Shown one piece after another: positions 1 through 64,000 of a stretch of 64,000 nucleotides of DNA. Location: positions 1,951,693 through 2,015,692 of the forward strand of contig NZ_CP008852.1 of NCBI RefSeq assembly GCF_000725345.1, written 5' to 3'. The notes under the pieces were generated by a model. That model did no database searches. It worked only from the letters and a program-made list of their open reading frames with translations, and was not told the DNA's origin. Positions within the stretch are counted from its first letter, which is position 1. The number at the start of each line of letters is the position of its first letter. A program made the position numbers and the translations under genes. The DNA comes from Pelosinus sp. UFO1. GTDB lineage: Bacteria > Bacillota > Negativicutes > DSM-13327.

Positions 1-1
1 T

Positions 2-61
2 GACTGGCTGAAGAAAAACAAGGGTGTTCAAATACACAGAACTCCATGCATAGAAAAATAG
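2..61 (+). CDS. C-terminal fragment of an unidentified protein (cut by window edge)
   Basis: An open frame enters from the left edge and ends at TAG 59-61, giving a 19-residue tail that starts DWLKKNKGV. Its stop sits on the 5' arm of the terminator at 60-82, where gene ends are often found. A second frame is open through the terminator, so the frame choice is tentative. The fragment is too short to name. Confidence 0.3.
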   Translation, partial: DWLKKNKGVQIHRTPCIEK

Positions 62-82
62 CGTCCTATGGGACGCTTTTCT
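60..82 (+). terminator. Rho-independent terminator
   Basis: AGCGTCC (60-66) pairs with GGACGCT (71-77) around a four-base loop and is followed by TTTTC. It closes the gene that enters from the left edge. Confidence 0.7.
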
Positions 83-121
83 TGTACGATTTTTGGTTAC
101 ACTACATATGAGGTGGTGTAA

Positions 122-298
122 ATGGATGAGGTACAAAAAATCGAGCAGATAATTGAAGAATTACGTACTCGATTACATGGACAAGCGAAAGGGAAATGTC
201 TTACTGATCCTGAAGTCGTGAAAGCGAGTCAAGAGCTTAACAAGATGTTAAATGAATATGAGCGGTTATTAACAAAAAAATGTAAGTTAGAGCCATAA
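122..298 (+). CDS. Spo0E-like aspartyl-phosphate phosphatase
   Basis: This 58-residue protein fits the Spo0E family, small helical-hairpin phosphatases that remove phosphate from Spo0A~P or related response regulators and so delay sporulation. Visible family marks are an N-terminal helix (IEELRTRLHG), then a Asp-Pro-x-Val turn and the second-helix signature SQELNKMLNEYERLL, close to the family's SQxLDxLLxxY. ATG 122 follows TGAGGTGGTGTAA. The gene is monocistronic, between two terminators. The assignment rests on motif and length; the target regulator is not shown by the sequence. It supports an endospore-forming host. Confidence 0.75.
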   Translation: MDEVQKIEQIIEELRTRLHGQAKGKCLTDPEVVKASQELNKMLNEYERLLTKKCKLEP

Positions 299-316
299 AA
301 GGCTCTTTCTTTTTTT
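289..316 (+). terminator. Rho-independent terminator
   Basis: AGAGCC (289-294) and GGCTCT (301-306) form a 6-bp stem followed by TTCTTTTTTT. The stem begins inside the last codons of the Spo0E-like gene. Confidence 0.8.
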
Positions 317-342
317 ATTAAAATCAAATGAGGCGTGTAGTG

Positions 343-603
343 CTATTGAATCGTCTTTATACTGCTGTTTAAAGAAGCAATGCTATTTGAAAGTTCAATA
401 ATATTAGAGAAATTGGCAACTGGGTTAACTGCCTGTTGCTCAATTATTTCTTGTAATACAAACATAGTGAATAATGCAATAGCATTACCAGTGAGCGGGG
501 CTAATTGGGGAAATTCAATTGCCCTATTCGCCTTTTTCTCTAATTCTTCAAGATTCAAAACACCACAAGTGGCTAAACAATCATGGTTTTTATGGCAATT
601 CAT
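343..603 (-). CDS. Hypothetical small protein
   Basis: I do not recognise this 86-residue protein. I start it at ATG 603 because GGAGG lies 8 bases upstream on the minus strand; the longer frame from 645 has no ribosome site. The N-terminus carries a Cys/His-rich start (MNCHKNHDC, then another Cys at 13), a charged helix (EELEKKANRAI), and a Thr/Gly-rich hydrophobic middle that could be a buried helix. The C-terminal third is rich in Ser, Asn and Ile. It converges with the Spo0E-like gene. A metal or disulfide role for the Cys/His cluster is possible but unproven. Confidence 0.5.
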   Translation of the reverse strand: MNCHKNHDCLATCGVLNLEELEKKANRAIEFPQLAPLTGNAIALFTMFVLQEIIEQQAVNPVANFSNIIELSNSIASLNSSIKTIQ

Positions 604-721
604 CAGTTTCGCCTCCGCCTTCATTGATACTTCTAATATATTCATCAGATTGGATTTTGTACCGATACGAAAGTAAAGGGTTGGAAATTATAAATAAGTT
701 ACTTGATTCATGGTAATAAGG

Positions 722-750
722 AAAACCCCTTAAGCTAATTGCTTAAGGAG
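722..750 (-). terminator. Terminator downstream of the minor-pilin operon
   Basis: CCTTAAGC (728-735) and GCTTAAGG (741-748) form a perfect 8-bp stem. On the minus strand it is followed by GGGGTTTTCC, a modest U-tract. It lies 27 bases after the stop of the last pilin-like gene. Confidence 0.6.
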
Positions 751-774
751 TTATTTGTTTAATTATATTTAGGT

Positions 775-1902
775 TTATTGCCCCCAATTCGACAGGACAT
801 TAGGATCATAGTAAATTGTACCACCGTTAAGCGTTAAAAATCTACCTGCAATAATACAACCAGTTATTACGACACCGCTATTTATAGATAAATCTTGTCC
901 GGCAATGACAACGGCTTTATTTAGCACAACATTGGAATTGATAGTTATGTCTTGATCTGACATTATTTGTACGTAATTAGTAGGTGGAGGGGTACCTGTT
1001 CCACTGTTAATCTGTATCCCTTGGTGTGAGAATATCTTAATGTTTCCTATAAGGTTTACGTTACTATTTATATTGAATCCTTGATCTGTAATAAGTGTAA
1101 GAGTTGTTGTCGCATCGGTTTTTAAAAGTGCAGGATTAGTGGAACTATTACCACCTAAATTACCTCCGCCGTGAGCAAAAATAACAACATCGCCACCACC
1201 TGATGCAATAATACTATTGCCGTTATTATTTATACCATCAGGCATATAATAGGTACCTTTTGTAAGGTTGAGAGTTGATTTTAAAGGGGTTAATAGCGAA
1301 GGAAATTTATTATAAGAACCGTTATTTGTATCGACTGGCATCTTTGGTATCTCCATAGACTTATATATCAAAGGAAAATGAGCATTATTGTTAATTTGAT
1401 TTATATTTGCTTGAGTTGAAAGCATGCCCTCTTGGTCTATTTGCCCGTTATATATGATATGGAAACCTTGGTTTACAGTTAATTTATTTCCGCCGTTATA
1501 TACTGCATAAGGGAAAAGTGACTTGGAGACCTTTATTGTTACTGCCTTTCTAAGACCATTAACAATTCCAGTAGATATAATTGTGTATGTTTTATTTTGC
1601 TCAGCGGAAGCATTATCTTGAATTGTTGGGATAATTGTCACATTATATGTTTTATTTTCATCAGTAGCCACCGATATAGAGGTATTGAGCCATGACCAGT
1701 CACTACTCCCGCTTAAAATGCCGCTTTTTGCACGCACAGCCCCAGATTCGGCAGCATATTGTGCTTCTAACGCATTTTTGTTTTTAGTCATTAGTTTTAC
1801 ATTGGTTTCAGTTGCAAAGGTTAATCCTGATACGATAATTCCCATAAAAATCATAAACACTAAGCCCATTACAATGACGCTGCCACGTTGATTATTAATC
1901 AT
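775..1902 (-). CDS. PilX-like minor pilin / pilus assembly protein with beta-repeat C-terminus
   Basis: This 375-residue protein has a short charged leader ending QRG, then a hydrophobic helix (residues about 7-28), then an AAESG motif (QYAAESGAVRA), as in PilX N-terminal domains of type IV pilus minor pilins. The remainder (about 120-370) is Asn/Gly/Ile-rich with repeated short strands (for instance ITINSNVV, LSINSGVV, LTLNGGTI), suggesting a beta-helix-like exported domain. It is the last gene of a three-gene minus-strand operon and its ATG shares one base with the upstream stop. CAGGTGG precedes the start. Residue +5 after the presumed cleavage Gly is Met, not Glu. It likely sits at the pilus or pseudopilus tip or helps assembly; the substrate is unknown. 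Confidence 0.7.
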   Translation of the reverse strand: MINNQRGSVIVMGLVFMIFMGIIVSGLTFATETNVKLMTKNKNALEAQYAAESGAVRAKSGILSGSSDWSWLNTSISVATDENKTYNVTIIPTIQDNASAEQNKTYTIISTGIVNGLRKAVTIKVSKSLFPYAVYNGGNKLTVNQGFHIIYNGQIDQEGMLSTQANINQINNNAHFPLIYKSMEIPKMPVDTNNGSYNKFPSLLTPLKSTLNLTKGTYYMPDGINNNGNSIIASGGGDVVIFAHGGGNLGGNSSTNPALLKTDATTTLTLITDQGFNINSNVNLIGNIKIFSHQGIQINSGTGTPPPTNYVQIMSDQDITINSNVVLNKAVVIAGQDLSINSGVVITGCIIAGRFLTLNGGTIYYDPNVLSNWGQ

Positions 1903-2405
1903 TATATTCCACCTGTCATAATGTTACTGGTGATAGTAATATCGTCATCTTTACCAGATGAATTGAATAGTATTCTCACTATATAATTCTTGGTAGTACC
2001 TACTTGTTCAAAACTCACATTCTGGATGTTTTGCGAATTTATAATATTTGCCACAACGGCATTCCGAGTAAATACAATTTTTTTAGTACTGTCGTCAAAA
2101 TAGATACATCGAGGCTCTTCAGTAAGCTTCATTTGTGCCCCTATATTTTCATAAACGTTATATGTATAGTCTATTTTTTTCTTGTTTCCAGATAAATTTG
2201 TTATGGTAGAAAACTTTAATTCCTCTGAAATTAGCGATAGAGTTGTATTTATAATTGGTATTACTTCAGCTTGGTGTATGGTATTTTGATAAATTCTATT
2301 TGAAGCTATAAAGAGTTCTAACATACCAGACGCTATAATACTAAAAATTGCCATACCAATAATAAGCCCTATTAGTGTATATCCTTTATTATTTTTAAAA
2401 TTCAT
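1902..2405 (-). CDS. Type IV prepilin-like protein (PilW/ComGF-like)
   Basis: A 167-residue protein with a class III leader: NFKNNKG followed by YTLIGLIIGMAIFSI, the site for prepilin peptidase cleavage and N-methylation, then a roughly 20-residue membrane/packing helix. The C-terminal domain (about 40-167) is a small beta-rich region typical of minor pilins. The fifth mature residue is Gly instead of the usual Glu, as in some initiating minor pilins. It is the middle gene of the operon; AGGTGG precedes ATG 2405 and the stop overlaps the start of the next gene. No pilus motor genes are in the window, so they must lie elsewhere. PilW versus ComGF cannot be decided from sequence alone. Confidence 0.7.
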   Translation of the reverse strand: MNFKNNKGYTLIGLIIGMAIFSIIASGMLELFIASNRIYQNTIHQAEVIPIINTTLSLISEELKFSTITNLSGNKKKIDYTYNVYENIGAQMKLTEEPRCIYFDDSTKKIVFTRNAVVANIINSQNIQNVSFEQVGTTKNYIVRILFNSSGKDDDITITSNIMTGGI

Positions 2406-2415
2406 TTACTGCCAC

Positions 2416-2781
2416 CTAATTTGCATAGTAGTAATTTACAATGCTGATATGCTTATCGCCACTTTGTTCATGCCAATCTACTACAATTTCAACAGGGGTG
2501 ATACTTTTTCCTAAATTGTCGTTGGTGGCAACGTTAATGATTGGCTTTACTGTGAAAATTCCATGTGTTTCTGTGGTGAATGTAGAATCGCTTACCTTAT
2601 GGTTTTCTGCATACTGTTGGGCAATAGCCAATGCCTGACCGTAATTTTTAGCGTATGTATTTGATTTTGCCGACATTATATATGTGCCAGCTAATGCCAA
2701 GATAGCAACTACAAGGATAACAATACCGAGTATTGAATCAATAAATATCCAGCCTTTTTCTGACATAAATAGTTTTTTCAT
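2416..2781 (-). CDS. Type IV prepilin-like protein (PilV-like)
   Basis: This 121-residue protein begins with KKLFMSEKG, then WIFIDSILGIVILVVAILAL, a prepilin-type cleavage site and hydrophobic helix. The mature +5 residue is Asp, a conservative replacement for Glu. The rest is a short globular domain with an AQQYAEN helix and three to four strands, as in PilV/GspI-class minor pilins. It is the first gene of the operon, 10 bases ahead of the next gene; AAGGATGA precedes ATG 2781. The operon is divergent from the chemoreceptor gene, so the 275-base gap likely holds both promoters. Confidence 0.7.
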   Translation of the reverse strand: MKKLFMSEKGWIFIDSILGIVILVVAILALAGTYIMSAKSNTYAKNYGQALAIAQQYAENHKVSDSTFTTETHGIFTVKPIINVATNDNLGKSITPVEIVVDWHEQSGDKHISIVNYYYAN

Positions 2782-3056
2782 TTACTATTTCATCCTTATT
2801 TTGTGTATTTTTCTGCCAGTCAAATGAGGAACCGATTAAAGAGCGAAAAAGATTTCAGTAAATGTTCATTTTTCGATATTTTTTACTACCATCTTTGTAA
2901 TTAATGTCATACATATAATTACCATAAATAACATTATATTCCTGCATGGAAATTAAAATAAATAAAAATTCAATAAAATTGTCCGTTGCCATTTATTGAA
3001 GGGTAAATAGGGAAAAATGTCGAATTATAGCATTTAAATAGAAAGAGGTGGATAAT

Positions 3057-4760
3057 ATGTTTAAAAATGCAAAAGTTCGCACAAAGATTCTTTTGGGATT
3101 TGTTTTGGTTTTAATCATGATGGTAATTAGTATGGGAATTACGTTCTTTTGTTTAGGAGAGATGACACAAGCAACAGATTATATTGTAGAAGATGCCATT
3201 CCTATGGGCAGAATAACAGAGCAAGTGTTTATGGACCTTCTCAATCAGGAGACTGGAGTGCGTGGGTATATTGCGAGCAATGGTGACGAAAACTTTTTAG
3301 GGGCGTTTAACAATGGCCGTAAAAACATCGCCGTCTCACTAAAAAATCTGGAACCCTACCTCACCAAACATCCAGGTATGAACAAAATTATCAAAGAAGA
3401 AGCTATACCCGCGATAGATGCGATTCACAATTACTTTGATAGTCAGATCAACTTAGTTAAATCGGGTAAACTGGAAGAAGCCCGAAAGCGTCTTGGAGAG
3501 GGGAAAGCCTTATTTGCAAAAGCCCGTGAAGTCCATGAGAAAATGAATGCAGATATTGACGTTATTACAAAACGAGACTGGGATAGCTCATTGGCAGCAA
3601 GTTCAAAAGCTAAGTGGAGTGCCGGCTTAATCTTTATTATCAGTTTTATATTGAGTTCAACGATAGCGCTGTTACTTGCCAGGGAAATAGCTACTCGTCT
3701 TCGGATTGACGTGGAGGCACTACGGGAAGTTGCATCTGGAAATCTTGGGATAGCGGAAATACATATTAAAAGCAATGACGAGATAGGCGAAATAAGTTTA
3801 GCTATTAATAGAACTGTTAAGAGTCTGAGAACTCTTGTTAATACAGTAGCTCAATCGACACACCAAGTAGCTGCCTTATCAGAAGAGTTAACTGCAAATG
3901 CTGAGCAGTCAGCTCAAGCTGCTACCCAGGTAGCAACCTCCATCATGAGCGTCGCCAGCGGTGCGCACCATCAGACAGAGGTAGTTGCTAAAGGTTCGGT
4001 ATTTGTCGAGGAAATGTCAGAAAACGCACAGAAAATTGCCTCCAATACCACTGAAGTGGCCCACGCATCTCAAAAAGCAGAGGCAGCTGCAAAAGAAGGT
4101 GCTTTAGCTATAGGCAATGCCATAGTGCAGATGACAAGTATCGAAAAATCTGTAACTAATTCAGCGATGGTAGTCACCAAACTAGGTGAGCGATCCAAAG
4201 AAATTGGTCAGATAGTTGAGACCATTTCCGCCATTGCAGGGCAGACTAACTTATTGTCACTAAATGCAGCAATTGAAGCGGCTCGTGCTGGTGAACAGGG
4301 AAGAGGGTTTGCAGTAGTGGCGGAAGAAGTGCGAAAGCTGGCTGAGCAATCGCAAAGAGCTGCGAAACAAATTGCTACTCTTATTAGTGAAATACAGGAT
4401 GAAACCGATAACGCTGTACAGTCTATCAATGAAGGAACTCGTGAAGTCAAATCGGGCACTGAAATAGTTAATTTTGCAGGCTCGTCATTTGATCAAATAG
4501 TATCGTTGGTCAACCAGGTAACTAATCAGATCCAAAATATTTCGGCATCTACTCAGCAAATGGCGGGGGGAAGTCAGCAGGTCGTCGATGCGATGTATGA
4601 GATAAATGAGGTGAGTAAAGAAACTGCTGGCCAAACCCAAACAGTATCAGCAGCAGCGGAGGAACAATCCGCCTCTATGGAAGAAATCGCTGCTTCCAGC
4701 GAATCCCTTGCAAAGCTAGCAGAGAATCTTCAGACTGCAGTTCAGGAATTCAAGCTTTAA
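3057..4760 (+). CDS. Methyl-accepting chemotaxis protein with CHASE3-like sensor
   Basis: A 567-residue transmembrane chemoreceptor that would control CheA. It has TM1 (about 10-32), an extracytoplasmic helical domain with a CHASE3-type motif ([10 protein letters not shown], followed by ENFLGAF), TM2 (about 185-208), HAMP (about 210-265) and a long cytoplasmic coiled coil with the conserved signalling tip ([20 protein letters not shown], near residue 395). I choose ATG 3057 because GAAAGAGG ends 8 bases upstream; the GTG at 3048 is part of that ribosome site. It stands alone, closed by a strong terminator, with no che genes nearby. The ligand cannot be read from sequence. Confidence 0.93.
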
Positions 4761-4821
4761 AAGTCTTGTATCCTGTGACTAAAGTGTCTAAAAAAAGCTA
4801 TTAATAGTAATAAATAACAAG

Positions 4822-4860
4822 CTCCTGCGAAGGTATAATCAACCTTGCAGGAGTTTTGTT
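4822..4860 (+). terminator. Rho-independent terminator
   Basis: CTCCTGC (4822-4828) pairs with GCAGGAG (4847-4853), with an inner AAGGT/ACCTT extension, followed by TTTTGTTTATT. It ends the chemoreceptor gene. A near-identical CTCCTGC/GCAGGAG stem terminates another gene at 14402-14445. Confidence 0.85.
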
Positions 4861-4981
4861 TATTACTTGTAAATGAAATAGACTTACAATGTTATTTAAG
4901 ATTGTAAGCCTAGCTTAGTCGTGCTTATTTTTTATGAGTATATAAATATAAACATTCATATACTATATCAGAGGTGAGTGT

Positions 4982-5152
4982 GTGAAAGTGTATGCTTATA
5001 TTGACACCTATTACGACCCAGCACATGGGTTTCAAGTACATGTGTTACAGTGTTTACGAGAAAAACCCAAGGACATTGATGTGCAGGAATTCGAAGTGGA
5101 AAGCACAGATAAGCTGTTTTACGACGGTGAAAAAATAAGGGTACTTAACTGA
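4982..5152 (+). CDS. Hypothetical 56-residue protein
   Basis: GTG 4982 follows AGAGGTGA by four bases and opens a 56-codon frame ending at TGA 5150-5152, directly before a terminator. The product begins MKVYAYIDTYYDP and is acidic with alternating hydrophobic residues, consistent with a small beta-rich soluble protein. There is no signal peptide or known motif, and I do not recognise the family. The good ribosome site and the terminator at the stop support a real gene. Confidence 0.55.
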   Translation: MKVYAYIDTYYDPAHGFQVHVLQCLREKPKDIDVQEFEVESTDKLFYDGEKIRVLN

Positions 5153-5172
5153 GGCTTAATAGCCTCTATTTT
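5151..5172 (+). terminator. Rho-independent terminator
   Basis: GAGGCT (5151-5156) and AGCCTC (5161-5166) form a 6-bp stem with a TAAT loop, followed by TATTTTATT. It overlaps the stop codon of the preceding small gene. Confidence 0.7.
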
Positions 5173-5302
5173 ATTATTACGTTCTGGACTAAAAGAAATT
5201 CCCCGACGAATAGAATTGTGGGAGATCACAATTTAATGTAAGTCGCAGTAAAGGTTGCTTTTGAAGATGAAAAATGACATATTAATTACAAATATGGTAA
5301 AG

Positions 5303-5343
5303 ATATCCACAAAATACATGCGTTACCAACAGGGTTATCCACA
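5303..5343 (+). promoter_or_regulatory. Pair of DnaA-box-like 9-mers
   Basis: TTATCCACA (5335-5343) is an exact consensus DnaA box, and ATATCCACA (5303-5311) differs by one base in the same orientation, 32 bases (about three helical turns) away. The surrounding 5173-5417 region has no gene I can support. Two boxes could occur by chance or titrate/regulate; nothing else here resembles an origin. Confidence 0.25.
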
Positions 5344-5417
5344 GGACCAGGAGGCGTGACTTAAAGTGATCCACTTACTTGATGGCCGTTAATGCGGAAG
5401 TGGGGAAGCTTACTAAC

Positions 5418-5606
5418 TTACTCAGATAAAGAATCATAAACGTTTTGGTTTGATGTAACTGCGGGATCATCTCGTAAGAGTAATTTCTTTTTGTCATTCA
5501 TGATGGCTGCATCCATTTCTTTATTGACTAACATTAGGTTAGGTTTGTTACTTGTTTTAATGTTGTCCGGAAATTTAAGATAGGAGCCATTATCTCTATA
5601 AGTCAT
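5418..5606 (-). CDS. Hypothetical 62-residue protein
   Basis: ATG 5606 is preceded on the minus strand by GAGGTGAT, so I prefer it to the GTG at 5615 that overlaps the ribosome site. The product begins MTYRDNGSYLKFPDN and is polar and charged throughout (a KKKLLLRDDP stretch near the middle), with no membrane segment or Cys. No family recognised. It is monocistronic, facing the small gene at 4982. Confidence 0.5.
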   Translation of the reverse strand: MTYRDNGSYLKFPDNIKTSNKPNLMLVNKEMDAAIMNDKKKLLLRDDPAVTSNQNVYDSLSE

Positions 5607-5783
5607 ATTTATCACCTCAGAATTAGTCTATGGATTCTAGCTATTTCTATGCTATATTTTGACGCCTACTTAGTAATTAAGAGCAAACTGTTAAACGTGA
5701 AGGCCAAATAGTGATATATGCACTATAACAAGGGAATTTTTCATGGAATAAAGTTGCAATAATTACGGGGTAACCATTAAAGC

Positions 5784-5814
5784 AAAAAAGCAGGCTATTT
5801 GGCCTGCTTTTTTG
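5784..5814 (-). terminator. Bidirectional terminator
   Basis: AAAAAAGCAGGC and GCCTGCTTTTTT (5784-5813) form a strong stem with A-tract before and T-tract after, so it works on both strands. It ends the minus-strand 40-residue gene to its right. Confidence 0.8.
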
Positions 5815-5844
5815 TAATAATTCATGGAAAAATGCCTATACCGT

Positions 5845-5967
5845 CTAATGAGTCGCTTTTTTATCCTCTTTTGTTTTATTAGGAGGTGTGGTTCCAGTAT
5901 ATATTTTTTTTAATACTTCTTGCTGTTTATCCCACTCATTAGTGCGGTCAGGATGCTTTTCACCCAT
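5845..5967 (-). CDS. Hypothetical 40-residue hydrophilic peptide
   Basis: On the minus strand GAGGTGATAGT leads directly to ATG 5967 and a 40-codon frame. The product (MGEKHPDRTNEWDKQQEV...) is highly charged, with a Thr/Pro turn and a Lys-rich tail ending KKATH. Its ribosome site and the terminator 30 bases after the stop support it. Small soluble Lys-rich peptides of this kind are common in spore formers, but I cannot assign a function. A longer frame from 6146 across the same bases is a shadow. Confidence 0.5.
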   Translation of the reverse strand: MGEKHPDRTNEWDKQQEVLKKIYTGTTPPNKTKEDKKATH

Positions 5968-6030
5968 ACTATCACCTCACGATTAGTTTTCCCGAAGTTT
6001 TTTATTACATGTGTCAAATCGAAATAAAAA

Positions 6031-6055
6031 GAAAAAGCCCGAAAGCTTTTTCTGT
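6031..6055 (-). terminator. Terminator of the Gly/Cys-rich small gene
   Basis: GAAAAAGC (6031-6038) and GCTTTTTC (6045-6052) pair around CCGAAA. On the minus strand the stem is followed by TTTTTATTTC, downstream of the gene ending at 6073. Confidence 0.65.
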
Positions 6056-6072
6056 AAAAAAACGATAAGAAG

Positions 6073-6264
6073 CTAGACTGGCCAGCAACCCTGTCTAGGC
6101 CAGCAATATTTTCTAGGGCTACAAAATCTACGAGGAGAACAAGCAAAACCGAAGCCTAAGCCTAAACCTAACGCGAGGCCTAACGCTAAGAGGGCTTGGC
6201 GCTCATCATTGGATCTGCTTTCCCAATCTTCAATTTCTGGCTCTTCCCATTTACGATTGTCCAT
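6073..6264 (-). CDS. Small Gly-rich, Cys/Pro/Arg-tailed protein (spore-coat-like)
   Basis: A 63-residue protein from ATG 6264, with GGGAGGG about 9 bases upstream; the TTG at 6282 lies within that ribosome site. Three zones are visible: an acidic N-terminus (MDNRKWEEPEIEDWESRSND), a short Gly/Leu-rich hydrophobic helix (LGLALGLGLGFGF), and a basic tail with four regularly spaced Cys in near-repeats (CSPRRF, CSPRKY, CWPRQG, CWPV). Such a layout would suit a disulfide-linked or spore-coat peptide. That is inference; no family match is recognised. Confidence 0.55.
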   Translation of the reverse strand: MDNRKWEEPEIEDWESRSNDERQALLALGLALGLGLGFGFACSPRRFCSPRKYCWPRQGCWPV

Positions 6265-6348
6265 ATTAAGTATCCCTCCCAATGAAATAGAAACATTATC
6301 TATACATAATATGATCGATGGTAAATAAGAGTGATTAAAGCAAGAAAG

Positions 6349-6365
6349 GCTCTCAAAGTGAGAGC
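6349..6365. repeat. Short perfect inverted repeat
   Basis: GCTCTCA (6349-6355) and TGAGAGC (6359-6365) form a perfect 7-bp stem about 90 bases ahead of the PRD regulator gene. No T-run follows on the plus strand, so it may be an operator or a weak minus-strand terminator. Confidence 0.3.
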
Positions 6366-6453
6366 TGATTAGGTTTATTTTGTCACATTTAGTAAGACAA
6401 ATCTTACTCTTTTATAAGTAGCTTTTTACGTTATATAATGAAGACGAAAAGAG

Positions 6454-8586
6454 GTGATATTCATTAGGCCTAATGAAATGTCAGCCCAATTGTTTGAAAG
6501 AATCACGAGTAGCAATAAGCCTGTAAAGATTTCTGCATTGGCAGAAGCTTTGCATAGTACTTCACGGCAAGTCCGCTATAAGCTGGATAAAATGGATGAG
6601 TATCTGAAAGATAATAAGTTTCCCCAATTCATTCGCAAACAAAATGCAGGAATTTCCTATGCTGCTTCCCCAGAAATAGTGAAGACAATAATGGAAAAAC
6701 TGCAAGAAGTGGAAGTTTATCATTATGCTTCTCAAGAAGAGAGAGTTGATAGTATCTTGGCTATTTTGCTCCAGCAGCAAGACTATATAACCATTGATGA
6801 TTTTGCAGAAAAACTACATAGCAGCCGCAGTACAGTAGTCAAAGATTTGAATAAAGTCAGAGAGTTACTGAAAAGCAAGCATTTAACGCTACTTTCCTCA
6901 ACGAATCACGGGATAAAAATTACGGGTGAAGAAAAATATCTTCGACGAGCATCCATTGAGCTTTTGATGAAAAGCTCAGAAAGCCAGGGGATACTAAGTA
7001 AAGAAATGTTGCCTAGTTTAAAAAGATTGAATTTATTTTCTCAATCGGAAATTGCTACGATGTTCTCCAATACAAGTATACAAGTGATTGAGGATTGTTT
7101 GATTGAGGCGGAGAAACAATTAGAAACTACATTCTCTGATGAAGCTTTTTATAGCTTGGTCGTCCATATAGCAATCGCCATTAAAAGGCTAAAGCTTGGT
7201 AGAGATATTGTGATGTCTTACCAAGAACTCAAAAACTATGAAACAACGAAGGAATTTGCTGCAGCCTCTTATATCGCCAGTAGATTAGAGAAAGAATTTG
7301 AAATTGAAATTCCTTATGATGAAATCGGCTATATTACGATTCATTTGCTAGGCAGCACCGTATATGTTGCCAATCCTTCATCAAGTGAAGATTGGGCAAC
7401 TCTACAAATATTAACAGGAAAAATTCTAGGTGAAGTAAGCGAAAATCTTGAGCAAGAATCTTTGATTCATGATGATCAATTATTTAGCGGTTTGCTTGAG
7501 CATTTACGACCTGCAATATACAGATTGAAAAATGGTTTAAAGTTAAAAAATCCGGTACTTGAGGAGATTAAAAACAGATACTATTATTTGTTTAACATTG
7601 TAAAGAATAGTATGTCTCCCGTGGAATGTCACGTCGGAAAGCTATTTGATGATGAAGAGATCGGTTATTTTACCTTGCACTTTGGGGCAGCTTTAGAAAA
7701 ATTGAAGCCTAAGAACGAGGTAGAGAAGAAAATTCTAGTGGTTTGCAGTACAGGAGTAGGTACTGCAAGGTTGTTATCTTCTAGATTGTTACAATTGTTT
7801 AATGTAAATATCGTGGACACAATTGCTTACCGTCAAGTAAGTCAAGTTCTCAAGTATCAGCAAGTGGATCTGATCGTTACGACACTGCCAGTGAAGTTTG
7901 ACTTAGTTCCGTGGGTACAGGTGAATCCATTGCTTCTAGACAAAGATATCGAGAATTTAAAGAAATATTTGACACAATATCACTTTCAGCCAAAGAATGT
8001 ATTTGTGGAAACGGTTAAACTGATTGAAGAGCACTGCGACATAAAAAATTATGATGCGTTACTTTTAGGGCTGGCAAAGATTTTAAAAGCGGACATTATA
8101 GTGGGGCAGAAGGGAGTTGTACAACCATTGTTGAGAGAGTTATTGACAGCAAATATGATAGAGTTAAAGGTTGAAGCAAAGAATTGGGAGGAAGTGATTT
8201 ATGCTGGTGGAAAAATTTTAGAGGCTCATGATTTGATTGAACACAGGTATGTGGATGCCATGGTCAATACAGTAAAGAAAATGGGGGCGTATATTGTTAT
8301 AGCGAAAGGGATTGCCATGCCTCATGCAAGGCCGGAAGATGGTGCCAAAAAAGTGGGAATGGCATTGCTTACCCTAAAAAATCCAGTGAACTTTGGGAGC
8401 AAGGAAAATGATCCTGTTAGTGTAGCGATCTTCTTATGTGCCGTAGATAATATTACTCATTTAAAGGCTTTAGCGGAGTTAATGCAACTACTAGACGACG
8501 ATGATTTTAAAAGAATGGCAGATGAAGCTAGCAGTAAAGAAGAACTTATAACATATATCAGTAGCAAAACGAGAGCGGAGGAATGA
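6454..8586 (+). CDS. PRD-domain PTS-responsive activator (MtlR/BglG type) with EIIB and EIIA domains
   Basis: About 710 residues: two N-terminal HTH domains (about 10-60 and 80-140), PRD1 and PRD2 with their conserved His near 238, 295, 349 and 408, an EIIB-like domain with Cys near 430 (ILVVCSTGVGTARL) and a fructose-type EIIA domain with His near 623 (AMPHARPEDGA). In this family HPr and the PTS phosphorylate these residues, and the protein activates the neighbouring PTS genes. It is followed after 7 bases by IIB. The start is uncertain: GTG 6454 is inside GAGGTGAT, ATG 6478 has only AGG upstream, and an ATT at 6463 has ideal spacing. The EIIA module keeps its catalytic His and no separate EIIA gene is present. 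Confidence 0.88.
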   Translation: MIFIRPNEMSAQLFERITSSNKPVKISALAEALHSTSRQVRYKLDKMDEYLKDNKFPQFIRKQNAGISYAASPEIVKTIMEKLQEVEVYHYASQEERVDSILAILLQQQDYITIDDFAEKLHSSRSTVVKDLNKVRELLKSKHLTLLSSTNHGIKITGEEKYLRRASIELLMKSSESQGILSKEMLPSLKRLNLFSQSEIATMFSNTSIQVIEDCLIEAEKQLETTFSDEAFYSLVVHIAIAIKRLKLGRDIVMSYQELKNYETTKEFAAASYIASRLEKEFEIEIPYDEIGYITIHLLGSTVYVANPSSSEDWATLQILTGKILGEVSENLEQESLIHDDQLFSGLLEHLRPAIYRLKNGLKLKNPVLEEIKNRYYYLFNIVKNSMSPVECHVGKLFDDEEIGYFTLHFGAALEKLKPKNEVEKKILVVCSTGVGTARLLSSRLLQLFNVNIVDTIAYRQVSQVLKYQQVDLIVTTLPVKFDLVPWVQVNPLLLDKDIENLKKYLTQYHFQPKNVFVETVKLIEEHCDIKNYDALLLGLAKILKADIIVGQKGVVQPLLRELLTANMIELKVEAKNWEEVIYAGGKILEAHDLIEHRYVDAMVNTVKKMGAYIVIAKGIAMPHARPEDGAKKVGMALLTLKNPVNFGSKENDPVSVAIFLCAVDNITHLKALAELMQLLDDDDFKRMADEASSKEELITYISSKTRAEE

Positions 8587-8593
8587 TCGTATC

Positions 8594-8878
8594 ATGCTTA
8601 CGATTTTAACTGTATGTGGAAATGGGATTGGCAGCAGTATTATGTTAAAAATGAAAATTGATGAAATCTGTGAAGACCATCATATCAAAGTTTCTGTGGA
8701 ATCGGCTGATTTTAATTCGGCACAAGGAAAAAAGACAGACCTGATTATCACGGTAAAAGAACTGGCCTCTCAATTCGAGGGGCGTGAAGTAGCGGTGGTG
8801 CGAAGTTACATAAACAAGAAAAAAATTGAAGAAGACATTCTTGAAATTCTTTTGAGATTACATGAAAGTAAAATGTAG
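8594..8878 (+). CDS. PTS transporter IIB subunit, ascorbate (Ula/Sga) type
   Basis: This 94-residue protein is the cytoplasmic phosphocarrier that passes phosphate from EIIA to the incoming sugar. The P-loop active site is at the N-terminus, LTVCGNGIGSSIML, with Cys8 as the expected phosphorylated residue. Length and motif fit the UlaB/SgaB family rather than lactose or fructose IIB. It lies 7 bases after the activator and 12 before the IIC gene, in one operon. The family includes L-ascorbate transporters, but the true substrate is not fixed by the sequence. Confidence 0.85.
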   Translation: MLTILTVCGNGIGSSIMLKMKIDEICEDHHIKVSVESADFNSAQGKKTDLIITVKELASQFEGREVAVVRSYINKKKIEEDILEILLRLHESKM

Positions 8879-8890
8879 GGGGTATGATTT

Positions 8891-10264
8891 ATGTCCACAT
8901 TGACTATCATTCTAGAATTTTTTCGAGACGTTCTAAAACAACCCGCCTTATTAATGGGGATCATGGCGCTGATCGGGCTGGTTGCGTTAAAAAGGCCTAT
9001 GTTCAAAGTCATGACAGGGACCTTAAAGCCAATATTGGGTTATCTGATGTTGGGGGCAGGTGCGGATTTTATCGTTGCCAATTTGAACCCTCTAGGGAAA
9101 ATGATTGAAGAAGGTTTTCATATTACCGGTGTAGTTCCTAACAATGAAGCGATTGTTTCTGTAGCACAAAAAGTACTGGGTATTGAAACCATGTCGATTC
9201 TGTTGGCTGGATTGGTTATTAATCTTATGATTGCAAGATTTACCAAATACAAATATGTATTTTTAACTGGGCATCATAGTTTCTTTATGGCTTGTCTTCT
9301 CTCGGCAGTTTTAGGTGCTTCGGGGATGAAGGGGATCGAGCTGATCCTTATTGGCGGTTTTATTCTCGGGGCATGGAGTGCCATATCACCAGCGATTGGG
9401 CAAAAATATACATTAAAAGTGACCGATGGTGATGAGATTGCCATGGGACATTTCGGTAGTTTAGGCTATTATTTATCCGCATGGGTTGGTAAATTCGCTG
9501 GGAAGGCAGAAGAAAGTACAGAGAAAATACAAATTCCCGAGCAATGGGGATTTCTTAGAGATACCACCATATCCACGGCACTTACAATGATGGTATTTTA
9601 CTTAATTGCAGCCTTTGCTGCAGGGCCGAGCTTTGTAGCAACTTTAGCTGGTGAGATGTCACCTTTCTTATTTGCTATCATGGCGGCACTGAAATTTGCT
9701 GTTGGCGTTACCATAGTGTATGCTGGGGTCAGAATGATCCTTGGTGATTTAATCCCTGCTTTCCAAGGAATTGCGACAAAGATAATACCCAATGCCATTC
9801 CTGCAGTGGATTGTGCTGTATTTTTCACCTATGCTCCAACAGCAGTAGTAATTGGCTTTATTAGCTCCTTTATTGGCGGAGTTATAGGCATGTTGCTGTT
9901 AGGTATTGCTGGAGGCGTGCTTATTATACCAGGGCTTGTTCCACATTTCTTTTGCGGTGCAACCGCTGGGATTTACGGTAATGCTACAGGCGGTAGGAGG
10001 GGAGCTGCATTAGGGGCTTTTGTAAACGGTTTAGCCATTACTTTTCTACCTGCATTTCTGCTTCCTGTCCTTGGACAATTAGGCTTTCAAAATACTACCT
10101 TCGGTGATGCTGATTTTGGCTTCTTGGGTATTTTGTTAGGTAAGGCATCTAATGCGATAGGCCCAGCAGGGATTTATGTCATTGTAGCGATTTTGCTTAT
10201 TGTTTTACTGATTCCAAACTTTATTAAAACAAAAACTCATGCGATAAATAATGTGCAAGGTTAA
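8891..10264 (+). CDS. PTS transporter IIC subunit, ascorbate (UlaA/SgaT) family
   Basis: A 457-residue integral membrane protein with about ten to eleven hydrophobic segments, matching the UlaA family length (about 460). It would form the sugar channel and work with the IIB encoded just upstream. A motif-like stretch GHHSFFMACLL and a Gly-rich segment (GIAGGVLIIPG, followed by FFCGATAGIYGNATGG) are typical of this family. GGGGGT precedes ATG 8891. The next gene is a PfkB kinase, which argues for a substrate needing a second phosphorylation and not plain ascorbate. That is inference. Confidence 0.88.
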   Translation: MSTLTIILEFFRDVLKQPALLMGIMALIGLVALKRPMFKVMTGTLKPILGYLMLGAGADFIVANLNPLGKMIEEGFHITGVVPNNEAIVSVAQKVLGIETMSILLAGLVINLMIARFTKYKYVFLTGHHSFFMACLLSAVLGASGMKGIELILIGGFILGAWSAISPAIGQKYTLKVTDGDEIAMGHFGSLGYYLSAWVGKFAGKAEESTEKIQIPEQWGFLRDTTISTALTMMVFYLIAAFAAGPSFVATLAGEMSPFLFAIMAALKFAVGVTIVYAGVRMILGDLIPAFQGIATKIIPNAIPAVDCAVFFTYAPTAVVIGFISSFIGGVIGMLLLGIAGGVLIIPGLVPHFFCGATAGIYGNATGGRRGAALGAFVNGLAITFLPAFLLPVLGQLGFQNTTFGDADFGFLGILLGKASNAIGPAGIYVIVAILLIVLLIPNFIKTKTHAINNVQG

Positions 10265-10309
10265 TGAATCTCTTGAGTTCATTACTAGCTCAAATTGGTA
10301 AGTGGGAAG

Positions 10310-10335
10310 GCGTGCATTCTAGGAGAATCGCACGC
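10310..10335 (+). other. Intercistronic stem-loop between IIC and kinase
   Basis: GCGTGCATTCT (10310-10320) pairs with AGAATCGCACGC (10324-10335), with one bulged C and a three-base loop. There is no T-run, so it is more likely an mRNA processing or stabilising element than a terminator. Confidence 0.4.
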
Positions 10336-10365
10336 TACTTCTCTCAAAAATAAGTAAAGGAAAGA

Positions 10366-11310
10366 ATGAAAAATATGTCTGATGAAGTTACTAAAATAGT
10401 AGATGTGGTAGGAATCGGAGTCTCAACGCTGGACATGTTTACCGTGGTTGATACATTTCCGACGACTAGAGAAGTGCAAAAAGCCGTAACTATGGTTCTT
10501 GATGGCGGCGGCCCAGTTGCTACAGCAATGGTGACTTTGGCGAAGTTAGGTGCTAATACGGTTATGATTGATAATCTGGGAGGGGATTGGAGTGGTTCGC
10601 TAATTTTACAAGATTTTAAAAAGTATAATGTTAGCACAGATTGTATAGAAGTTTTCCCAGAACATTCTTCTTCCGTAGCCAATATATTGGTGCAAAAAAG
10701 CACGGGAATAAGAGCAATCATTTATCATCCCGGATCGGCTCCAGAGCTAAAAGATATTTTAAAGTATTCCTCGGTAATACAAACAGCTAAAGTACTGCAT
10801 ATCAATGGTCGGCATTTAGATGCGAGTCTGCAGGCCATTGATATTGCGAAAAAAGCAGGAGTCAAAGTATCATTTGATGGTGGGGCAAACCGATATCACC
10901 TTGGTATGCGGCTTATTGTGCCAAAGGTAGATATTTGTATTGTCGCCAAGGATTTTGCCCTTGCCTATGCTAACGGTACTTCAATTGAACATGCTGGGGA
11001 AATGTTGCTGAAAAACGGTCCAGAGCTTGTCGTAATTACAGATGGAGTAAACGGCAGCTGGGTTTTTAGCAATGACATCGGTAGCTTTCGTCAACCTGCC
11101 TTTAAGATCGAAAATGTAGTAGATACAACAGGATGTGGCGATAGTTACCATGGGGCATTCTTATATGGATTAATCCAAAACATGTCATTGAAAAAAACAT
11201 CCGAGTTTGCTAGTGCAGTTGCTGCCCTTAATACCCAATCCTTTGGCGGAAGAAAGGGATTGCCTTCGTTGGAAACCGTTGAGAAATTTTTATTAAGCTA
11301 TAAGAGTTAA
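10366..11310 (+). CDS. PfkB/ribokinase-family sugar kinase
   Basis: A 314-residue PfkB-fold kinase that would phosphorylate a sugar or sugar phosphate with ATP. Visible are the N-terminal GIGVSTLDMF strand, the substrate-binding Gly stretch GGGPVATAM and the C-terminal signature DTTGCGDSYHGAF, in which the catalytic-base Asp is kept but the usual GAGD reads GCGD. It resembles the YihV-like branch. ATG 10366 follows AAAGGAAAGA. It lies 101 bases after the PTS IIC gene, on the same strand with only a stem-loop between, so it is probably the last gene of that operon. A likely role is the second phosphorylation of the PTS product, by analogy with fructose-1-phosphate kinase. Confidence 0.85.
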   Translation: MKNMSDEVTKIVDVVGIGVSTLDMFTVVDTFPTTREVQKAVTMVLDGGGPVATAMVTLAKLGANTVMIDNLGGDWSGSLILQDFKKYNVSTDCIEVFPEHSSSVANILVQKSTGIRAIIYHPGSAPELKDILKYSSVIQTAKVLHINGRHLDASLQAIDIAKKAGVKVSFDGGANRYHLGMRLIVPKVDICIVAKDFALAYANGTSIEHAGEMLLKNGPELVVITDGVNGSWVFSNDIGSFRQPAFKIENVVDTTGCGDSYHGAFLYGLIQNMSLKKTSEFASAVAALNTQSFGGRKGLPSLETVEKFLLSYKS

Positions 11311-11343
11311 GTATATGACATGCTCCTAAATCCACGGTAAGAA

Positions 11344-11386
11344 TTAACCCCCTTTGGAGAAAAATCCAAGGAGGGTTAATTTTTAT
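11344..11386 (+). terminator. Rho-independent terminator
   Basis: TTAACCC with an inner TTTGGA pairs with TCCAAGGAGGGTTAA and is followed by TTTTTATATTT. It closes the PTS-kinase operon. Confidence 0.85.
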
Positions 11387-11433
11387 ATTTGCACTTTTAT
11401 GAAAGTATACCCGGCCGAATTTGCGCTATGCTT

Positions 11434-11658
11434 TTAAGAGAGAACCAAACCACTAAATAAGGATGCAATCATTGCAAGTAATATCCAGATATAAATAACT
11501 ATAGCAACTAGTATTTTCCATGGCGTCTTAGAACGAAAACCCGGTAATTTTCTCCAATTTGGTAATGGTTGTTCAGTTGCTAAAGGCATTTTATACCCGC
11601 AATGAGGACAATGGGAAAAATCAAATGTAGTGTTTATACCGCACATCGGACATTTCAT
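11434..11658 (-). CDS. Zinc-ribbon membrane protein
   Basis: This 74-residue protein begins with a zinc ribbon (MKCPMCG at Cys3/Cys6 and CPHCG at Cys17/Cys20), then a basic linker (PNWRKLPGFRSKTPWK), then one transmembrane helix (about 50-70). AGAGGTG precedes ATG 11658. Zinc-ribbon/TM proteins of this size are common in Firmicutes, usually without known function. It is monocistronic and convergent with the kinase operon. Confidence 0.7.
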   Translation of the reverse strand: MKCPMCGINTTFDFSHCPHCGYKMPLATEQPLPNWRKLPGFRSKTPWKILVAIVIYIWILLAMIASLFSGLVLS

Positions 11659-11810
11659 GTTAACACCTCTGATTAATGTTCCGCATTTGTTATAAGATTA
11701 TAAGAAAATGTTATTTGCTTTTATATTTTCCGGCTATAGTGTTCTTTACATAATCTTATGGTGATCTTTTTCGGCTTAATTACATAGTATGTAGTAAAAG
11801 ATTATTTGAG

Positions 11811-11978
11811 GTGGTTGGGAATGAGTTTGGAAGACTCGGTTATGGCTTCGGCTATGGTTGTAGTTTTGGTTTCAGGCATGGATTTGGTCATATCTTCAGA
11901 AATGACTTCAAACCTGACTACAATTATGGTTTCAAGTATGGACTTGGTCAAGGTTTCGGGAATTATAATTGGTGCTAA
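11811..11978 (+). pseudogene. Gly/Tyr/Phe-rich small protein, apparently frameshifted at its start
   Basis: From GTG 11811 to TAA 11976 one frame encodes 55 residues with a clear composition pattern: LGYGFGYGCSFGF, HGFGH, YNYGFKYGLGQGFGNYNWC. That is the style of small Gly/Tyr spore-type peptides. However, the ribosome site GAGGTGG (11808-11814) is ideally placed for ATG 11821, which opens a different frame of low complexity. An ATG joined to the Gly/Tyr frame would need one extra base just after the start codon. Either the gene has a start-proximal frameshift (real or a sequencing error) or it uses the poor GTG. A terminator follows at 12018. Confidence 0.4.
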
Positions 11979-12017
11979 ACTTCTTACAAAATATTAAGAA
12001 TAGTAGAAAATACTAGT

Positions 12018-12055
12018 CATCCCACCTTTCATTAGGTGATGGCTTTTTCTATTTT
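12018..12055 (+). terminator. Rho-independent terminator
   Basis: CATCCCACCT pairs with AGGTGATG (one mismatch/bulge) around TTCATT and is followed by GCTTTTTCTATTTT. It ends the Gly/Tyr-rich small gene. Confidence 0.65.
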
Positions 12056-12116
12056 AAAATTTATGCCAAATTAAAATAGGATTATTGGGAACGCTATTTA
12101 TAAGGAGGCGATTAAA

Positions 12117-12374
12117 ATGTTATGGTTTTTATTAATTGGATTGATCTCTGGATGGCTAGCTGGCATGATTTCCAGAGGTGGAGGTTTTGGTCTTTGGGGT
12201 GATTTGGTAACAGGTGTTGTAGGTTCTTTTATTGGTAGTTTTGCCTTTAATCTTTTGGGCATCGGCGCATATGGTACAATCGGATCAATAATTTCAGCTA
12301 CTGTAGGGGCCATTATACTTTTATGGGTTATACGGATGTTTAACGTAGCAGCCCCCGCACAGAAGAAAAAATGA
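12117..12374 (+). CDS. GlsB/YeaQ/YmgE-family membrane protein
   Basis: An 85-residue protein with three hydrophobic helices and the family's Gly pattern: GLISGWLAGMI, then GGGFGLWGDLVTGVVGSFIGSF, then a final helix ending before KKK. It belongs to the transglycosylase-associated (GlsB/YeaQ) family of small inner-membrane proteins tied to general stress responses; the molecular role is not settled. AAGGAGG ends 8 bases before ATG 12117. It has its own terminator. Confidence 0.88.
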   Translation: MLWFLLIGLISGWLAGMISRGGGFGLWGDLVTGVVGSFIGSFAFNLLGIGAYGTIGSIISATVGAIILLWVIRMFNVAAPAQKKK

Positions 12375-12387
12375 ATTTTCTTTTTAA

Positions 12388-12418
12388 CCATCTACCTACG
12401 GGTGGGTGGCTTTTTTTA
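12388..12418 (+). terminator. Rho-independent terminator
   Basis: CCATCTACC (12388-12396) pairs with GGTGGGTGG (12401-12409) around TACG, with a central T-G pair, followed by seven T. It ends the YeaQ-type gene. Confidence 0.8.
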
Positions 12419-12435
12419 TTGCCAATAATTGTTAC

Positions 12436-12482
12436 TTGCTTTTTATATTTCCTAATTCTATAATACTTTAGAACATATGTTC
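12436..12482 (+). promoter_or_regulatory. SOS promoter: -35/-10 with overlapping DinR/LexA box
   Basis: TTGCTT (12436-12441), 17 bases, TATAAT (12459-12464), then the palindrome GAACATATGTTC (12471-12482) over the expected start point, followed by G. This fits the Gram-positive LexA (DinR) consensus CGAAC-N4-GTTCG at eleven of twelve specified or flanking positions by eye. It lies 24 bases before the Y-family polymerase gene, which is a classic SOS target. Confidence 0.85.
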
Positions 12483-12506
12483 GATTTAAAAAGAGAGGTA
12501 AGATAG

Positions 12507-13745
12507 ATGAAGCGCACCATCTTACACGTAGATCTTAATAATTTTTATGCCAGTGTAGAGTGTTTGTATAGGCCTGAAATACGCAGCAAACCTGTTATTG
12601 TATGCGGTGATATTGAGGCACGTCATGGCATAGTTTTGGCAAAAAACTACCCTGCCAAGGCCCTAGGAATCAAAACCGGTGAGGCAAATTGGGAAGCAAA
12701 GCAAAAGTGCCCAGAATTAGTAATGGTACGAGCAGATTTTGCTAAATATCTGCAGTTTTCTAGAATGGCGAGAAAAATATACGCAGATTATACAGACCAA
12801 GTTGAATCATTTGGAGTCGACGAAGCTTGGCTTGATGTTTCTGGTACAGAAAAAATATTCGGTTCTGGCTTTGCTATTGCAAATCAAATTAGGCAGCGCT
12901 TACAGGATGAGCTTGGACTTACAGGATCTGTCGGCGTATCATGGAATAAAATCTTTGCTAAGCTTGGCAGTGATCTAAAAAAACCAAATGCTACAACGGT
13001 TATTGCAGAAGAAAATTTTCAGCAGGTTGTGTGGCCCCTGCCAGTTGGCGAACTTTTATATGTTGGTCGCGCGACTAGACGTAAACTTGCAAATCGCGCT
13101 ATATATACCATTGGGGAACTAGCCAACCGGGATCGGAATGATTTAAAGCTATTGTTAGGAGTCTGGGGAGAGACGTTGTGGCATTTCGCAAACGGCCTTG
13201 ATTCAGCTCCAGTAAAGCAAGTAGGGGAAGAAACTCTTATCAAATCGGTAGGTAACAGCACGACAACGCCAAGAGATTTAGTAAATAATCAAGATGTTAA
13301 ATTAATTATCTATGTGCTGGCAGAGAGTGTGGCAGCTAGGTTACGAAAACACGGTCTTAAATGTAAAACGGTTTCTATCACTGCACGCAGTAGTGAACTA
13401 TTATCTTTTGAGAGACAGGCCAAAGTTCCCGATCCAACGTTTTTGTCGAATGAGATAGCAAAAAGGGCGATGGAATTATTTCAAGCAAATTATCGATGGG
13501 ATAAGCCAATTCGTAGTCTTGGAGTTAGGGGGAGTGATCTAGTAACAGCTGAGGGGCATGTGCAGCTTGGTTTATTTGAAAATAGTCAGTTGGATGCAGA
13601 AAACTTGGAGTTTACTATAGATAATCTACATAAACGTTTTGGACATTATAGTGTCCAGCGTTGTGCTATGTTACTTGATAGACAGCTTACTGGTTTCAAT
13701 CCCAAGGAAGATCATGTTATACATCCAATATCATATTTTAGGTAG
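12507..13745 (+). CDS. Y-family translesion DNA polymerase (DinB/UvrX-like)
   Basis: A 412-residue error-prone polymerase. The palm carries the two metal sites: HVDLNNFYASVE near the N-terminus (Asp8) and SFGVDEAWLDVSG near residue 105 (Asp-Glu pair, with Trp where Pol IV usually has Tyr). The helix-hairpin-helix thumb and the C-terminal little finger (about 240-345) are complete, then a tail of about 60 residues follows (LGLFENSQLDAENL). It copies past damaged bases during the SOS response; the LexA box directly upstream shows this control. AGAGGTAAG precedes ATG 12507. It is followed after 8 bases by a small partner gene. It could be called Pol IV-like or UvrX-like; I do not choose. Confidence 0.9.
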   Translation: MKRTILHVDLNNFYASVECLYRPEIRSKPVIVCGDIEARHGIVLAKNYPAKALGIKTGEANWEAKQKCPELVMVRADFAKYLQFSRMARKIYADYTDQVESFGVDEAWLDVSGTEKIFGSGFAIANQIRQRLQDELGLTGSVGVSWNKIFAKLGSDLKKPNATTVIAEENFQQVVWPLPVGELLYVGRATRRKLANRAIYTIGELANRDRNDLKLLLGVWGETLWHFANGLDSAPVKQVGEETLIKSVGNSTTTPRDLVNNQDVKLIIYVLAESVAARLRKHGLKCKTVSITARSSELLSFERQAKVPDPTFLSNEIAKRAMELFQANYRWDKPIRSLGVRGSDLVTAEGHVQLGLFENSQLDAENLEFTIDNLHKRFGHYSVQRCAMLLDRQLTGFNPKEDHVIHPISYFR

Positions 13746-13753
13746 GTGCTAAA

Positions 13754-13987
13754 ATGGGAAAAGTTTTTGTACAAGTCACAGCGGAACATGACGTTAATGG
13801 CAAAATTCGTCCTTTAACGATTAAGTGGGAAGATGGACGAATTTTTGAAATTGATCGTCTGCTTGATGTTCGGCAAGCTGCATCACTCAAAGGCGGGGGC
13901 ATAGGGATGCGGTATACTTGCCGGATCTATAATAAACAAGTTTATTTATTTTCTAATGAAGGTAAGTGGTTTGTAGAACGGAAATAA
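13754..13987 (+). CDS. Conserved small protein paired with the Y-family polymerase
   Basis: This 77-residue protein lies 8 bases after the polymerase gene in the same SOS operon. Clear landmarks are an N-terminal strand (VFVQVTAEHD), a PLTIKWEDGRIFEIDRLLD block, a GGGIGMRYTCRI block and a FSNEGKWFVERK end, suggesting a compact all-beta domain. It is not the classic YolD partner seen beside UvrX in Bacillus, but occupies the same place. I infer a role as polymerase accessory or regulator; no motif for catalysis is visible. Confidence 0.7.
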   Translation: MGKVFVQVTAEHDVNGKIRPLTIKWEDGRIFEIDRLLDVRQAASLKGGGIGMRYTCRIYNKQVYLFSNEGKWFVERK

Positions 13988-13991
13988 AACA

Positions 13992-14011
13992 AGCCGGAAA
14001 TGATCCCGGCT
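13992..14011 (+). terminator. Weak terminator-like hairpin
   Basis: AGCCGG (13992-13997) pairs with CCGGCT (14006-14011). No clear T-run follows (GTCTACGTGAGTTTT), so termination would be partial. Confidence 0.4.
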
Positions 14012-14079
14012 GTCTACGTGAGTTTTAGATTCTAGAATTGTTTTTCATTTCATATGTTAGAACATGGGGGTGTTGTTTA

Positions 14080-14379
14080 ATGTGTAATGAGGAAAAATCT
14101 AGTGATTCATTGCTTGCTGATATTGGACTAGATATACAAAGGGTTTTATGGAGTTTATTTGAGTGCTGGAAAAATGAAGGCACTGAAGCTGACCATGTAC
14201 AAGTATTTGAGTTATCAGTCGAATTTGCATGTGGCGAGGTTTATCAAAAGGTAGTTCACTCTCAGGAAGGAAAAACAGAGACTTTTTATTATAAAAATAT
14301 ATACCATCCAGTTGATGCTACCATATGGATAGTCGATAGTGAAGAGGGTGCAGTCATGATGAAAACAGAAAAGAAGTGA
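14080..14379 (+). CDS. Hypothetical acidic protein
   Basis: I start this 99-residue protein at ATG 14080, preceded by GGGGGTGTTG; the longer frame from 14038 has no ribosome site. The product is acidic (MCNEEKSSDSLLADIGLD), with a probable N-terminal helix (IQRVLWSLFECW) and later beta strands (VFELSVEFACGEVYQKVV, TETFYYKNIY, ATIWIVDSEE). No signal peptide, membrane segment or family motif is recognised. It has its own terminator. Confidence 0.55.
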   Translation: MCNEEKSSDSLLADIGLDIQRVLWSLFECWKNEGTEADHVQVFELSVEFACGEVYQKVVHSQEGKTETFYYKNIYHPVDATIWIVDSEEGAVMMKTEKK

Positions 14380-14401
14380 TTAAATTGGTAGAGGCTCGAA
14401 A

Positions 14402-14446
14402 AAAACTCCTGCAAAATTTCCAATGCGAAAATTGCAGGAGTTTTCT
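14402..14446. terminator. Strong bidirectional terminator between convergent genes
   Basis: AAAACTCCTGCAA (14402-14414) and TTGCAGGAGTTTT (14432-14444) form a perfect 13-bp stem. It separates the acidic hypothetical gene from the aldo/keto reductase on the opposite strand. Confidence 0.88.
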
Positions 14447-14451
14447 ATGTA

Positions 14452-15621
14452 CTAAATGGATTCAAATAATTCTTTAACCGTATTCAATTCTTGACGAATT
14501 AAGATGCCTTGTGGACAATGACTTTCACATTTGCCACAGTCTACGCATTTGGATGCATGGGCTGCAGCGCCTACACGGAAATTATATAAATGCTTAAACC
14601 GATCTTTTAACTCTGGTGTACCGCCCGAGATCAAATAGTCATTGAGAATTGTAAAACAACCTGGAATGTTTACGCCTGCAGGACAAGGCATACAGTAGGC
14701 ACAGGCTGTACAGTTGACTTTTATTCGTTTTTTGAAAAGAGTTTTTACTTGATTAATAATGCCTATTTCCTTTTCTGTTAAAGAATTTGCCTGGGCATCT
14801 TGGGTAATTTTTATGTTTTCAGTAACATGATCCATAGTTGTCATCCCACTTAAGGCAACAGAAACTTCTGGATGATTCCAGACCCAACGCAAAGCCCATT
14901 CCGCTGGAGTTCGCTTATTATCTGCCTGATTGAAAAAGGTAAGAGCATCTTCAGGGAGATTTTCAGCAATCTTCCCCCCACGAAGTGGTTCCATAATGGC
15001 AATACCTAGTCCCTTTTTTGCTGCATATTCTAGGCCTTCTTTGCCAGCTTGATAGGTTTCATCCAAATAATTATATTGAATTTGGCAGAAGGACCAATCA
15101 TAATAGTCTACGATTTCTTTAAACAGGCCAATTCTCTCGTGGAAGGAAAATCCTGCATGTTTAATTCTACCATCCTTGATGGCTTGGTCTAGAAAATCAC
15201 AAATTCCAGCTTCCTTTAATATAGGCCATGTAGTAGCATTCAGTGTGTGCACTAAATAAAAATCAATGGTATCTGTCTGAAGCCTTTCTAATTGCTCATT
15301 TAAGTATCTGTCCATATCTGTTCTTGTTTTTATTAACCAGCTGGGGAGTTTAGTAGCTAACTTCACACGCTCTCGATAGCCATCCTTTAGTGCTTTTGCA
15401 ACAAAGGGTTCACTTTCTCCGCCATGTTCCATGCCTTTGCCATGATAAGGATAGGCAGTATCGATATAGTTTACGCCTTCATCTATCGCATGACGAATCA
15501 TCTTGATTGCCTTGTTCTCATCAATATGAGTCGTATCACCATCAATAATAGGAAGTCTCATACAGCCAAATCCTAAAACGGAAACCATTTCATTTGTCTT
15601 GCCATACTTTCGATATAACAA
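14452..15621 (-). CDS. Aldo/keto reductase with C-terminal ferredoxin domain
   Basis: A 389-residue oxidoreductase. The N-terminal TIM barrel has the catalytic Asp-Tyr pair in YIDTAYPYH, the Lys in LATKLPSW and the His in LVHTLN. The C-terminal 80 residues carry two 4Fe-4S-type clusters (CTACAYCMPC and CVDCGKCESHCP). Such fusions occur in anaerobes and are thought to couple carbonyl reduction to ferredoxin-type electron carriers. I place the start at TTG 15621: AGGGGTGATTAAT precedes it and the barrel begins at once (LYRKYGKTN). The frame is open another 50 codons upstream, but that extension is hydrophobic nonsense. Substrate unknown. Confidence 0.87.
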   Translation of the reverse strand: MLYRKYGKTNEMVSVLGFGCMRLPIIDGDTTHIDENKAIKMIRHAIDEGVNYIDTAYPYHGKGMEHGGESEPFVAKALKDGYRERVKLATKLPSWLIKTRTDMDRYLNEQLERLQTDTIDFYLVHTLNATTWPILKEAGICDFLDQAIKDGRIKHAGFSFHERIGLFKEIVDYYDWSFCQIQYNYLDETYQAGKEGLEYAAKKGLGIAIMEPLRGGKIAENLPEDALTFFNQADNKRTPAEWALRWVWNHPEVSVALSGMTTMDHVTENIKITQDAQANSLTEKEIGIINQVKTLFKKRIKVNCTACAYCMPCPAGVNIPGCFTILNDYLISGGTPELKDRFKHLYNFRVGAAAHASKCVDCGKCESHCPQGILIRQELNTVKELFESI

Positions 15622-15789
15622 ATTAATCACCCCTACCTGTAATAATGTTAAATGTAATATAGATAAAAATGGAAACAATATACTTAGTATATCGCGAAGT
15701 AGATGAATTGTCTCTAAAGATAAAAAGAATTTATACAAGAAATATAATGGTAGTAATCCTGCAGTTCTCATAGGGATAACATAAACTAG

Positions 15790-15818
15790 TTGCTCAAAGC
15801 GTTAACAAAGTGTATACA
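15790..15818 (+). promoter_or_regulatory. Candidate sigma-A promoter for the hairpin element
   Basis: TTGCTC (15790-15795), exactly 17 bases, TATACA (15813-15818). It would start transcription near 15825, about 80 bases before the structured element, in a region with no plus-strand gene. A weak-consensus call. Confidence 0.35.
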
Positions 15819-15905
15819 TTACTTAAGAAAAAGTACCAGGTATCGATTTTCTCTTTCACGCCATACTATATAGCGTAAAGCATTCGTTAAAAGGAATTCT
15901 TGCCT

Positions 15906-16061
15906 GCGATATTCGTTATCTTTTATATGTCCAACCTACTGTTAACATTAGGGAATCTAATGTTATGTGGATGTCGGGCCACCTTTGAGTGGATGGCAAA
16001 AGCATACTAGGATGCCCACCTGCGAGTCGCAGGTTTGGACATATAAAAGAAACGATATTGC
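15906..16061 (+). ncRNA. Structured non-coding element: long terminal stem enclosing four hairpins
   Basis: A 14-bp perfect inverted repeat (15920-15933 with 16036-16049, CTTTTATATGTCCA) extends outward with bulges to about 25 pairs (from 15906 to 16061). Inside are AACATTA/TAATGTT (15944-15964), CCAC/GTGG (15979-15992), GCAT/ATGC (16002-16015) and the 17-base palindrome ACCTGCGAGTCGCAGGT (16018-16034). It has no frame I can support. A terminator follows at 16084 and a candidate promoter precedes it, so an RNA of about 290 bases on the plus strand is plausible. A MITE-like or palindromic DNA repeat is the main alternative. I do not recognise it as a known riboswitch or 6S RNA. Confidence 0.45.
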
Positions 16062-16083
16062 GGGCTATATTCTGCCAATAAGA

Positions 16084-16118
16084 AAAAAGATTTACCTATG
16101 GGTAAGTCTTTTTTTATA
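16084..16118 (+). terminator. Rho-independent terminator after the hairpin element
   Basis: AAAAAGATTTACC pairs with GGTAAGTCTTTTT (one mismatch) around TATG and continues into TTTT ATATTT. It would end a plus-strand transcript of the structured element. Confidence 0.65.
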
Positions 16119-16126
16119 TTTATAAA

Positions 16127-16158
16127 TGCGAACCCCACTCAAATGAGTGGGGTTCGCA
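16127..16158. repeat. Perfect 14-bp hairpin
   Basis: TGCGAACCCCACTC (16127-16140) and GAGTGGGGTTCGCA (16145-16158) pair perfectly around AAAT. No strong T-run on either side. It stands between the hairpin element and the LacI gene leader and may be a second terminator or a transcript boundary. Confidence 0.5.
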
Positions 16159-16215
16159 TATTTGAAGTAATGTTTTTATATAAGAAAACTAAACAATATA
16201 GTTAATTTTTTAGGT

Positions 16216-16248
16216 AGTAATACTAAAAACTTTTAGTACTAATGTACT
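16216..16248 (+). promoter_or_regulatory. Candidate LacI-type operator cluster (AGTA/TACT dyads)
   Basis: AGTAATACT (16216-16224), TTAGTACTAA (16233-16242) and AGTACTAATGTACT (16235-16248) are overlapping or adjacent palindromes sharing AGTA/TACT halves. They lie about 175 bases before the LacI-family gene that heads the sugar operon, a suitable place for autoregulation. The remaining leader 16249-16421 holds no gene I can support. Confidence 0.4.
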
Positions 16249-16421
16249 AACTAAAGGCATATTCTCAAGCATAGGGAAAAGATGGAAGTCGCTGTACAGA
16301 TGGTGATAGTCGAAGCTCATCAGCTATTTTAATCTTAACAAAGAAGATAAAATTTTTAATTAAAGAATGGTATGGATAAATACTCTATATGCGTACTATT
16401 CATAGCCAACAGAGGAGTAAA

Positions 16422-17435
16422 ATGAAGAAAAAAAATATTACTGATATAGCAAATAGAGTAGGCGTATCGCCAGCGACTGTATCGAATGCACTTAATAATC
16501 GGAAGGGTGTTAGTGAAGAAACAAAGCTAAAAATTGTTAGAGCCGCCAAAGAACTAGAATATTACAAGGAATCGGGTAAGAGGCAAAAAACTATTCGCTT
16601 TGTTATTTATAAAAAACATGGTCTGATTGTATCTGATACTCCATTCTTTTCATCATTAATTGAGGGAATTGCAAATGAGTGTAGGAACCAGGGATACGAA
16701 TTATTGATTTCCCATGTATATCATAGTGAGTGTGAAGAAATTATTCATACGGTTGCCGCTGAGTATTCTCAAGGCCTAATTATTTTAGCTACTGAAATGT
16801 GTCTAGCAGATTTAGCTCCTTTTTACGATTTTGATATACCCATCGTCCTATTAGATAGTTATTTTAAAGAAGAAAATTTTGATTGTGTACTGATTAACAA
16901 TAGGGATGCTTCCTATCGAGCTACAAAATATTTGGTGCAAATGGGACATACCCAATTTGGGTATCTTCATAGTACGTTACCTATTAATAATTTTTACTAT
17001 CGAAAGGCTGGATTTAAAGATGCGTTACAAGAGTTTAAAATCCAAAGTAATGCAGAATTTGAACTTTTCTTGGAACCAACTATGGAAGGGTCTTATAGAG
17101 ATATGAAGGCTTTGTTAGAAAAAGGTGATATTGAATTACCCACAGCTTTTGTTGCTGATAATGATATCATTGCTTTTGGTGCAATGCGAGCTTTAAAGGA
17201 GAGAGAGATTCGAATTCCAGAAGATGTATCCATAGTGGGTTTTGATGATATGCCATTTTGTGAAATTACCAGTCCCCGGTTGACGACTAGTAAAGTTTTT
17301 AAGCAAGATATTGGCAGTACTGCAGTTAAAAGACTACTTCAAAATATAGAAGGCAATAAAGAGAGGGTTACGCAAAGAATCGAGGTGAATACGGAACTGA
17401 TCATTAGAGATAGTGTTTTACAATTAAGATCTTAA
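16422..17435 (+). CDS. LacI-family transcriptional regulator of the sugar operon
   Basis: A 337-residue regulator. The N-terminal HTH reads ITDIANRVGVSPATVSNAL, followed by the hinge and a periplasmic-binding-protein-like effector domain (about 60-330; VGFDDMPFCEITSPRLTT is the usual late motif). I choose ATG 16422, five bases after AGAGGAG; the earlier ATG at 16389 lacks a ribosome site and adds 11 residues before the HTH. It is the first gene of a plus-strand run up to 27142 with short gaps, so it probably represses its own operon and is released by the sugar or its phosphate. The effector is not identifiable from sequence. Confidence 0.9.
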   Translation: MKKKNITDIANRVGVSPATVSNALNNRKGVSEETKLKIVRAAKELEYYKESGKRQKTIRFVIYKKHGLIVSDTPFFSSLIEGIANECRNQGYELLISHVYHSECEEIIHTVAAEYSQGLIILATEMCLADLAPFYDFDIPIVLLDSYFKEENFDCVLINNRDASYRATKYLVQMGHTQFGYLHSTLPINNFYYRKAGFKDALQEFKIQSNAEFELFLEPTMEGSYRDMKALLEKGDIELPTAFVADNDIIAFGAMRALKEREIRIPEDVSIVGFDDMPFCEITSPRLTTSKVFKQDIGSTAVKRLLQNIEGNKERVTQRIEVNTELIIRDSVLQLRS

Positions 17436-17458
17436 ATTATAAAAAAGGGGTAGAGGGT

Positions 17459-18889
17459 ATGAGAGAGAAAATTAAGCTTGGTTTTGCTCCTACACGGCGT
17501 TTCGTATTTAGTAAAGAAGATGCCCATAAGTTTAAAAAACTGATCTTAGAAAAAATTTCTCAGTTTGATATTGATATCGTTGATCTGGAAGGCATAAATA
17601 AAGAGGGACTCTTGTTTGATAATGATGAAGATGCAAAGAAAATTATTAAACGATTTAAAGAGGCCGAAGTAGATGCTGTATTTTTTCCTCATTGTAATTT
17701 TGGTACAGAAGATACAGTAGCGCGAATTGCAAAGGCTTTGCAAAAACCAGTACTCCTATGGGGGCCTAGAGACGAAGCGCCATTAGCAGATGGAAGTCGG
17801 CTGAGGGATACCCAATGTGGGTTATTTGCTACTGGCAAAGTACTGCGACGTTTTAATGTTCCCTATACATATATCGTGAATAGCACATTGGAAGATCCTG
17901 TGTTCACTAGAGGATTTAAAAATTTTATTGCTGCCAGCAATGTAGTGAAAAAAGTGAGAAGCTTGCGAATCTTACAAGTGTCTACCCGTCCAGCTGGCTT
18001 TTGGACAATGATTTGTAATGAAGGGGAACTTCTCGAAAAGTTTGGGATTGAAGTTTATCCAGTAACATTGCAAGATATTAAGGACTTAACTGAGCAAGTG
18101 GAAAGAGAAAAGGCTATAGAGCTTACAGACACAATTCAATTAATTACCTCGAAATTAGATTGCAGTGAAGTAGATGATGTTTCCATCACAAGGGTAGCGG
18201 CATTAAAGGTTGCTTTATCAAAATTGATTAAAGATCATGGGTGTTCTGCTATGGCTATACAATGCTGGACAGCATTGCAAAATAGTATCGGTATCATGCC
18301 TTGCCTAGCCAATGCATTATTGACGGATGAAGGTATACCAGCGGTATGCGAAACGGATATACATGGGGCAATAACGGCTGTGATGGCCCAAGCAGCAGCT
18401 ATGGATACAACAGCGCCTTTCTTTGCTGACTTAACAGTTAGGGATGAGAAGAATGCCAATGCCGAATTATTATTTCATTGTGGAAATTTCCCCATATCTC
18501 TGGTAGATAAGGAATGTACACCTCGATTTAGACATCATTTCTTATTTGATTCTCATGCCCCAGGCACCCATGAAAGTGAAATCAAAGGTGGAAATGTATC
18601 AATTGTTCGTTTTGATGGTGACCATGGTGAATATTCCTTATTTTTGGGTAAGGCAAAGGGTATAAAAGGTGCATTTACTCGAGGGACTTACTTATGGATT
18701 GAAGTTAACGATTGGCCTTTGTGGGAAGAAAAGTTAGTGACTGGCCCTTATGTACATCATTGCGTAGGTATACACCAGGACGTAATTCCAGCTCTTTTTG
18801 AAGCCTGTAAATATATACCTGGTTTGCAGCCTGATCCAGTGGATCCAACTAAAGAACAAATTGAAGCATTCTTACGTGGCAAAAATTAA
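17459..18889 (+). CDS. FucI/AraA-fold sugar isomerase
   Basis: A 476-residue aldose-ketose isomerase of the L-fucose/L-arabinose isomerase superfamily, shorter than FucI itself (about 590). The Mn-site residues can be placed by spacing: Glu near 298 in AVCETDIHGA, Asp near 322 in PFFADLTV (24 apart, as Glu337 and Asp361 in E. coli FucI), and a His near 433 in HHCVGIH. It would convert an aldose to the ketose that the FGGY kinase downstream phosphorylates. It lies 23 bases after the regulator, with AGAGGGT before ATG 17459. The presence of a FucU/RbsD mutarotase in the same operon fits. The natural substrate is not settled. Confidence 0.83.
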   Translation: MREKIKLGFAPTRRFVFSKEDAHKFKKLILEKISQFDIDIVDLEGINKEGLLFDNDEDAKKIIKRFKEAEVDAVFFPHCNFGTEDTVARIAKALQKPVLLWGPRDEAPLADGSRLRDTQCGLFATGKVLRRFNVPYTYIVNSTLEDPVFTRGFKNFIAASNVVKKVRSLRILQVSTRPAGFWTMICNEGELLEKFGIEVYPVTLQDIKDLTEQVEREKAIELTDTIQLITSKLDCSEVDDVSITRVAALKVALSKLIKDHGCSAMAIQCWTALQNSIGIMPCLANALLTDEGIPAVCETDIHGAITAVMAQAAAMDTTAPFFADLTVRDEKNANAELLFHCGNFPISLVDKECTPRFRHHFLFDSHAPGTHESEIKGGNVSIVRFDGDHGEYSLFLGKAKGIKGAFTRGTYLWIEVNDWPLWEEKLVTGPYVHHCVGIHQDVIPALFEACKYIPGLQPDPVDPTKEQIEAFLRGKN

Positions 18890-18910
18890 CATTTGAGGAG
18901 GATGAGCCTG

Positions 18911-19756
18911 TTGGTTACTACGGAAGAGTTAAAGGGAAAAGCAAGACAAATACGCCAAGATGTAATCGAAATGGTTTATAAGGCAAAAACAGGTCATACG
19001 GGTTCCTCACTATCCAACGCGGATATTTTGACTACGCTATATTATAGTAGCATGTATATAGATCCACAAAATCCACAGTTAGCTGATAGAGATCGATTTA
19101 TTCTCAGTAAAGGGCACGCAGTTGAATCTTACTATGCGATACTTGCCGATAAAGGCTTTTTCCCAAAAGAAGAACTTGAAACCTTTAGTCAGTTTGGTAG
19201 TAGGTTACTTGGGCACCCCAATAATAAAGTTCCAGGAGTAGAAATGAATACTGGCGCATTAGGACATGGTCTTTCTATATCTGTGGGTATGGCATTAGCA
19301 GCTAAAAAAGATCAAAAATCCTATCGAGTATTTACCTTGATGGGGGATGGGGAACAGGCTGAAGGATCTATATGGGAAGCTGCTATGGCGGCAGCACATT
19401 ATCGACTTGATAATTTAGTTGGTATAATTGATCGCAATAAATTACAAATTTCAGGAACGACAGACTTTGTAATGGGACTGGAGCCCTTAGAAGAAAAGTG
19501 GAAAGCCTTTGGCTGGGAAGTGATCTCTGCCGACGGACACGATATAGAAAAAATGCGCAGCGTATTCGAAGAGGTGCCAAGGATAAAAGGGAAGCCGACT
19601 TTGGTTATGGCATATACAACCAAAGGCAAAGGGATATCGTATATGGAAAATGTGCCTCATTGGCACCATGGAGTACCTACGGCAGAAGAATACAAACAGG
19701 CGCTACAAGAACTATCAGGAACGGAGGGGTGCAAGCATGAATTCCATACCAAATAG
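18911..19756 (+). CDS. Transketolase N-terminal subunit (thiamine-diphosphate domain)
   Basis: A 281-residue half-transketolase with the cofactor-binding block GDGEQAEGS near 145 followed by NKLQISG, and the early GHTGSSLS substrate loop. I start it at TTG 18911, nine bases after GAGGAGG; the upstream in-frame TTG 18893 and ATG 18902 fall within or right at that ribosome site. The next gene supplies the C-terminal half and overlaps by 20 bases, so the pair works as one enzyme moving two-carbon ketol units. Split transketolases in sugar operons include AptA/AptB (apulose-4-phosphate transketolase), but ordinary housekeeping split forms exist too. Confidence 0.88.
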   Translation: MVTTEELKGKARQIRQDVIEMVYKAKTGHTGSSLSNADILTTLYYSSMYIDPQNPQLADRDRFILSKGHAVESYYAILADKGFFPKEELETFSQFGSRLLGHPNNKVPGVEMNTGALGHGLSISVGMALAAKKDQKSYRVFTLMGDGEQAEGSIWEAAMAAAHYRLDNLVGIIDRNKLQISGTTDFVMGLEPLEEKWKAFGWEVISADGHDIEKMRSVFEEVPRIKGKPTLVMAYTTKGKGISYMENVPHWHHGVPTAEEYKQALQELSGTEGCKHEFHTK

Positions 19757-20669
19757 ACAAATCATATGTGATGCACTCATTGCTTTTGGCAAAATAGATA
19801 GGGACATTCTTGTTCTTACGAGTGATTCTCGGGGATCAGCTTCTATGACCAATTTTGCCAAGGAATTGCCGGAACAGCTTATTGAGGTAGGGATTGCTGA
19901 GCAGAATTTAGTTGGGATTGCTGCAGGCCTTGCTGCTTCGGGCAAGAAACCCTTTGTCGCTTCACCGGCTTGTTTTTTAACCATGCGTAGTATCGAGCAG
20001 ATAAAAGTAGATGTTGCTTATTCAAAAACGAATGTAAAGCTAATCGGTATCAGTGGTGGGGTAAGCTATGGAGCCCTTGGCATGTCTCATCACTCATTAC
20101 AAGATCTTGCGGTAATGCGGGCCATTCCAGGCGTTGCTATTGTACTTCCCGCTGATCGATTTGAGACAAAACTGGCGGTCGAAGCTTTACTTGTCCATAA
20201 GGGGCCTGCTTATATGAGAATTGGCCGTAATGCAGTTGCCGATGTATATCAATCTGAAGAGTATGAATTCCAAATTGGCAAGGCAGTCACTTTGGCAGAA
20301 GGAAAGGATCTTACAATAATAGCAACTGGGGAAATGGTGAAAGTAGCAGTTGATAGTGCTGTTGAATTGAAACATATGGGAATTAATTGTAGGGTCTTAA
20401 ATATGCATACCATTAAGCCGTTAGATGAAGAAGCGATTATTAAAGCAGCTAGAGAAACAGGCAAGATCATTACGATAGAGGAACATAGTATTTTTGGTGG
20501 CTTGGGCTCAGCAGTTGCTGAAGTGGTAGCGCAGAATCATCCAGCACCGGTAAAAATTCTTGGTATTTTGGATGAACCTGCTATAGCTGGAAAAGCTCAA
20601 GAAGTATTTGCGTATTATGGTCTTTGCGTTAAAAATATTAAAAAAATTGCTTTGGAATTATTGAAGTAA
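19737..20669 (+). CDS. Transketolase C-terminal subunit (pyrimidine-binding domain)
   Basis: A 310-residue partner of the preceding gene. It contains the catalytic Glu region EVGIAEQNLVGIAAGLA near residue 45, which activates the thiamine ring of the cofactor held by the other subunit, and the C-terminal transketolase domain (about 185-305, IEEHSIFGGLGSAVAE). I start it at ATG 19737 because ACGGAGGGG lies upstream and the product then begins with the usual helix; a longer frame from 19650 runs inside the upstream gene. The 20-base overlap implies translational coupling and equal subunit amounts. Confidence 0.88.
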   Translation: MNSIPNRQIICDALIAFGKIDRDILVLTSDSRGSASMTNFAKELPEQLIEVGIAEQNLVGIAAGLAASGKKPFVASPACFLTMRSIEQIKVDVAYSKTNVKLIGISGGVSYGALGMSHHSLQDLAVMRAIPGVAIVLPADRFETKLAVEALLVHKGPAYMRIGRNAVADVYQSEEYEFQIGKAVTLAEGKDLTIIATGEMVKVAVDSAVELKHMGINCRVLNMHTIKPLDEEAIIKAARETGKIITIEEHSIFGGLGSAVAEVVAQNHPAPVKILGILDEPAIAGKAQEVFAYYGLCVKNIKKIALELLK

Positions 20670-20685
20670 AGTGGGGTAGGAAAGA

Positions 20686-22176
20686 ATGAACAATGGTTAT
20701 ATCCTTGCCCTTGACCAGAGTACATCGGCTTCAAAAGCGATGATAGTAAACAGAGAGGGATTAATTGTTGCCCAAATGGCACGAGAACACAAGCAACATT
20801 ATCCTAAGCCAGGCTGGGTTGAGCATGATCCTATAGAAATCTATCAAAATGTGAAAGGTATCTTAGTTGATGTACTCAAAAAAGCCAATATTTCATCAAC
20901 TAGTATTGATGTTCTTGCGATTACCAATCAGCGTGAGACGGTAGTCGTTTGGGATAAAGACACTGGGATCCCCGTTTATAATGCGATTGTATGGCAGTGC
21001 CGAAGAACCCAGGAAATATGTTCCAAGCTAAAAGAGCAAGGGCTGGAACGTATGGTAAAAGATCGGACTGGTCTTTTGCTTGACCCTTATTTTTCGGCAA
21101 CGAAGGTGAAATGGATTTTAGAGAATGGGGGTTCTCCCCTTATAGGGCAGGCACAGGCAGGCAAACTATTAATGGGTACCATTGATACTTGGCTCATCTG
21201 GAAGCTTACAGGCGGAAAAGTTCATGGGACAGATTATACGAATGCCAGCAGAACGCTTTTATTTAATATAAAAACTCTTCAATGGGATGACGACCTTCTT
21301 ACTATTTTTAATATTCCAAAAACAATGATGGCAGAGATAAAATCTTCTAATGCAACTTTTGGTTATACCGAAGCTGGGGAACTTTTTCCGCATAGTATTC
21401 CTATTTCCGGTGTTATTGGGGATTCGCAGGCTGCTCTATTTGGGCAAAATTGCTTTGAACCTGGTTCGGTAAAGGCAACCTACGGTACAGGTTCATCTGT
21501 ACTCATGAATATTGGATCAGAATATAAGGTAGTAGGGAATGGCTTGGTAACATCGATCGCTTGGGTAATTGATGGAAAAGTAGAGTATGTATTAGAAGGG
21601 ATCGTTCATTGTTCAGGAGATTCTTTGAAGTGGCTAAAAGATGAATTAGGGATATTTACTGATTTTTCTAAGCTGCAAAGCATAGCGGAAAGTATTGAAG
21701 ATAATGAAGGGGTTTACATGGTCCCTGCCTTTGTTGGACTTGGTGTACCTTACTGGGATGCAGATGCCAGGGCCGCGATCCTTGGTATGTCTAGGAGAAC
21801 AGGCAAACAACATATTATAAGAGCCGCCTTAGAATCTATCGTTTATCAAATTAAGGATGCTATTGAAACCATGCAAGCAGAATCAGGTATATATATCAAG
21901 GAATTAAGGGTAGACGGTGGACCAACGGAAAATTCATTTTTAATGCAATTTCAAGCTGATATGCTCAATATCCAAGTCGCAAGAACGAAGGTAGCAGAAT
22001 TATCCGTAATGGGTGCTGTATATATGGCGGGGCTTGGAATTGGCATTTGGAACAGGATGGATTTAGAAAAGTTAAGGCAGGTAGGAGAATGCTATACTCC
22101 TATGATGGAAGGGCATGTGAGGGAACAGTATTATCAGGGGTGGAAAGAAGCGGTCGCAAGGGTTCTAACCAAGTAG
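20686..22176 (+). CDS. FGGY-family sugar kinase, glycerol-kinase-like
   Basis: A 496-residue kinase with both actin-like lobes. N-terminal phosphate loop LALDQSTSASKAMIVN (glycerol kinase has DQGTTSSR), the strongly GlpK-like block NQRETVVVWDKDTG then WQCRRT, and the C-terminal motif DGGPTENSFLMQFQADML. The overall likeness to glycerol kinase suggests phosphorylation of a terminal hydroxymethyl group of a small polyol-like ketose. In this operon the substrate is most likely the ketose from the FucI-type isomerase, and its phosphate would feed the split transketolase. It lies 16 bases after the transketolase genes. Plain glycerol kinase is less likely, since no glpF or glpD is present. Confidence 0.85.
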   Translation: MNNGYILALDQSTSASKAMIVNREGLIVAQMAREHKQHYPKPGWVEHDPIEIYQNVKGILVDVLKKANISSTSIDVLAITNQRETVVVWDKDTGIPVYNAIVWQCRRTQEICSKLKEQGLERMVKDRTGLLLDPYFSATKVKWILENGGSPLIGQAQAGKLLMGTIDTWLIWKLTGGKVHGTDYTNASRTLLFNIKTLQWDDDLLTIFNIPKTMMAEIKSSNATFGYTEAGELFPHSIPISGVIGDSQAALFGQNCFEPGSVKATYGTGSSVLMNIGSEYKVVGNGLVTSIAWVIDGKVEYVLEGIVHCSGDSLKWLKDELGIFTDFSKLQSIAESIEDNEGVYMVPAFVGLGVPYWDADARAAILGMSRRTGKQHIIRAALESIVYQIKDAIETMQAESGIYIKELRVDGGPTENSFLMQFQADMLNIQVARTKVAELSVMGAVYMAGLGIGIWNRMDLEKLRQVGECYTPMMEGHVREQYYQGWKEAVARVLTK

Positions 22177-22228
22177 ATGGATAGCTTTAGGTCTATATTC
22201 TTTTTCTCAGGGAAAAGAGTATAAATAA

Positions 22229-23239
<1,011 letters not shown>

Positions 23240-23258
23240 ATAAGAATTAGGGAAGGAA

Positions 23259-23294
23259 TATGTCAGGATAGGCATAACACACTATCCTGACATA
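23259..23294 (+). other. Intercistronic stem-loop after the binding-protein gene
   Basis: TATGTCAGGATAG (to 23271) and CTATCCTGACATA (23282-23294) form a perfect 13-bp stem with no T-run. It probably stabilises the upstream mRNA or marks a processing site rather than terminating. Confidence 0.5.
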
Positions 23295-23330
23295 ATGTAA
23301 TCAATTGACAATTTGATGAGGAGAAATAGT

Positions 23331-24077
23331 ATGGAAAAAATAATTAAATCTATCTGTAAATTGCATGCTGAAACGGGTTTAAAAAGTCATTGCACTAGGA
23401 AAATCAATATTACTATGTTACTTGTGATATGTTTATTCTCATCGATCTTGTTTTCTGGCTGTAAGCTTTATACTGTGGTTCCTCATGACAAAAATAAGAA
23501 TAGTAAACAGGGGACCACTTTTTATTTTCAAGATGAAAGCTTTGATGCCAATCAATTTGTAGATTCCATATGGGATAGCAAGGTGCTTTTGACAATAAAC
23601 GAAAAGGCAAATGATGTAGGTGAGGTTATTAAAGAAACTAAAATTAGTGTGGATGAAGCTGGTAAGAAATATGGAATTAGGAGTGCACAGGAAGGTAGTC
23701 CGTGGAATTTTATTGTCAAAGGCAAAGGGAAAGTTCTAAATGTTAATAAAGAATCTAGAGTTGGCACGTTAGATATAGATATTGCCCCTTTTGATGGTAA
23801 AACGGATTTTAAAATACAGCTAGGACCTGTTATTAAAGGTACAGCAGTACGCGATTCTCTTGAATTTATTAAATATGATGATTTTAAAAACCAAATGGTT
23901 TTTGCAGAATTATCAAATGCTTTTCATAAAAAAATTACGGAGACGCTCTTAGGAAAATTTGACGCTACCCTTGCTAAAGGAAAAGAAGTGAATTTTATCG
24001 GCGTTTTCACCTTTGCGTCGTCGAGTGAAATACTTCTAACGCCAATAAAAATGGAGTTAGTGGAAGGAGGTAAATGA
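23331..24077 (+). CDS. DUF2291 family lipoprotein of the sugar uptake operon
   Basis: A 248-residue protein with an N-terminal membrane segment ending in a lipobox (ILFSGCKLY, Cys near 44), preceded by an unusually long, charged 24-residue N-tail. The body (about 55-245) matches the DUF2291 pattern: FDANQFVDSIWDSKVL, then AQEGSPWNFIVKGKGKVL, then SRVGTLDIDI and GPVIKGTAVRDSL. This family typically sits in RbsABC-type operons, so a role in uptake or envelope handling of the same sugar is likely but unknown. ATG 23331 follows GATGAGGAGAAATAGT; the stop overlaps the ABC ATPase start by 4 bases. Confidence 0.8.
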   Translation: MEKIIKSICKLHAETGLKSHCTRKINITMLLVICLFSSILFSGCKLYTVVPHDKNKNSKQGTTFYFQDESFDANQFVDSIWDSKVLLTINEKANDVGEVIKETKISVDEAGKKYGIRSAQEGSPWNFIVKGKGKVLNVNKESRVGTLDIDIAPFDGKTDFKIQLGPVIKGTAVRDSLEFIKYDDFKNQMVFAELSNAFHKKITETLLGKFDATLAKGKEVNFIGVFTFASSSEILLTPIKMELVEGGK

Positions 24078-25615
24078 TGGGTGATGAGCTGTGCTTAACG
24101 GCCCGAGGCATAAGTAAAATATATCCTGGTACCGTAGCCTTGCACAAGGTGGATTTTAATGTATATCGGGGCAAGGTGAATGTAGTAATTGGAGAAAATG
24201 GGGCTGGTAAGTCGACTTTAATGAAAATCATTGCCGGAATTGAAAAACCATCGGAAGGTAGTATTTATTTAAACGGAGAGGAAATATGCCTTAATGATAC
24301 ACGTGATGCATCAGCAAAAGGGATCGGTATTATTCACCAGGAATTAAATTTGTTTCCTAATCTTACTGTAGCACAAAATATTTTTATGGGTCGGGAAAAT
24401 ACAAAATATGGAATAATCTTAGATCATAAAAAACATATTGAAAAAACAAAGATTCTTCTCGAGAGACTTGAACACCCCATTCATCCCGATACTTCCGTAA
24501 GTGATCTAAGGGTAGGTCAGCAACAAATAATTGAAATAGCGAAGACCATGGCTCAACAAGATTTACATGTTTTAATTATGGATGAACCAACTTCATCACT
24601 CAGCACAGCTGAAGTAGAAGTTTTATTTCGATTGATTAAGGAATTGAAAGAACAAGGAATTTCTATTATATATATTTCTCATAGGTTAGAAGAAATTATG
24701 CGTATCGGTGATTATGTTACTGTGCTTCGTGATGGTAAATTGATTGAACAAGATCAAGTTAAGAATATTGATATTCCTTGGATTGTAAGAAAGATGGTAG
24801 GTCACAACAATACCAATATGAATTATAAACAAGAAAAGCCAATTGGCGATGAAATTCTACGTGTTGAGTCCTTAACCTTACCTCGTAAAGGAGGCGGTTA
24901 TACGCTAGATAAGGTTACTTTTTCTGTGCGCAAAGGGGAGATAGTAGGGATATATGGCCTGTTAGGCGCAGGACGCACAGAACTAATTGAATGTTTGATG
25001 GGGATGCACCCAGAAGCTACAAGTGATATCTACCTAGAAGGTAAAAAAATTAGGCCAAAGTCGATTTGGGAGCAAATTCAGAAAGGATTTGCCCATATAC
25101 CAGAAGATCGACAAAGAGAAGGGTTAGTGCAAACCCTTTCTATCGGAAAAAATATGACATTAGCAAGTTTATGGGATTATACGAAGGGCATCCATTTACT
25201 CCCTAAGAGGGAAAATGAGAACATAACAAAAGCTATTAAAAATTTGGAGATTAAGGTAGCAGATAGAAATTTACCAATCCTTTCGTTGAGTGGTGGCAAT
25301 CAGCAAAAGGTTGTGATTAGCAAAGGAATTCTTACTTCACCTAAAGTGCTGCTATTGGATGAACCCACAAGGGGAATTGATATAGGTGCCAAAGCCGATG
25401 TATTTAAAATTGTGAATAAATTTGCAGCAGAAGGTATGGGTATTATTATAGTGGCCTCAGAATTGAAGGAAATTATAGGAATCTCTGACAGAATCATTGT
25501 TTTATCTAACGGACAAGTAACTGCTGAATTAAGTGGGGATGAGATTAGAGAGGAAGCTCTTGTTAAGGCTTCAGGTGTAGGGCATCACGCAACGAAAGTT
25601 AAGAATATTTCTTAA
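24074..25615 (+). CDS. Sugar ABC transporter ATP-binding protein, double NBD (RbsA-like)
   Basis: A 513-residue fused ATPase. NBD1 has Walker A GENGAGKST near 38, a weak signature LRVGQQQ and Walker B LIMDEPTSSL. NBD2 has a degenerate Walker A GLLGAGRTE near 300, a canonical LSGGNQQKV signature and LLLDEPTRGIDIGAK. That asymmetry is normal for RbsA/MglA/XylG proteins. GGAAGGAGG sits before two tandem ATG codons (24074 and 24077); either may be used, and both overlap the upstream stop, showing translational coupling. It energises import through the permease encoded next. Confidence 0.92.
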   Translation: MMGDELCLTARGISKIYPGTVALHKVDFNVYRGKVNVVIGENGAGKSTLMKIIAGIEKPSEGSIYLNGEEICLNDTRDASAKGIGIIHQELNLFPNLTVAQNIFMGRENTKYGIILDHKKHIEKTKILLERLEHPIHPDTSVSDLRVGQQQIIEIAKTMAQQDLHVLIMDEPTSSLSTAEVEVLFRLIKELKEQGISIIYISHRLEEIMRIGDYVTVLRDGKLIEQDQVKNIDIPWIVRKMVGHNNTNMNYKQEKPIGDEILRVESLTLPRKGGGYTLDKVTFSVRKGEIVGIYGLLGAGRTELIECLMGMHPEATSDIYLEGKKIRPKSIWEQIQKGFAHIPEDRQREGLVQTLSIGKNMTLASLWDYTKGIHLLPKRENENITKAIKNLEIKVADRNLPILSLSGGNQQKVVISKGILTSPKVLLLDEPTRGIDIGAKADVFKIVNKFAAEGMGIIIVASELKEIIGISDRIIVLSNGQVTAELSGDEIREEALVKASGVGHHATKVKNIS

Positions 25616-25637
25616 GAGTAAAAGGAGACTACCTACT

Positions 25638-26699
25638 ATGAGCAAAATAATGAATCAGATAGAAGGAGTACATACAAAAAACGTGTCACTAGGGATGCTT
25701 TTATTAAAAGCTAGAACGTTTATAGCCTTAATTCTTTTAATTATTATATTTAGCTTTCTTACACCAAGTTTTTTGTCGGCAAATAGTCTAATACTCATAG
25801 CTAAGCATGTTGCCCTCTATGCTTTGTTGGGCATTGGTATGACCCTTGTTATTATTAGTGGTGGAATTGACTTATCAGTGGGCTCTATTGTTGGGCTTGC
25901 TGGGATGATTGCGGGCGGGCTTATTCATGAGGGATTACGGCTTAATATGTTTGGAGTTACTATTTATTTTAATGTATTTATTATCATGCTCTTTGCATTA
26001 TTGATGGGAACAGGTGTAGGGGCTGTCAACGGACTGCTAATTACTAAATTTAATGTAGCTCCCTTTATAGCAACCTTAGGTACCATGTACGCGGCTAGAG
26101 GATTTGCCTTAATTCGTTCTAATGGAGAAACTTTCCCCAATCTAGTGGGTAATTCCAGCTTGGGTAATGAAGGCTTTCCTATCTTAGGTGCGGGCAGTGT
26201 TTTAGGAATACCTATTTCCATTTGGCTTATGATTCTTGTTGGCCTAGCTGTAGCGTATCTTCTTAAGAAAACACCTTGGGGCTGGCATATCTTTGCCGTA
26301 GGCGGAAATGAAAAAGCAGCTAAACTTTCTGGGATTCGAGTAAATCGGGTTAAAATGTTAGTCTACATGGTTTCTGGTTTCTGCTCTGCCTTGGTAGGGC
26401 TAATTGTATCCTCCCAGTTGGTAGCAGCTCATCCAGCCACCGGAAATACCTGGGAAATGAATGCGATTGCCGCAGCCGTATTAGGGGGAACATCTATGGC
26501 TGGTGGTATCGGAACCATCGGTGGGACACTCATTGGTGCATTTGTTATTGGCGTATTAAGTGATGGTATGGTTATGATCGGCGTTTCCGAATTCTGGCAG
26601 ATGGTAATTAAAGGTCTGGTTATTGTAATTGCAGTTATTGTAGATCAATTTCAAAGAAATATGGAAAATAAACTGGCTCTTGAAGGGAAAAATAGTTAG
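25638..26699 (+). CDS. Sugar ABC transporter permease (RbsC-like)
   Basis: A 353-residue membrane protein with about nine to ten helices. Family marks are GIGMTLVIISGGIDLSVGS near 75-93 and AAAVLGGTSMAGGIGTIGGT near 275-295, the ATPase-facing loops of RbsC-type permeases. The N-terminal 30 residues are cytoplasmic. AAAGGAGA precedes ATG 25638, 22 bases after the ATPase stop. It forms a homodimeric channel with the RbsA-like ATPase. Confidence 0.92.
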   Translation: MSKIMNQIEGVHTKNVSLGMLLLKARTFIALILLIIIFSFLTPSFLSANSLILIAKHVALYALLGIGMTLVIISGGIDLSVGSIVGLAGMIAGGLIHEGLRLNMFGVTIYFNVFIIMLFALLMGTGVGAVNGLLITKFNVAPFIATLGTMYAARGFALIRSNGETFPNLVGNSSLGNEGFPILGAGSVLGIPISIWLMILVGLAVAYLLKKTPWGWHIFAVGGNEKAAKLSGIRVNRVKMLVYMVSGFCSALVGLIVSSQLVAAHPATGNTWEMNAIAAAVLGGTSMAGGIGTIGGTLIGAFVIGVLSDGMVMIGVSEFWQMVIKGLVIVIAVIVDQFQRNMENKLALEGKNS

Positions 26700-26710
26700 G
26701 AGGAGTTACT

Positions 26711-27142
26711 GTGTTAAAAGGGATTCCTGATATTATCTCACCAGAACTTTTAAAAATATTACATGAGATGGGGCATGGCGATGATTTAGTCATTGGAGAT
26801 GCCAACTATCCTGCAGCCAGTAATGGTAAAAGGCTCGTTCGCTGTGACGGTCATGGTGTTCCTCAATTACTGGATGCAATTTTGCAATTTTATCCTTTGG
26901 ATAGTTATGTAGATCATCCTGTTTCCTTAATGCAAGTGGCGCCGGGGGATACAACGATTCCAGAAATTCATGAGGATATAAAAACAGTGGTTAGTAGGTA
27001 TGAGGAACGGGGTGATAAAGTAATCGAATATGTAGAGCGTTTTGCCTTCTATGAAAGAACAAGAAAGGCTTATGCCATAGTTGCAACGACAGAGCGTAAA
27101 TTGTATGGTTGTATGATTATCAAAAAGGGTGTAATAAAGTAG
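26711..27142 (+). CDS. FucU/RbsD-family sugar mutarotase
   Basis: A 143-residue decameric-type mutarotase that interconverts sugar anomers before the isomerase or kinase. Typical residues are visible: HEMGHGDDLVIGDANYP with the catalytic-type His and Asp near 20-30, RCDGHGVPQLLDAIL near 45, and the C-terminal YGCMIIKKGV. It is nearer FucU than RbsD by its GDANYPA motif and lengths. GTG 26711 follows GAGGAGTTACT. It is the last gene of the sugar operon, 11 bases after the permease. Confidence 0.87.
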   Translation: MLKGIPDIISPELLKILHEMGHGDDLVIGDANYPAASNGKRLVRCDGHGVPQLLDAILQFYPLDSYVDHPVSLMQVAPGDTTIPEIHEDIKTVVSRYEERGDKVIEYVERFAFYERTRKAYAIVATTERKLYGCMIIKKGVIK

Positions 27143-27181
27143 AGCCGATTCAATTGATATAGAGTATTTATTAATAATTTT

Positions 27182-27222
27182 AAAAAAAGATTGGCAATGT
27201 TTCATAAGAAATATTGCCAATC
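27182..27222. terminator. Terminator between convergent operons (sugar operon / MalY)
   Basis: GATTGGCAAT (27189-27198) and ATTGCCAATC (27213-27222) form a 10-bp stem extended by TTTC/GAAA. A seven-base A-tract before it makes it a strong minus-strand terminator; it may also stop the sugar operon from the left. Confidence 0.75.
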
Positions 27223-27246
27223 AGGTGTTATACTTTCTGTTCCGCG

Positions 27247-27275
27247 AAAAAAAGCCCTTGCATCTAGCAAGGGAC
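27247..27275 (-). terminator. Minus-strand terminator of the MalY/PatB gene
   Basis: CCCTTGC (27255-27261) pairs with GCAAGGG (27267-27273); on the minus strand it is followed by CTTTTTTT. Two tandem stems thus end the aminotransferase-fold gene. Confidence 0.82.
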
Positions 27276-27287
27276 AAGAAATATCTA

Positions 27288-28466
27288 TTAACGTATTCTT
27301 TTCTCTATGGCGTTTTGCCAACGCTCTAGTGCCTGAGCGATGATGCTTCGAGGACAAGCTGCATTCAACCGCATATAACCTGCATAGGCATCACCAAACC
27401 AATATCCGTCATCCAGAGCAAGTTTTGCTTCGTTAATCATGAAGTTGTGAAGTTCATCTTTATTCATTCCTAACTTACGACAATCAATCCAGACTAGATA
27501 AGTGCCTTCTGGGAAGTTGGGATGAATTTGGGGGATATTTTTTTTGCAAAAATCTTGAATAAAGGAAAAATTGCCTTCAATATACTCCTTGACTTGCTGT
27601 AACCATTCATCACCATAACGGTAAGCTGCTTCTGATGCTACTAAACTAAAGCAGTTATTTCTTCTTATATCTAGGTTTCCTAATATTTCATCAAATTTAT
27701 TACGATCATTAGCATTGGGAAAAATGGTAATAGATGCCTGTAAACCTGCTAAATTAAAGGTTTTACTAGGAGCAATGCAAGTATATGTGTTCTTACGGAA
27801 TTCCTCAGAAATCATGGCAAAAGGTGTATGCTTATGTCCAGAAAATACTAAGTCAGAATGAATTTCATCAGCAATAACAACAATCCCATGTGCTAGACAG
27901 ATCTCGCCTAAGCGAACTAACTCGTCTTTTCTCCACACTCGACCAATTGGGTTATGCGGACTGCATAAAAGAAGCATCTTAGCGCCACTTTTAGCTAAGC
28001 TTTCCAGATGATCATAATCCATTTCATATTGCCCATTCACTAGCTTTAATGGATTTTCTAGGAGTGTCCGTCCATTGTTTTTTACCACATCAAAAAATGG
28101 ATAATAGACTGGTGGCTGAATAATAATATTATCCCCTGGTTGTGTAAAGTGCTGAATCAATAAACTTAATGATGGCACAACACCTGGACAGTGGATCATC
28201 AACTGCGTATCCGTAGTCCATTCATGCTTATTCATAAGCCATTGTTGAATTGCTTGAAAATAGGAATCCGGTCTGGAGGTATAGCCAAAAATTCCTTGCG
28301 CTGCACGAGATTGAATTGCTTCAATGATAGGATTAGCCACTTTGAAATCCATATCAGCAACCCACAAGGCAATGAGATCGTCCTTCCCAAATTTTTTCCC
28401 CAATTCATCATACTTAGCAGCAAAGTTACTGGATCGGTCCAGTACCGTGTCAAAATCATATTTCAT
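27288..28466 (-). CDS. MalY/PatB-type pyridoxal-phosphate C-S lyase / aminotransferase
   Basis: A 392-residue fold-type I PLP enzyme. The cofactor Lys lies in APSKTFNLAGLQ near 235, with SPHNPIGRVW (near 168) and VIADEIHSDLVF (near 200) as further signatures of the MalY/PatB group. N-terminal YDFDTVLDRSSNFAAKYD and WVADMDF are also typical. Members cleave cystathionine or cysteine conjugates to pyruvate, ammonia and thiol; some transaminate or act as regulators. It stands alone with its own tandem terminators, in opposite orientation to the sugar operon. Confidence 0.88.
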   Translation of the reverse strand: MKYDFDTVLDRSSNFAAKYDELGKKFGKDDLIALWVADMDFKVANPIIEAIQSRAAQGIFGYTSRPDSYFQAIQQWLMNKHEWTTDTQLMIHCPGVVPSLSLLIQHFTQPGDNIIIQPPVYYPFFDVVKNNGRTLLENPLKLVNGQYEMDYDHLESLAKSGAKMLLLCSPHNPIGRVWRKDELVRLGEICLAHGIVVIADEIHSDLVFSGHKHTPFAMISEEFRKNTYTCIAPSKTFNLAGLQASITIFPNANDRNKFDEILGNLDIRRNNCFSLVASEAAYRYGDEWLQQVKEYIEGNFSFIQDFCKKNIPQIHPNFPEGTYLVWIDCRKLGMNKDELHNFMINEAKLALDDGYWFGDAYAGYMRLNAACPRSIIAQALERWQNAIEKRIR

Positions 28467-28666
28467 ATTTGATCATCCGCCTAACGTATTAGTGATTTGG
28501 GATGAAGTATTACTATCATTCCTTACTACTAGACATTCTTCTTAATAGCTTAAATTCCTTTTAGCGGCTGATAATTATCAAAAAATGATGTTCTATGACA
28601 TGTTTAGTTTAATTATAAATACTAACAGAATAATTTGGAAATACATATATAGGAATTAGCTTTATA

Positions 28667-28675
28667 TGGTATAAT
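28667..28675 (+). promoter_or_regulatory. Extended -10 promoter before the HD-GYP gene
   Basis: TGGTATAAT is an extended -10 element (TGnTATAAT), 35 bases before ATG 28711. No good -35 hexamer is seen 17 bases upstream. The rest of 28467-28666 is AT-rich and shows no gene. Confidence 0.5.
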
Positions 28676-28710
28676 TAGTTTAATATGGATATTGTGGAGG
28701 TTGGTCAAGG

Positions 28711-29775
28711 ATGGCTGTTGCAATTAGTCGCTATAAATTATCTCAAATCTTGCCAGGCATGGAAGTAGGACGACCTATATTAGATCGAAATGGCATGGTT
28801 TTGCTAACAGAGGGTACTATGCTAAATGAAAATCTTTTGAAACGCTTATCAAGATTAGGTTTATCTGAAATTGATATAAAAGAGCAGTCCTTAGTCGATA
28901 GTGGATCGATCTTGTTCGATAATGAGCAGCTTAAAATTTATCAGAATGCCGTTAGCAAGGTGAAAGATCTGTTTAGAACGATAATAGTTGATAAGAAGGT
29001 GCCATTGCGTCAATTTCAAAATATAGCTTGCAACCAAGTAGCTCCTCTTGTTGCTTCTCAATTTGCAATTAATTACTTAAATTTGGAGGGGCCTCGCGAG
29101 GACTATACTTATTGTCACAGTATTAATGTTGCTTTACTATCAGGACTTATTGGCAAGTGGTTACATTATAGCCCCGAGGCAATAAATCAACTCATTCTCG
29201 CAGGATTATTACACGATGTAGGAAAAACTCAAATACCCATATCAATATTAGGAAAGATAGGTACCCTAACGAAAGATGAGATGCAGTTAGCACAACTTCA
29301 TGCCACTCATAGTTATCGTTTGCTAAGCAGTATACCAGGAATTTCTCCCTCTGTCGTCTTTGGAATCTTACAGCATCATGAACGATTAGACGGTAGCGGT
29401 TATCCTGGCAATTATAGTCATGAAAAAATACATCCTTATGCTAGAATTATTGCAATTGCAGATATTTATGACGCAATGACTTCTGATAGAGCGTATAATA
29501 ATAAAGTAACTCCTTTTTTGGCGGCAGATGCATTAGCTTCAGGCATGATTGCCAAATTAGATGTTGGAATCTGTACTACTTTTCTTGAACAGTTCCGCTA
29601 TAGTATCTTAGGAAACTCTGTACAGCTAGCGGACGGACAAGAGGGAGAAATTGTGCATTTGGGAGAGTTTCTAAATCCAAATCCAATCATCAAATGTTCT
29701 GATGGAAAAATTATCCAACTTGATAATTGGAAGGGAATTTCAAAAGTAAAGCCTGTGGCTAGTCTTATTAGATAA
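28711..29775 (+). CDS. HD-GYP domain protein (cyclic-di-GMP phosphodiesterase type)
   Basis: A 354-residue protein. After a 100-residue N-terminal segment (KLSQILPGMEVGRPILDRNG, a common lead-in of this family) comes the HD-GYP domain, with the metal motif HDVGK near 168 and HHERLDGSGYPG near 223, then ARIIAIADIYDAMTSDRAY. All residues expected for hydrolysis of cyclic-di-GMP are present. The C-terminal 65 residues form a small beta domain. It is cytoplasmic, monocistronic, with an extended -10 promoter upstream and a terminator after. Activity is inferred from the intact motifs. Confidence 0.9.
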   Translation: MAVAISRYKLSQILPGMEVGRPILDRNGMVLLTEGTMLNENLLKRLSRLGLSEIDIKEQSLVDSGSILFDNEQLKIYQNAVSKVKDLFRTIIVDKKVPLRQFQNIACNQVAPLVASQFAINYLNLEGPREDYTYCHSINVALLSGLIGKWLHYSPEAINQLILAGLLHDVGKTQIPISILGKIGTLTKDEMQLAQLHATHSYRLLSSIPGISPSVVFGILQHHERLDGSGYPGNYSHEKIHPYARIIAIADIYDAMTSDRAYNNKVTPFLAADALASGMIAKLDVGICTTFLEQFRYSILGNSVQLADGQEGEIVHLGEFLNPNPIIKCSDGKIIQLDNWKGISKVKPVASLIR

Positions 29776-29807
29776 CTGCTTAGTATATAGTTATTTTCAA
29801 ACTTTTT

Positions 29808-29840
29808 ACACCTTTCCTTTATAGGATAGGTGTATTTTAA
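29808..29840 (+). terminator. Rho-independent terminator
   Basis: TACACCTTTCC pairs with GGATAGGTGTA (one mismatch) around TTTATA and is followed by TTTTAAT. It ends the HD-GYP gene. Confidence 0.65.
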
Positions 29841-29950
29841 TACGTTCTTTTGCGATAGGAATTGTTGACAAAAGTGAGGGATGAGATTATACTTCATTCG
29901 AAATAGATATGAAATTTGTTAATTTTACATAGTATTAGGAGAGGAGGGGT

Positions 29951-30436
29951 ATGATGCATTGGAGATCATTTACTATTGGTGCTATGGTAGTGTTTGCTTT
30001 TATAGGCGTGTATTTGTTTTTTAATGGAGTTCCGGATTCTTCACAATCATCTCCTAGTCCAGTAGTGGAAACACCGATTCCTTTTGATGCTGTGAAGATC
30101 ACACCACTTAGAGTTATTAGTGGAAAGGAAGTTCCTTTTGAAGGTAAAATAGAATTGAAACAAGTCATTGCAGGAAAGTTTGCTCAGAAAATAAATGTTG
30201 TCAATTTCCAAGCTAAAGGTGAGCATGCTGAAAAATCAAAGCTTATTATTTTATGGGAGAACGGTGAGGTCGAAACAATTTATCCTGGCACAAGGGATCG
30301 CGTTTTACCCCCTGAAAGAAGGGCAATCCAGATAACAGTCGTAGGATATAGTGTGCGGGAAAGGCGCATTTTTCAAGACTCCAATCGTAAAGGGTATCTT
30401 ACTTGGGAAATCCATTATGAGCCTACTGAACTGTAA
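29951..30436 (+). CDS. Hypothetical membrane-anchored protein
   Basis: A 161-residue protein with one N-terminal helix (about 5-25) acting as signal anchor, a short Ser/Pro linker (DSSQSSPSPVVETP) and an extracytoplasmic domain with predicted beta strands (VKITPLRVIS, KIELKQVIAGKF, LIILWENGEVETIYPG). No family recognised. GAGGAGGGG lies just ahead of tandem ATG codons at 29951 and 29954; the second has better spacing. It is followed after 42 bases by a metallo-hydrolase gene, perhaps as one unit. Confidence 0.6.
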   Translation: MMHWRSFTIGAMVVFAFIGVYLFFNGVPDSSQSSPSPVVETPIPFDAVKITPLRVISGKEVPFEGKIELKQVIAGKFAQKINVVNFQAKGEHAEKSKLIILWENGEVETIYPGTRDRVLPPERRAIQITVVGYSVRERRIFQDSNRKGYLTWEIHYEPTEL

Positions 30437-30478
30437 AATTGAACTTTGAACTCACGTGTTGCAATAAGAAAGGAAATT

Positions 30479-31189
30479 ATGATGTCATTACATTTAGAAT
30501 TAATTTATTTAGAAAATAGCGGTTTTGTCGTAGAAACAGATAAACATGTTCTGGTTTTTGATTATTATCAAGATGCTGCAGGTACGGTTGCCCAATTAAT
30601 AGCAGCGGGGAAAATGCTATATGTTTTTTCGTCTCACAGGCATCATGATCATTTTAATCCGATCATTAGTACGTGGCAAAATAACGTAGCAAAATTTTTT
30701 TTGAGTGATGATATTGACAACTTACCTGGCGTTAATGAGGAAAAAATTGAGTATATGCGTCCCTACGAGACGAGTGTGCAAGATGGCATAAGAGTCAAAA
30801 CATATGGGTCTACCGATGTAGGGGTTTCTTTTGCTGTGGAAGTGGATGGTTGGCGCCTATTTCATGCTGGCGACCTTAATTGGTGGCATTGGAAATGGGA
30901 TCATAAATATAATCTTATGTTGGCTAAAGATCTATTTATAAAAGAAATGGATAAATTAGATGGTTTAAAGCTTGATATAGCTTTCTTTCCAGTAGATAGT
31001 CGGTTGGAAGAATATCGAGCAATTGGGGTAAAAGAATTTTGCCGTAGAGTAGATGTAGGACAATTGGTAGCAATGCATACGCGTGGAGAAAGATGGGCAC
31101 CACCCATTGGCTTTTTTGGTAAGGGAAAGTCGGTTGCTACTTGGTGCCCCGTTTTTTCAGGGGATAAGTTAAAAGTAACAAAAGAATAG
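30479..31189 (+). CDS. Metallo-beta-lactamase-fold hydrolase
   Basis: A 236-residue enzyme with the metal motif HRHHDH (HxHxDH) near residue 57, preceded by LYVFSSH, a later HAGDLNWWHW with the third-ligand His/Asp, and AMHTRGE near the end. It resembles the UlaG/YycJ-like hydrolase side of the fold more than glyoxalase II, but the substrate cannot be told. I start at ATG 30479 (or 30482), after AAAGGAAA; the frame is open upstream to 30446 without a ribosome site. It is followed by a long stem terminator. Confidence 0.75.
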   Translation: MMSLHLELIYLENSGFVVETDKHVLVFDYYQDAAGTVAQLIAAGKMLYVFSSHRHHDHFNPIISTWQNNVAKFFLSDDIDNLPGVNEEKIEYMRPYETSVQDGIRVKTYGSTDVGVSFAVEVDGWRLFHAGDLNWWHWKWDHKYNLMLAKDLFIKEMDKLDGLKLDIAFFPVDSRLEEYRAIGVKEFCRRVDVGQLVAMHTRGERWAPPIGFFGKGKSVATWCPVFSGDKLKVTKE

Positions 31190-31219
31190 TTCTCGTAACT
31201 CTTATTATTAAAAAACTTT

Positions 31220-31275
31220 AAATTGGATTGCTCATTATCGGGTTGGAGAAATAATGAGCAATCCAATTTAATTTT
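31220..31275 (+). terminator. Long-stem terminator
   Basis: A perfect 19-bp stem (31220-31238 with 31251-31269; arm AAATTGGATTGCTCATTAT) and a 12-base loop, followed by AATTTTCC. It ends the metallo-hydrolase gene. Confidence 0.75.
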
Positions 31276-31344
31276 CCAAATATTCAATAAAATTGTAGAA
31301 TATATAAAGTATGAGTGATATAATAATACTAAGGAGATGATAAT

Positions 31345-31563
31345 ATGCTTAAGAACTATCCATCAACTTCCTTATTTATATTATCAGTAGCAGTCTTCTT
31401 GGGTATTTTATTGATTCAACCAATCGTTGGGCCGTGGCATGTGTCTTGCTCTATAACGTTAGAAGTATTAAGATTTACGGCATCTGTTACTTGTGCATTT
31501 TTCTTTTTCTGTGCTGTGATCGAAAATGCTCATAATATGTTTTTTAGAAATCGGCACCATTAA
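31345..31563 (+). CDS. Hypothetical two-helix membrane protein
   Basis: A 72-residue protein with two hydrophobic helices (about 8-28 and 42-62; ITLEVLRFTASVTCAFFFFC) and a basic tail ending RNRHH. ATG 31345 has an excellent ribosome site (AAGGAGATGATAAT). No known motif. It is monocistronic and has its own terminator, which with the ribosome site supports a real gene. Confidence 0.6.
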   Translation: MLKNYPSTSLFILSVAVFLGILLIQPIVGPWHVSCSITLEVLRFTASVTCAFFFFCAVIENAHNMFFRNRHH

Positions 31564-31620
31564 AAAAAATTACTTCGAAAGGTCAATAAAGCTACTAAAT
31601 ATAGTTAGTGCTACAGGCCC

Positions 31621-31654
31621 AACAGCTGTCCTTTATATGGACAGCTGTTTTTTG
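31621..31654 (+). terminator. Rho-independent terminator
   Basis: AACAGCTGTCC (31621-31631) and GGACAGCTGTT (31639-31649) form a perfect 11-bp stem followed by TTTTTG. The following 31655-31880 has no gene I can support beyond a few stray codons. Confidence 0.88.
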
Positions 31655-31880
31655 CAAGTAAAGAGAGATGGACTATTGCCTATATATTGGATATACTAAG
31701 AAAATATAGTCTATATACTACTAAAGAACAATCAATGGGCATCTTGTAGCTAGTAAGAAAGGTTTATTAATAATAAAAGTGTAATAAAATATTTATGGGA
31801 TGATCATAATGTCTAATAAGCGTGTACTATAGCAATTGTGGGATGTTCTAATAGCTGTGTATTGCTAAGGAGGAAAAAAG

Positions 31881-33065
31881 ATGGTAACGACAAAGTTTAA
31901 ACGAATTCATTTAGTGGTGATGGACTCTGTAGGAATAGGGGAAGCACCTGATGCGGCGAAGTTTGATGATGTTAATGTAGATACGTTTGGTCATATTGCT
32001 CAAGCATGTGGTGGCTTAAATATGCCTAATATGGGAAAACTCGGTATTTCAAACATACGGGATATTGAAGGAATTGAGCCTGAAAAACATCCTCTTGGTT
32101 ATTATACGAAAATGCAAGAGTTATCGAATGGCAAGGATACAATGGCAGGCCATTGGGAATTCATGGGACTTTTTACGGAAAAACCATTTCGCGTATTCCC
32201 TCAAGGGTTTCCCAAAGAATTAATTCAGCAAATTGAGGAGAAGACGGGACGGAAAGTGATTGCTAATCGGCCAGCAAGTGGTACCGAAATCATAGAGGCT
32301 CTAGGGGAAGAGCATATGAAAACAGGAGCACTCATTGTTTATACCTCTGCTGATTCTGTTCTGCAAATTGCTGCACATGAAGAAATAATTCCAATAAAAG
32401 AACTCTATGAAATCTGTGAGTTTTGTCGCAAAATTACGCTGGAAGAGCCTTATAAAGTAGGACGCATTATTGCTCGTCCTTTTATTGGAGAGCCAGGTAA
32501 GTTTACTCGTACTGCCAATCGCCATGATTATGCGCTAAAACCTTTTGGTCGTACAGTGATGAATGAGTTGAAAGATGCTGATTACGAAGTAATTGCTTTA
32601 GGTAAAATTTCTGATATCTATGCTGGTGAAGGGGTCACGAAATCCATTCATACGATATCGAATATGGACGGTATAGACAAATTACTAACCGTTTTTGATG
32701 AAAAATTTACTGGTCTTAGCTTTCTAAATTTAGTAGATTTTGATGCCTCATACGGACACCGTCGTGATCCTCGTGGTTATGGACAAGCCCTGGAAGAATA
32801 TGATGCTCGTTTACCGGAAGTGCTGGCTAAAATGACGAATGAAGATTTATTAATTATTACTGCCGATCATGGAAATGATCCAACTTATCGCGGTACAGAC
32901 CATACACGGGAATACGTACCTTTACTTATTTATTCCCCTCTTTTTTCTGGAGGGAAGGAGTTGCCTATAAGAACCACATTTGCGGATATCGGTGCTACTA
33001 TAGCAGAGAACTTTAATGTAAAGATGCCAGAGTACGGTACTAGTTTTTTACAAGACTTGACATAA
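31881..33065 (+). CDS. deoB: Phosphopentomutase
   Basis: A 394-residue phosphopentomutase, converting (deoxy)ribose-1-phosphate to the 5-phosphate in nucleoside breakdown. It belongs to the alkaline-phosphatase fold: the N-terminal metal Asp in [14 protein letters not shown], the phosphorylated-Thr region [14 protein letters not shown], and C-terminal metal motifs [10 protein letters not shown] and [18 protein letters not shown]. Full length for the family. GCTAAGGAGGAAAAAAG precedes ATG 31881. It is monocistronic here with a strong terminator; the usual deoA/deoD partners are not in the window. Confidence 0.95.
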
Positions 33066-33084
33066 AGTAATATAAAACCGAATA

Positions 33085-33123
33085 AAAATGCACCACTCAC
33101 TCAATAGTGTGGTGCATTTTTGT
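33085..33123 (+). terminator. Rho-independent terminator of deoB
   Basis: AAAATGCACCAC (33085-33096) and GTGGTGCATTTT (33109-33120) pair perfectly and are followed by TTGTG. The A-tract makes it bidirectional. Confidence 0.88.
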
Positions 33124-33266
33124 GTCGGATACTAGAGAATCCTATTCAAACTTTACCACCAGACACTGCGTAGAAATAAATTTAGAAGGGGATCAAAAGA
33201 AAGTGGAGAATATTAACTATAAAATAAAGATGATAATAAAGTTAACGTAATTTTAGGGGGATAACT

Positions 33267-33830
33267 ATGAAGAAATGGAGAATTTTCGTTCTTGCCTTGT
33301 TGGTTGGGCTTTGTTTTACCAGCTATACGTATGCAACTTATTCGCCTAGTTTTAATGATAGACCGACTGTGTTTGATCCAGGCAAGATTAGAGGATATTT
33401 TCTATGGCAAGATAAAGAGGGGGTTCATTTGCGAACTACATCCAATGGGGGCATCCATAATTTTAGTGGAACGGTGCGTACCGACGGCCGATTTAAGAAT
33501 GTTTTAGAAAGCTATAAAGGCGATAGTGACTATCTTGAAGTGAATAAAAGCCAAAATAAGATAAAATACAATATCACGGCTTCTGAAGAGGAAGAGGGAA
33601 TTGATTTTCAGCTTTCTTATGGGAGTTATATAAAATTTAGCTTATCCTTAGATAGCGAAGCTATCAATCCTAATGAAGTTTTTATAGGAAAAGATGGATG
33701 GCATCCCGTCAGTCATGATTTTACTATTCTGTATGATGGAGATTATACAAAATACATAGATGGACAAACTATTCTAATCATTGATAGTAGATTTGGGTGG
33801 CCAAGAGGGCCAGGTCAAGGCAGAGATTAA
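33267..33830 (+). CDS. Secreted hypothetical protein
   Basis: A 187-residue protein with a classical signal peptide (MKKWRIFVLALLVGLCFTSYTYA, cleavage after about residue 23). The mature part is beta-rich (GYFLWQDKEGVHLRTTSNGG, FSGTVRTDGRFKNVL, FIGKDGWHPVSHDFTI) and ends in a Gly/Pro/Arg tail. No family named. TTAGGGGGATAACT precedes the start. It lies 24 bases before a site-2-type protease gene, so they may be co-transcribed; whether it is a substrate of that protease is unknown. Confidence 0.6.
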   Translation: MKKWRIFVLALLVGLCFTSYTYATYSPSFNDRPTVFDPGKIRGYFLWQDKEGVHLRTTSNGGIHNFSGTVRTDGRFKNVLESYKGDSDYLEVNKSQNKIKYNITASEEEEGIDFQLSYGSYIKFSLSLDSEAINPNEVFIGKDGWHPVSHDFTILYDGDYTKYIDGQTILIIDSRFGWPRGPGQGRD

Positions 33831-33854
33831 TAAATAATAGGAGGTATGCTAATT

Positions 33855-34691
33855 ATGGATGAAAATAAAGATAACATTACAGTTATAGGAAATGAAGAAG
33901 CTAACTCTGAGCAAGAACCTCCTAAAAAGAAAAGTAGATGGGGTTGGTTTACTAGCATCGGCGGTGTTCTACTGCTTTTAAAAGCCTCAAAGATATGGGC
34001 AATCATAAAGGGAGCGCTTATATTCCTTAAACTCGGTAAATTCCTTACTACAGGCTTGTCGATGATGCTAACCGTCGTTATATATACTTTTATATATGGC
34101 TGGAAATATGCAGTAGGGATTGTATTATTGTTGTTTGTACATGAAATGGGACATCTGGTTGCGTCTAGAAGGTTAGGTATCAATACGAGCTTGCCAATGT
34201 TTATTCCTTTTCTCGGTGCAATCATCCAAATGAAAGAAGCACCGAAAGATGCAAAGACTGAATCTATCGTTGGCATTGCTGGTCCAATTTTCGGAGCCTT
34301 GGGAGCATTTGTATGTCTTTGGATTGGAGAAATATTTGACTCTATGTTACTATATGCTTTAGCTTATTTCGGCTTCTTTTTAACTGTTTTTAATTTGATT
34401 CCAGCCCATCCACTTGATGGTGGACGTATTGTAACTGCTATATCCTTAAAGCTTTGGCTCGTTGGTATTCCTATAATGCTCTTTTTTTCCTTGTACTTCT
34501 TCAACCCTATCGGAATTTTAATTTCTATATTGGCAGTAAAAAAAGCATGGGAAGTTTGGAAAGATCGAGAGAATCCGTATTATGATACTGATCCAGGATT
34601 TCGTCTAAAAATGGGCTTTTCCTATTTTGCTCTTTTTGCTCTGTCAGCCTATTATACTTACAATTTACATGAAACGCTGAATAGACACTAA
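33855..34691 (+). CDS. Site-2-protease-like (M50) membrane metalloprotease
   Basis: A 278-residue integral membrane protein with the zinc motif HEMGH near 96 (FVHEMGHLVASRRLG) and the second ligand motif NLIPAHPLDGGRI near 180, both diagnostic of peptidase family M50. An acidic/Lys-rich N-tail (EQEPPKKKSRWG) precedes four to five helices. There is no PDZ domain, so it is of the minimal sporulation-factor-IV-B/YdjP-like type in layout. I start at ATG 33855, ten bases after AGGAGG; ATG 33846 is too close. It would cut membrane-bound regulators, but no target is evident next to it. Confidence 0.82.
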   Translation: MDENKDNITVIGNEEANSEQEPPKKKSRWGWFTSIGGVLLLLKASKIWAIIKGALIFLKLGKFLTTGLSMMLTVVIYTFIYGWKYAVGIVLLLFVHEMGHLVASRRLGINTSLPMFIPFLGAIIQMKEAPKDAKTESIVGIAGPIFGALGAFVCLWIGEIFDSMLLYALAYFGFFLTVFNLIPAHPLDGGRIVTAISLKLWLVGIPIMLFFSLYFFNPIGILISILAVKKAWEVWKDRENPYYDTDPGFRLKMGFSYFALFALSAYYTYNLHETLNRH

Positions 34692-34854
34692 TTTTAGCAA
34701 ATGTTACTTATTTACCACCCAAAGGAAACTTATTAAATTAGCTTTTTAACTCCCTTGTTTTAACCTAGGATATTTGGGATAATAATAAAAAGATTGTAAC
34801 TTTGACAACGTAAGAGAATAGGATTGATTTTAAGTTTGGAAAAGAGGATTATGA

Positions 34855-35913
34855 ATGATTAAAGAATCCATTTATGGATTGACATTAGATCAACTGGTAA
34901 TATGGCTTGGGGAGCGTGAACATAAAAAGTCTAGGGCAGTGCAAGTATGGGATTGGCTTTATAGGAAGCGGGTGAGAAGTTTCTCAGAAATGACGGATGT
35001 TAATAAAGAATGTATTGAATTATTAGCAGATCATTTTGCCATCCAAACCCTAAGTGAACATTTACGCCAAGAATCAGAAGATGGAACGATTAAATTTTTG
35101 TTCAAGTTACAGGATGATAACCTGATTGAAACCGTGTTAATGAGGCACAAATTCGGTTTGTCTGTTTGTGTTACAACCCAAGTAGGCTGTAATATAGGAT
35201 GTAGTTTTTGTGCAAGTGGACTACTGACGAAAAATCGTGATTTATCCAGTGGCGAAATTGTAGAACAAATTATGAAAGTCCAGCATTATTTAGATAAAAG
35301 GAACCAAGATGAAAAGGTAAGTCATGTTGTGGTAATGGGTATCGGAGAGCCATTTGATAATTTTAAAAATATAGTAGATTTTTTGCTGATTATTAAAGAT
35401 CATAAAGGACTTGCCATTGCGGGAAGACGTATTACCGTATCTACTAGTGGTCTTGCAAACAAAATTATAGAATTTGCCGATGCTAACTTGCAAGTAAATC
35501 TGGCGGTTTCATTGCACGCACCCAATGAAGAACTTCGAACCCGGATCATGAAGATAAATCGTATCTTTTCAATTGAAAAAGTAATGCAGGCCGTTACTTA
35601 CTATTTGAAGAAAACGAATCGTAGGATTACGTTGGAATATATTTTATTAAAGAACGTGAATGATAGTAGAGAACATGCCCTAGAGCTTGCTCATTTGATT
35701 GGTGATAAAAAGCATCTTACAAATGTTAACTTAATTCCTTATAATCCAGTGGATGAGCACAGCCAATATCAAAGAAGCGACCTAGATTCTATGCGGGCAT
35801 TTTATGATACACTAAAAAAGCAAGGTATTAATTGTAGCAATCGCCTGGAGCATGGAACAGATATTGATGCTGCTTGTGGGCAGTTAAGAAGCAAACAAAT
35901 CAAAAAAATGTAG
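34855..35913 (+). CDS. rlmN: Dual-specificity 23S rRNA (A2503-C2)/tRNA (A37-C2) methyltransferase RlmN
   Basis: A 352-residue radical-SAM methyltransferase. The cluster motif [11 protein letters not shown] lies near 112; [20 protein letters not shown] and STSGLANKI follow, and the C-terminal methyl-carrying Cys is in DIDAACGQL. All catalytic residues are present. It methylates adenosine C2 in the ribosomal peptidyl-transferase region and in tRNA. Its start overlaps GAGGATTATGA, with AAAGAGGA as ribosome site. Monocistronic; the CGGC gene follows after 46 bases. Confidence 0.93.
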
Positions 35914-35959
35914 AAAGTAACCTAATATAGGAGTTTGTATTCGGATGATGAGGTGAAAA

Positions 35960-36301
35960 GTGAAAATAGCGATATTGGTCAGGGAAGAAACTATGCAACG
36001 TTGTACAGGTAGGGGATGTCTTAACGCTTTCTTTCAGAGAAAGGATGCCTTTGAAAGATATGAAGAAGATGTTCAGCTTGTTACTTTTTCTCATGCTGGT
36101 GGTGATATTGATCATAAAATTGAGACAATGATAAAAAACGGGGTGGATGTGGTGCATTTATCTTCCTGCATGCGAGGGAAAGCAGCGAATTATGAAACTT
36201 TGGCAAAACGCCTTGGAGAGCACTTTGATGTTATTGGATACACCCACGGATCAGAAGAAGGCAAGGGACAAAAAACAATAAACATTAAGAAAAAGTTATA
36301 A
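35960..36301 (+). CDS. CGGC domain-containing protein
   Basis: A 113-residue protein with the CGGC-domain pattern: an N-terminal strand (MKIAILVREETMQRC), CTGRGCLNAF, FSHAGGD, and VVHLSSCMRG in the second half. The conserved Cys residues suggest metal or redox chemistry, which is unproven for the family. GTG 35960 follows GATGAGGTGAAAA. A terminator begins seven bases after its stop. It is typical of strict anaerobes. Confidence 0.75.
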   Translation: MKIAILVREETMQRCTGRGCLNAFFQRKDAFERYEEDVQLVTFSHAGGDIDHKIETMIKNGVDVVHLSSCMRGKAANYETLAKRLGEHFDVIGYTHGSEEGKGQKTINIKKKL

Positions 36302-36307
36302 TGGATG

Positions 36308-36349
36308 AACGCCTGTATCCTCGAAATTTTGAGGGTACGGGCGTTTTTC
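36308..36349 (+). terminator. Rho-independent terminator of the CGGC gene
   Basis: AACGCCTGTATCCTC and GAGGGTACGGGCGTT pair along about 15 positions (two mismatches or wobbles) around GAAATTTT, followed by TTT. It lies inside the apparent N-terminus of the following open frame, showing that frame start to be spurious. Confidence 0.78.
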
Positions 36350-36801
36350 ATATATCAGTGGAGTATATACAAGTATCACTGGACGCCAAGTGGTCGCAAT
36401 TTCACCCCAATTATGATGAAATGATTCAAGTATATAACGATACCATTAGTAAGCTTGAAGAAGTTCATACTTCATTGGCAGGAGCGGCTGATAGTGATGG
36501 ATTGATAGGAGCCTATAACCGTAGATCTTTTGATAAAACATTAGAATTAATTAAATGTGAACTACAGTCAGGATCCCTTACCCCAGTAGGAATTATGCTA
36601 TTAGACCTGGATAACTTTAAGCGCCAAAATGATACAAGTGGTCATATAGCTGGTGATGATATTTTGAAAAGGTTTACAGATATAGCGCAATCAGTTGTAG
36701 GAAATCGAGCCATATTTCGGTTCGGTGGAGATGAATTTGCGATTATTTTACGCAATATCCCAGATACAACGTTTATGTTATATGCAGAACAAATTGGCTA
36801 G
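36350..36801 (+). pseudogene. Truncated GGDEF (diguanylate cyclase) gene remnant
   Basis: An open frame after the CGGC terminator encodes a GGDEF domain: a short helix (ISKLEEVHTSLAGA), then GLIGAYNRRSF, MLLDLDNFKRQND (metal Asp), GDDILKRF and the active-site FGGDEFAIILRN. It stops at TAG 36799 soon after the motif, losing roughly the last 35-40 residues of the fold. No ribosome site or believable start exists upstream; the open frame begins inside a terminator. The catalytic core is intact in sequence but the domain would not fold properly. I regard it as a decayed fragment; a sequencing error near the stop is possible. Confidence 0.7.
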
Positions 36802-36853
36802 TAATTGATTCAAATTATAATGGTCACGCAGTTTTGAAAATAAGAATAAAAAA

Positions 36854-36884
36854 GAAAACAACTACTGAAATGTAGTTGTTTTCT
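36854..36884. terminator. Bidirectional terminator
   Basis: GAAAACAACTAC (36854-36865) and GTAGTTGTTTTC (36872-36883) form a perfect stem flanked by A- and T-rich tracts. It separates the GGDEF remnant from the minus-strand small gene. Confidence 0.78.
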
Positions 36885-36922
36885 TACATGGAAAATTTGG
36901 TTATGTTGGTTAAAGTTTTATT

Positions 36923-37036
36923 TTAGCAGGAACAACTATCGTTATCGTTAAAGCAGCACAGCAGCAAAAGGATGATGATTATAATCACAACTCCACCGTT
37001 ATTATGACCATGACCGCCGCCGCATCCAAAACCCAT
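36923..37036 (-). CDS. YjcZ-like small Gly/His/Cys-rich membrane peptide (sporulation-type)
   Basis: Minus-strand ATG 37036, six bases after GGAGGG, opens a 37-residue peptide: a Gly/His-rich N-terminus (MGFGCGGGHGHNNGG), one hydrophobic stretch (VVIIIIILLLL) and an acidic Cys tail (CCFNDNDSCSC). The Gly-rich/Ile-rich layout matches YjcZ-type sporulation peptides. Five Cys and two His are unusual for that family. Monocistronic; no terminator right after it on the minus strand except the hairpin at 36854. Confidence 0.6.
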   Translation of the reverse strand: MGFGCGGGHGHNNGGVVIIIIILLLLCCFNDNDSCSC

Positions 37037-37187
37037 AATAAACCCTCCTCTTATAATCCATATGTAGTACTTACGCTGTATTGTATGATTAAGATAGAAA
37101 AATGTTAAAGAATATTTTGCGTCTAAAGTATATAGGGTACACTTCAGAAAATGAATCTTGTTATATGCTTGCTTCTTATTTAGAAAT

Positions 37188-37235
37188 GAAAAAACGCGGA
37201 AAAATCGTTTGCGATTTCCTCCGCGTTTTTTTCAT
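37188..37235 (-). terminator. Terminator of the EamA transporter gene
   Basis: AAAACGCGGA (37191-37200) pairs with TCCGCGTTTT, with an inner AATCG/CGATT stem. On the minus strand it ends in TTTTTTC. It lies 30 bases after the stop at 37265. Confidence 0.85.
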
Positions 37236-37264
37236 TACATTAAGTGACTTTACGTTTAAAGTAG

Positions 37265-38191
37265 TTACTGTTGTAAACGATTCTTTAAAATCACTAAGCG
37301 AGCTGGGATTTTAATAACTCCTGTACCCAAGCTGACACCTAAGAGGACAAGAAAAAGAGCAACAAAATGATACCAGTTTAGTTGTTCTCCTAAGAAGAAA
37401 GCCGAGGCAAGAACACCTACTATGGGAGAAGCATTTTGGAAAAGGGAGGCTGTGGAAGCTCCTACTTTTTGTATCGCTGTGTTCCACCACAAAGCCCCTA
37501 ATGCCGTACTCAAAAAGCTCGAAGACAGTAGCACAATAATTGGCCAAAAACCGAAACTGCCAGGGTAGCTCCATTCAGGGTTCACAGATAGCCCTAGTAT
37601 CAATAATCCAATAGAAGCTAAGGTATGGCTATAAGCTGTTACGACTAAGGGAGAAACGGATACAGTAGCTTTTTTAACAAATAAAGAACCGATTACAAAG
37701 GTAATGGTTGCAATTAACACAACTCCATCACCAAAAAGTGTGGCACCGCCTTGTGATTTACCTGAGACGACCAGCAGCAACCCGCCAAATCCCAAAAGAA
37801 TAGCAATTCCTTTTTCCCAGGTAAATTCTTCTTTTAGGAGATAGCCAGCAGAAGTAGTTGTAAACAATGGATTTAAGCCCAAAATAAGAACAGCATGCAT
37901 TCCGCTGGTAGCAGTTAACCCTATGTTAAGTGCAATTTGGTGGAGAAAAATACAAAACGTGGAAACCCCAATAATAGGAAGCCATTCTTTGTGAGAAAGC
38001 TTTTTGTATCCATGTTTTTTAAAGACGAGAGGTAAGAGTAAGGCGCTTGCTAGACATAAACGAATAGGAGCTAATGCCAATGGCGGGAAAAAACTAGTGA
38101 GATATTTAATTGCGACTACATTGAGTCCCCATAGAATTACAACTAGAATCAGCAGGAAGAATACATGCCGATTGTCATTTACCTTTGTCAA
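37265..38191 (-). CDS. EamA/RhaT-family (DMT) transporter
   Basis: A 308-residue drug/metabolite transporter with ten hydrophobic helices in two EamA repeats (about 10-140 and 150-290). Landmarks are NVVAIKYLTSFFPPLALAPIR in repeat 1 and ALWWNTAIQKVGAS in repeat 2, together with SPIVGVLASAFFLGE, all usual for EamA exporters. Substrate unknown. It is followed on the left by a strong terminator and is preceded by a LysR gene whose stop is 119 bases away on the same strand. Confidence 0.87.
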   Translation of the reverse strand: MTKVNDNRHVFFLLILVVILWGLNVVAIKYLTSFFPPLALAPIRLCLASALLLPLVFKKHGYKKLSHKEWLPIIGVSTFCIFLHQIALNIGLTATSGMHAVLILGLNPLFTTTSAGYLLKEEFTWEKGIAILLGFGGLLLVVSGKSQGGATLFGDGVVLIATITFVIGSLFVKKATVSVSPLVVTAYSHTLASIGLLILGLSVNPEWSYPGSFGFWPIIVLLSSSFLSTALGALWWNTAIQKVGASTASLFQNASPIVGVLASAFFLGEQLNWYHFVALFLVLLGVSLGTGVIKIPARLVILKNRLQQ

Positions 38192-38309
38192 ATTCCGTCA
38201 CTCCGATACAAATTATAATTCCTTATCTTATCACAGCATGCTAGAAAGGAAAAGTATAATTTCTTGTATCATTGTTTAATGGTAATAAAATGGCGGGAAA
38301 AAATCCGTT

Positions 38310-39194
38310 TTAAAAATGAAAATCTTTAAAGCCTAGGACTAATTCCTCAATAAATTTATCAGTGGCTGCTGATAAAAATCTGTCTTTTCGATAGATAAGT
38401 CCCATTTCTTTTTTCATAGCAGGGTTTGCTATCGAAACAGTTTGAATGCGTTCATCTGCAAAACTGTTGATGTAGGATCGAGGAAGAATCGTGACTGCAA
38501 TATTACGGCCTACGATCTCAAGCAAGTGTTCAAAGGGCATCATTTCGATTATTGGGTTAAACAAAAAACCAAGTTCTTCTGTAGCATGGTCAATAAATTG
38601 CCGGATGATGTACTTGGGAGGGAGTAGCACAATGGGGATTGATTTAAGCATATCAAGGTTCACTGATTTTTGTTTGCTAAGTTCGTTTTTTTTGCATACG
38701 GCTAGACATAATTCTTCTGCGTATAAATAAAGAGTTGCTAGCTGCAGGTCGTCTAATGGTAAAAAAGCAATTCCAATATCTAACTCATTTTTAAGTAGCT
38801 TTTCTTTTATTTCTTCTGTTGATAGTTGGACAATGGAAAATTTAATACCTGGATAACGAGTATGAAATTTTACGATTGAAGAGATCAGTAGATGACTTCC
38901 GGAACATCCTACAGCAAGGCTGCCCCTTTCTAAACCTTGTAATTCTCCGATGGCAGTATGAGCTTGTTTCAATTCACCAAAAATTTGCAAACAATGTTGA
39001 TATAGAATTTCTCCCGCCTGGGTGACAAGAACCTTTTTGCCAACTCTGTCAAAAAGAAGGGCATCCACCTCACTTTCTAAAATTCTAATTTGTTGACTTA
39101 AAGTAGGCTGAGATATGCCAAGCTTTTCAGCAGCTTTCGTAAAGTGAAGTTCTTTATACATTGTCATAAAATACTCCAAATGCCTGAGTTCCAT
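38310..39194 (-). CDS. LysR-family transcriptional regulator
   Basis: A 294-residue LysR regulator. The N-terminal winged HTH (FTKAAEKLGISQPTLSQQIR) and the binding-protein-like effector domain (about 90-290) are both complete. I start at ATG 39194, which gives the usual MELRHLEYF opening; the GTG at 39203 lies in the ribosome site GGATGTGA. It is divergent from a second EamA transporter gene, with a perfect palindrome between them. It likely controls that gene and itself, and perhaps the EamA gene to its left. Effector unknown. Confidence 0.9.
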   Translation of the reverse strand: MELRHLEYFMTMYKELHFTKAAEKLGISQPTLSQQIRILESEVDALLFDRVGKKVLVTQAGEILYQHCLQIFGELKQAHTAIGELQGLERGSLAVGCSGSHLLISSIVKFHTRYPGIKFSIVQLSTEEIKEKLLKNELDIGIAFLPLDDLQLATLYLYAEELCLAVCKKNELSKQKSVNLDMLKSIPIVLLPPKYIIRQFIDHATEELGFLFNPIIEMMPFEHLLEIVGRNIAVTILPRSYINSFADERIQTVSIANPAMKKEMGLIYRKDRFLSAATDKFIEELVLGFKDFHF

Positions 39195-39210
39195 TGTTTT
39201 CACATCCGAT

Positions 39211-39227
39211 CATAGTTTATAACTATG
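39211..39227. promoter_or_regulatory. LysR-type operator between divergent genes
   Basis: CATAGTTTATAACTATG is a perfect 17-base palindrome (7-bp arms), containing the LysR-type ATA-N9-TAT core. It lies in the 123-base gap between the LysR gene and the divergent EamA gene. Confidence 0.6.
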
Positions 39228-39317
39228 ATTATACTAAAAATTATTAGATTGATCAATTATAGGCTGTTGCATATAATGAGAGCAACCAATAGATTTTAGT
39301 TACGGAGGATGATTGTT

Positions 39318-40277
39318 ATGAAATATAAAGAATTTGTATTTCTTTTAATATGTAACTTATTATGGGCAGGAAATTTTATATTTGGTAAATTTGTTATTCA
39401 AGAGTTCTCTCCACTCTGGATTACTTTTCTGCGTTGGATGATTGCAGTCAGCATTCTAGTTCCCGTTGCAGTGGTACATGACAATTTGAACTATACAAAG
39501 ATGAGAAGTATACTGAAAGAATCTTGGCCGGCGTTAACTTGCATGGGGATATCGGGAGGAATATTATTCAATGTATTTACTTATTCAGCCTTGCAATATA
39601 CTTCTCCAACGAATGGATCGTTAGTTTTTTCCTTAACACCTGCTATCACAATGATTTTTTCTTATCTTATTTGGAAGGAAAAAGTTTCGATAATGCAGAT
39701 GGCAGGGTTAAGTATTTCCTTTTTGGGTGTGGTGGTTTTATTGACAAGTGGGAATATACTGCAGGTGTTTCAAATGGATTTTAATAGAGGAGATTTACTC
39801 ATGATAGGAGCGGATCTTTGTTGGATGATATATGCCTTTTCATGCAAGAAATCAGCTACTGTACCGCCGATTACTGCGATAGCCCTTTCCTCATTCATTG
39901 CAATATTCATTATGATTCCCTTTCTTATGCTGCAGCCTCTTGATTTTCATCAGGTAACTCGTACCGGAATAAACGGGGTTCTTTATATAGGTGTTTTTGC
40001 CTCGGTGTTTGCGTTTATCTTATGGAATATGTCCCTTCGCATAGTTGGTGCTAGTAAAGCAAATCTTACAGTCAATTTAATCCCTGTTTATACGGCTGCT
40101 ATTGCTATTTTTATCGGAGAACAAGTTTCTGCAGCCCAACTATGGGGTGGGGCAATGGTATTAACAGGATTAGTTTTAACAAGTCAAAAACGCAAAGAAT
40201 TGATTTGTATTCGTGTCAATAAACAAGAGGTTGATTTGGGTGAGGTTACTATCAAGCGCCCTCATTGTGTAAATTGA
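39318..40277 (+). CDS. EamA/RhaT-family (DMT) transporter
   Basis: A 319-residue paralog-type DMT exporter with ten helices and the two EamA repeats; LLWAGNFIFGKF and PLWITFLRW open repeat 1, and LWNMSLRIVGAS marks repeat 2. The C-terminus carries an extra basic 30-residue tail. I start at ATG 39318, nine bases after ACGGAGG; ATG 39309 abuts that site. It is divergent from the LysR gene and probably under its control. Substrate unknown. Confidence 0.87.
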   Translation: MKYKEFVFLLICNLLWAGNFIFGKFVIQEFSPLWITFLRWMIAVSILVPVAVVHDNLNYTKMRSILKESWPALTCMGISGGILFNVFTYSALQYTSPTNGSLVFSLTPAITMIFSYLIWKEKVSIMQMAGLSISFLGVVVLLTSGNILQVFQMDFNRGDLLMIGADLCWMIYAFSCKKSATVPPITAIALSSFIAIFIMIPFLMLQPLDFHQVTRTGINGVLYIGVFASVFAFILWNMSLRIVGASKANLTVNLIPVYTAAIAIFIGEQVSAAQLWGGAMVLTGLVLTSQKRKELICIRVNKQEVDLGEVTIKRPHCVN

Positions 40278-40299
40278 GTTTTAAATCGGATGTGAGATT

Positions 40300-40348
40300 A
40301 AAACGACCTAGCTGTAGATTAGAGCCTTCATATCTAGGTCGTTTTTTC
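40300..40348 (+). terminator. Rho-independent terminator
   Basis: AAAACGACCTAG (40300-40311) and CTAGGTCGTTTT (40334-40345) form a perfect 12-bp stem with a 22-base loop, followed by TTCT. It ends the EamA gene. Confidence 0.82.
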
Positions 40349-40397
40349 TATGATAGTGCGTAATGAGTGATTGCTAAACGCAAATAACAGAAATATA

Positions 40398-40426
40398 TTG
40401 ACATAATAATTTAAATTGCATACAAT
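40398..40426 (+). promoter_or_regulatory. Sigma-A promoter of the thioredoxin-reductase-like gene
   Basis: TTGACA (40398-40403), 17 bases, TACAAT (40421-40426): a near-consensus vegetative promoter, 71 bases before ATG 40498. Confidence 0.75.
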
Positions 40427-40497
40427 ATAGTTGTAAACAATGAAAATTTGTAATAGAAATATAATAATTGCAACTCGTAATGCTAGGATGTGAAACT

Positions 40498-41427
40498 ATG
40501 AGTAAGAAGGTAAAACAGGTAGATTTATTAATTATTGGTGCAGGTGTAGCTGGATTAACAGCTGGTATTTATGCTGGTAGGCTCAAGCTTAATACTTTAA
40601 TTATCGAAGATGAAATCATTGGCGGGCAAATCCGGGACGCTTATATTATTGAAAATTATCCTGGGTTTAGCAGTATTAGTGGCAGTGATTTAATTGATAA
40701 AATGCAAGAACAGGCAATTAATTCAGGGGCAACGATTGATGAGTTTGATAGTGTAGTATCGGTAAAATTAACGGACAATGAAAAAATCATTGAAAGTGAA
40801 AATTATATATATAAGCCAAAAGCTGTGATTATTGCGGCTGGTGCCAAACGCAAGGAATTACCTATACCGGAAGAAAAGAAATTTCGTGGAAATGGTATCC
40901 ATTATTGTGAAATATGTGATGGACATTTATACGAAGGAAAACATATTGCGGTTGTTGGCGGTGGAAGTTCAAGTGTTGGAGCTGCTATATTTTTGTCTAA
41001 ATATGCAGAGAAAATTACCCTAATTCACCGTTCCGAGTATTTAAGAGCAGATAAAAAAAATCAAGAAGAGTTATTTAATAACAAAAAGATAAACTTTTTG
41101 TGGAATACACAAGTGAAACAGGCTATGGGTAATGAGTTGTTAGAATCTGTACTTTTAGAAAATGTTAATACAAAAGAAAATACAGAATTAAAGTTGGATG
41201 GAATCTTTGTAAATATTGGTTCGGTTCCTAGAACTGCTATGTATAAAGAGTATATAAACATAGATAGTTATGGTAATATTGAAGCCAGTGAAACTTGTGA
41301 AACAAATGTAAAAGGTGTTTTTGCAGCGGGAGATGTGAGGGTTAAAGGGGTAAGGCAGTTAACAACTGCTGCAAGTGATGGAACCATCGCTGCATTAATG
41401 GCTGAAAAGTATATATTACAACAATAA
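40498..41427 (+). CDS. Thioredoxin-reductase-like FAD/NAD(P) oxidoreductase
   Basis: A 309-residue flavoprotein. The FAD site is IIGAGVAGLTAGIYAGR near the N-terminus and AAGDVR near the C-terminus; the redox disulfide is CEIC in HYCEICDG (usual CAxCDG). The second nucleotide site reads VGGGSSSVGAAIFL followed by HRSEYLRAD; it lacks the Glu of the GGGxSAxEEA motif and the second Arg of HRRxxxRA. It could therefore use NADH, or act with another electron donor such as ferredoxin or NADPH weakly. I start at ATG 40498 (AGGATGTGAAACT upstream). No thioredoxin gene is adjacent. It has a strong promoter and a palindromic terminator. Confidence 0.82.
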   Translation: MSKKVKQVDLLIIGAGVAGLTAGIYAGRLKLNTLIIEDEIIGGQIRDAYIIENYPGFSSISGSDLIDKMQEQAINSGATIDEFDSVVSVKLTDNEKIIESENYIYKPKAVIIAAGAKRKELPIPEEKKFRGNGIHYCEICDGHLYEGKHIAVVGGGSSSVGAAIFLSKYAEKITLIHRSEYLRADKKNQEELFNNKKINFLWNTQVKQAMGNELLESVLLENVNTKENTELKLDGIFVNIGSVPRTAMYKEYINIDSYGNIEASETCETNVKGVFAAGDVRVKGVRQLTTAASDGTIAALMAEKYILQQ

Positions 41428-41452
41428 ATAGGGGAATTAGGGTGGTAAAATA

Positions 41453-41486
41453 ATTCGGCGTAGACAATATTGTCTACGCCGAATTT
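41453..41486. terminator. Bidirectional palindromic terminator
   Basis: A perfect 32-base palindrome (41453-41484; arm ATTCGGCGTAGACAAT) between convergent genes. T-tract is short (TTTAGAT), but the position and strength suggest termination on both strands. Confidence 0.75.
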
Positions 41487-41497
41487 AGATTAAAGAA

Positions 41498-42418
41498 TTA
41501 GTCACTGTATTCCATTTGCGTATTATCTATAGAAGTTTTGTGTATTGTTGTAAACAAATTCAAGAAATGGCGGGCGGCAGTAGATAGATAGCGATTTCGC
41601 ATCCAAATGACAGCAGCAGTTGTCTCGATGCTAGGGTTAATAATTGTTTTAAATACTAGATTCGTATTTGGGATAAGATCAATAGCAGCTCTTGGTACAA
41701 CTGCTATTCCAACATCTGCATCTGCCCAAGCTAAGATAGGCATCACGTCGTCACTTTTACATAGGAAATAAGGCTCAAAACCAGCTTGTAGACAATGATC
41801 AGTAATCATAGCTTCAAATTTACGATGAATCATTAAGGGTTTACCTGCAAGTTCTGAAAGCTGGATAGAATCTGGGGGTTCTCCTAAGGAATTAGGATTA
41901 TTTTTATTGAGTGCGGCAACCAAAGGCTCATTAGATAACTTAATGGATTCATAGATTGCATCATCAAAAGAAAATCGGACTAATCCTATTTCAATTAATC
42001 CACTATTGAGCAGTTCAATAATTTGGCTAGACTCTCCTTCCCTTAACTCAAACTTCAGACTAGGATATTGATTCCGAAAAATACGAGCCACTCGCGGCAA
42101 AATTGTTGCCACTGAAGAGGAGGCTGTGCCGATGGACAAGGTGCCGTGGGTACCAGCCTCTATTTCTCTTATTTCCTTAACGGTAGTATCCATTAGCTCG
42201 AGTAACTGCTCGGCCTTTTTTCGCAAGAGATGTCCTGCTTCTGTTAACTGAATCTTTCGGTGTCCTCGTTCAAATAGCTTGGCCCCTAGATTATCCTCTA
42301 GTTGCTTCATTTGGCGACTAAGAGGTGGTTGAGCAATGTGCAAAATCTTCGCAGCTGTTGTAATATTGCCTTCTTCAGCAAGGGTAAGAAAATATTTCAT
42401 TTCTCGAATACTCATCAT
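41498..42418 (-). CDS. LysR-family regulator divergent from fdhF
   Basis: A 306-residue LysR regulator with an intact HTH (NITTAAKILHIAQPPLSRQM) and a CysB/CbbR-like effector domain (about 90-295). The start is ATG 42418 (GAAGGAG nine bases upstream); the TTG at 42427 abuts that site. It faces away from the formate dehydrogenase operon across 187 bases that hold a 15-base perfect palindrome, the classic LysR layout. It probably controls that operon. Regulation by formate, molybdate/tungstate or redox state is speculation. Confidence 0.88.
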   Translation of the reverse strand: MMSIREMKYFLTLAEEGNITTAAKILHIAQPPLSRQMKQLEDNLGAKLFERGHRKIQLTEAGHLLRKKAEQLLELMDTTVKEIREIEAGTHGTLSIGTASSSVATILPRVARIFRNQYPSLKFELREGESSQIIELLNSGLIEIGLVRFSFDDAIYESIKLSNEPLVAALNKNNPNSLGEPPDSIQLSELAGKPLMIHRKFEAMITDHCLQAGFEPYFLCKSDDVMPILAWADADVGIAVVPRAAIDLIPNTNLVFKTIINPSIETTAAVIWMRNRYLSTAARHFLNLFTTIHKTSIDNTQMEYSD

Positions 42419-42442
42419 AGTGGCCAACTCCTTCGCAAATAT

Positions 42443-42457
42443 ATACTTAAAAAGTAT
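42443..42457. promoter_or_regulatory. LysR-type operator in the fdhF divergent region
   Basis: ATACTTAAAAAGTAT is a perfect palindrome (6-bp arms, T-N11-A spacing) 25 bases from the LysR start and about 150 from fdhF. A TATAAT lies at 42503-42508 on the fdhF side, with a poor -35, as expected for an activated promoter. Confidence 0.55.
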
Positions 42458-42605
42458 GGAACTTACATGATATTAGTATTATTAGTATGGAATTAATTCT
42501 GTTATAATTGTAAATTAAAGAACTATTACTAGTCAAATTTTGATTGATTCTGGATAAATGCTAGTTGGAATAAAACCTATTTTACTTATGGAAGGAGTAT
42601 CTGGC

Positions 42606-44642
42606 ATGGAAAGTGTTTTGACTACTTGTCCTTATTGTGGTACTGGCTGTACTTTTTATCTCAATACGGAACATGGTGAAATTATTAGCGTTAAGCCTAA
42701 TCGCGAGAATGCCGTAAATAAAGGAAAACTTTGTTCTAAGGGTTATTTCGGCTTTGATTTTGTGCATCATCGTGACCGATTACAACAACCCTTGATTCGA
42801 AAAAATGGTGTATTGGTTGAAGCTACTTGGGAAGAGGCTATTTCACTTATTTCCACTAAATTAAAACATACAATTCAGGAATTTGGTTCTGATAGTATAG
42901 CGGCTTTCAGTTCAGCTAGGTGTACGAATGAAGAAAACTATCTAATGCAAAAACTGATGCGCGCAGTGGTTGGTACCAATAATATCGATCATTGCGCTCG
43001 TCTTTGCCATTCTCCTACGGTGGCTGGACTAGCTACGGCATTTGGGAGTGGAGCCATGACAAATTCAATTAACGAAATTGAAACAATGGGGCCTAAAGAT
43101 GCTATTTTTGCCATAGGAACCAATACAACAGAATGTCATCCAGTTATGGGAGTTTTCATGTTGCAAGCCAAAGCACGTGGTACCAAACTGGTAGTAGCTG
43201 ATCCTCGCGAAATTGATTTAGCAAGACATGCGGATGTCTGGTTACAGCATAAGCCTGGAACGGATGTAGCACTACTGAATGCAATTTCACAGGTCATTCT
43301 TAAGGAAGGACTAGAAGATCGTGCTTTTATAAAAGCTCGTACAAATAACTTTGCGGCTTTTAAAGAAACCGTAAAACGATATACACCTCAATATGCTGAA
43401 TTAATTACAGGTGTTCCCGCAGAAAAGATTATTAAAGCTGCTAAGATTATTGGGCAGGCAGATCATACTGCAACCTATTATACAATGGGAATTACCCAGC
43501 ATACTAGTGGCGTGGATAATGTACTGTCTGTTGCCAATCTTGCAATGATCACAGGCAATCTTGGTAAGGAAAAAACAGGGGTAAATCCTCTTCGCGGACA
43601 GAACAATGTGCAAGGGTCTTGTGATATGGGAGCTTTACCTAACGTGTATCCGGGATATCAGCCTGTCAAAGATAGTACTATCAAAGCAAAATTTGAGGAA
43701 GCCTGGAAAACATCACTCAGTGATGAAATTGGCCTGACGATTCCTGAAGTACTGCATGGAATTGAAGAAGATCGGGTAAAAGCACTTTATGTATTTGGTG
43801 AAAATCCCATGCGGAGTGATCCTGATATTAACCATGTAAAACATTGTTTAGAACAGGTGGATTTTTTGGTTGTACAAGATATCTTCTTAACTGAGACAGC
43901 AGAACTGGCAGATGTTGTGCTACCTGGAACGACCTTTGCTGAGAAAGATGGTACTTTTACGAGCACGGAAAGACGAGTACAACGGATTCGTAAAGCAATT
44001 GAACCAAGAGGTAACAGTCGTCCCGACTGGAAGATTATTGGCGATATAATGAATGCTATGGGAGATTTAACAGAGTATTCTTCTCCGCAAAAAATTTACG
44101 AAGAAATGCAGAGCGTGACTCCATCTTACGCTGGAATTACCTACTCACGCATTGAAAAGGGTGGGATACAGTGGCCTTGTAGTGATATAGAACATCCTGG
44201 AACACCTATTTTGCATGTCGGGGCATTTAATCGAGGGATTGGAGCGTTTACTGCCGCTGATTATCGAGATCCAGCGGAATTGCCTGATCAAGAGTACCCG
44301 CTTATGTTGACAACTGGTAGGGTAGTAGCCCATTATCATACTGGTTCCATGACTCGCCGAAGCTGGGGACTACACGGAACCCACCCTGAGGGATACTTAG
44401 AAATTAATCCTCTAGACGCAAAAAGATTAAATATAGAAGATGAGGAATTAATTCGGGTTTCTTCGAGACGGGGTTCAATAACAACCAAAGCTCAGGTAAC
44501 GAAAAGAGTTCCAGAGGGACTAACATTTATAACCTTTCATTTTACGGAGAGCCCTGGTAATATGCTTACCAATAGTGCCTCAGATCCTGTTTGTCAAATT
44601 CCAGAATTTAAAGTGTGTGCTGTTAAAGTTGAAAAACTATAA
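42606..44642 (+). CDS. fdhF: Formate dehydrogenase catalytic subunit (HDCR/FHL type, Cys-dependent)
   Basis: A 678-residue molybdopterin (Mo or W) enzyme interconverting formate and CO2. The N-terminal 4Fe-4S ligands are CPYCGTGC plus GKLCSKG (Cys8, 11, 15, 43). The active-site residue is Cys in ARLCHSPTV near 133, followed by His as in FdhF; there is no in-frame TGA, so it is not a selenoenzyme. Later ENPMRSDPD, FLTETAELADVVLPG and the C-terminal cofactor domain (TTGRVVAHYHTGSMTRRS) are typical. I start at ATG 42606 (GAAGGAG eight bases upstream). It heads fdhF-mobA-hycB-hydA-hycB-fdhD, the set for a hydrogen-dependent CO2 reductase or formate hydrogenlyase. Length fits FdhF (about 715), slightly short. 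Confidence 0.93.
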   Translation: MESVLTTCPYCGTGCTFYLNTEHGEIISVKPNRENAVNKGKLCSKGYFGFDFVHHRDRLQQPLIRKNGVLVEATWEEAISLISTKLKHTIQEFGSDSIAAFSSARCTNEENYLMQKLMRAVVGTNNIDHCARLCHSPTVAGLATAFGSGAMTNSINEIETMGPKDAIFAIGTNTTECHPVMGVFMLQAKARGTKLVVADPREIDLARHADVWLQHKPGTDVALLNAISQVILKEGLEDRAFIKARTNNFAAFKETVKRYTPQYAELITGVPAEKIIKAAKIIGQADHTATYYTMGITQHTSGVDNVLSVANLAMITGNLGKEKTGVNPLRGQNNVQGSCDMGALPNVYPGYQPVKDSTIKAKFEEAWKTSLSDEIGLTIPEVLHGIEEDRVKALYVFGENPMRSDPDINHVKHCLEQVDFLVVQDIFLTETAELADVVLPGTTFAEKDGTFTSTERRVQRIRKAIEPRGNSRPDWKIIGDIMNAMGDLTEYSSPQKIYEEMQSVTPSYAGITYSRIEKGGIQWPCSDIEHPGTPILHVGAFNRGIGAFTAADYRDPAELPDQEYPLMLTTGRVVAHYHTGSMTRRSWGLHGTHPEGYLEINPLDAKRLNIEDEELIRVSSRRGSITTKAQVTKRVPEGLTFITFHFTESPGNMLTNSASDPVCQIPEFKVCAVKVEKL

Positions 44643-44684
44643 AAGTTTAGAAGTAGCAGCGACAATGAAGGAGAGTACTTTCAA

Positions 44685-45302
44685 ATGAAAAAAGAACTTC
44701 TGCCGGTAACACCCATTATACTAGCTGGTGGAAAAAGTACTAGAATGAAGGAAAATAAGTCTTTTGTTCAACTAACGTCAAAACCGATGATTGAAGTAGT
44801 ATTGGAAAAGGTTTTAGCCATATTTTCACTACCTCCTATAGTAATAACGAATTCTTTTACAGAGTACTCCTACCTTGGTGTTAGACTAGAAAAAGATATT
44901 TTCCCACAGAAAGGGCCTTTGGCTGGGATTCATGCTGGTCTAAGTTATTCGTCTACCCACCAGACATTTATCGTAGGATGTGATATTCCTTTATTAGATC
45001 CTGCATTTATTCAATATATGCTCTACCAAGGCGATAGTTATGATATCGTCATTCCCGAAGAAGATGGCTATACACATCCTTTGCATGCTAGATACAGTAA
45101 AAACTGTATCCATTTTATTGAAAAGAAGTTGAAGCAGAATGAGGGAAAGATAATTTCGTTTTTCCCAGAAGTCAATGTGCGTTATATAAATAAAGTAGAA
45201 ATCGCAGAATTCCCTTTCGCATGGCAGTCACTGATTAATGTAAATACCCGGGAGGATTTAAAAAGTGTTCAGTTTATTTTGAAAGGTCTTTTTAAAATAT
45301 AG
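44685..45302 (+). CDS. mobA: Molybdenum cofactor guanylyltransferase
   Basis: A 205-residue nucleotidyltransferase that adds GMP to molybdopterin, making the bis-MGD form needed by the formate dehydrogenase encoded just upstream. The GTP loop is LAGGKSTRMKENKSF near 15, and the metal Asp is in VGCDIPLL near 95; GPLAGIHAGL follows the usual pattern. GAAGGAGAG precedes ATG 44685. It is placed inside the FDH-hydrogenase operon, 42 bases after fdhF, which ties its job to that enzyme. Confidence 0.9.
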   Translation: MKKELLPVTPIILAGGKSTRMKENKSFVQLTSKPMIEVVLEKVLAIFSLPPIVITNSFTEYSYLGVRLEKDIFPQKGPLAGIHAGLSYSSTHQTFIVGCDIPLLDPAFIQYMLYQGDSYDIVIPEEDGYTHPLHARYSKNCIHFIEKKLKQNEGKIISFFPEVNVRYINKVEIAEFPFAWQSLINVNTREDLKSVQFILKGLFKI

Positions 45303-45318
45303 GAAGGAGGCTGTTTTC

Positions 45319-45906
45319 TTGAGTATTCATTTGAATTCATTTGTGTTAGCAGATCCAAAAAAATGTATCGGCTGTAAGGTTTGTGAAATAGCCTGTGCTG
45401 TAGCGCATAGAAGTGAAGAGATAAAAACCGTAGGCAATATGGACATTCCGGTTATGTCAAGGTTATATTTGGTAAATACCGCTGATGTTACGATGCCAAT
45501 ACAGTGTCGACATTGCGAGGATGCACCTTGTGCAAATATTTGCCCTGTTTTTGCTATTACGCAAGTTGATAATAAGATCATTATTAATGAAGAGAGTTGT
45601 ATCGGTTGTAAAACTTGTATGATTGCTTGTCCTTTTGGCGCAATCGAACTTGCTCCTGCTTTTAAAGATGGAAAACCAGTGTTTCAAAGCCTTTTGACCT
45701 TGGATAGTGAAGAAGAGCTTAGTAGTAAACAAGCAGCAGTCGCTAGCAAATGCGATTTATGTAATGACAGGCTAAATGGACCTGCCTGTATAGAAGCTTG
45801 CCCTCGTCAAGCCCTTACCTATGTGAATGTTAAAAAAGAAAAGCAACGTCGGTGTACAGAAACAGCAAGTAAAATGGGTGCAAATATCAAAAATATTATA
45901 GTATAG
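45319..45906 (+). CDS. HycB-like four-cluster ferredoxin subunit (first copy)
   Basis: A 195-residue electron-transfer protein with four Cys-rich motifs: CIGCKVCEIAC near 15, CRHCEDAPCANICP near 60, CIGCKTCMIACP near 95 and CDLCNDRLNGPACIEACP near 145. It thus should hold four 4Fe-4S clusters, as in HycB/HydN. TTG 45319 follows GGAAGGAGG by eight bases. It lies between mobA and the hydrogenase gene, so it likely wires the formate dehydrogenase to the hydrogenase. It is about as similar in layout to the second HycB-like gene as paralogs in acetogen HDCR operons. Confidence 0.87.
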   Translation: MSIHLNSFVLADPKKCIGCKVCEIACAVAHRSEEIKTVGNMDIPVMSRLYLVNTADVTMPIQCRHCEDAPCANICPVFAITQVDNKIIINEESCIGCKTCMIACPFGAIELAPAFKDGKPVFQSLLTLDSEEELSSKQAAVASKCDLCNDRLNGPACIEACPRQALTYVNVKKEKQRRCTETASKMGANIKNIIV

Positions 45907-45917
45907 GAGGATTAAGC

Positions 45918-47309
45918 ATGGTAGACAAAGATACAGACATTATTAAAATTGATGAAGAACTTTGTACAGGATGTAGACGATGTGCTGAAGTATGTCCAGT
46001 AGATGCTATTGAAGGAAAACAAGGAACTCCTCAGTTCATTAATGTTGAAAAATGTGTAATGTGTGGACAATGCATACAAATATGCAGCGCTTATGCTTCT
46101 ATATTTGAGGAATATAGAACTTCTCGTGAAGACAAACTGCGTGAACGTAAGATGCCAGTAACCTTGGAAGAACCAATATTTGCTGCATATAATATTGGTG
46201 ACTTGCCAAAAGTGAAAAAGGCTTTAACCAATACAGAAGCCTTTACTATGGTTCAGTGTGCACCAGCAGTAAGGGTTGCGATTGCAGAGGAATTTGGTAT
46301 GCCATTAGGAAGTCTTGCACCAGGAAAGCTAGCAGCCGCTCTACGGCAGTTAGGTTTTAAACGGATATATGATACTAATTTTGCTGCGGATTTGACAATC
46401 ATGGAAGAGGGAAGTGAACTGGTTCAGCGTATTACAGAGGGTGGTCCTCTGCCTATGTTTACTTCCTGTTGCCCTGCTTGGGTAAAATTTGTGGAACAAG
46501 AATATCCAGAACTCATACCCCATTTATCAAGTTGCAAATCACCCCAACAGATGGCAGGAACTATGTTTAAAACCTATGGCGCACAAGTCGATGGAATTGA
46601 ACCAGAAAGCATATACAGTGTTGCCATTATGCCTTGTACTTGTAAAAAGTTTGAGTCTCAGCGCCCAGAAATGAATACAGATGGCTACCAAAATGTAGAT
46701 GCAGTTCTTACAACAAGAGAGCTTGCTTATTTAATTAAGGAAGCAGGAATTGATTTTAGCAGCTTGCCAGAAGAGGATTTTGACAAGCCACTGGGTATGT
46801 ATTCTGGTGCTGGTCACCTATTTTGTGCAACTGGTGGAGTTATGGAAGCTGCTATTCGTACTGCATATGAATTAATAACAAATGAGCCGATCCCTAATGT
46901 AAATATCCAATATGTTAGGGGCAGCCAAGGGGTTCGAAGAGGTGTTGTACATGCTGGCGATGTAAAGGTTAAAACAGTTGTTGTCTCAGGGCTAAAAAAC
47001 GTTGCACCAATACTTGAAGAGATCAAAAAAGGGAATGCTGATTTTCATTTCATGGAGGTTATGACGTGCCCTGTTGGCTGCGTTAGTGGTGGCGGACAAC
47101 CTAAAGTGCTATTACCCAAAGATACTGAGATCGCATATAAGAATCGAATAAGCAGTACCTATCGTCACGATGAGGAGCAAACTTATCGAAAGTCCCATGA
47201 AAATCCTGAAATAAAAGCGATTTATAAGAACTTCCTTGGTGAACCTCTAGGTCATAAATCACACCATCTTTTGCATACCGAGTATAAACAAAGGGGGTAT
47301 TGTAAATGA
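45918..47309 (+). CDS. [FeFe] hydrogenase catalytic subunit (HDCR HydA2-like)
   Basis: A 463-residue hydrogenase. Two 4Fe-4S motifs at the N-terminus (CTGCRRCAEVCP and CVMCGQCIQIC) precede the H-cluster domain with all three signatures: TSCCPAWVKF near 182, MPCTCKKFE near 237 and MTCPVGCVSGGGQP near 381. There is no 2Fe-2S or extra cluster domain, so it matches the short hydrogenase of FDH-linked complexes. The maturation genes hydEFG are not in this window. GTATAGGAGGATTAAGC precedes ATG 45918; the stop overlaps the next HycB-like gene by four bases (ATGA), so translation is coupled. It would take up or evolve hydrogen in the formate complex. Confidence 0.92.
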   Translation: MVDKDTDIIKIDEELCTGCRRCAEVCPVDAIEGKQGTPQFINVEKCVMCGQCIQICSAYASIFEEYRTSREDKLRERKMPVTLEEPIFAAYNIGDLPKVKKALTNTEAFTMVQCAPAVRVAIAEEFGMPLGSLAPGKLAAALRQLGFKRIYDTNFAADLTIMEEGSELVQRITEGGPLPMFTSCCPAWVKFVEQEYPELIPHLSSCKSPQQMAGTMFKTYGAQVDGIEPESIYSVAIMPCTCKKFESQRPEMNTDGYQNVDAVLTTRELAYLIKEAGIDFSSLPEEDFDKPLGMYSGAGHLFCATGGVMEAAIRTAYELITNEPIPNVNIQYVRGSQGVRRGVVHAGDVKVKTVVVSGLKNVAPILEEIKKGNADFHFMEVMTCPVGCVSGGGQPKVLLPKDTEIAYKNRISSTYRHDEEQTYRKSHENPEIKAIYKNFLGEPLGHKSHHLLHTEYKQRGYCK

Positions 47310-47890
47310 ATACCTTTATTTTAGGTAATCCTGAAAAATGTATTGGTTGCAAGGCTTGTGAGATTGCATGTTCTGTTGCTCATTTGCACACTAGTGTTGT
47401 AAAAGCAAATGAAATGAACCTTCCTTTTGTTTCCCGTTTAAATCTAGTCAGAACCTCTTCTGTTACCATGCCTATTCAGTGCAGGCAGTGTGAAGATGCT
47501 CCTTGCGCAAATGTGTGCAGCGTTGGTGCTATTGTGCATAAAGATAATTGTAATGTAGTTCTTGAAGAAAAATGTATTGGCTGTAAGGAATGTATGCTTG
47601 CCTGTCCATTTGGCATGATCGATATGCAACCTAAATTTGCAGAGGGAGAGGCTGAATTTCAGGTAGGACTAAAGGTAGAATCTATGGAAGGCGATGAGAA
47701 GAAGGCCTATGTTATAATGCAGAAATGTGATTTGTGTAAGGGACGTGCCAATGGGCCTGCATGCATAGAAGTTTGTCCAGCAGATGCATTTGTAATAGTA
47801 AATCCAGATTTTATTAGGAAGAATATCCATGATAAGCGAGTTTCAAGTGCTCAAGAAATTGCAAAACGTAAGTACACTGGAAATTCTTAA
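47306..47890 (+). CDS. HycB-like four-cluster ferredoxin subunit (second copy)
   Basis: A 194-residue paralog of the upstream HycB-like protein with four cluster motifs (CIGCKACEIAC, CRQCEDAPCANVC, CIGCKECMLACP, and CDLCKGRANGPACIEVCP). After the last motif a basic 30-residue tail follows (FIRKNIHDKRVSSAQEIAKR). In T. kivui HDCR a tail helix of one HycB drives filament formation; whether this tail does so here is open. It overlaps hydA by four bases and precedes fdhD by 21. Confidence 0.87.
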   Translation: MNTFILGNPEKCIGCKACEIACSVAHLHTSVVKANEMNLPFVSRLNLVRTSSVTMPIQCRQCEDAPCANVCSVGAIVHKDNCNVVLEEKCIGCKECMLACPFGMIDMQPKFAEGEAEFQVGLKVESMEGDEKKAYVIMQKCDLCKGRANGPACIEVCPADAFVIVNPDFIRKNIHDKRVSSAQEIAKRKYTGNS

Positions 47891-47911
47891 AAAGATATAA
47901 GAGGTGTATCC

Positions 47912-48709
47912 ATGAGTCAAGATTCTTACCGAATTCAAAAATACCCAGCAGTAAAACTAGAAGAGGGTAATTTGGTTGCCGTTGAGCAATTGGTTTCTGA
48001 GGAAGCTCCATTAACCATTTACCTTAATGGCAAAGAGCTAGTAACAATGCTCTGTTCGCCTAACGAAGAAAAATATATTACATTAGGCTTTTTAGTTTCG
48101 GAAGGAATGATTCATGATATAGAAGCCATAACGGATTTAACGATAGATAGTGAACGAGGGTTTATTTGGGTAGAAGCAGATACAGTTTTCCCGAATGTAG
48201 CAAATACCTATCTTAAAAGGTGCTTAACAGCTTGCTGTGGTCGTGGGCGAACAGGGTTCTACTTTGCAAACGATGCTCGCACGATTAAAAGTATTGAAAG
48301 TAATTTAAAAATAAGCGCCGCCGATATACTTAGATATTCTCTAATGTTAGAAGAGTTATCAGCTACCTATCATATGACACACGGGGTACATTGTGGGGCG
48401 TTGGCAGCACAGGGAGAATTTTTGCTGTACTCGGAAGATATTGGACGTCATAATGTTTTCGATAAACTTTATGGTAAATGTTTAGAGATGAAGATATCAA
48501 CTGCCGATAAGGTGGTTGTATTTAGTGGTCGTATTTCATCGGAAATCCTTATTAAAGTGAGTAAAATGGCTATACCGTTGATAATTGCACGAGCAGTGCC
48601 AACTAGCTTAGCTATTGGTCTAGCAGAAGATCTTGGCATTACTCTTGTTGGAGCTGCTAAGGGAGAATCTTTTTTTGTATATACTCATACTGGCAGAGTA
48701 ACGGCTTAA
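47912..48709 (+). CDS. fdhD: Formate dehydrogenase accessory sulfurtransferase FdhD
   Basis: A 265-residue FdhD, which transfers sulfur to the Mo/W cofactor of formate dehydrogenase, needed for activity. Landmarks are TIYLNGKELVTMLCSP and LGFLVSEGMI near the N-terminus, the Cys loop CLTACCGRGRTG near 108, and GVHCGALA, EDIGRHNVFDKL, FSGRISSEIL and ARAVPTSLAI. The Cys loop differs from the E. coli CxxC pattern. AGAGGTG precedes ATG 47912. Last gene of the fdhF operon. Confidence 0.92.
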   Translation: MSQDSYRIQKYPAVKLEEGNLVAVEQLVSEEAPLTIYLNGKELVTMLCSPNEEKYITLGFLVSEGMIHDIEAITDLTIDSERGFIWVEADTVFPNVANTYLKRCLTACCGRGRTGFYFANDARTIKSIESNLKISAADILRYSLMLEELSATYHMTHGVHCGALAAQGEFLLYSEDIGRHNVFDKLYGKCLEMKISTADKVVVFSGRISSEILIKVSKMAIPLIIARAVPTSLAIGLAEDLGITLVGAAKGESFFVYTHTGRVTA

Positions 48710-48853
48710 TCTACATGCCACTTAGTTCTGTATGCCATTACTGCTATGTATAATAATTTATATAAAGTGGAGAAGGATAAATTTAGAAATTAATAGATTG
48801 GGATCTTGCTTTTATGAATCAGCTATGTGATGATTATAGTTAAATAGGTAAAT

Positions 48854-48930
48854 AGGCACTCAGAGATGGACGAGTCTTCAACCGGTGTACTGGTATAGGG
48901 GAAGGGATCAATGGGGTGCCTGTTTTTTTC
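48854..48930 (+). promoter_or_regulatory. Structured leader with terminator before moeA (riboswitch-like)
   Basis: AGGCAC (48854-48859) and GTGCCT (48916-48921) form a closing stem directly followed by G and seven T, i.e. an intrinsic terminator whose loop is 56 bases long. Inside, GGAC/GTC (48868-48875) and ACCGGTGTACTGGT (48881-48894) are further hairpins, leaving unpaired purine-rich runs (TATAGGGGAAGGGATCAATGG). The moeA ribosome site comes right after. This layout suits a cofactor-sensing riboswitch or attenuator acting on the Mo/W cofactor genes. I do not recognise the class. Position 48736-48853 holds no gene I can support. Confidence 0.55.
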
Positions 48931-48952
48931 TTATGAAAGGAGGGCTGTGATT

Positions 48953-50197
48953 GTGGAGTTTTTTCAGTGTATGTCACTTAAAGAAGCGCAACATGTAATT
49001 ATTGAAAGTCTTAAAAAACATACTATTTTTAGTGAAACAGTACATTTAGTAGATGCTTTGGGTAGAATTGCCGCAGAGGATGTTATGGCTAAGAATGATT
49101 TACCACCTTTTAGTCGTTCCACTGTAGACGGATTCGCTGTACAAAGTGGTGATACCTTTGGGGCCAGCGAAGCTGCTTCATCACTTTTTTCTATTATTGG
49201 TGAAGTTTCTATGGGAGAAGAAAGACAAATGGAAATATTTCCCGGAAATGCAGTGGCTATTCCTACGGGCGGAATGTTACCAGTAGGAGCAGATGCGGTA
49301 GTTATGGTGGAGCATGTTGAACAACCCGATTCTAAGAATTTGTTGGTATTAAGAATGATTGCCCCTGGAGAAAATGTGATTGAAAAAGGGGAAGATGTTC
49401 AAGCAGGTACTACTATAATAAAGCAAGGACAGAGTATTGCTCCGCAACATATTGGTATGCTCGCTGCGTGTGGCTATGCTAACATTTCAGTATATAAGAA
49501 ACTAGAAGTAGGGATTATTTCGACTGGTGATGAATTAGTTGGTATTGAAGAACCTATAAAATTTGGACAAATTAGAGATGTCAATTCCTATGCGTTAGGT
49601 GCCTTGTTATTGGAGATGGGCTGTGCAGTAACACAAATGGGGATCGTAAAGGATAGCTACGAAAACTTCTTTTCCGTTTTATCAAAAGCGGTAGATACTT
49701 ATCAGCTCGTACTTATTTCTGGAGGAAGCTCTGTTGGAGCAAGGGACTATACGGTTAAGGCAATTGATGCTCTTGGCACTCCAGGGGTATTAATACATGG
49801 AATCGCTGTTAAACCTGGCAAACCTACTATTTTTGGTATGACAAATGATGTGCCAGTATTTGGCTTACCAGGACATCCAGCTGCTGCCATGACGGTTTGC
49901 AAACAGTTGGTTAAGATAGCCGTGAGGAAGCTAATGGGGCTTGAACAAAATGTAGAGTTTTTTGGAATCCCAGCATGCCTAGCTCGAAATGTCGCTTCTG
50001 CACCAGGGCGGGACGATTTTATTACTGTAAAGTTAACAAAGGAAAACGGAACGTATATAGCAAGCCCTATTTTAGGAAAATCAGGGCTAATTCGTATTAT
50101 GGCACAAGCTGATGGTACAATACATATCCCAGCAGACAAAAGTGGAATTTATAGTGGAGAAATTGTAGAAGTTATGCTCGACAAACAAGAAGATTGA
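48953..50197 (+). CDS. moeA: Molybdopterin molybdenumtransferase
   Basis: A 414-residue MoeA that inserts molybdate (or tungstate) into adenylated molybdopterin. Domains I/II (DLPPFSRSTVDGFAV, GGMLPVGADAVVMVE), the MPT-binding domain III (ISTGDELV, VLISGGSSVGARDYT, GIAVKPGKPTIFG, GLPGHPAAA) and domain IV are all present. I start at GTG 48953, eight bases after AAGGAGGG; the frame starting at 48911 begins within the leader's terminator and is not real. It is followed after 16 bases by a second, larger MoeA. Confidence 0.93.
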   Translation: MEFFQCMSLKEAQHVIIESLKKHTIFSETVHLVDALGRIAAEDVMAKNDLPPFSRSTVDGFAVQSGDTFGASEAASSLFSIIGEVSMGEERQMEIFPGNAVAIPTGGMLPVGADAVVMVEHVEQPDSKNLLVLRMIAPGENVIEKGEDVQAGTTIIKQGQSIAPQHIGMLAACGYANISVYKKLEVGIISTGDELVGIEEPIKFGQIRDVNSYALGALLLEMGCAVTQMGIVKDSYENFFSVLSKAVDTYQLVLISGGSSVGARDYTVKAIDALGTPGVLIHGIAVKPGKPTIFGMTNDVPVFGLPGHPAAAMTVCKQLVKIAVRKLMGLEQNVEFFGIPACLARNVASAPGRDDFITVKLTKENGTYIASPILGKSGLIRIMAQADGTIHIPADKSGIYSGEIVEVMLDKQED

Positions 50198-50213
50198 AGG
50201 AGGAGGGAAAAAC

Positions 50214-52163
50214 TTGCATAAGAATAAAGCATATCTGAATTGTTTGCAGCGAGAGCAAGCGCAAGAATTGTGGTATCAAAAATTAACAGAGTGTGGTTTT
50301 TTCAAAAATCTTCCTAGGGAAACTATATTGGTAGGAGATGCAAGAGGGAGAGTGACAGCTAGTTCTATTTACGCAAAACAATCTGTACCTCATTATAATG
50401 GTGCAGCTATGGATGGAATTGCTGTTTGGGCGTCAGATACTTTTGGTGCCCAGGAGAATGAACCGAAACGTCTTACGCTACTTACTGAAGAACAAACTTT
50501 TTTATCTGACTGTTGTTATGTAGTTGATACTGGGGATCTAATGCCACTAGGTACAAATGCAGTGGTAATGGTGGAAGATGTATACTTTGTAGATGGTGGG
50601 GCGGAAATTATTGCAGCCGTAGCACCGTGGCAGCATGTACGCATTATTGGTGAGGATATTGTTGCGAATGAATTAGTACTACCTGAGCACCACGTAATTT
50701 CGCCTGTTGATATTGCAGCCCTATTAGCTGCAGGAGTAGAAAAAATCGAAGTTTTGAGTAAACCTAAAGTAGCTGTAATTCCAACTGGTGATGAAATTGT
50801 TGCTACGTGTAAAGAATTAAAACCTGGTGTCATTTTAGATGTTAATTCTCATATGCTTTCTGCGGCAGTAGCCGAATGGGGAGGCGAGCCAGTTCGGATG
50901 AATATTGTTAAAGATAATATTCATGGAATTAAAAGAGCAATTTTCGCTAGCTTACAAGTTAATGATATGGTTATTGTAAATGCTGGTACCTCTGCAGGCA
51001 GGGAAGACTATACTTCGACAGTTCTATCCGAGCTAGGAGAAGTGTTAGTGCATGGTGTGGCAATAAAGCCAGGAAAGCCAGTTATCCTAGCAATCTGTCA
51101 AGGAAAACCGGTGATTGGTTTACCGGGATATCCTGTGTCCGCCATGTTAACAGCTGAGTTATTTATTCGGAATATTTTAGTTGCAAGGCAAAAACTGCCA
51201 CCATACGAAGAGGATAAAATAGAGGCAGCATTAGTTAAGCAAGTAGCTTCTACTCTTGGTGTGGAAGAATACGTAAGGGTATCGGTTGGAAATGTACAAG
51301 GCAAAATGGTGGCTGCACCTCTAAGCCGTGGCGCAGGCTTAATATCTTCATTGACTAAAGCACAAGGTATAATTCGTGTTGGACAAGGTAATTTAGGAAT
51401 AGCAGCAGGGACTGTGTTGCCTGTAAACCTATTACACAAAGCAAAACCAGCCAATACAATTCTAGCAGTTGGCAGTCATGATTTGGCCTTAGAATTATTA
51501 GGTGTTTTTTTGAGACGACGTAAGGAAAGTGTATATTTATCATGCGCTAATGTTGGGAGCATGGGAGGAATTATGGCAATCGCTAATAATGAAGCCCATA
51601 TTGCAGGGATTCATTTGCTAGATGAAGCAACTGGGCAATACAATATGGCTCAAATGGAAAAATACTTGCCCAATAAAAATTTGCATTTAGTTCATTTTGC
51701 TATGCGGCAGCAAGGGCTCATGGTTTTACCGAATAATCCAAAAGGGATAGAAGGATTAAAAGATTTGACAAGGCCTGAAATTACTTATATCAATCGACAA
51801 CGTGGCTCGGGTACAAGAATGTTACTTGATTATGAGCTCAAAAAAAGTACAATTCAGTCCAGTCAAATACGTGGATATGAAAAAGAGGTAGGAACCCATA
51901 TGGCTGTGGCAGCTTCGGTGATAGCAGGAGCAGCAGATACTGGGCTCGGTGTTCAGGCAGCAGCGCACGCTTTAGGGCTAGATTTTATACCTGTATCACA
52001 AGAACAATATGATTTGATTTTGAATTTTTCTACTGATGATGAACATATGAACATCATCATAGATATTTTACAGTCTCCAGAATTTCGCTATGAGGTGGAA
52101 TCCTTAGGTGGCTATGATCTACGCGATGCAGGAAAGCTAATTCACTTTTCTAAAGAAAATTAA
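50214..52163 (+). CDS. MoeA-type molybdopterin enzyme fused to a binding-protein-like domain
   Basis: A 649-residue two-part protein. Residues 1-405 are a MoeA (VPHYNGAAMDGIAVWA, DTGDLMPLGTNAVVMVED, IPTGDEIV, VNAGTSAGREDYT, GVAIKPGKPV, GLPGYPVSA). Residues about 420-640 resemble a PBP-like domain (AVGSHDLALELLGVFL, RQRGSGTRMLLDYEL, GTHMAVAASVIAGAADTGLGVQ), of the type found in molybdate/tungstate sensing proteins and LysR effector domains. The fusion probably senses or delivers oxyanion or cofactor; that is inference from known fused MoeA proteins. TTG 50214 follows AAGGAGGAGGG. The tupABC genes come next, 89 bases on. Confidence 0.85.
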   Translation: MHKNKAYLNCLQREQAQELWYQKLTECGFFKNLPRETILVGDARGRVTASSIYAKQSVPHYNGAAMDGIAVWASDTFGAQENEPKRLTLLTEEQTFLSDCCYVVDTGDLMPLGTNAVVMVEDVYFVDGGAEIIAAVAPWQHVRIIGEDIVANELVLPEHHVISPVDIAALLAAGVEKIEVLSKPKVAVIPTGDEIVATCKELKPGVILDVNSHMLSAAVAEWGGEPVRMNIVKDNIHGIKRAIFASLQVNDMVIVNAGTSAGREDYTSTVLSELGEVLVHGVAIKPGKPVILAICQGKPVIGLPGYPVSAMLTAELFIRNILVARQKLPPYEEDKIEAALVKQVASTLGVEEYVRVSVGNVQGKMVAAPLSRGAGLISSLTKAQGIIRVGQGNLGIAAGTVLPVNLLHKAKPANTILAVGSHDLALELLGVFLRRRKESVYLSCANVGSMGGIMAIANNEAHIAGIHLLDEATGQYNMAQMEKYLPNKNLHLVHFAMRQQGLMVLPNNPKGIEGLKDLTRPEITYINRQRGSGTRMLLDYELKKSTIQSSQIRGYEKEVGTHMAVAASVIAGAADTGLGVQAAAHALGLDFIPVSQEQYDLILNFSTDDEHMNIIIDILQSPEFRYEVESLGGYDLRDAGKLIHFSKEN

Positions 52164-52252
52164 ACTTAGTGTAGCGAAACAGCTTCATCTACCGCGTTAT
52201 GCACTTATTCAAGGGCTAAATAATGAATTATATACAAAGTAGGAGGAATATG

Positions 52253-53125
52253 ATGCGTAAGTTTATCGGTGTTTGTTTACTTATTGTTACAACTATTTTT
52301 TTTATCGGGTGTGGAAATGCTCCATCAAAGACAGAGACGAATGCTGGGAAAACAATTGTAAATAAGGATGTAATATTGGCCACTACAACAAGTACACAAG
52401 ATAGTGGGTTGCTGGATATTCTAATTCCCGCTTTTGAGAGGAAAACGGGGTACAAAATAAAAACAATTGCTGTTGGCACTGGACAAGCGTTAGCCATGGG
52501 GGAAAAAGGCGAGGCTGATGTATTATTGGTCCATGCGCCAGCTGCAGAGAAAAAGGTAGTAGATAGTGGCGCAGCTATTCATCGTATTTTGGTAATGCAT
52601 AATGACTTTATCATCGTGGGGCCAACGAATGATATTGCACAGATGAAAGGGAAATCGGCTAAGGATGCCTTGACAGCAATTGGTAAGAAAGAAGCTGTGT
52701 TTGTATCTCGTGGTGATGATTCTGGAACAGATAAAATGGAAAAGAGTTTATGGAAATTAGTAGGGATCAAACCATCTGGAGCCTGGTATCAAGAAGCTGG
52801 TTCAGGAATGGGGCAAACTCTAAAAATTGCAGATGAAAAACAAGGTTATACCTTAAGTGATCGGGCTACTTATTTGGCACAAAAGAAAAATCTTTCTTCG
52901 CAAATTCTAGTAGAAGGCGATGCCACATTGCTTAATATTTATCACGTAATGGAAGTAAATCCAGAGAAATTTTCTAAAGTAAATAATGTAGGTGCTAAGG
53001 CATTTAGTGAATTTTTATTATCAAGTGAAGGTCAAGGGTTGATTGCAGGATTTGGTAAAGAGAAATTTGGACAGCCATTATTTTTTGCCGATGGTGGTAA
53101 AACAGAAAAGGATTTTGGGCTATAG
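52253..53125 (+). CDS. tupA: Tungstate ABC transporter substrate-binding lipoprotein
   Basis: A 290-residue binding protein with a lipoprotein signal (TTIFFIGCGN, Cys near 20). The ATTTSTQDSGLLD stretch after the linker is the oxyanion-binding signature of TupA; VGTGQALAMGEKGEADVLLVHAP, FVSRGDDSGTDKMEKSLW and GYTLSDRATYL complete the pattern. That group prefers tungstate strongly over molybdate (established for TupA), which hints that the formate dehydrogenase here is a tungsten enzyme. I start at ATG 52253 (AGGAGG six bases upstream); ATG 52250 is alternative. Confidence 0.92.
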   Translation: MRKFIGVCLLIVTTIFFIGCGNAPSKTETNAGKTIVNKDVILATTTSTQDSGLLDILIPAFERKTGYKIKTIAVGTGQALAMGEKGEADVLLVHAPAAEKKVVDSGAAIHRILVMHNDFIIVGPTNDIAQMKGKSAKDALTAIGKKEAVFVSRGDDSGTDKMEKSLWKLVGIKPSGAWYQEAGSGMGQTLKIADEKQGYTLSDRATYLAQKKNLSSQILVEGDATLLNIYHVMEVNPEKFSKVNNVGAKAFSEFLLSSEGQGLIAGFGKEKFGQPLFFADGGKTEKDFGL

Positions 53126-53134
53126 AGGAAATTT

Positions 53135-53833
53135 ATGGATATGATTGTCAAAGGATTGATCCAAGGATTGCAACTTCTGCTCAGTGGTGATAGTGAAGTC
53201 CTAGAGGTTGCAATTCTTACGATTAGAGTATCTGGTATAGCAACAGCCATAAGTGTACTAATAGGAATTCCTATAGGTTTGTGGTTAGCTTTAAAAGATT
53301 TCTATGGCAAGCAGGCCGTCAATAGTATCGTTAATTTTGGGATGGGGTTCCCGCCTGTAGTAGTTGGTTTAGTTGTTAGCTTATTTTTATGGCGCTATGG
53401 ACCTTTGGGAGAACTAAGTCTCATGTATACACCCTTAGCGATGGTTATAGCCCAAGCCATTATTGCGACTCCTATTGTGATTGGTTTGAGCTTTGCTGCT
53501 ATTGTTAGTCTTAATCCAAAACTGCGTTGGCAACTTATATCTCTAGGGGCTACTCGCTGGCAAGCAAGCTGGCTCTTGATTAAAGAGGCACGTCTAGGCT
53601 TAATGGCCGCTGTAATTGCTGGATTTGGTCGCGTGATTTCGGAAGTAGGGGCCTCTATGATGGTAGGGGGCAATATTAAGGGGCAAACAAGAGTGTTGAC
53701 GACAGCGACTGTTATGGAAGTGGGTAAGGGAAACTATGATTTGGCTTTAGCAATTAGTATGATTCTATTATTGATTGCGTATAGTATTGTAGTTATGTTG
53801 ACTTATTTGCAGCATAAGGGAAAGAGTGAATAA
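53135..53833 (+). CDS. tupB: Tungstate ABC transporter permease
   Basis: A 232-residue membrane protein with about five to six helices and the permease loop GATRWQASWLLIKEARLGLMA, matching TupB/ModB-type permeases (EAA-type loop near 140-165). GVNMGFPPVVVGL-like wording GMGFPPVVVGLV lies near the middle. AGAGGAAATTT precedes ATG 53135, nine bases after tupA. It forms the transmembrane channel for the tungstate importer. Confidence 0.92.
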   Translation: MDMIVKGLIQGLQLLLSGDSEVLEVAILTIRVSGIATAISVLIGIPIGLWLALKDFYGKQAVNSIVNFGMGFPPVVVGLVVSLFLWRYGPLGELSLMYTPLAMVIAQAIIATPIVIGLSFAAIVSLNPKLRWQLISLGATRWQASWLLIKEARLGLMAAVIAGFGRVISEVGASMMVGGNIKGQTRVLTTATVMEVGKGNYDLALAISMILLLIAYSIVVMLTYLQHKGKSE

Positions 53834-53835
53834 GG

Positions 53836-54909
53836 ATGAATGAGTGTATATTGGATATGCAGCACGTAAATGTGGATCGAAAAACACGTAAGAAAGTGCT
53901 AAATATTGATAATTTTCAAATGAAGCATGGTGAATTAGTAGCTGTAGTTGGGCCAAATGGTGCCGGTAAGAGTACTCTTTTACAAGTTATTAATCTATTG
54001 CATTCTTACCAAGGAAAAATACAGTTATTTGGGAAAGATAGCAATAAGGTGGATAAAACTACTTTACGTCGCCAATGTGCCATGGTATTTCAAGATGCAT
54101 TGCTCTTGAATGATACTGTATTTAACAATGTAGCCTTACCGCTAAAATTTCGTGGGATGGCGACAAGTGAAATAAGGCAGAGCGTGTACCAGGCATTAGC
54201 CGATTTTCGTTGTGATCATTTGGCAAATAGGCCGGCTCGTTCTTTGTCTGGAGGGGAAGCTCAGCGAGTTTCTATTGCCCGTGCCTTAGTAACCCTTCCA
54301 ACACTGTTACTATTAGATGAACCTTTTGCCTCTTTAGATAAGGCCACACGTGAAGAGATGATAGGAGAGATAAGACAACTAGTTGAGCGAAAAGGAATAT
54401 CTGTACTATTGGTTAGCCATGATTTTACAGATGTGCTGCAATTTGCTGAACGGGTAATTGTAATGTTTGCTGGTAGTATTGTACAAGATAACAAACCAGA
54501 GGTTATACTTCGTAGGCCGATTAATCAACAAGTAGCAAAATTGGTAGGCATGGATAATATTATTCCTTGTCACATAGAAATGAATGATCAAAACAGATTA
54601 ATAAAATTGACCAATGGAACTTGTTTCGCCCTTTATGGGGAAGTTAAGGATTCTGTCACAGCGTGCTGCCTGCCTGGGGATTCTCTTTATCTTTGCGAAG
54701 GAAATTTTCCGGGGCAGCAGGAGCAGTGGATTGAATTAGAAGGAGTAGTAGAACGAATCATACCAGGATTAGGAGCGTATCAGGTCATTGTCAAAATAGG
54801 CAAAGATAATGTAACAGCCAGATTGCCTCGCAGTCATATTACGAGCAATCTTCATATTCACGATAAAATTAAATTAACATTCGATCCAGCTGAAGTGCAT
54901 TTGATTTAG
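53836..54909 (+). CDS. tupC: Tungstate ABC transporter ATP-binding protein with C-terminal regulatory domain
   Basis: A 357-residue ATPase. The NBD (about 1-230) has Walker A GPNGAGKST near 37, Q-loop CAMVFQDALLL, signature LSGGEAQRVSIARAL and Walker B LLLDEPFASLD. The C-terminal 120 residues contain TOBE-like repeats (about 245-350; GVVERIIPGLGAYQVIVKIG), which in ModC-type proteins bind oxyanion and give feedback inhibition. TupC proteins often lack it, so feedback by tungstate is plausible. It overlaps no gene; the start is two bases after tupB stop. The operon ends in a 25-bp perfect stem. Confidence 0.9.
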   Translation: MNECILDMQHVNVDRKTRKKVLNIDNFQMKHGELVAVVGPNGAGKSTLLQVINLLHSYQGKIQLFGKDSNKVDKTTLRRQCAMVFQDALLLNDTVFNNVALPLKFRGMATSEIRQSVYQALADFRCDHLANRPARSLSGGEAQRVSIARALVTLPTLLLLDEPFASLDKATREEMIGEIRQLVERKGISVLLVSHDFTDVLQFAERVIVMFAGSIVQDNKPEVILRRPINQQVAKLVGMDNIIPCHIEMNDQNRLIKLTNGTCFALYGEVKDSVTACCLPGDSLYLCEGNFPGQQEQWIELEGVVERIIPGLGAYQVIVKIGKDNVTARLPRSHITSNLHIHDKIKLTFDPAEVHLI

Positions 54910-54910
54910 A

Positions 54911-54963
54911 AGAGAGTACAAAAATACCCAAGTTATTTTAACTTGGGTATTTTTGTACTCTCT
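54911..54963. terminator. Long perfect-stem terminator between convergent genes
   Basis: A 25-bp perfect stem (arms 54911-54935 and 54939-54963; inner CCCAAGTTA/TAACTTGGG) with a 3-base loop. It contains A- and T-runs that allow termination on both strands: tupC from the left and nudC from the right. Confidence 0.85.
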
Positions 54964-55758
54964 TTAAGCTGGGTTATGTTGATGGTTTTCCACGAACCAG
55001 TCAATTAATTTTCTCGCTACGCTAAGTTTGTCGGGTATATCTGGGAGATTATGTGCAGAAAACCAACCAGCATCAACGATTTCTTGATTATCAATGGTTA
55101 TTTCTTCGGTTGAACATTGAGCGGTAAACGCAATCATAAGAGAGTCAGGGAAAGGCCATGGTTGGTTACCGAAATAGCTGATAGAATGTACTTCTACACC
55201 AACTTCCTCTTTTAATTCCCGTTGTACGCAGTCTTCTAGTGATTCTCCTGGCTCAACAAATCCGGCAATAACGCTATAACGATTGGGTGGGAATCGATTG
55301 GAGCGTGCCAGGAGAATTTGGTTATCCTTAATGACAGCAACGATAATGGCTGGAGAAATACGAGGATATACAATATGACCACATTGTACACATTTCATAG
55401 CCAGTTCATCGGTAGATACCGTCATTGTGCTCCCACAACAACCACAAAATTTACTTGTTCTCATCCAATTAGTAATGTGAAAAGCCCGACAAGCAAACCA
55501 AAAACATTCTTCTTCCATATTTCCGTAAAGCTGTCTTACTTTCTTTAATGAAAACCCGACAGTAGGTATGCTTTCGTTATCTAAAGTTGCAACATAGCAT
55601 TCCATTCCGTGAAGCGTACCTATGCACTGGGCATTAGTGGGCTGTAACTGTACTGTTGTTAGATCCGATGTGGTTAAAATAGTTGTTAGACCTTCTTCTT
55701 CTTTAATAAGAAGGTCGTCATTATAAAATAAAAACCAGTAAGCGTTTATCAAAGTCAT
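54964..55758 (-). CDS. nudC: NAD(+) diphosphatase (Nudix) NudC
   Basis: A 264-residue Nudix hydrolase that cleaves NADH/NAD to NMNH plus AMP and removes NAD caps from RNA. A zinc ribbon (CGCCGSTM, then CVQCGH) near 105-130 precedes the Nudix box GFVEPGESLEDCVQRELKEE near 165 and the NudC-specific motif NQPWPFPDSLM. I start at ATG 55758 because AGGTGG lies eight bases upstream; ATG 55782 adds eight residues without a site. Monocistronic. Confidence 0.92.
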   Translation of the reverse strand: MTLINAYWFLFYNDDLLIKEEEGLTTILTTSDLTTVQLQPTNAQCIGTLHGMECYVATLDNESIPTVGFSLKKVRQLYGNMEEECFWFACRAFHITNWMRTSKFCGCCGSTMTVSTDELAMKCVQCGHIVYPRISPAIIVAVIKDNQILLARSNRFPPNRYSVIAGFVEPGESLEDCVQRELKEEVGVEVHSISYFGNQPWPFPDSLMIAFTAQCSTEEITIDNQEIVDAGWFSAHNLPDIPDKLSVARKLIDWFVENHQHNPA

Positions 55759-55911
55759 TTTATCTACCACCTTAGCATTCATTATAGAGTACAGGTATTA
55801 TACTATCACAAATTTCAATAAAATGGAGACGAAATTTTTGGCTAGTTTATTTCAGTATGATTCACTGGTATACTTAGGGATGGTAGTAGATTTTACTAAG
55901 GAGGGAATTGT

Positions 55912-57240
55912 ATGACAACCACTTTGTTAAAAAATGCTGTGATTGTGACAATGAATTCTAATCGTGAAATTGTACAGGGTGACATATTAATTGAAGATAC
56001 TTATATTAAAGACATTGGACAACTTGATGTAAAGGCAGATCGGATTATAGATGTAAAGGGCCAAATTATTATTCCAGGACTCATTCAAACCCATGTTCAC
56101 TTGTGCCAAACTCTATTTCGGGGCCAGGCGGATGATTTAGAACTAATGGATTGGTTAAAACTGCGTATATGGCCTTTGGAAGGTGCGCATGATTCTGAAT
56201 CTGTTTATTGGTCCGCTTTACTTGGCATTGGTGAGTTATTTCGCGGTGGGACGACAGCAATCATTGATATGGAGACAGTACACCATACGGAATCAGCCTT
56301 TCAGGCTATTTTGGATTCAGGAATAAGAGCAGTAAGCGGTAAGTGTATGATGGACAGTGGTAACTCTGTGCCTGCAAGTTTAATGGAGAATAGTAATGAT
56401 TCCTTGCAACAAAGTATTGATTTACTTGAAAAATGGCATAGAAAAGGGAATGGGCGATTACAGTACGCCTTTGCACCCCGTTTTGTAGTGTCTTGTACTG
56501 AAGGATTATTACTAGAAGTTGCTAAATTAGCGAAACAATATAAGGTTAAAGTACATACTCATGCTTCAGAAAACAAAGGAGAAATTGCTCTTGTTCAAGC
56601 GGAACGCAATATGCGCAATATTGTGTATCTGAATCATTTAGGTCTGGCGAATGAGGATTTAATTTTGGCCCACTGTATTTGGCTAGATGATGAAGAATTT
56701 TCTATTCTTGAAGGACAGAAGGTAAAAGTGGTTCATTGCCCGTCATGCAATCTTAAACTTGGATCAGGTATTGCAAGCATTCCAGAAATGCTAAAGAGAG
56801 GAATACATGTATCATTAGGGGCAGATGGTGCTCCATGTAATAATAATTTGGATCAATTTATCGAAATGCGCACAGCTGCTTTAATTCAAAAACCTATTTA
56901 TGGTCCTACTGCTATGCCGGCATGGCAAACATTCGAAATGGCTACTGTAGCAGGCGCTAAAGCTATGGGACTGGAAAAAGAAGTTGGTTCTTTAGAAATA
57001 GGCAAAAAAGCTGATATAGCTATAATTGATCTATGTAAATTACATTGTTCCCCTTGGGAAAGCAGTAATATATATGCACAATTAGTCTATCAGGCCAAAG
57101 CAAACGATGTAACATTGACTATGGTAGACGGCCAAATTGTATATGAAAAAGGTTGTTTGATGACAATGGATGAGGCGCAAGTTATTCAAAAATCAAATAT
57201 TGCAATAAAACGAGTTAGTGAGAGGGCTGGAGTTCTCTAA
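55912..57240 (+). CDS. 5'-deoxyadenosine deaminase / SAH deaminase-type amidohydrolase
   Basis: A 442-residue amidohydrolase with the mononuclear metal ligands in HVHLCQTLFRG near 62, VHTHASENKG near 215 and LAHCIWLDD near 245, and the catalytic Asp in SLGADGAPC near 304. The ADDLELMDWLKLRIWPLE stretch is typical of the DadD/MtaD group, which deaminates 5'-deoxyadenosine, methylthioadenosine or SAH, products of radical-SAM and methyl transfer. Related guanine or chloro-s-triazine deaminases are alternatives. TAAGGAGGGAATTGT precedes ATG 55912. It stands just before yqeB; a tie to purine use by the xdh genes is possible. Confidence 0.83.
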   Translation: MTTTLLKNAVIVTMNSNREIVQGDILIEDTYIKDIGQLDVKADRIIDVKGQIIIPGLIQTHVHLCQTLFRGQADDLELMDWLKLRIWPLEGAHDSESVYWSALLGIGELFRGGTTAIIDMETVHHTESAFQAILDSGIRAVSGKCMMDSGNSVPASLMENSNDSLQQSIDLLEKWHRKGNGRLQYAFAPRFVVSCTEGLLLEVAKLAKQYKVKVHTHASENKGEIALVQAERNMRNIVYLNHLGLANEDLILAHCIWLDDEEFSILEGQKVKVVHCPSCNLKLGSGIASIPEMLKRGIHVSLGADGAPCNNNLDQFIEMRTAALIQKPIYGPTAMPAWQTFEMATVAGAKAMGLEKEVGSLEIGKKADIAIIDLCKLHCSPWESSNIYAQLVYQAKANDVTLTMVDGQIVYEKGCLMTMDEAQVIQKSNIAIKRVSERAGVL

Positions 57241-57261
57241 TTTACATAAATTCATTTAGAA

Positions 57262-57294
57262 AGAAGTCATATCCTTTGGATATGGCTTTTCTCT
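57262..57294 (+). terminator. Rho-independent terminator
   Basis: AGTCATATCC pairs with GGATATGGCT around a TTT loop, followed by TTTCT, ending the deaminase gene. The gap 57295-57481 is AT-rich with no gene I can support; a 23-codon frame at 57356 has a weak site. Confidence 0.6.
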
Positions 57295-57481
57295 ATTAGA
57301 AAGGGAGTAGTATAATTATGTAATAGAGAATCATACGAAGGAAAAAAAGGTAATATGTGGAATAAGAGTTATAGTATCTATTTACTTAGTGACAACCTCA
57401 TAAGAGTTAGTATTTTTATCATTTGAAATTTTATACAAGTATTTTTATATTATGTTAATAATCAACGTAGGAGGTTTTGTT

Positions 57482-58279
57482 ATGAAGCGACTTATCGTAA
57501 TCAAGGGGGCTGGTGACATAGCGACAGGTATAGCTTGTCGCTTATTTCGTAGTGGGTTTCCTATAATTATGACTGAATTAGCACAGCCTACGGTCATTCG
57601 AAGAACCGTTGCTTTTGCGCAAGCTATTTTCTCAGGTCAGGTTATTGTAGAAAATGTTGTGGCTGTAAACACTTCAATGGAAAATTCTTTAGAAGTAGTT
57701 AAACAAGGGCAAATCCCTGTAGTAGTTGATCCACAAAGTAGCATTACGAATGTACTTAAACCGTGGGGAATTGTCGATGCTATATTGGCAAAAAAGAATC
57801 TTGGTACTCAAATAACTGATGCCCCTGCTGTAGTAGGAATAGGGCCTGGATTTACTGCTGGCCTTGATGTACATGCTGTCGTGGAAAGTATGCGAGGTCA
57901 TGATTTAGGTAGAGTTATTATAGAAGGAGAGGCTTTACCTGATACAGGAATACCTGGGGAAATCGGAGGTTATACCCGGGAACGAATTTTACGAGCTCCT
58001 TGCCAAGGGGTTTTTAAAGGTATTAGCAGAATTGGAGATTACGTAGTAGCAGGGGAAATTGTGGCTCACGTGAATAAAGAACCAGTTATTGCAGAAATTT
58101 CTGGTATCTTAAGGGGACTTATACAAGATGGCCTTACTGTTAAAGCAGGTATGAAAATTGGAGATATTGATGCTAGATGTGTACAACAACATTGTTTTTC
58201 TATTTCGGATAAAGCGCGAGCAATTGGCGGTGGCGTCTTAGAAGCTTTGATGCAATTAGAATTAGAAAAAAAGATGTAA
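57482..58279 (+). CDS. yqeB: Selenium-dependent molybdenum hydroxylase system protein YqeB
   Basis: A 265-residue protein of the YqeB (EF2563) family, found with yqeC, selD-like and Mo-hydroxylase genes, and thought to help make the selenium-containing cofactor of such enzymes. An N-terminal Rossmann-like loop reads KGAGDIATGIACRLFRSGFP, followed by AQPTVIRRTVAFAQAI. The C-terminal part contains GIPGEIGGYTRERILRAP and VNKEPVIAEISGILRGLIQDG. I start at ATG 57482 after AGGAGGTTTTGTT. It sits directly ahead of the activator and xdh genes, suggesting that XdhA uses a modified cofactor. Confidence 0.85.
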   Translation: MKRLIVIKGAGDIATGIACRLFRSGFPIIMTELAQPTVIRRTVAFAQAIFSGQVIVENVVAVNTSMENSLEVVKQGQIPVVVDPQSSITNVLKPWGIVDAILAKKNLGTQITDAPAVVGIGPGFTAGLDVHAVVESMRGHDLGRVIIEGEALPDTGIPGEIGGYTRERILRAPCQGVFKGISRIGDYVVAGEIVAHVNKEPVIAEISGILRGLIQDGLTVKAGMKIGDIDARCVQQHCFSISDKARAIGGGVLEALMQLELEKKM

Positions 58280-58321
58280 TGATAAAAGGGGCAGAGAAAT
58301 GAATAATGGGGGCAGGCTGTT

Positions 58322-60070
58322 GTGAAAAAAACAATTTTGCAAGAAATTCAGGATGTCGTCATTCAGTATGGAAAAGTTATCTCCCATGTTATTAAAATGG
58401 ATGTGGAGATTGTTGATGCTAATTTATTTCGAATCTCTGGCACTGGAATTTATAATAACCAGATCAATATAGATATGTCTAAAGAAGGTTTTGTCTATAA
58501 GCAAGTTCTCGCTACAGGAAAAACCCAGTTGATTGAAAAGCCTGGAGAGCATATTTTCTGTACCTTGTGTCCCAAACAAGGACGTTGCGAGGAGAAGATG
58601 GAGCTATGTACTCCGATTAAGTTAAATGATGAAATTATTGGTGTTATTGGTTTGATTTGCTTTAATGAAGAACAAAAAGAAAAGCTATTAGATGATATAG
58701 ACTTTTATCAATTATTTATACTGCAGATTGCCGAATTTATAAGTGCTAAAGCATATGAACAGCGTGAAAGAGAACGAGATCAGGTTATTACGACATTATT
58801 AATGCATGTGATTAATAATGTAGACAAAGGTGTTCTTATCTTAAATCAAAACAACCAAATTATTCAGATCAATAACAGTGCGGTAAAACAACTACAACTA
58901 ACTTCAGCATGTATCAATGAGAAGGTAGCCATAGAATCTACTGGGGACTCTATGTTAGGTGTAGAAGAGTATAAAGTTACTATTGCTCAAAAGAAGTTTA
59001 AATTAATGGGGGATTTACAGACGGTATCTCCTGGTTTTGCAGTGTATGATAAAATTTTTATTTTTAATGAAATGAAAAGTGTAAAATCAGATATATACGG
59101 TTTAACAAATGTGGCTAAGTCCGTTAGTTTAGAAAACATTATCGGCGAATCTGAAGCAATCAAACAATTGAAAAATAAAATTCGCAAAGTAGCTGATTCT
59201 AATTCTACAGTACTAGTTTCCGGTCAAAGCGGTACGGGAAAGGAGCTAGTAGCAAGGGCAATTCATGCTGAAAGTAATCGAAGCACTAAGCCATTTATTG
59301 CTGTAAACTGTGGAGCTATCCCAGATACTTTATTGGAAAGTGAGCTTTTTGGTTATATCAAAGGCGCATTTACAGGAGCAGATCCTCGTGGGAAAATTGG
59401 TAAGTTTGAACTCGCTAATAAAGGCGTTATCTTTCTGGATGAAGTTGGTGATATGCCAATATACTTACAGGTTAAGTTGCTACGAGTGTTACAAGAACGA
59501 AAATTAGTGCGAATTGGATCGAATCAGTTAATTTCCTTTGATGTTCGTGTGATTGCCGCTACAAATAAGGACTTGAAAGCTTTAATTAAAGAGAATAAAT
59601 TCCGTGAGGATTTATTCTATCGATTGAATGTCATACCTCTTGAAGTACCATCTCTTGCCCAGCGAATAGAAGACATTCATATGCTTGTGACAAACACGAT
59701 GGCCAAATATTGTGGTTTATTTCATAAGGAAGTAAGAACAATTGACCAGGCCACCATGGAGATCTTAATGCGGTATCCTTGGCCTGGTAATGTACGAGAA
59801 TTAGAAAATACCATTGAGTTTATGATTAATATGGCAGATGATTTAGGGGTCTTAACAAAGGAAACTCTGCCGCGTAATATTCGAGAATACAAAAATTCTA
59901 GGGGACAAGGTAATGAGGGGGCTATTCGTCTTTTACGAGAAGTAGAGCAAGAACACATTATGAAGGCAATTGCTTTTTATGGTGATAATACGAAAGGAAA
60001 GCAAATCGCTGCAAAACAGTTAGGGATTGGTATAGCGACTTTATATCGGAAACTAAATGAAAGATTATAA
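58322..60070 (+). CDS. Sigma-54-dependent activator with Cys-cluster sensor domain
   Basis: A 582-residue enhancer-binding protein. The N-terminal region (about 1-140) is GAF-like and contains four spaced Cys: [11 protein letters not shown] then EKMELC near 79-98, which could ligate a metal or Fe-S cluster. A PAS-like segment follows (about 155-230; [17 protein letters not shown]). The AAA+ domain (about 275-510) has Walker A GQSGTGKE, the sigma-54 contact loop GAFTGA near 347 and Walker [11 protein letters not shown] Fis-type HTH ends the protein. GTG 58322 has a GGGGGCAGG upstream. It is 43 bases after yqeB and 448 ahead of xdhA, whose gap carries a -24/-12 promoter, so it most likely activates the xdh genes. 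The inducer is not visible. Confidence 0.88.
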
Positions 60071-60220
60071 CTGGTATATTCTATCGGTAGAATTAATACT
60101 ATGCTAAAGATGGCACTATTTTCCTCGTTAATTCCTAGTTGATCTAGATAATCTCAAAATGATAATACCTAATATACAACTGCCACAGCTAAGTCTAGAG
60201 TTTTTTGCAATAGATAAAGG

Positions 60221-60332
60221 ACTGAAACGAGTAAAATGATATTTCTTATCATAATGATAAAAAATATCATTTTGGTAATAGACTTTATGAAGCAAATGAT
60301 GGACGCAACTTTTGTGGTGGCATCGTTTCAGT
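60221..60332. promoter_or_regulatory. Candidate enhancer region: large palindrome and paired 10-mers
   Basis: A 41-base near-perfect palindrome (60233-60273; arm ATGATATTTCTTATCAT with one mismatch) is flanked by the inverted pair ACTGAAACGA (60221-60230) and TCGTTTCAGT (60323-60332). These lie about 100-200 bases upstream of the sigma-54 promoter, where enhancer-binding activators bind. Confidence 0.5.
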
Positions 60333-60426
60333 ATTACTCTAGTCTAGCACTTTTTTATTCTTGTGTTTTAGCCTGCTGGGGCAATGTTTAAATATATAAA
60401 GATAGAATTTTCAAGTCTATAAATAC

Positions 60427-60442
60427 TGGCATACTTATTGCA
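60427..60442 (+). promoter_or_regulatory. Sigma-54 (-24/-12) promoter of the xdh operon
   Basis: TGGCATACTTATTGCA has GG at -24 and GC at -12 with exactly ten bases between, and the TTGCA end matches consensus TGGCAC-N5-TTGCA at all but one position. It lies 77 bases before xdhA and directly downstream of a sigma-54 activator gene and its probable enhancers. Confidence 0.82.
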
Positions 60443-60518
60443 ATATATCTAACTAAATAGAAAATCTTCATTTCCGATGGTTAGATACTTTTTTGTTACG
60501 AAAAAGGAGTGATGACCC

Positions 60519-62801
60519 ATGCAAAGTGTAGGAAAAGATTTTCCTAGAATTGATGGATTTGCTAAAGTATGCGGTAAAGCAAAATATGTAGATGATTTTT
60601 TTGAAAGGGATATGCTCCACGCGAAAATTTTTCGTAGCACAATTGCCAATGGATGGGTAAAAAGAATTGATGTCAGTAAAGCAAAAGCAATGTCCGGTGT
60701 GGAGGCGGTTATAACTTTTGCAGATGTTCCCAAACATACATTCCCGACAGCCGGTCATCCCTATAGTAAAGATCCAAAACATCAGGATGTGGCTGACCGC
60801 CATCTTTTAACCCAGCGGATACGTCTATACGGGGATGAGATTGCAGTCGTAATTGCCGTAGATGAACTGACAGCTGAAAAAGCCTTACGTTTTATCGAAG
60901 TTGAATATGAGGAATATAAACCTATTTTAACTGCCGCGGAAGCATTAGAAGAAGGTGCTATTGAAATTCATGAAGGAACTAAAAATATCATAAAAAAAAC
61001 TGACTTTTGCCTAGGAGAGCTGGAAGAAGCTTTTTTAGAATCTGATTATGTTTTTGAAGATGAATTTGTAACAAGTATGGTACAACATTGCGCTATGGAA
61101 AATCATAGTGCTTATTCTTATATAGATGAGAACGGCAAAATTGTCGTAGTTTCCTCTACACAAATCCCCCATATTTGTCGAAGGATTATCGGCCAAGCGC
61201 TAGGAATTCCATGGGGAAGAGCGCGTGTTATTAAACCTTACATTGGTGGAGGATTTGGTAGCAAACAGGATGTAGTTGTTGAGCCTCTTGTCGCCTTTTT
61301 AACAACGGTTGTGCATGGAAGGCCCGTAAAACTTGAGTTTTCTCGAGAGGAAACCTTTATAGCCTCTAGGGTGCGCCATCCTATTACATTTAAATTTAGA
61401 ACAGGCGTAACGAAAGACGGTACCATCCTCGCTCGCGAACTAAAGGCGATTTCGAATAATGGCTCTTATGCTTCTCACGGACACTCGATTGTTTCTAATT
61501 GTCTTACTAAATTTAGGCACCTCTATAGTCAAAAAGCAATTAGAGGAGAAGCAACTACTGTATATACCAATCTACCTGCTGCGGGTGCTATGAGGGGATA
61601 TGGAATTCCTCAGGTTACCTTTGGGTTGGAATCCCATATGGAGGATATTGCTAGAGAACTTAAGATAGATCCTATAGAGTTTCGTTTAAAAAATAGTAAC
61701 AAGGAAGGATACGTAGACCCTCTAACTGGTATTTCTGCCCGTAGTAATGGACTTGATGAATGTATTGCTTTGGGTAAAAAACTAATTGGCTGGGATGAAA
61801 AAAAGGCGAATTCGCTGAAACAAACAGGATCAAAACGACGTGGTTTAGGGATGGCATGTTTTTGTTACAAAACTGGGACCTATCCTTTTGGGCTAGAAAT
61901 TGCAGGTGCCAGAATTATTCTAAATCAAGATGGTTCTATTCAGTTACAGATAGGTGCCACTGAAATTGGTCAGGGTAGTGATACAATTTTTGCTCAAATG
62001 GCAGCCCAAACTATCGGAATACCAATGGATATGGTTAGTGTGGTTTCTACTCAAGACACAGATATTACACCTTTCGATACAGGCTCCTATGCTTCAAGGC
62101 AGACCTATGTTTCTGGTATGGCTGTTAAGAAGGCGGCAGAAGAAATAAAAATGAAAGTATTGAATTATGCTTGGGGAATGACGGATATACCAGCAAGTGC
62201 GCTCACTCTTGTAGATGGCTGGGTTGTTTATATACATAACGGAGAAAAAGTAATGTCGATTGCCGACGTGGCATTAGATAGTTATTATGACGCTGTATTT
62301 GCCGCACCCATTACTGCGGATGTCACGAATAATGCTCGAACGAACGCTTTAGCCTTTGGTTGTACCTTTGTTGAAGTCGAAGTTGATATTCCGATAGCAA
62401 AGGTAGAGGTTCTTGCAATCTATAATGTACATGATGCAGGAAAACTCATTAACCCTAAATTAGCCCATGCTCAAGTTCATGGGGGAGTGAGTATGGCGCT
62501 AGGGTACGCGTTGTATGAACAAATGTTATTTGACTCTAAAACAGGAAAACCATTAAATAGTAATCTTCTTGACTATAAACTGATGACGACCTTAGATACA
62601 CCTGAAATTGGTACGGCTTTTATAGAAACCTATGAACCTACAGGGCCATATGGTAATAAGGCTCTAGGGGAACCGCCTGCTATATCACCAGCTCCTGCCA
62701 TTCGTAATGCAATCTATGATGCCACAGGTGTGAAATTATATGAAGTTCCGATGAATCCACAGCGCTTGTTTGAAAAATTTAAGTCTACAGGCTTACTGTA
62801 G
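60519..62801 (+). CDS. xdhA: Xanthine dehydrogenase-type molybdenum-binding subunit XdhA
   Basis: A 760-residue Mo-hydroxylase large subunit, closely laid out like E. coli XdhA. Landmarks are VSSTQIPHICRRIIGQALGI, the Mo-cofactor loops GGGFGSKQD near 247 and AGAMRGYG near 355, EIGQGSDT near 488, and the catalytic Glu in LGEPPAISPAPAI near 717. It oxidises a purine such as xanthine or hypoxanthine by adding a water-derived oxygen. AAGGAGTGATGACCC precedes ATG 60519. The sigma-54 promoter drives the operon xdhA-xdhB-xdhC; yqeB upstream suggests a selenium-type cofactor. The exact substrate remains open. Confidence 0.9.
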   Translation: MQSVGKDFPRIDGFAKVCGKAKYVDDFFERDMLHAKIFRSTIANGWVKRIDVSKAKAMSGVEAVITFADVPKHTFPTAGHPYSKDPKHQDVADRHLLTQRIRLYGDEIAVVIAVDELTAEKALRFIEVEYEEYKPILTAAEALEEGAIEIHEGTKNIIKKTDFCLGELEEAFLESDYVFEDEFVTSMVQHCAMENHSAYSYIDENGKIVVVSSTQIPHICRRIIGQALGIPWGRARVIKPYIGGGFGSKQDVVVEPLVAFLTTVVHGRPVKLEFSREETFIASRVRHPITFKFRTGVTKDGTILARELKAISNNGSYASHGHSIVSNCLTKFRHLYSQKAIRGEATTVYTNLPAAGAMRGYGIPQVTFGLESHMEDIARELKIDPIEFRLKNSNKEGYVDPLTGISARSNGLDECIALGKKLIGWDEKKANSLKQTGSKRRGLGMACFCYKTGTYPFGLEIAGARIILNQDGSIQLQIGATEIGQGSDTIFAQMAAQTIGIPMDMVSVVSTQDTDITPFDTGSYASRQTYVSGMAVKKAAEEIKMKVLNYAWGMTDIPASALTLVDGWVVYIHNGEKVMSIADVALDSYYDAVFAAPITADVTNNARTNALAFGCTFVEVEVDIPIAKVEVLAIYNVHDAGKLINPKLAHAQVHGGVSMALGYALYEQMLFDSKTGKPLNSNLLDYKLMTTLDTPEIGTAFIETYEPTGPYGNKALGEPPAISPAPAIRNAIYDATGVKLYEVPMNPQRLFEKFKSTGLL

Positions 62802-62815
62802 GAGGTAATTAGAGA

Positions 62816-63694
62816 ATGTATGACATAATAGCATACGAAGAAGCTTCTTGTATTGAGGAGGCTATAAAATTACTAGTAGCCAACCCGAATGCAACGCTAA
62901 TCTCGGGTGGCAGTGATGTGTTAATTAAGCTACATGAAGGTCGAATGCATGATGCTCATTTAATTAGTATTCATGGCATAAAAGAACTAAGTGGTGTCTC
63001 TATGTTAGAAGATGGAACTATTGTTATTGGTTCAGGTACTAGTTTTAGCAAAATCTCAAAACATCCTATAGTTCAGCAATTTATCCCTGTTTTAGGTGAG
63101 GCTGTAGATATGGTTGGCGGTCCACAGATTCGTAACATTGGGACCATTGGCGGTAATATTTGTAATGGGGTTACCTCTGCTGATAGTGCTTCTACCTTAT
63201 TTGCTTTTAATGCAAGATTAGAGATTCAAGGGCCGGATGGCGTACGTACTGTTTTGATTAAAGAGTTCTATAAAGGACCAGGTAAAGTTGATTTACAGCA
63301 TGAAGAAATACTAACAGCCATTTTTATTACACCTGACAATTATCGAGGATATGGTGGACATTATATAAAATATGCAATGCGTAATGCGATGGATATAGCA
63401 ACATTAGGTTGTGTTGCTCTTTGTAAAGTAAAGGGCATACATCAAATTGAAGACTTTAGGCTGGCTTTAGGTGTAGCAGCTCCTGTTCCTATGCGTTGTA
63501 CCGAGACGGAACGGCTAATAAAAGGTGAATTTTTTACGGAAGAATTAATAGAAAAAGTAGGGAAAACTGCTCTAAAAGAAGTTAATCCAAGAACTTCTTG
63601 GCGTGCCTCTAAGGATTTTAGATTACAGTTAGTAGAAGAGTTGAGCAAAAGAGCCTTCAGGCAGGCTTTTAAAAACGCCGGAGGTGAACAATAA
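62816..63694 (+). CDS. xdhB: Xanthine dehydrogenase-type FAD-binding subunit XdhB
   Basis: A 292-residue FAD subunit (CoxM/XdhB family). The FAD loops are [15 protein letters not shown] near 33 and [12 protein letters not shown] near 109, and the C-terminal CO-dehydrogenase-flavoprotein domain (about 180-285) is complete. It passes electrons from the iron-sulfur subunit to the final acceptor. AGGAGGTAATTAGAG precedes ATG 62816, 15 bases after xdhA; its stop shares one base with the xdhC start. Confidence 0.9.
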
Positions 63695-64000
63695 TGCAAT
63701 TAAAAAAAATTACATTTAAAATTAATAGTAAAGAAATCACTATTGAAGTAGATGTAAGAGAGTCCTTGTTGGATGTTTTGAGAAACAAACTTCATATGAC
63801 GGGTGTAAAAAAGGGATGTTCTGTTGGTGAGTGCGGTGCTTGTACTGTACTTATTGATAATGTGGCCTTTGATACTTGCATCTATCTTGCAGTTTGGGCG
63901 GATGGTAAGGAAATTAGAACCATAGAGGGAGAAGCGAAAGAAGGAAAATTGTCTAAGGTACAGCAGAGTTTCCTTGATGAGGCAGCTGTACAATGTGGGT
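63694..64000 (+). CDS. xdhC: Xanthine dehydrogenase-type 2Fe-2S subunit XdhC (truncated by window edge)
   Basis: The first 102 residues of a roughly 155-residue two-cluster iron-sulfur protein. The plant-type ferredoxin cluster is visible ([11 protein letters not shown], then [12 protein letters not shown]), and the frame is running into the second, CxxC-type domain (EAAVQCG) when the window ends. ATG 63694 follows CGGAGGTGAACA. It transfers electrons between the Mo site of XdhA and the FAD of XdhB. Confidence 0.9.

Follow-up and report, generated by a model that had tools for sequence, protein, structure and literature searches.

6S RNA and its gene copies

By imitating an open promoter, 6S RNA (SsrS) captures the housekeeping RNA polymerase holoenzyme once growth has stopped. 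The polymerase then transcribes a short product RNA from the 6S RNA itself, and this frees the 6S RNA. A 6S RNA gene by itself is expected biology, and why some bacteria keep several is an open question. Two 6S copies are reported for several Firmicutes (PMC8414754), and the Bacillus cereus group carries tandem 6S genes, with a sporulation role reported for 6S-1 (PMC7726162). Free B. subtilis 6S-1 RNA is reported to have a hairpin in the 3′ bubble already (PMC8876501). A literature search that left aside two 6S surveys found nothing on 6S RNA copies in Negativicutes or on 6S RNA in Sporomusa, and earlier reports of multi-copy 6S RNA in Negativicutes may exist.

Here, an extra copy that bears on this question is described from the genome of Pelosinus sp. 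UFO1 (G000; 5,115,410 bases in a single contig). It lies in a stretch of 64,000 nucleotides, hereafter the window (G000:C1:1951693–2015692), and positions below refer to the window unless a contig is named. The gene is very probably a third type-IIa copy, apparently a duplicated tandem 6S gene that now stands behind a promoter of the kind belonging to another structured RNA.

Identification and fold

In an Rfam scan of the whole window, one match alone reached the cut-off of its family. Positions 15898–16070 on the forward strand match RF00013 (6S RNA/SsrS) from model position 1 to 187, with 78.9 bits (cut-off 46.4) and an E-value of 6.7e-14. At E-values up to 1, other families contributed 15 further rows, all below their own cut-offs, many of which fall on a separate stem at 16127–16158. 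From its sequence, we identify the hairpin element as a 6S RNA (SsrS) gene of type IIa.

The minimum-energy fold of 15898–16075 reaches −76.1 kcal/mol, compared with a mean of −43.3 kcal/mol for shuffled sequences (s.d. 3.5, n = 200; z −9.3), none of which was as low. It contains four internal hairpins, one of them a 17-base palindrome at 16018–16034. An earlier note on this DNA had described these hairpins, together with a 14-bp perfect terminal inverted repeat and a longer imperfect extension. The repeat is in fact a perfect 16-bp pairing of 15919–15934 with 16035–16050, and the predicted fold carries the closing arm outward to 15902/16065.

The same note had proposed a covariance analysis. 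This was carried out on 42 type II sequences, namely the 45 type II rows of the 6S tree described below minus three identical ones. The RNAalifold consensus has the 6S plan of a closing arm, an open 5′ bubble, a 3′-bubble hairpin and an apical arm. The closing arm (15902–16065) pairs 15902–15917 with 16051–16065 and 15919–15934 with 16035–16050 in helices 1–4, which have 85.6–99.2% of cells paired. The 5′ side of the central bubble (15935–15950) is unpaired in the consensus, and we infer by analogy that a product RNA would begin opposite C15939. The apical arm (15951–16017; helices 5–8) starts in its open form with GGG at 15951–15953 paired with CCC at 16015–16017. The 17-base palindrome is the 3′-bubble hairpin (helix 9, 98.8% of cells paired), which is common among 6S sequences of this type. 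Overall, 95.4% of cells are paired on the 6S plan, compared with 36.6–46.9% in slid controls. No shuffle out of 500 was as good on four of five measures, and four of 500 were as good on the fifth, pair types. The structure had itself been taken from this alignment, so that the weight is carried by the two-sided changes, which occur in 27 of the 48 pairs and were reached by none of the 500 shuffles.

A predicted intrinsic terminator follows at 16082–16115 on the forward strand, where one terminator-like stem was found against 0.3 expected from shuffles (s.d. 0.7), in agreement with a terminator noted earlier at 16084. The perfect stem at about 16127–16158, which the earlier note had included, does exist; it lacks a clear U-run and lies between the 6S terminator and a LacI-type regulator gene. 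Even with three mismatches allowed, the genome contains its pattern at a single place, and the stem is absent beside the orthologous 6S gene of genome G006; it is therefore not counted as part of the element. The 5′ neighbour is an aldo/keto reductase gene on the opposite strand (14452–15771). On the 3′ side are the LacI-type regulator (16389–17435), a protein without a Pfam match and transketolase halves. Three upstream genes are shared with the G006 locus, whereas the downstream genes are not.

6S RNA genes in Pelosinus and other Negativicutes

The Pelosinus genome has four 6S genes above the cut-off. Besides the window copy (78.9 bits), these are a tandem pair (t1 and t2) at contig positions 2042624 and 2042990 (70.6 and 67.0 bits), about 75 kb from the window copy and the nearest to it in sequence, and a further gene at 1512327 (61.4 bits). 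In a tree built on all 76 matches, which come from 40 genomes and include one below the cut-off (on G009:C102), type I (31 rows) separates from type II (45 rows) with support of 100/99. All four genes of the genome fall into type II, and the window copy forms a clade of two with G006:C6:329708 (100/93). The match below the cut-off (G009:C102:74222–74374; 40.1 bits) is a 6S-like sequence with a gap in its apical arm, and is perhaps a decaying 6S copy.

Among 250 Negativicutes genomes that were at least 90% complete, six had no 6S match, 207 had one, 18 had two, 16 had three and three had four; stricter filters drop one of the four copies of G006. A match above the cut-off was present in 225 of the 250. 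The type-IIa 6S pattern had no matches among viral contigs.

In relatives, the type I 6S gene adjoins an aspS-like gene (family F0). This aspS-linked copy is found in five of eight Pelosinus genomes, and is absent from the genome studied here, from G006 and from the incomplete G005. The aspS gene itself is present in our genome, and the genes that follow look, by eye, like their counterparts in the relatives; a search of the gene with 1.5 kb on each side gave no 6S match at E-values up to 1. At this locus (G000:C1:2107149–2111897), a hairpin of two short arms stands in place of the type I 6S gene.

The promoter-like module and the candidate RNA that shares it

Ahead of the 6S gene, on the same strand, lies a promoter-like module (15833–15897). 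It consists of a −35-like box, CCAGGTAT, at 15836–15843, found by pattern match, and a −10-like box, CATACTAT, at 15862–15869. A start about 7 nt past the −10 box, placed from the position of that box only, would give the primary transcript a predicted 5′ leader at 15876–15897. The earlier note had proposed a promoter here, and a promoter-like module is indeed present, but it is not of the sigma-70 type: a sigma-70 consensus scan found no site ahead of the 6S gene (the three sites that it returned equal the shuffled mean of 3.0).

The arrangement CCAGGTATC-17-CATACTAT recurs in front of copies of a different RNA element, about 400 nt long. With up to three mismatches, a 20-base part of the module occurs at 10 places in the genome (3 for the reversed control), and six of the nine other places start the ~400-nt element. 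The pattern CCANGYATN{15,19}NCATACTAT has six genomic matches, the window 6S gene and five element copies, compared with none for the reversed control. A promoter matrix was trained on 39 element promoters from outside the two genomes (48 copies, less eight from G000 and G006 and one near-duplicate). It scores both the window 6S gene and its G006 ortholog at 25.9 and the other three 6S genes of the genome at 0.8, 4.7 and 6.5. None of 1218 mechanically called 5′ flanks reaches 25.9, and their 99.9th percentile is 17.0.

The ~400-nt element, a candidate structured RNA, has 140 predicted pairs arranged around a closed multi-arm junction, and the fold of one copy has an energy of −185.2 kcal/mol (z −16.0). 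In the set of 47 of the 48 copies, which omits one truncated at the end of a contig, 99.0% of cells are paired and 76 of the 140 pairs show two-sided changes; on all five measures, none of 500 shuffles was as high. Its promoter is conserved, as judged by the matrix, and its terminators were recognized by eye. Single-base length differences between copies, together with the covariation of the stems, speak against a coding function. Matches were found in 41 of 150 sampled Negativicutes genomes and in 23 of 70 genera, some of them fragments only (G020, G065), and the element was absent from the two sampled genomes of the sister genus. Seven of the 17 matches in our genome are near-complete, including G000:C1:3423833–3424242 (L120:1541–1950). 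Among viral contigs, one matches a 19-base pattern of the element and 17 match a 17-base pattern.

The copy folded above gave no Rfam match at E-values up to 0.1 and six copies gave none at the cut-offs; the novelty of this RNA is claimed relative to Rfam only. The window promoter leads to a large and strongly covarying RNA, without an Rfam match for the copy tested, that deserves a study of its own. In a separate region (L150; G000:C1:2452000–2468000), partial copies of its 3′ part, at positions 2926, 6058, 7617, 8717, 10095, 11437 and 12922 of that region, sit between short genes that resemble a contact-toxin and immunity array. These partial copies are perhaps recombination sites.

Origin of the window copy

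A 481-base query around the window gene matches the t1 locus over 15900–16117, terminator included, with 83% identity, and t2 over 15901–16070 with 87%. Similarity to both therefore sets in at the RNA's 5′ terminus, and the copying of the 6S block probably did not include the promoter. Overall identity (84% to t1, 85% to t2) singles out no parent, and neither does the tree; the match of the terminator, which is related to that of t1, points to t1. A tandem 6S copy was probably duplicated together with its terminator, and the duplicate would then have landed downstream of a promoter like those found ahead of copies of the large structured RNA. With this different promoter, the duplicate would be made under other conditions than its sibling copies.

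Conditions of expression

The consensus of the forespore factor sigma-G is GNATR, a spacer of 17–18 nt and CATNNTA. The window boxes, GTATC and CATACTA at a spacing of 17 nt, resemble it both in sequence and in spacing. A single CATACTA in one paper belongs to a promoter listed there under another sigma factor, SigH (PMC7438776).

In a 1.66 Mb sample of the genome, two SASP genes (Pfam PF00269) have matrix scores of 7.7 and 9.6, within the upper 9% and 4% of the 1218 flanks, and motif searches of the same sample for gpr, gerA and other spore genes found none. Scans with a loose sigma-G pattern gave 88 and 35 raw matches, compared with 53 and 26 for the reversed controls. The gene-associated sites numbered 7 and 7 against 8 and 2, which is no clear enrichment, and a forespore regulon defined by pattern alone is not supported. 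Ten top-scoring background genes include two coding for CBO0543-family proteins and others for a DUF3231 protein, an HSP20 protein and a GH18 enzyme; the remainder code for a TonB receptor, a purine-type permease, a VTT-domain protein and two proteins without a family. CBO0543-family, DUF3231, HSP20 and GH18 proteins are associated with spore formers.

We lean slightly towards a working extra 6S RNA whose promoter serves a vegetative or stationary-phase holoenzyme rather than a forespore sigma factor, and which adds to the dose of 6S RNA or gives another growth-phase response. The gene-level sigma-G counts, the ranks of the SASP genes and the presence of the TonB receptor, permease and VTT-domain genes among the best-scoring background genes are all consistent with this. 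Extra 6S copies with differing growth-phase expression are also described for B. subtilis and Legionella (PMC4211561). The resemblance of both boxes and their spacing to the sigma-G consensus argues against such a promoter, as does the general link of four protein families in the same top list to spore formers.

Reading of the window promoter in the forespore is possible from its sequence, and we hold it to be a minority prospect. The 6S copy might then be made during forespore development and could hold the polymerase silent until germination. A fuller version, a compartment-specific 6S RNA, can be proposed only tentatively. The duplicate would have captured a forespore promoter and evolved a 5′-bubble hairpin that must open before product-RNA synthesis. 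In the spore it would keep the housekeeping polymerase silent, under shared regulation with the multi-arm structured RNA of Negativicutes. A duplicate with a changed promoter and perhaps a changed bubble, in a genome whose aspS-linked copy is missing, raises the question of whether different 6S copies work at different times or in different types of cell.

The predicted hairpin in the 5′ bubble

Among the 42 sequences, a long hairpin closing the 5′ bubble is predicted in the window copy (15936–15970) and its G006 ortholog only. The expected number of pairs is 12.2 for the window copy and 10.8 for the ortholog, compared with 3.5 for the next sequence and at most 0.7 for all others. The 5′ bubble is open in the 42-sequence consensus and closed in the window copy's own best single-sequence fold. 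The predicted hairpin forms at the expense of the GGG/CCC pairing with which the apical arm begins, and the presumed start of the product RNA would be covered by it. A closed 5′ bubble, with the GGG and CCC segments likewise closed, would hinder promoter mimicry unless opened; GGG/CCC pairs are improbable in several of the other 6S sequences as well.

Four substitutions relative to the Pelosinus consensus create the hairpin. Among 3500 random sets of four substitutions, 14 reach 10.8 expected pairs and five reach 12, in a test that was chosen after the data had been seen. For B. subtilis 6S-1, a weak 5′-bubble hairpin was predicted and was not confirmed by probing (PMC8876501), which advises caution for the prediction in the window copy too.

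The hairpin might instead be a sign of lost function in a decaying 6S copy, as its restriction to the window copy and its ortholog would allow. We consider decay improbable. Between the two genomes, 63 of 65 columns are identical in the promoter module and 168 of 173 in the RNA, which is 97% for each, compared with 52 of 65 (80%) just upstream and 36 of 56 (64%) downstream; this suggests selection on both the module and the RNA. In G006 the terminator stem persists through paired changes, as judged by eye. The open fold costs only 3.8 kcal/mol in the window copy and 1.9 kcal/mol in the ortholog, so that the window 6S RNA may switch easily, and six of the 40 other sequences cost more than 1.9 kcal/mol. 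With the open form this close, a closed bubble is no proof of a dead 6S RNA.

Unlikely readings: a new RNA class or a mobile repeat

The earlier note's first idea, a small RNA of a new kind that does not belong to the 6S family, had been suggested by the multi-branch minimum-energy fold of the element, which was thought not to fit 6S RNA. Local hairpins in the central bubble and apical arm produce this multi-branch centre and led away from the correct family. The full-length RF00013 match above the cut-off and the covariation on the 6S structure overturn that view and make a new class very unlikely, while the promoter-like module on the 5′ side and the terminator-like stem on the 3′ side do give the locus the look of a small-RNA gene.

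Least likely of all is the MITE-like palindromic repeat also proposed there on account of the long inverted repeat between genes, since that repeat is the 6S closing arm and the suggested search for copies in the same genome returned, besides the query itself, two strong matches, both 6S genes and far from a MITE copy number, the rest of the 39 matches listed being short or weak and one of them the shared promoter module.

Comparison with known systems

The window gene shares with the 6S/SsrS family (RF00013) a full-length model match, a closing arm, a bubble, a 3′-bubble hairpin, an apical arm and a predicted terminator. It differs in the long hairpin predicted to close its 5′ bubble and in a promoter module that is common to another RNA element. 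As in B. subtilis, with its 6S-1 and 6S-2 RNAs, there is more than one 6S gene per genome and a hairpin in the 3′ bubble; in contrast, the Pelosinus genome has four copies, all type II in the tree, and the 5′-bubble hairpin, predicted to be weak in B. subtilis 6S-1, is long and strongly predicted in the window copy. The Bacillus cereus group, like the Pelosinus genome, has two 6S genes in tandem, whereas the window copy, a third type-II relative, lies apart from the pair and has a promoter type of its own.
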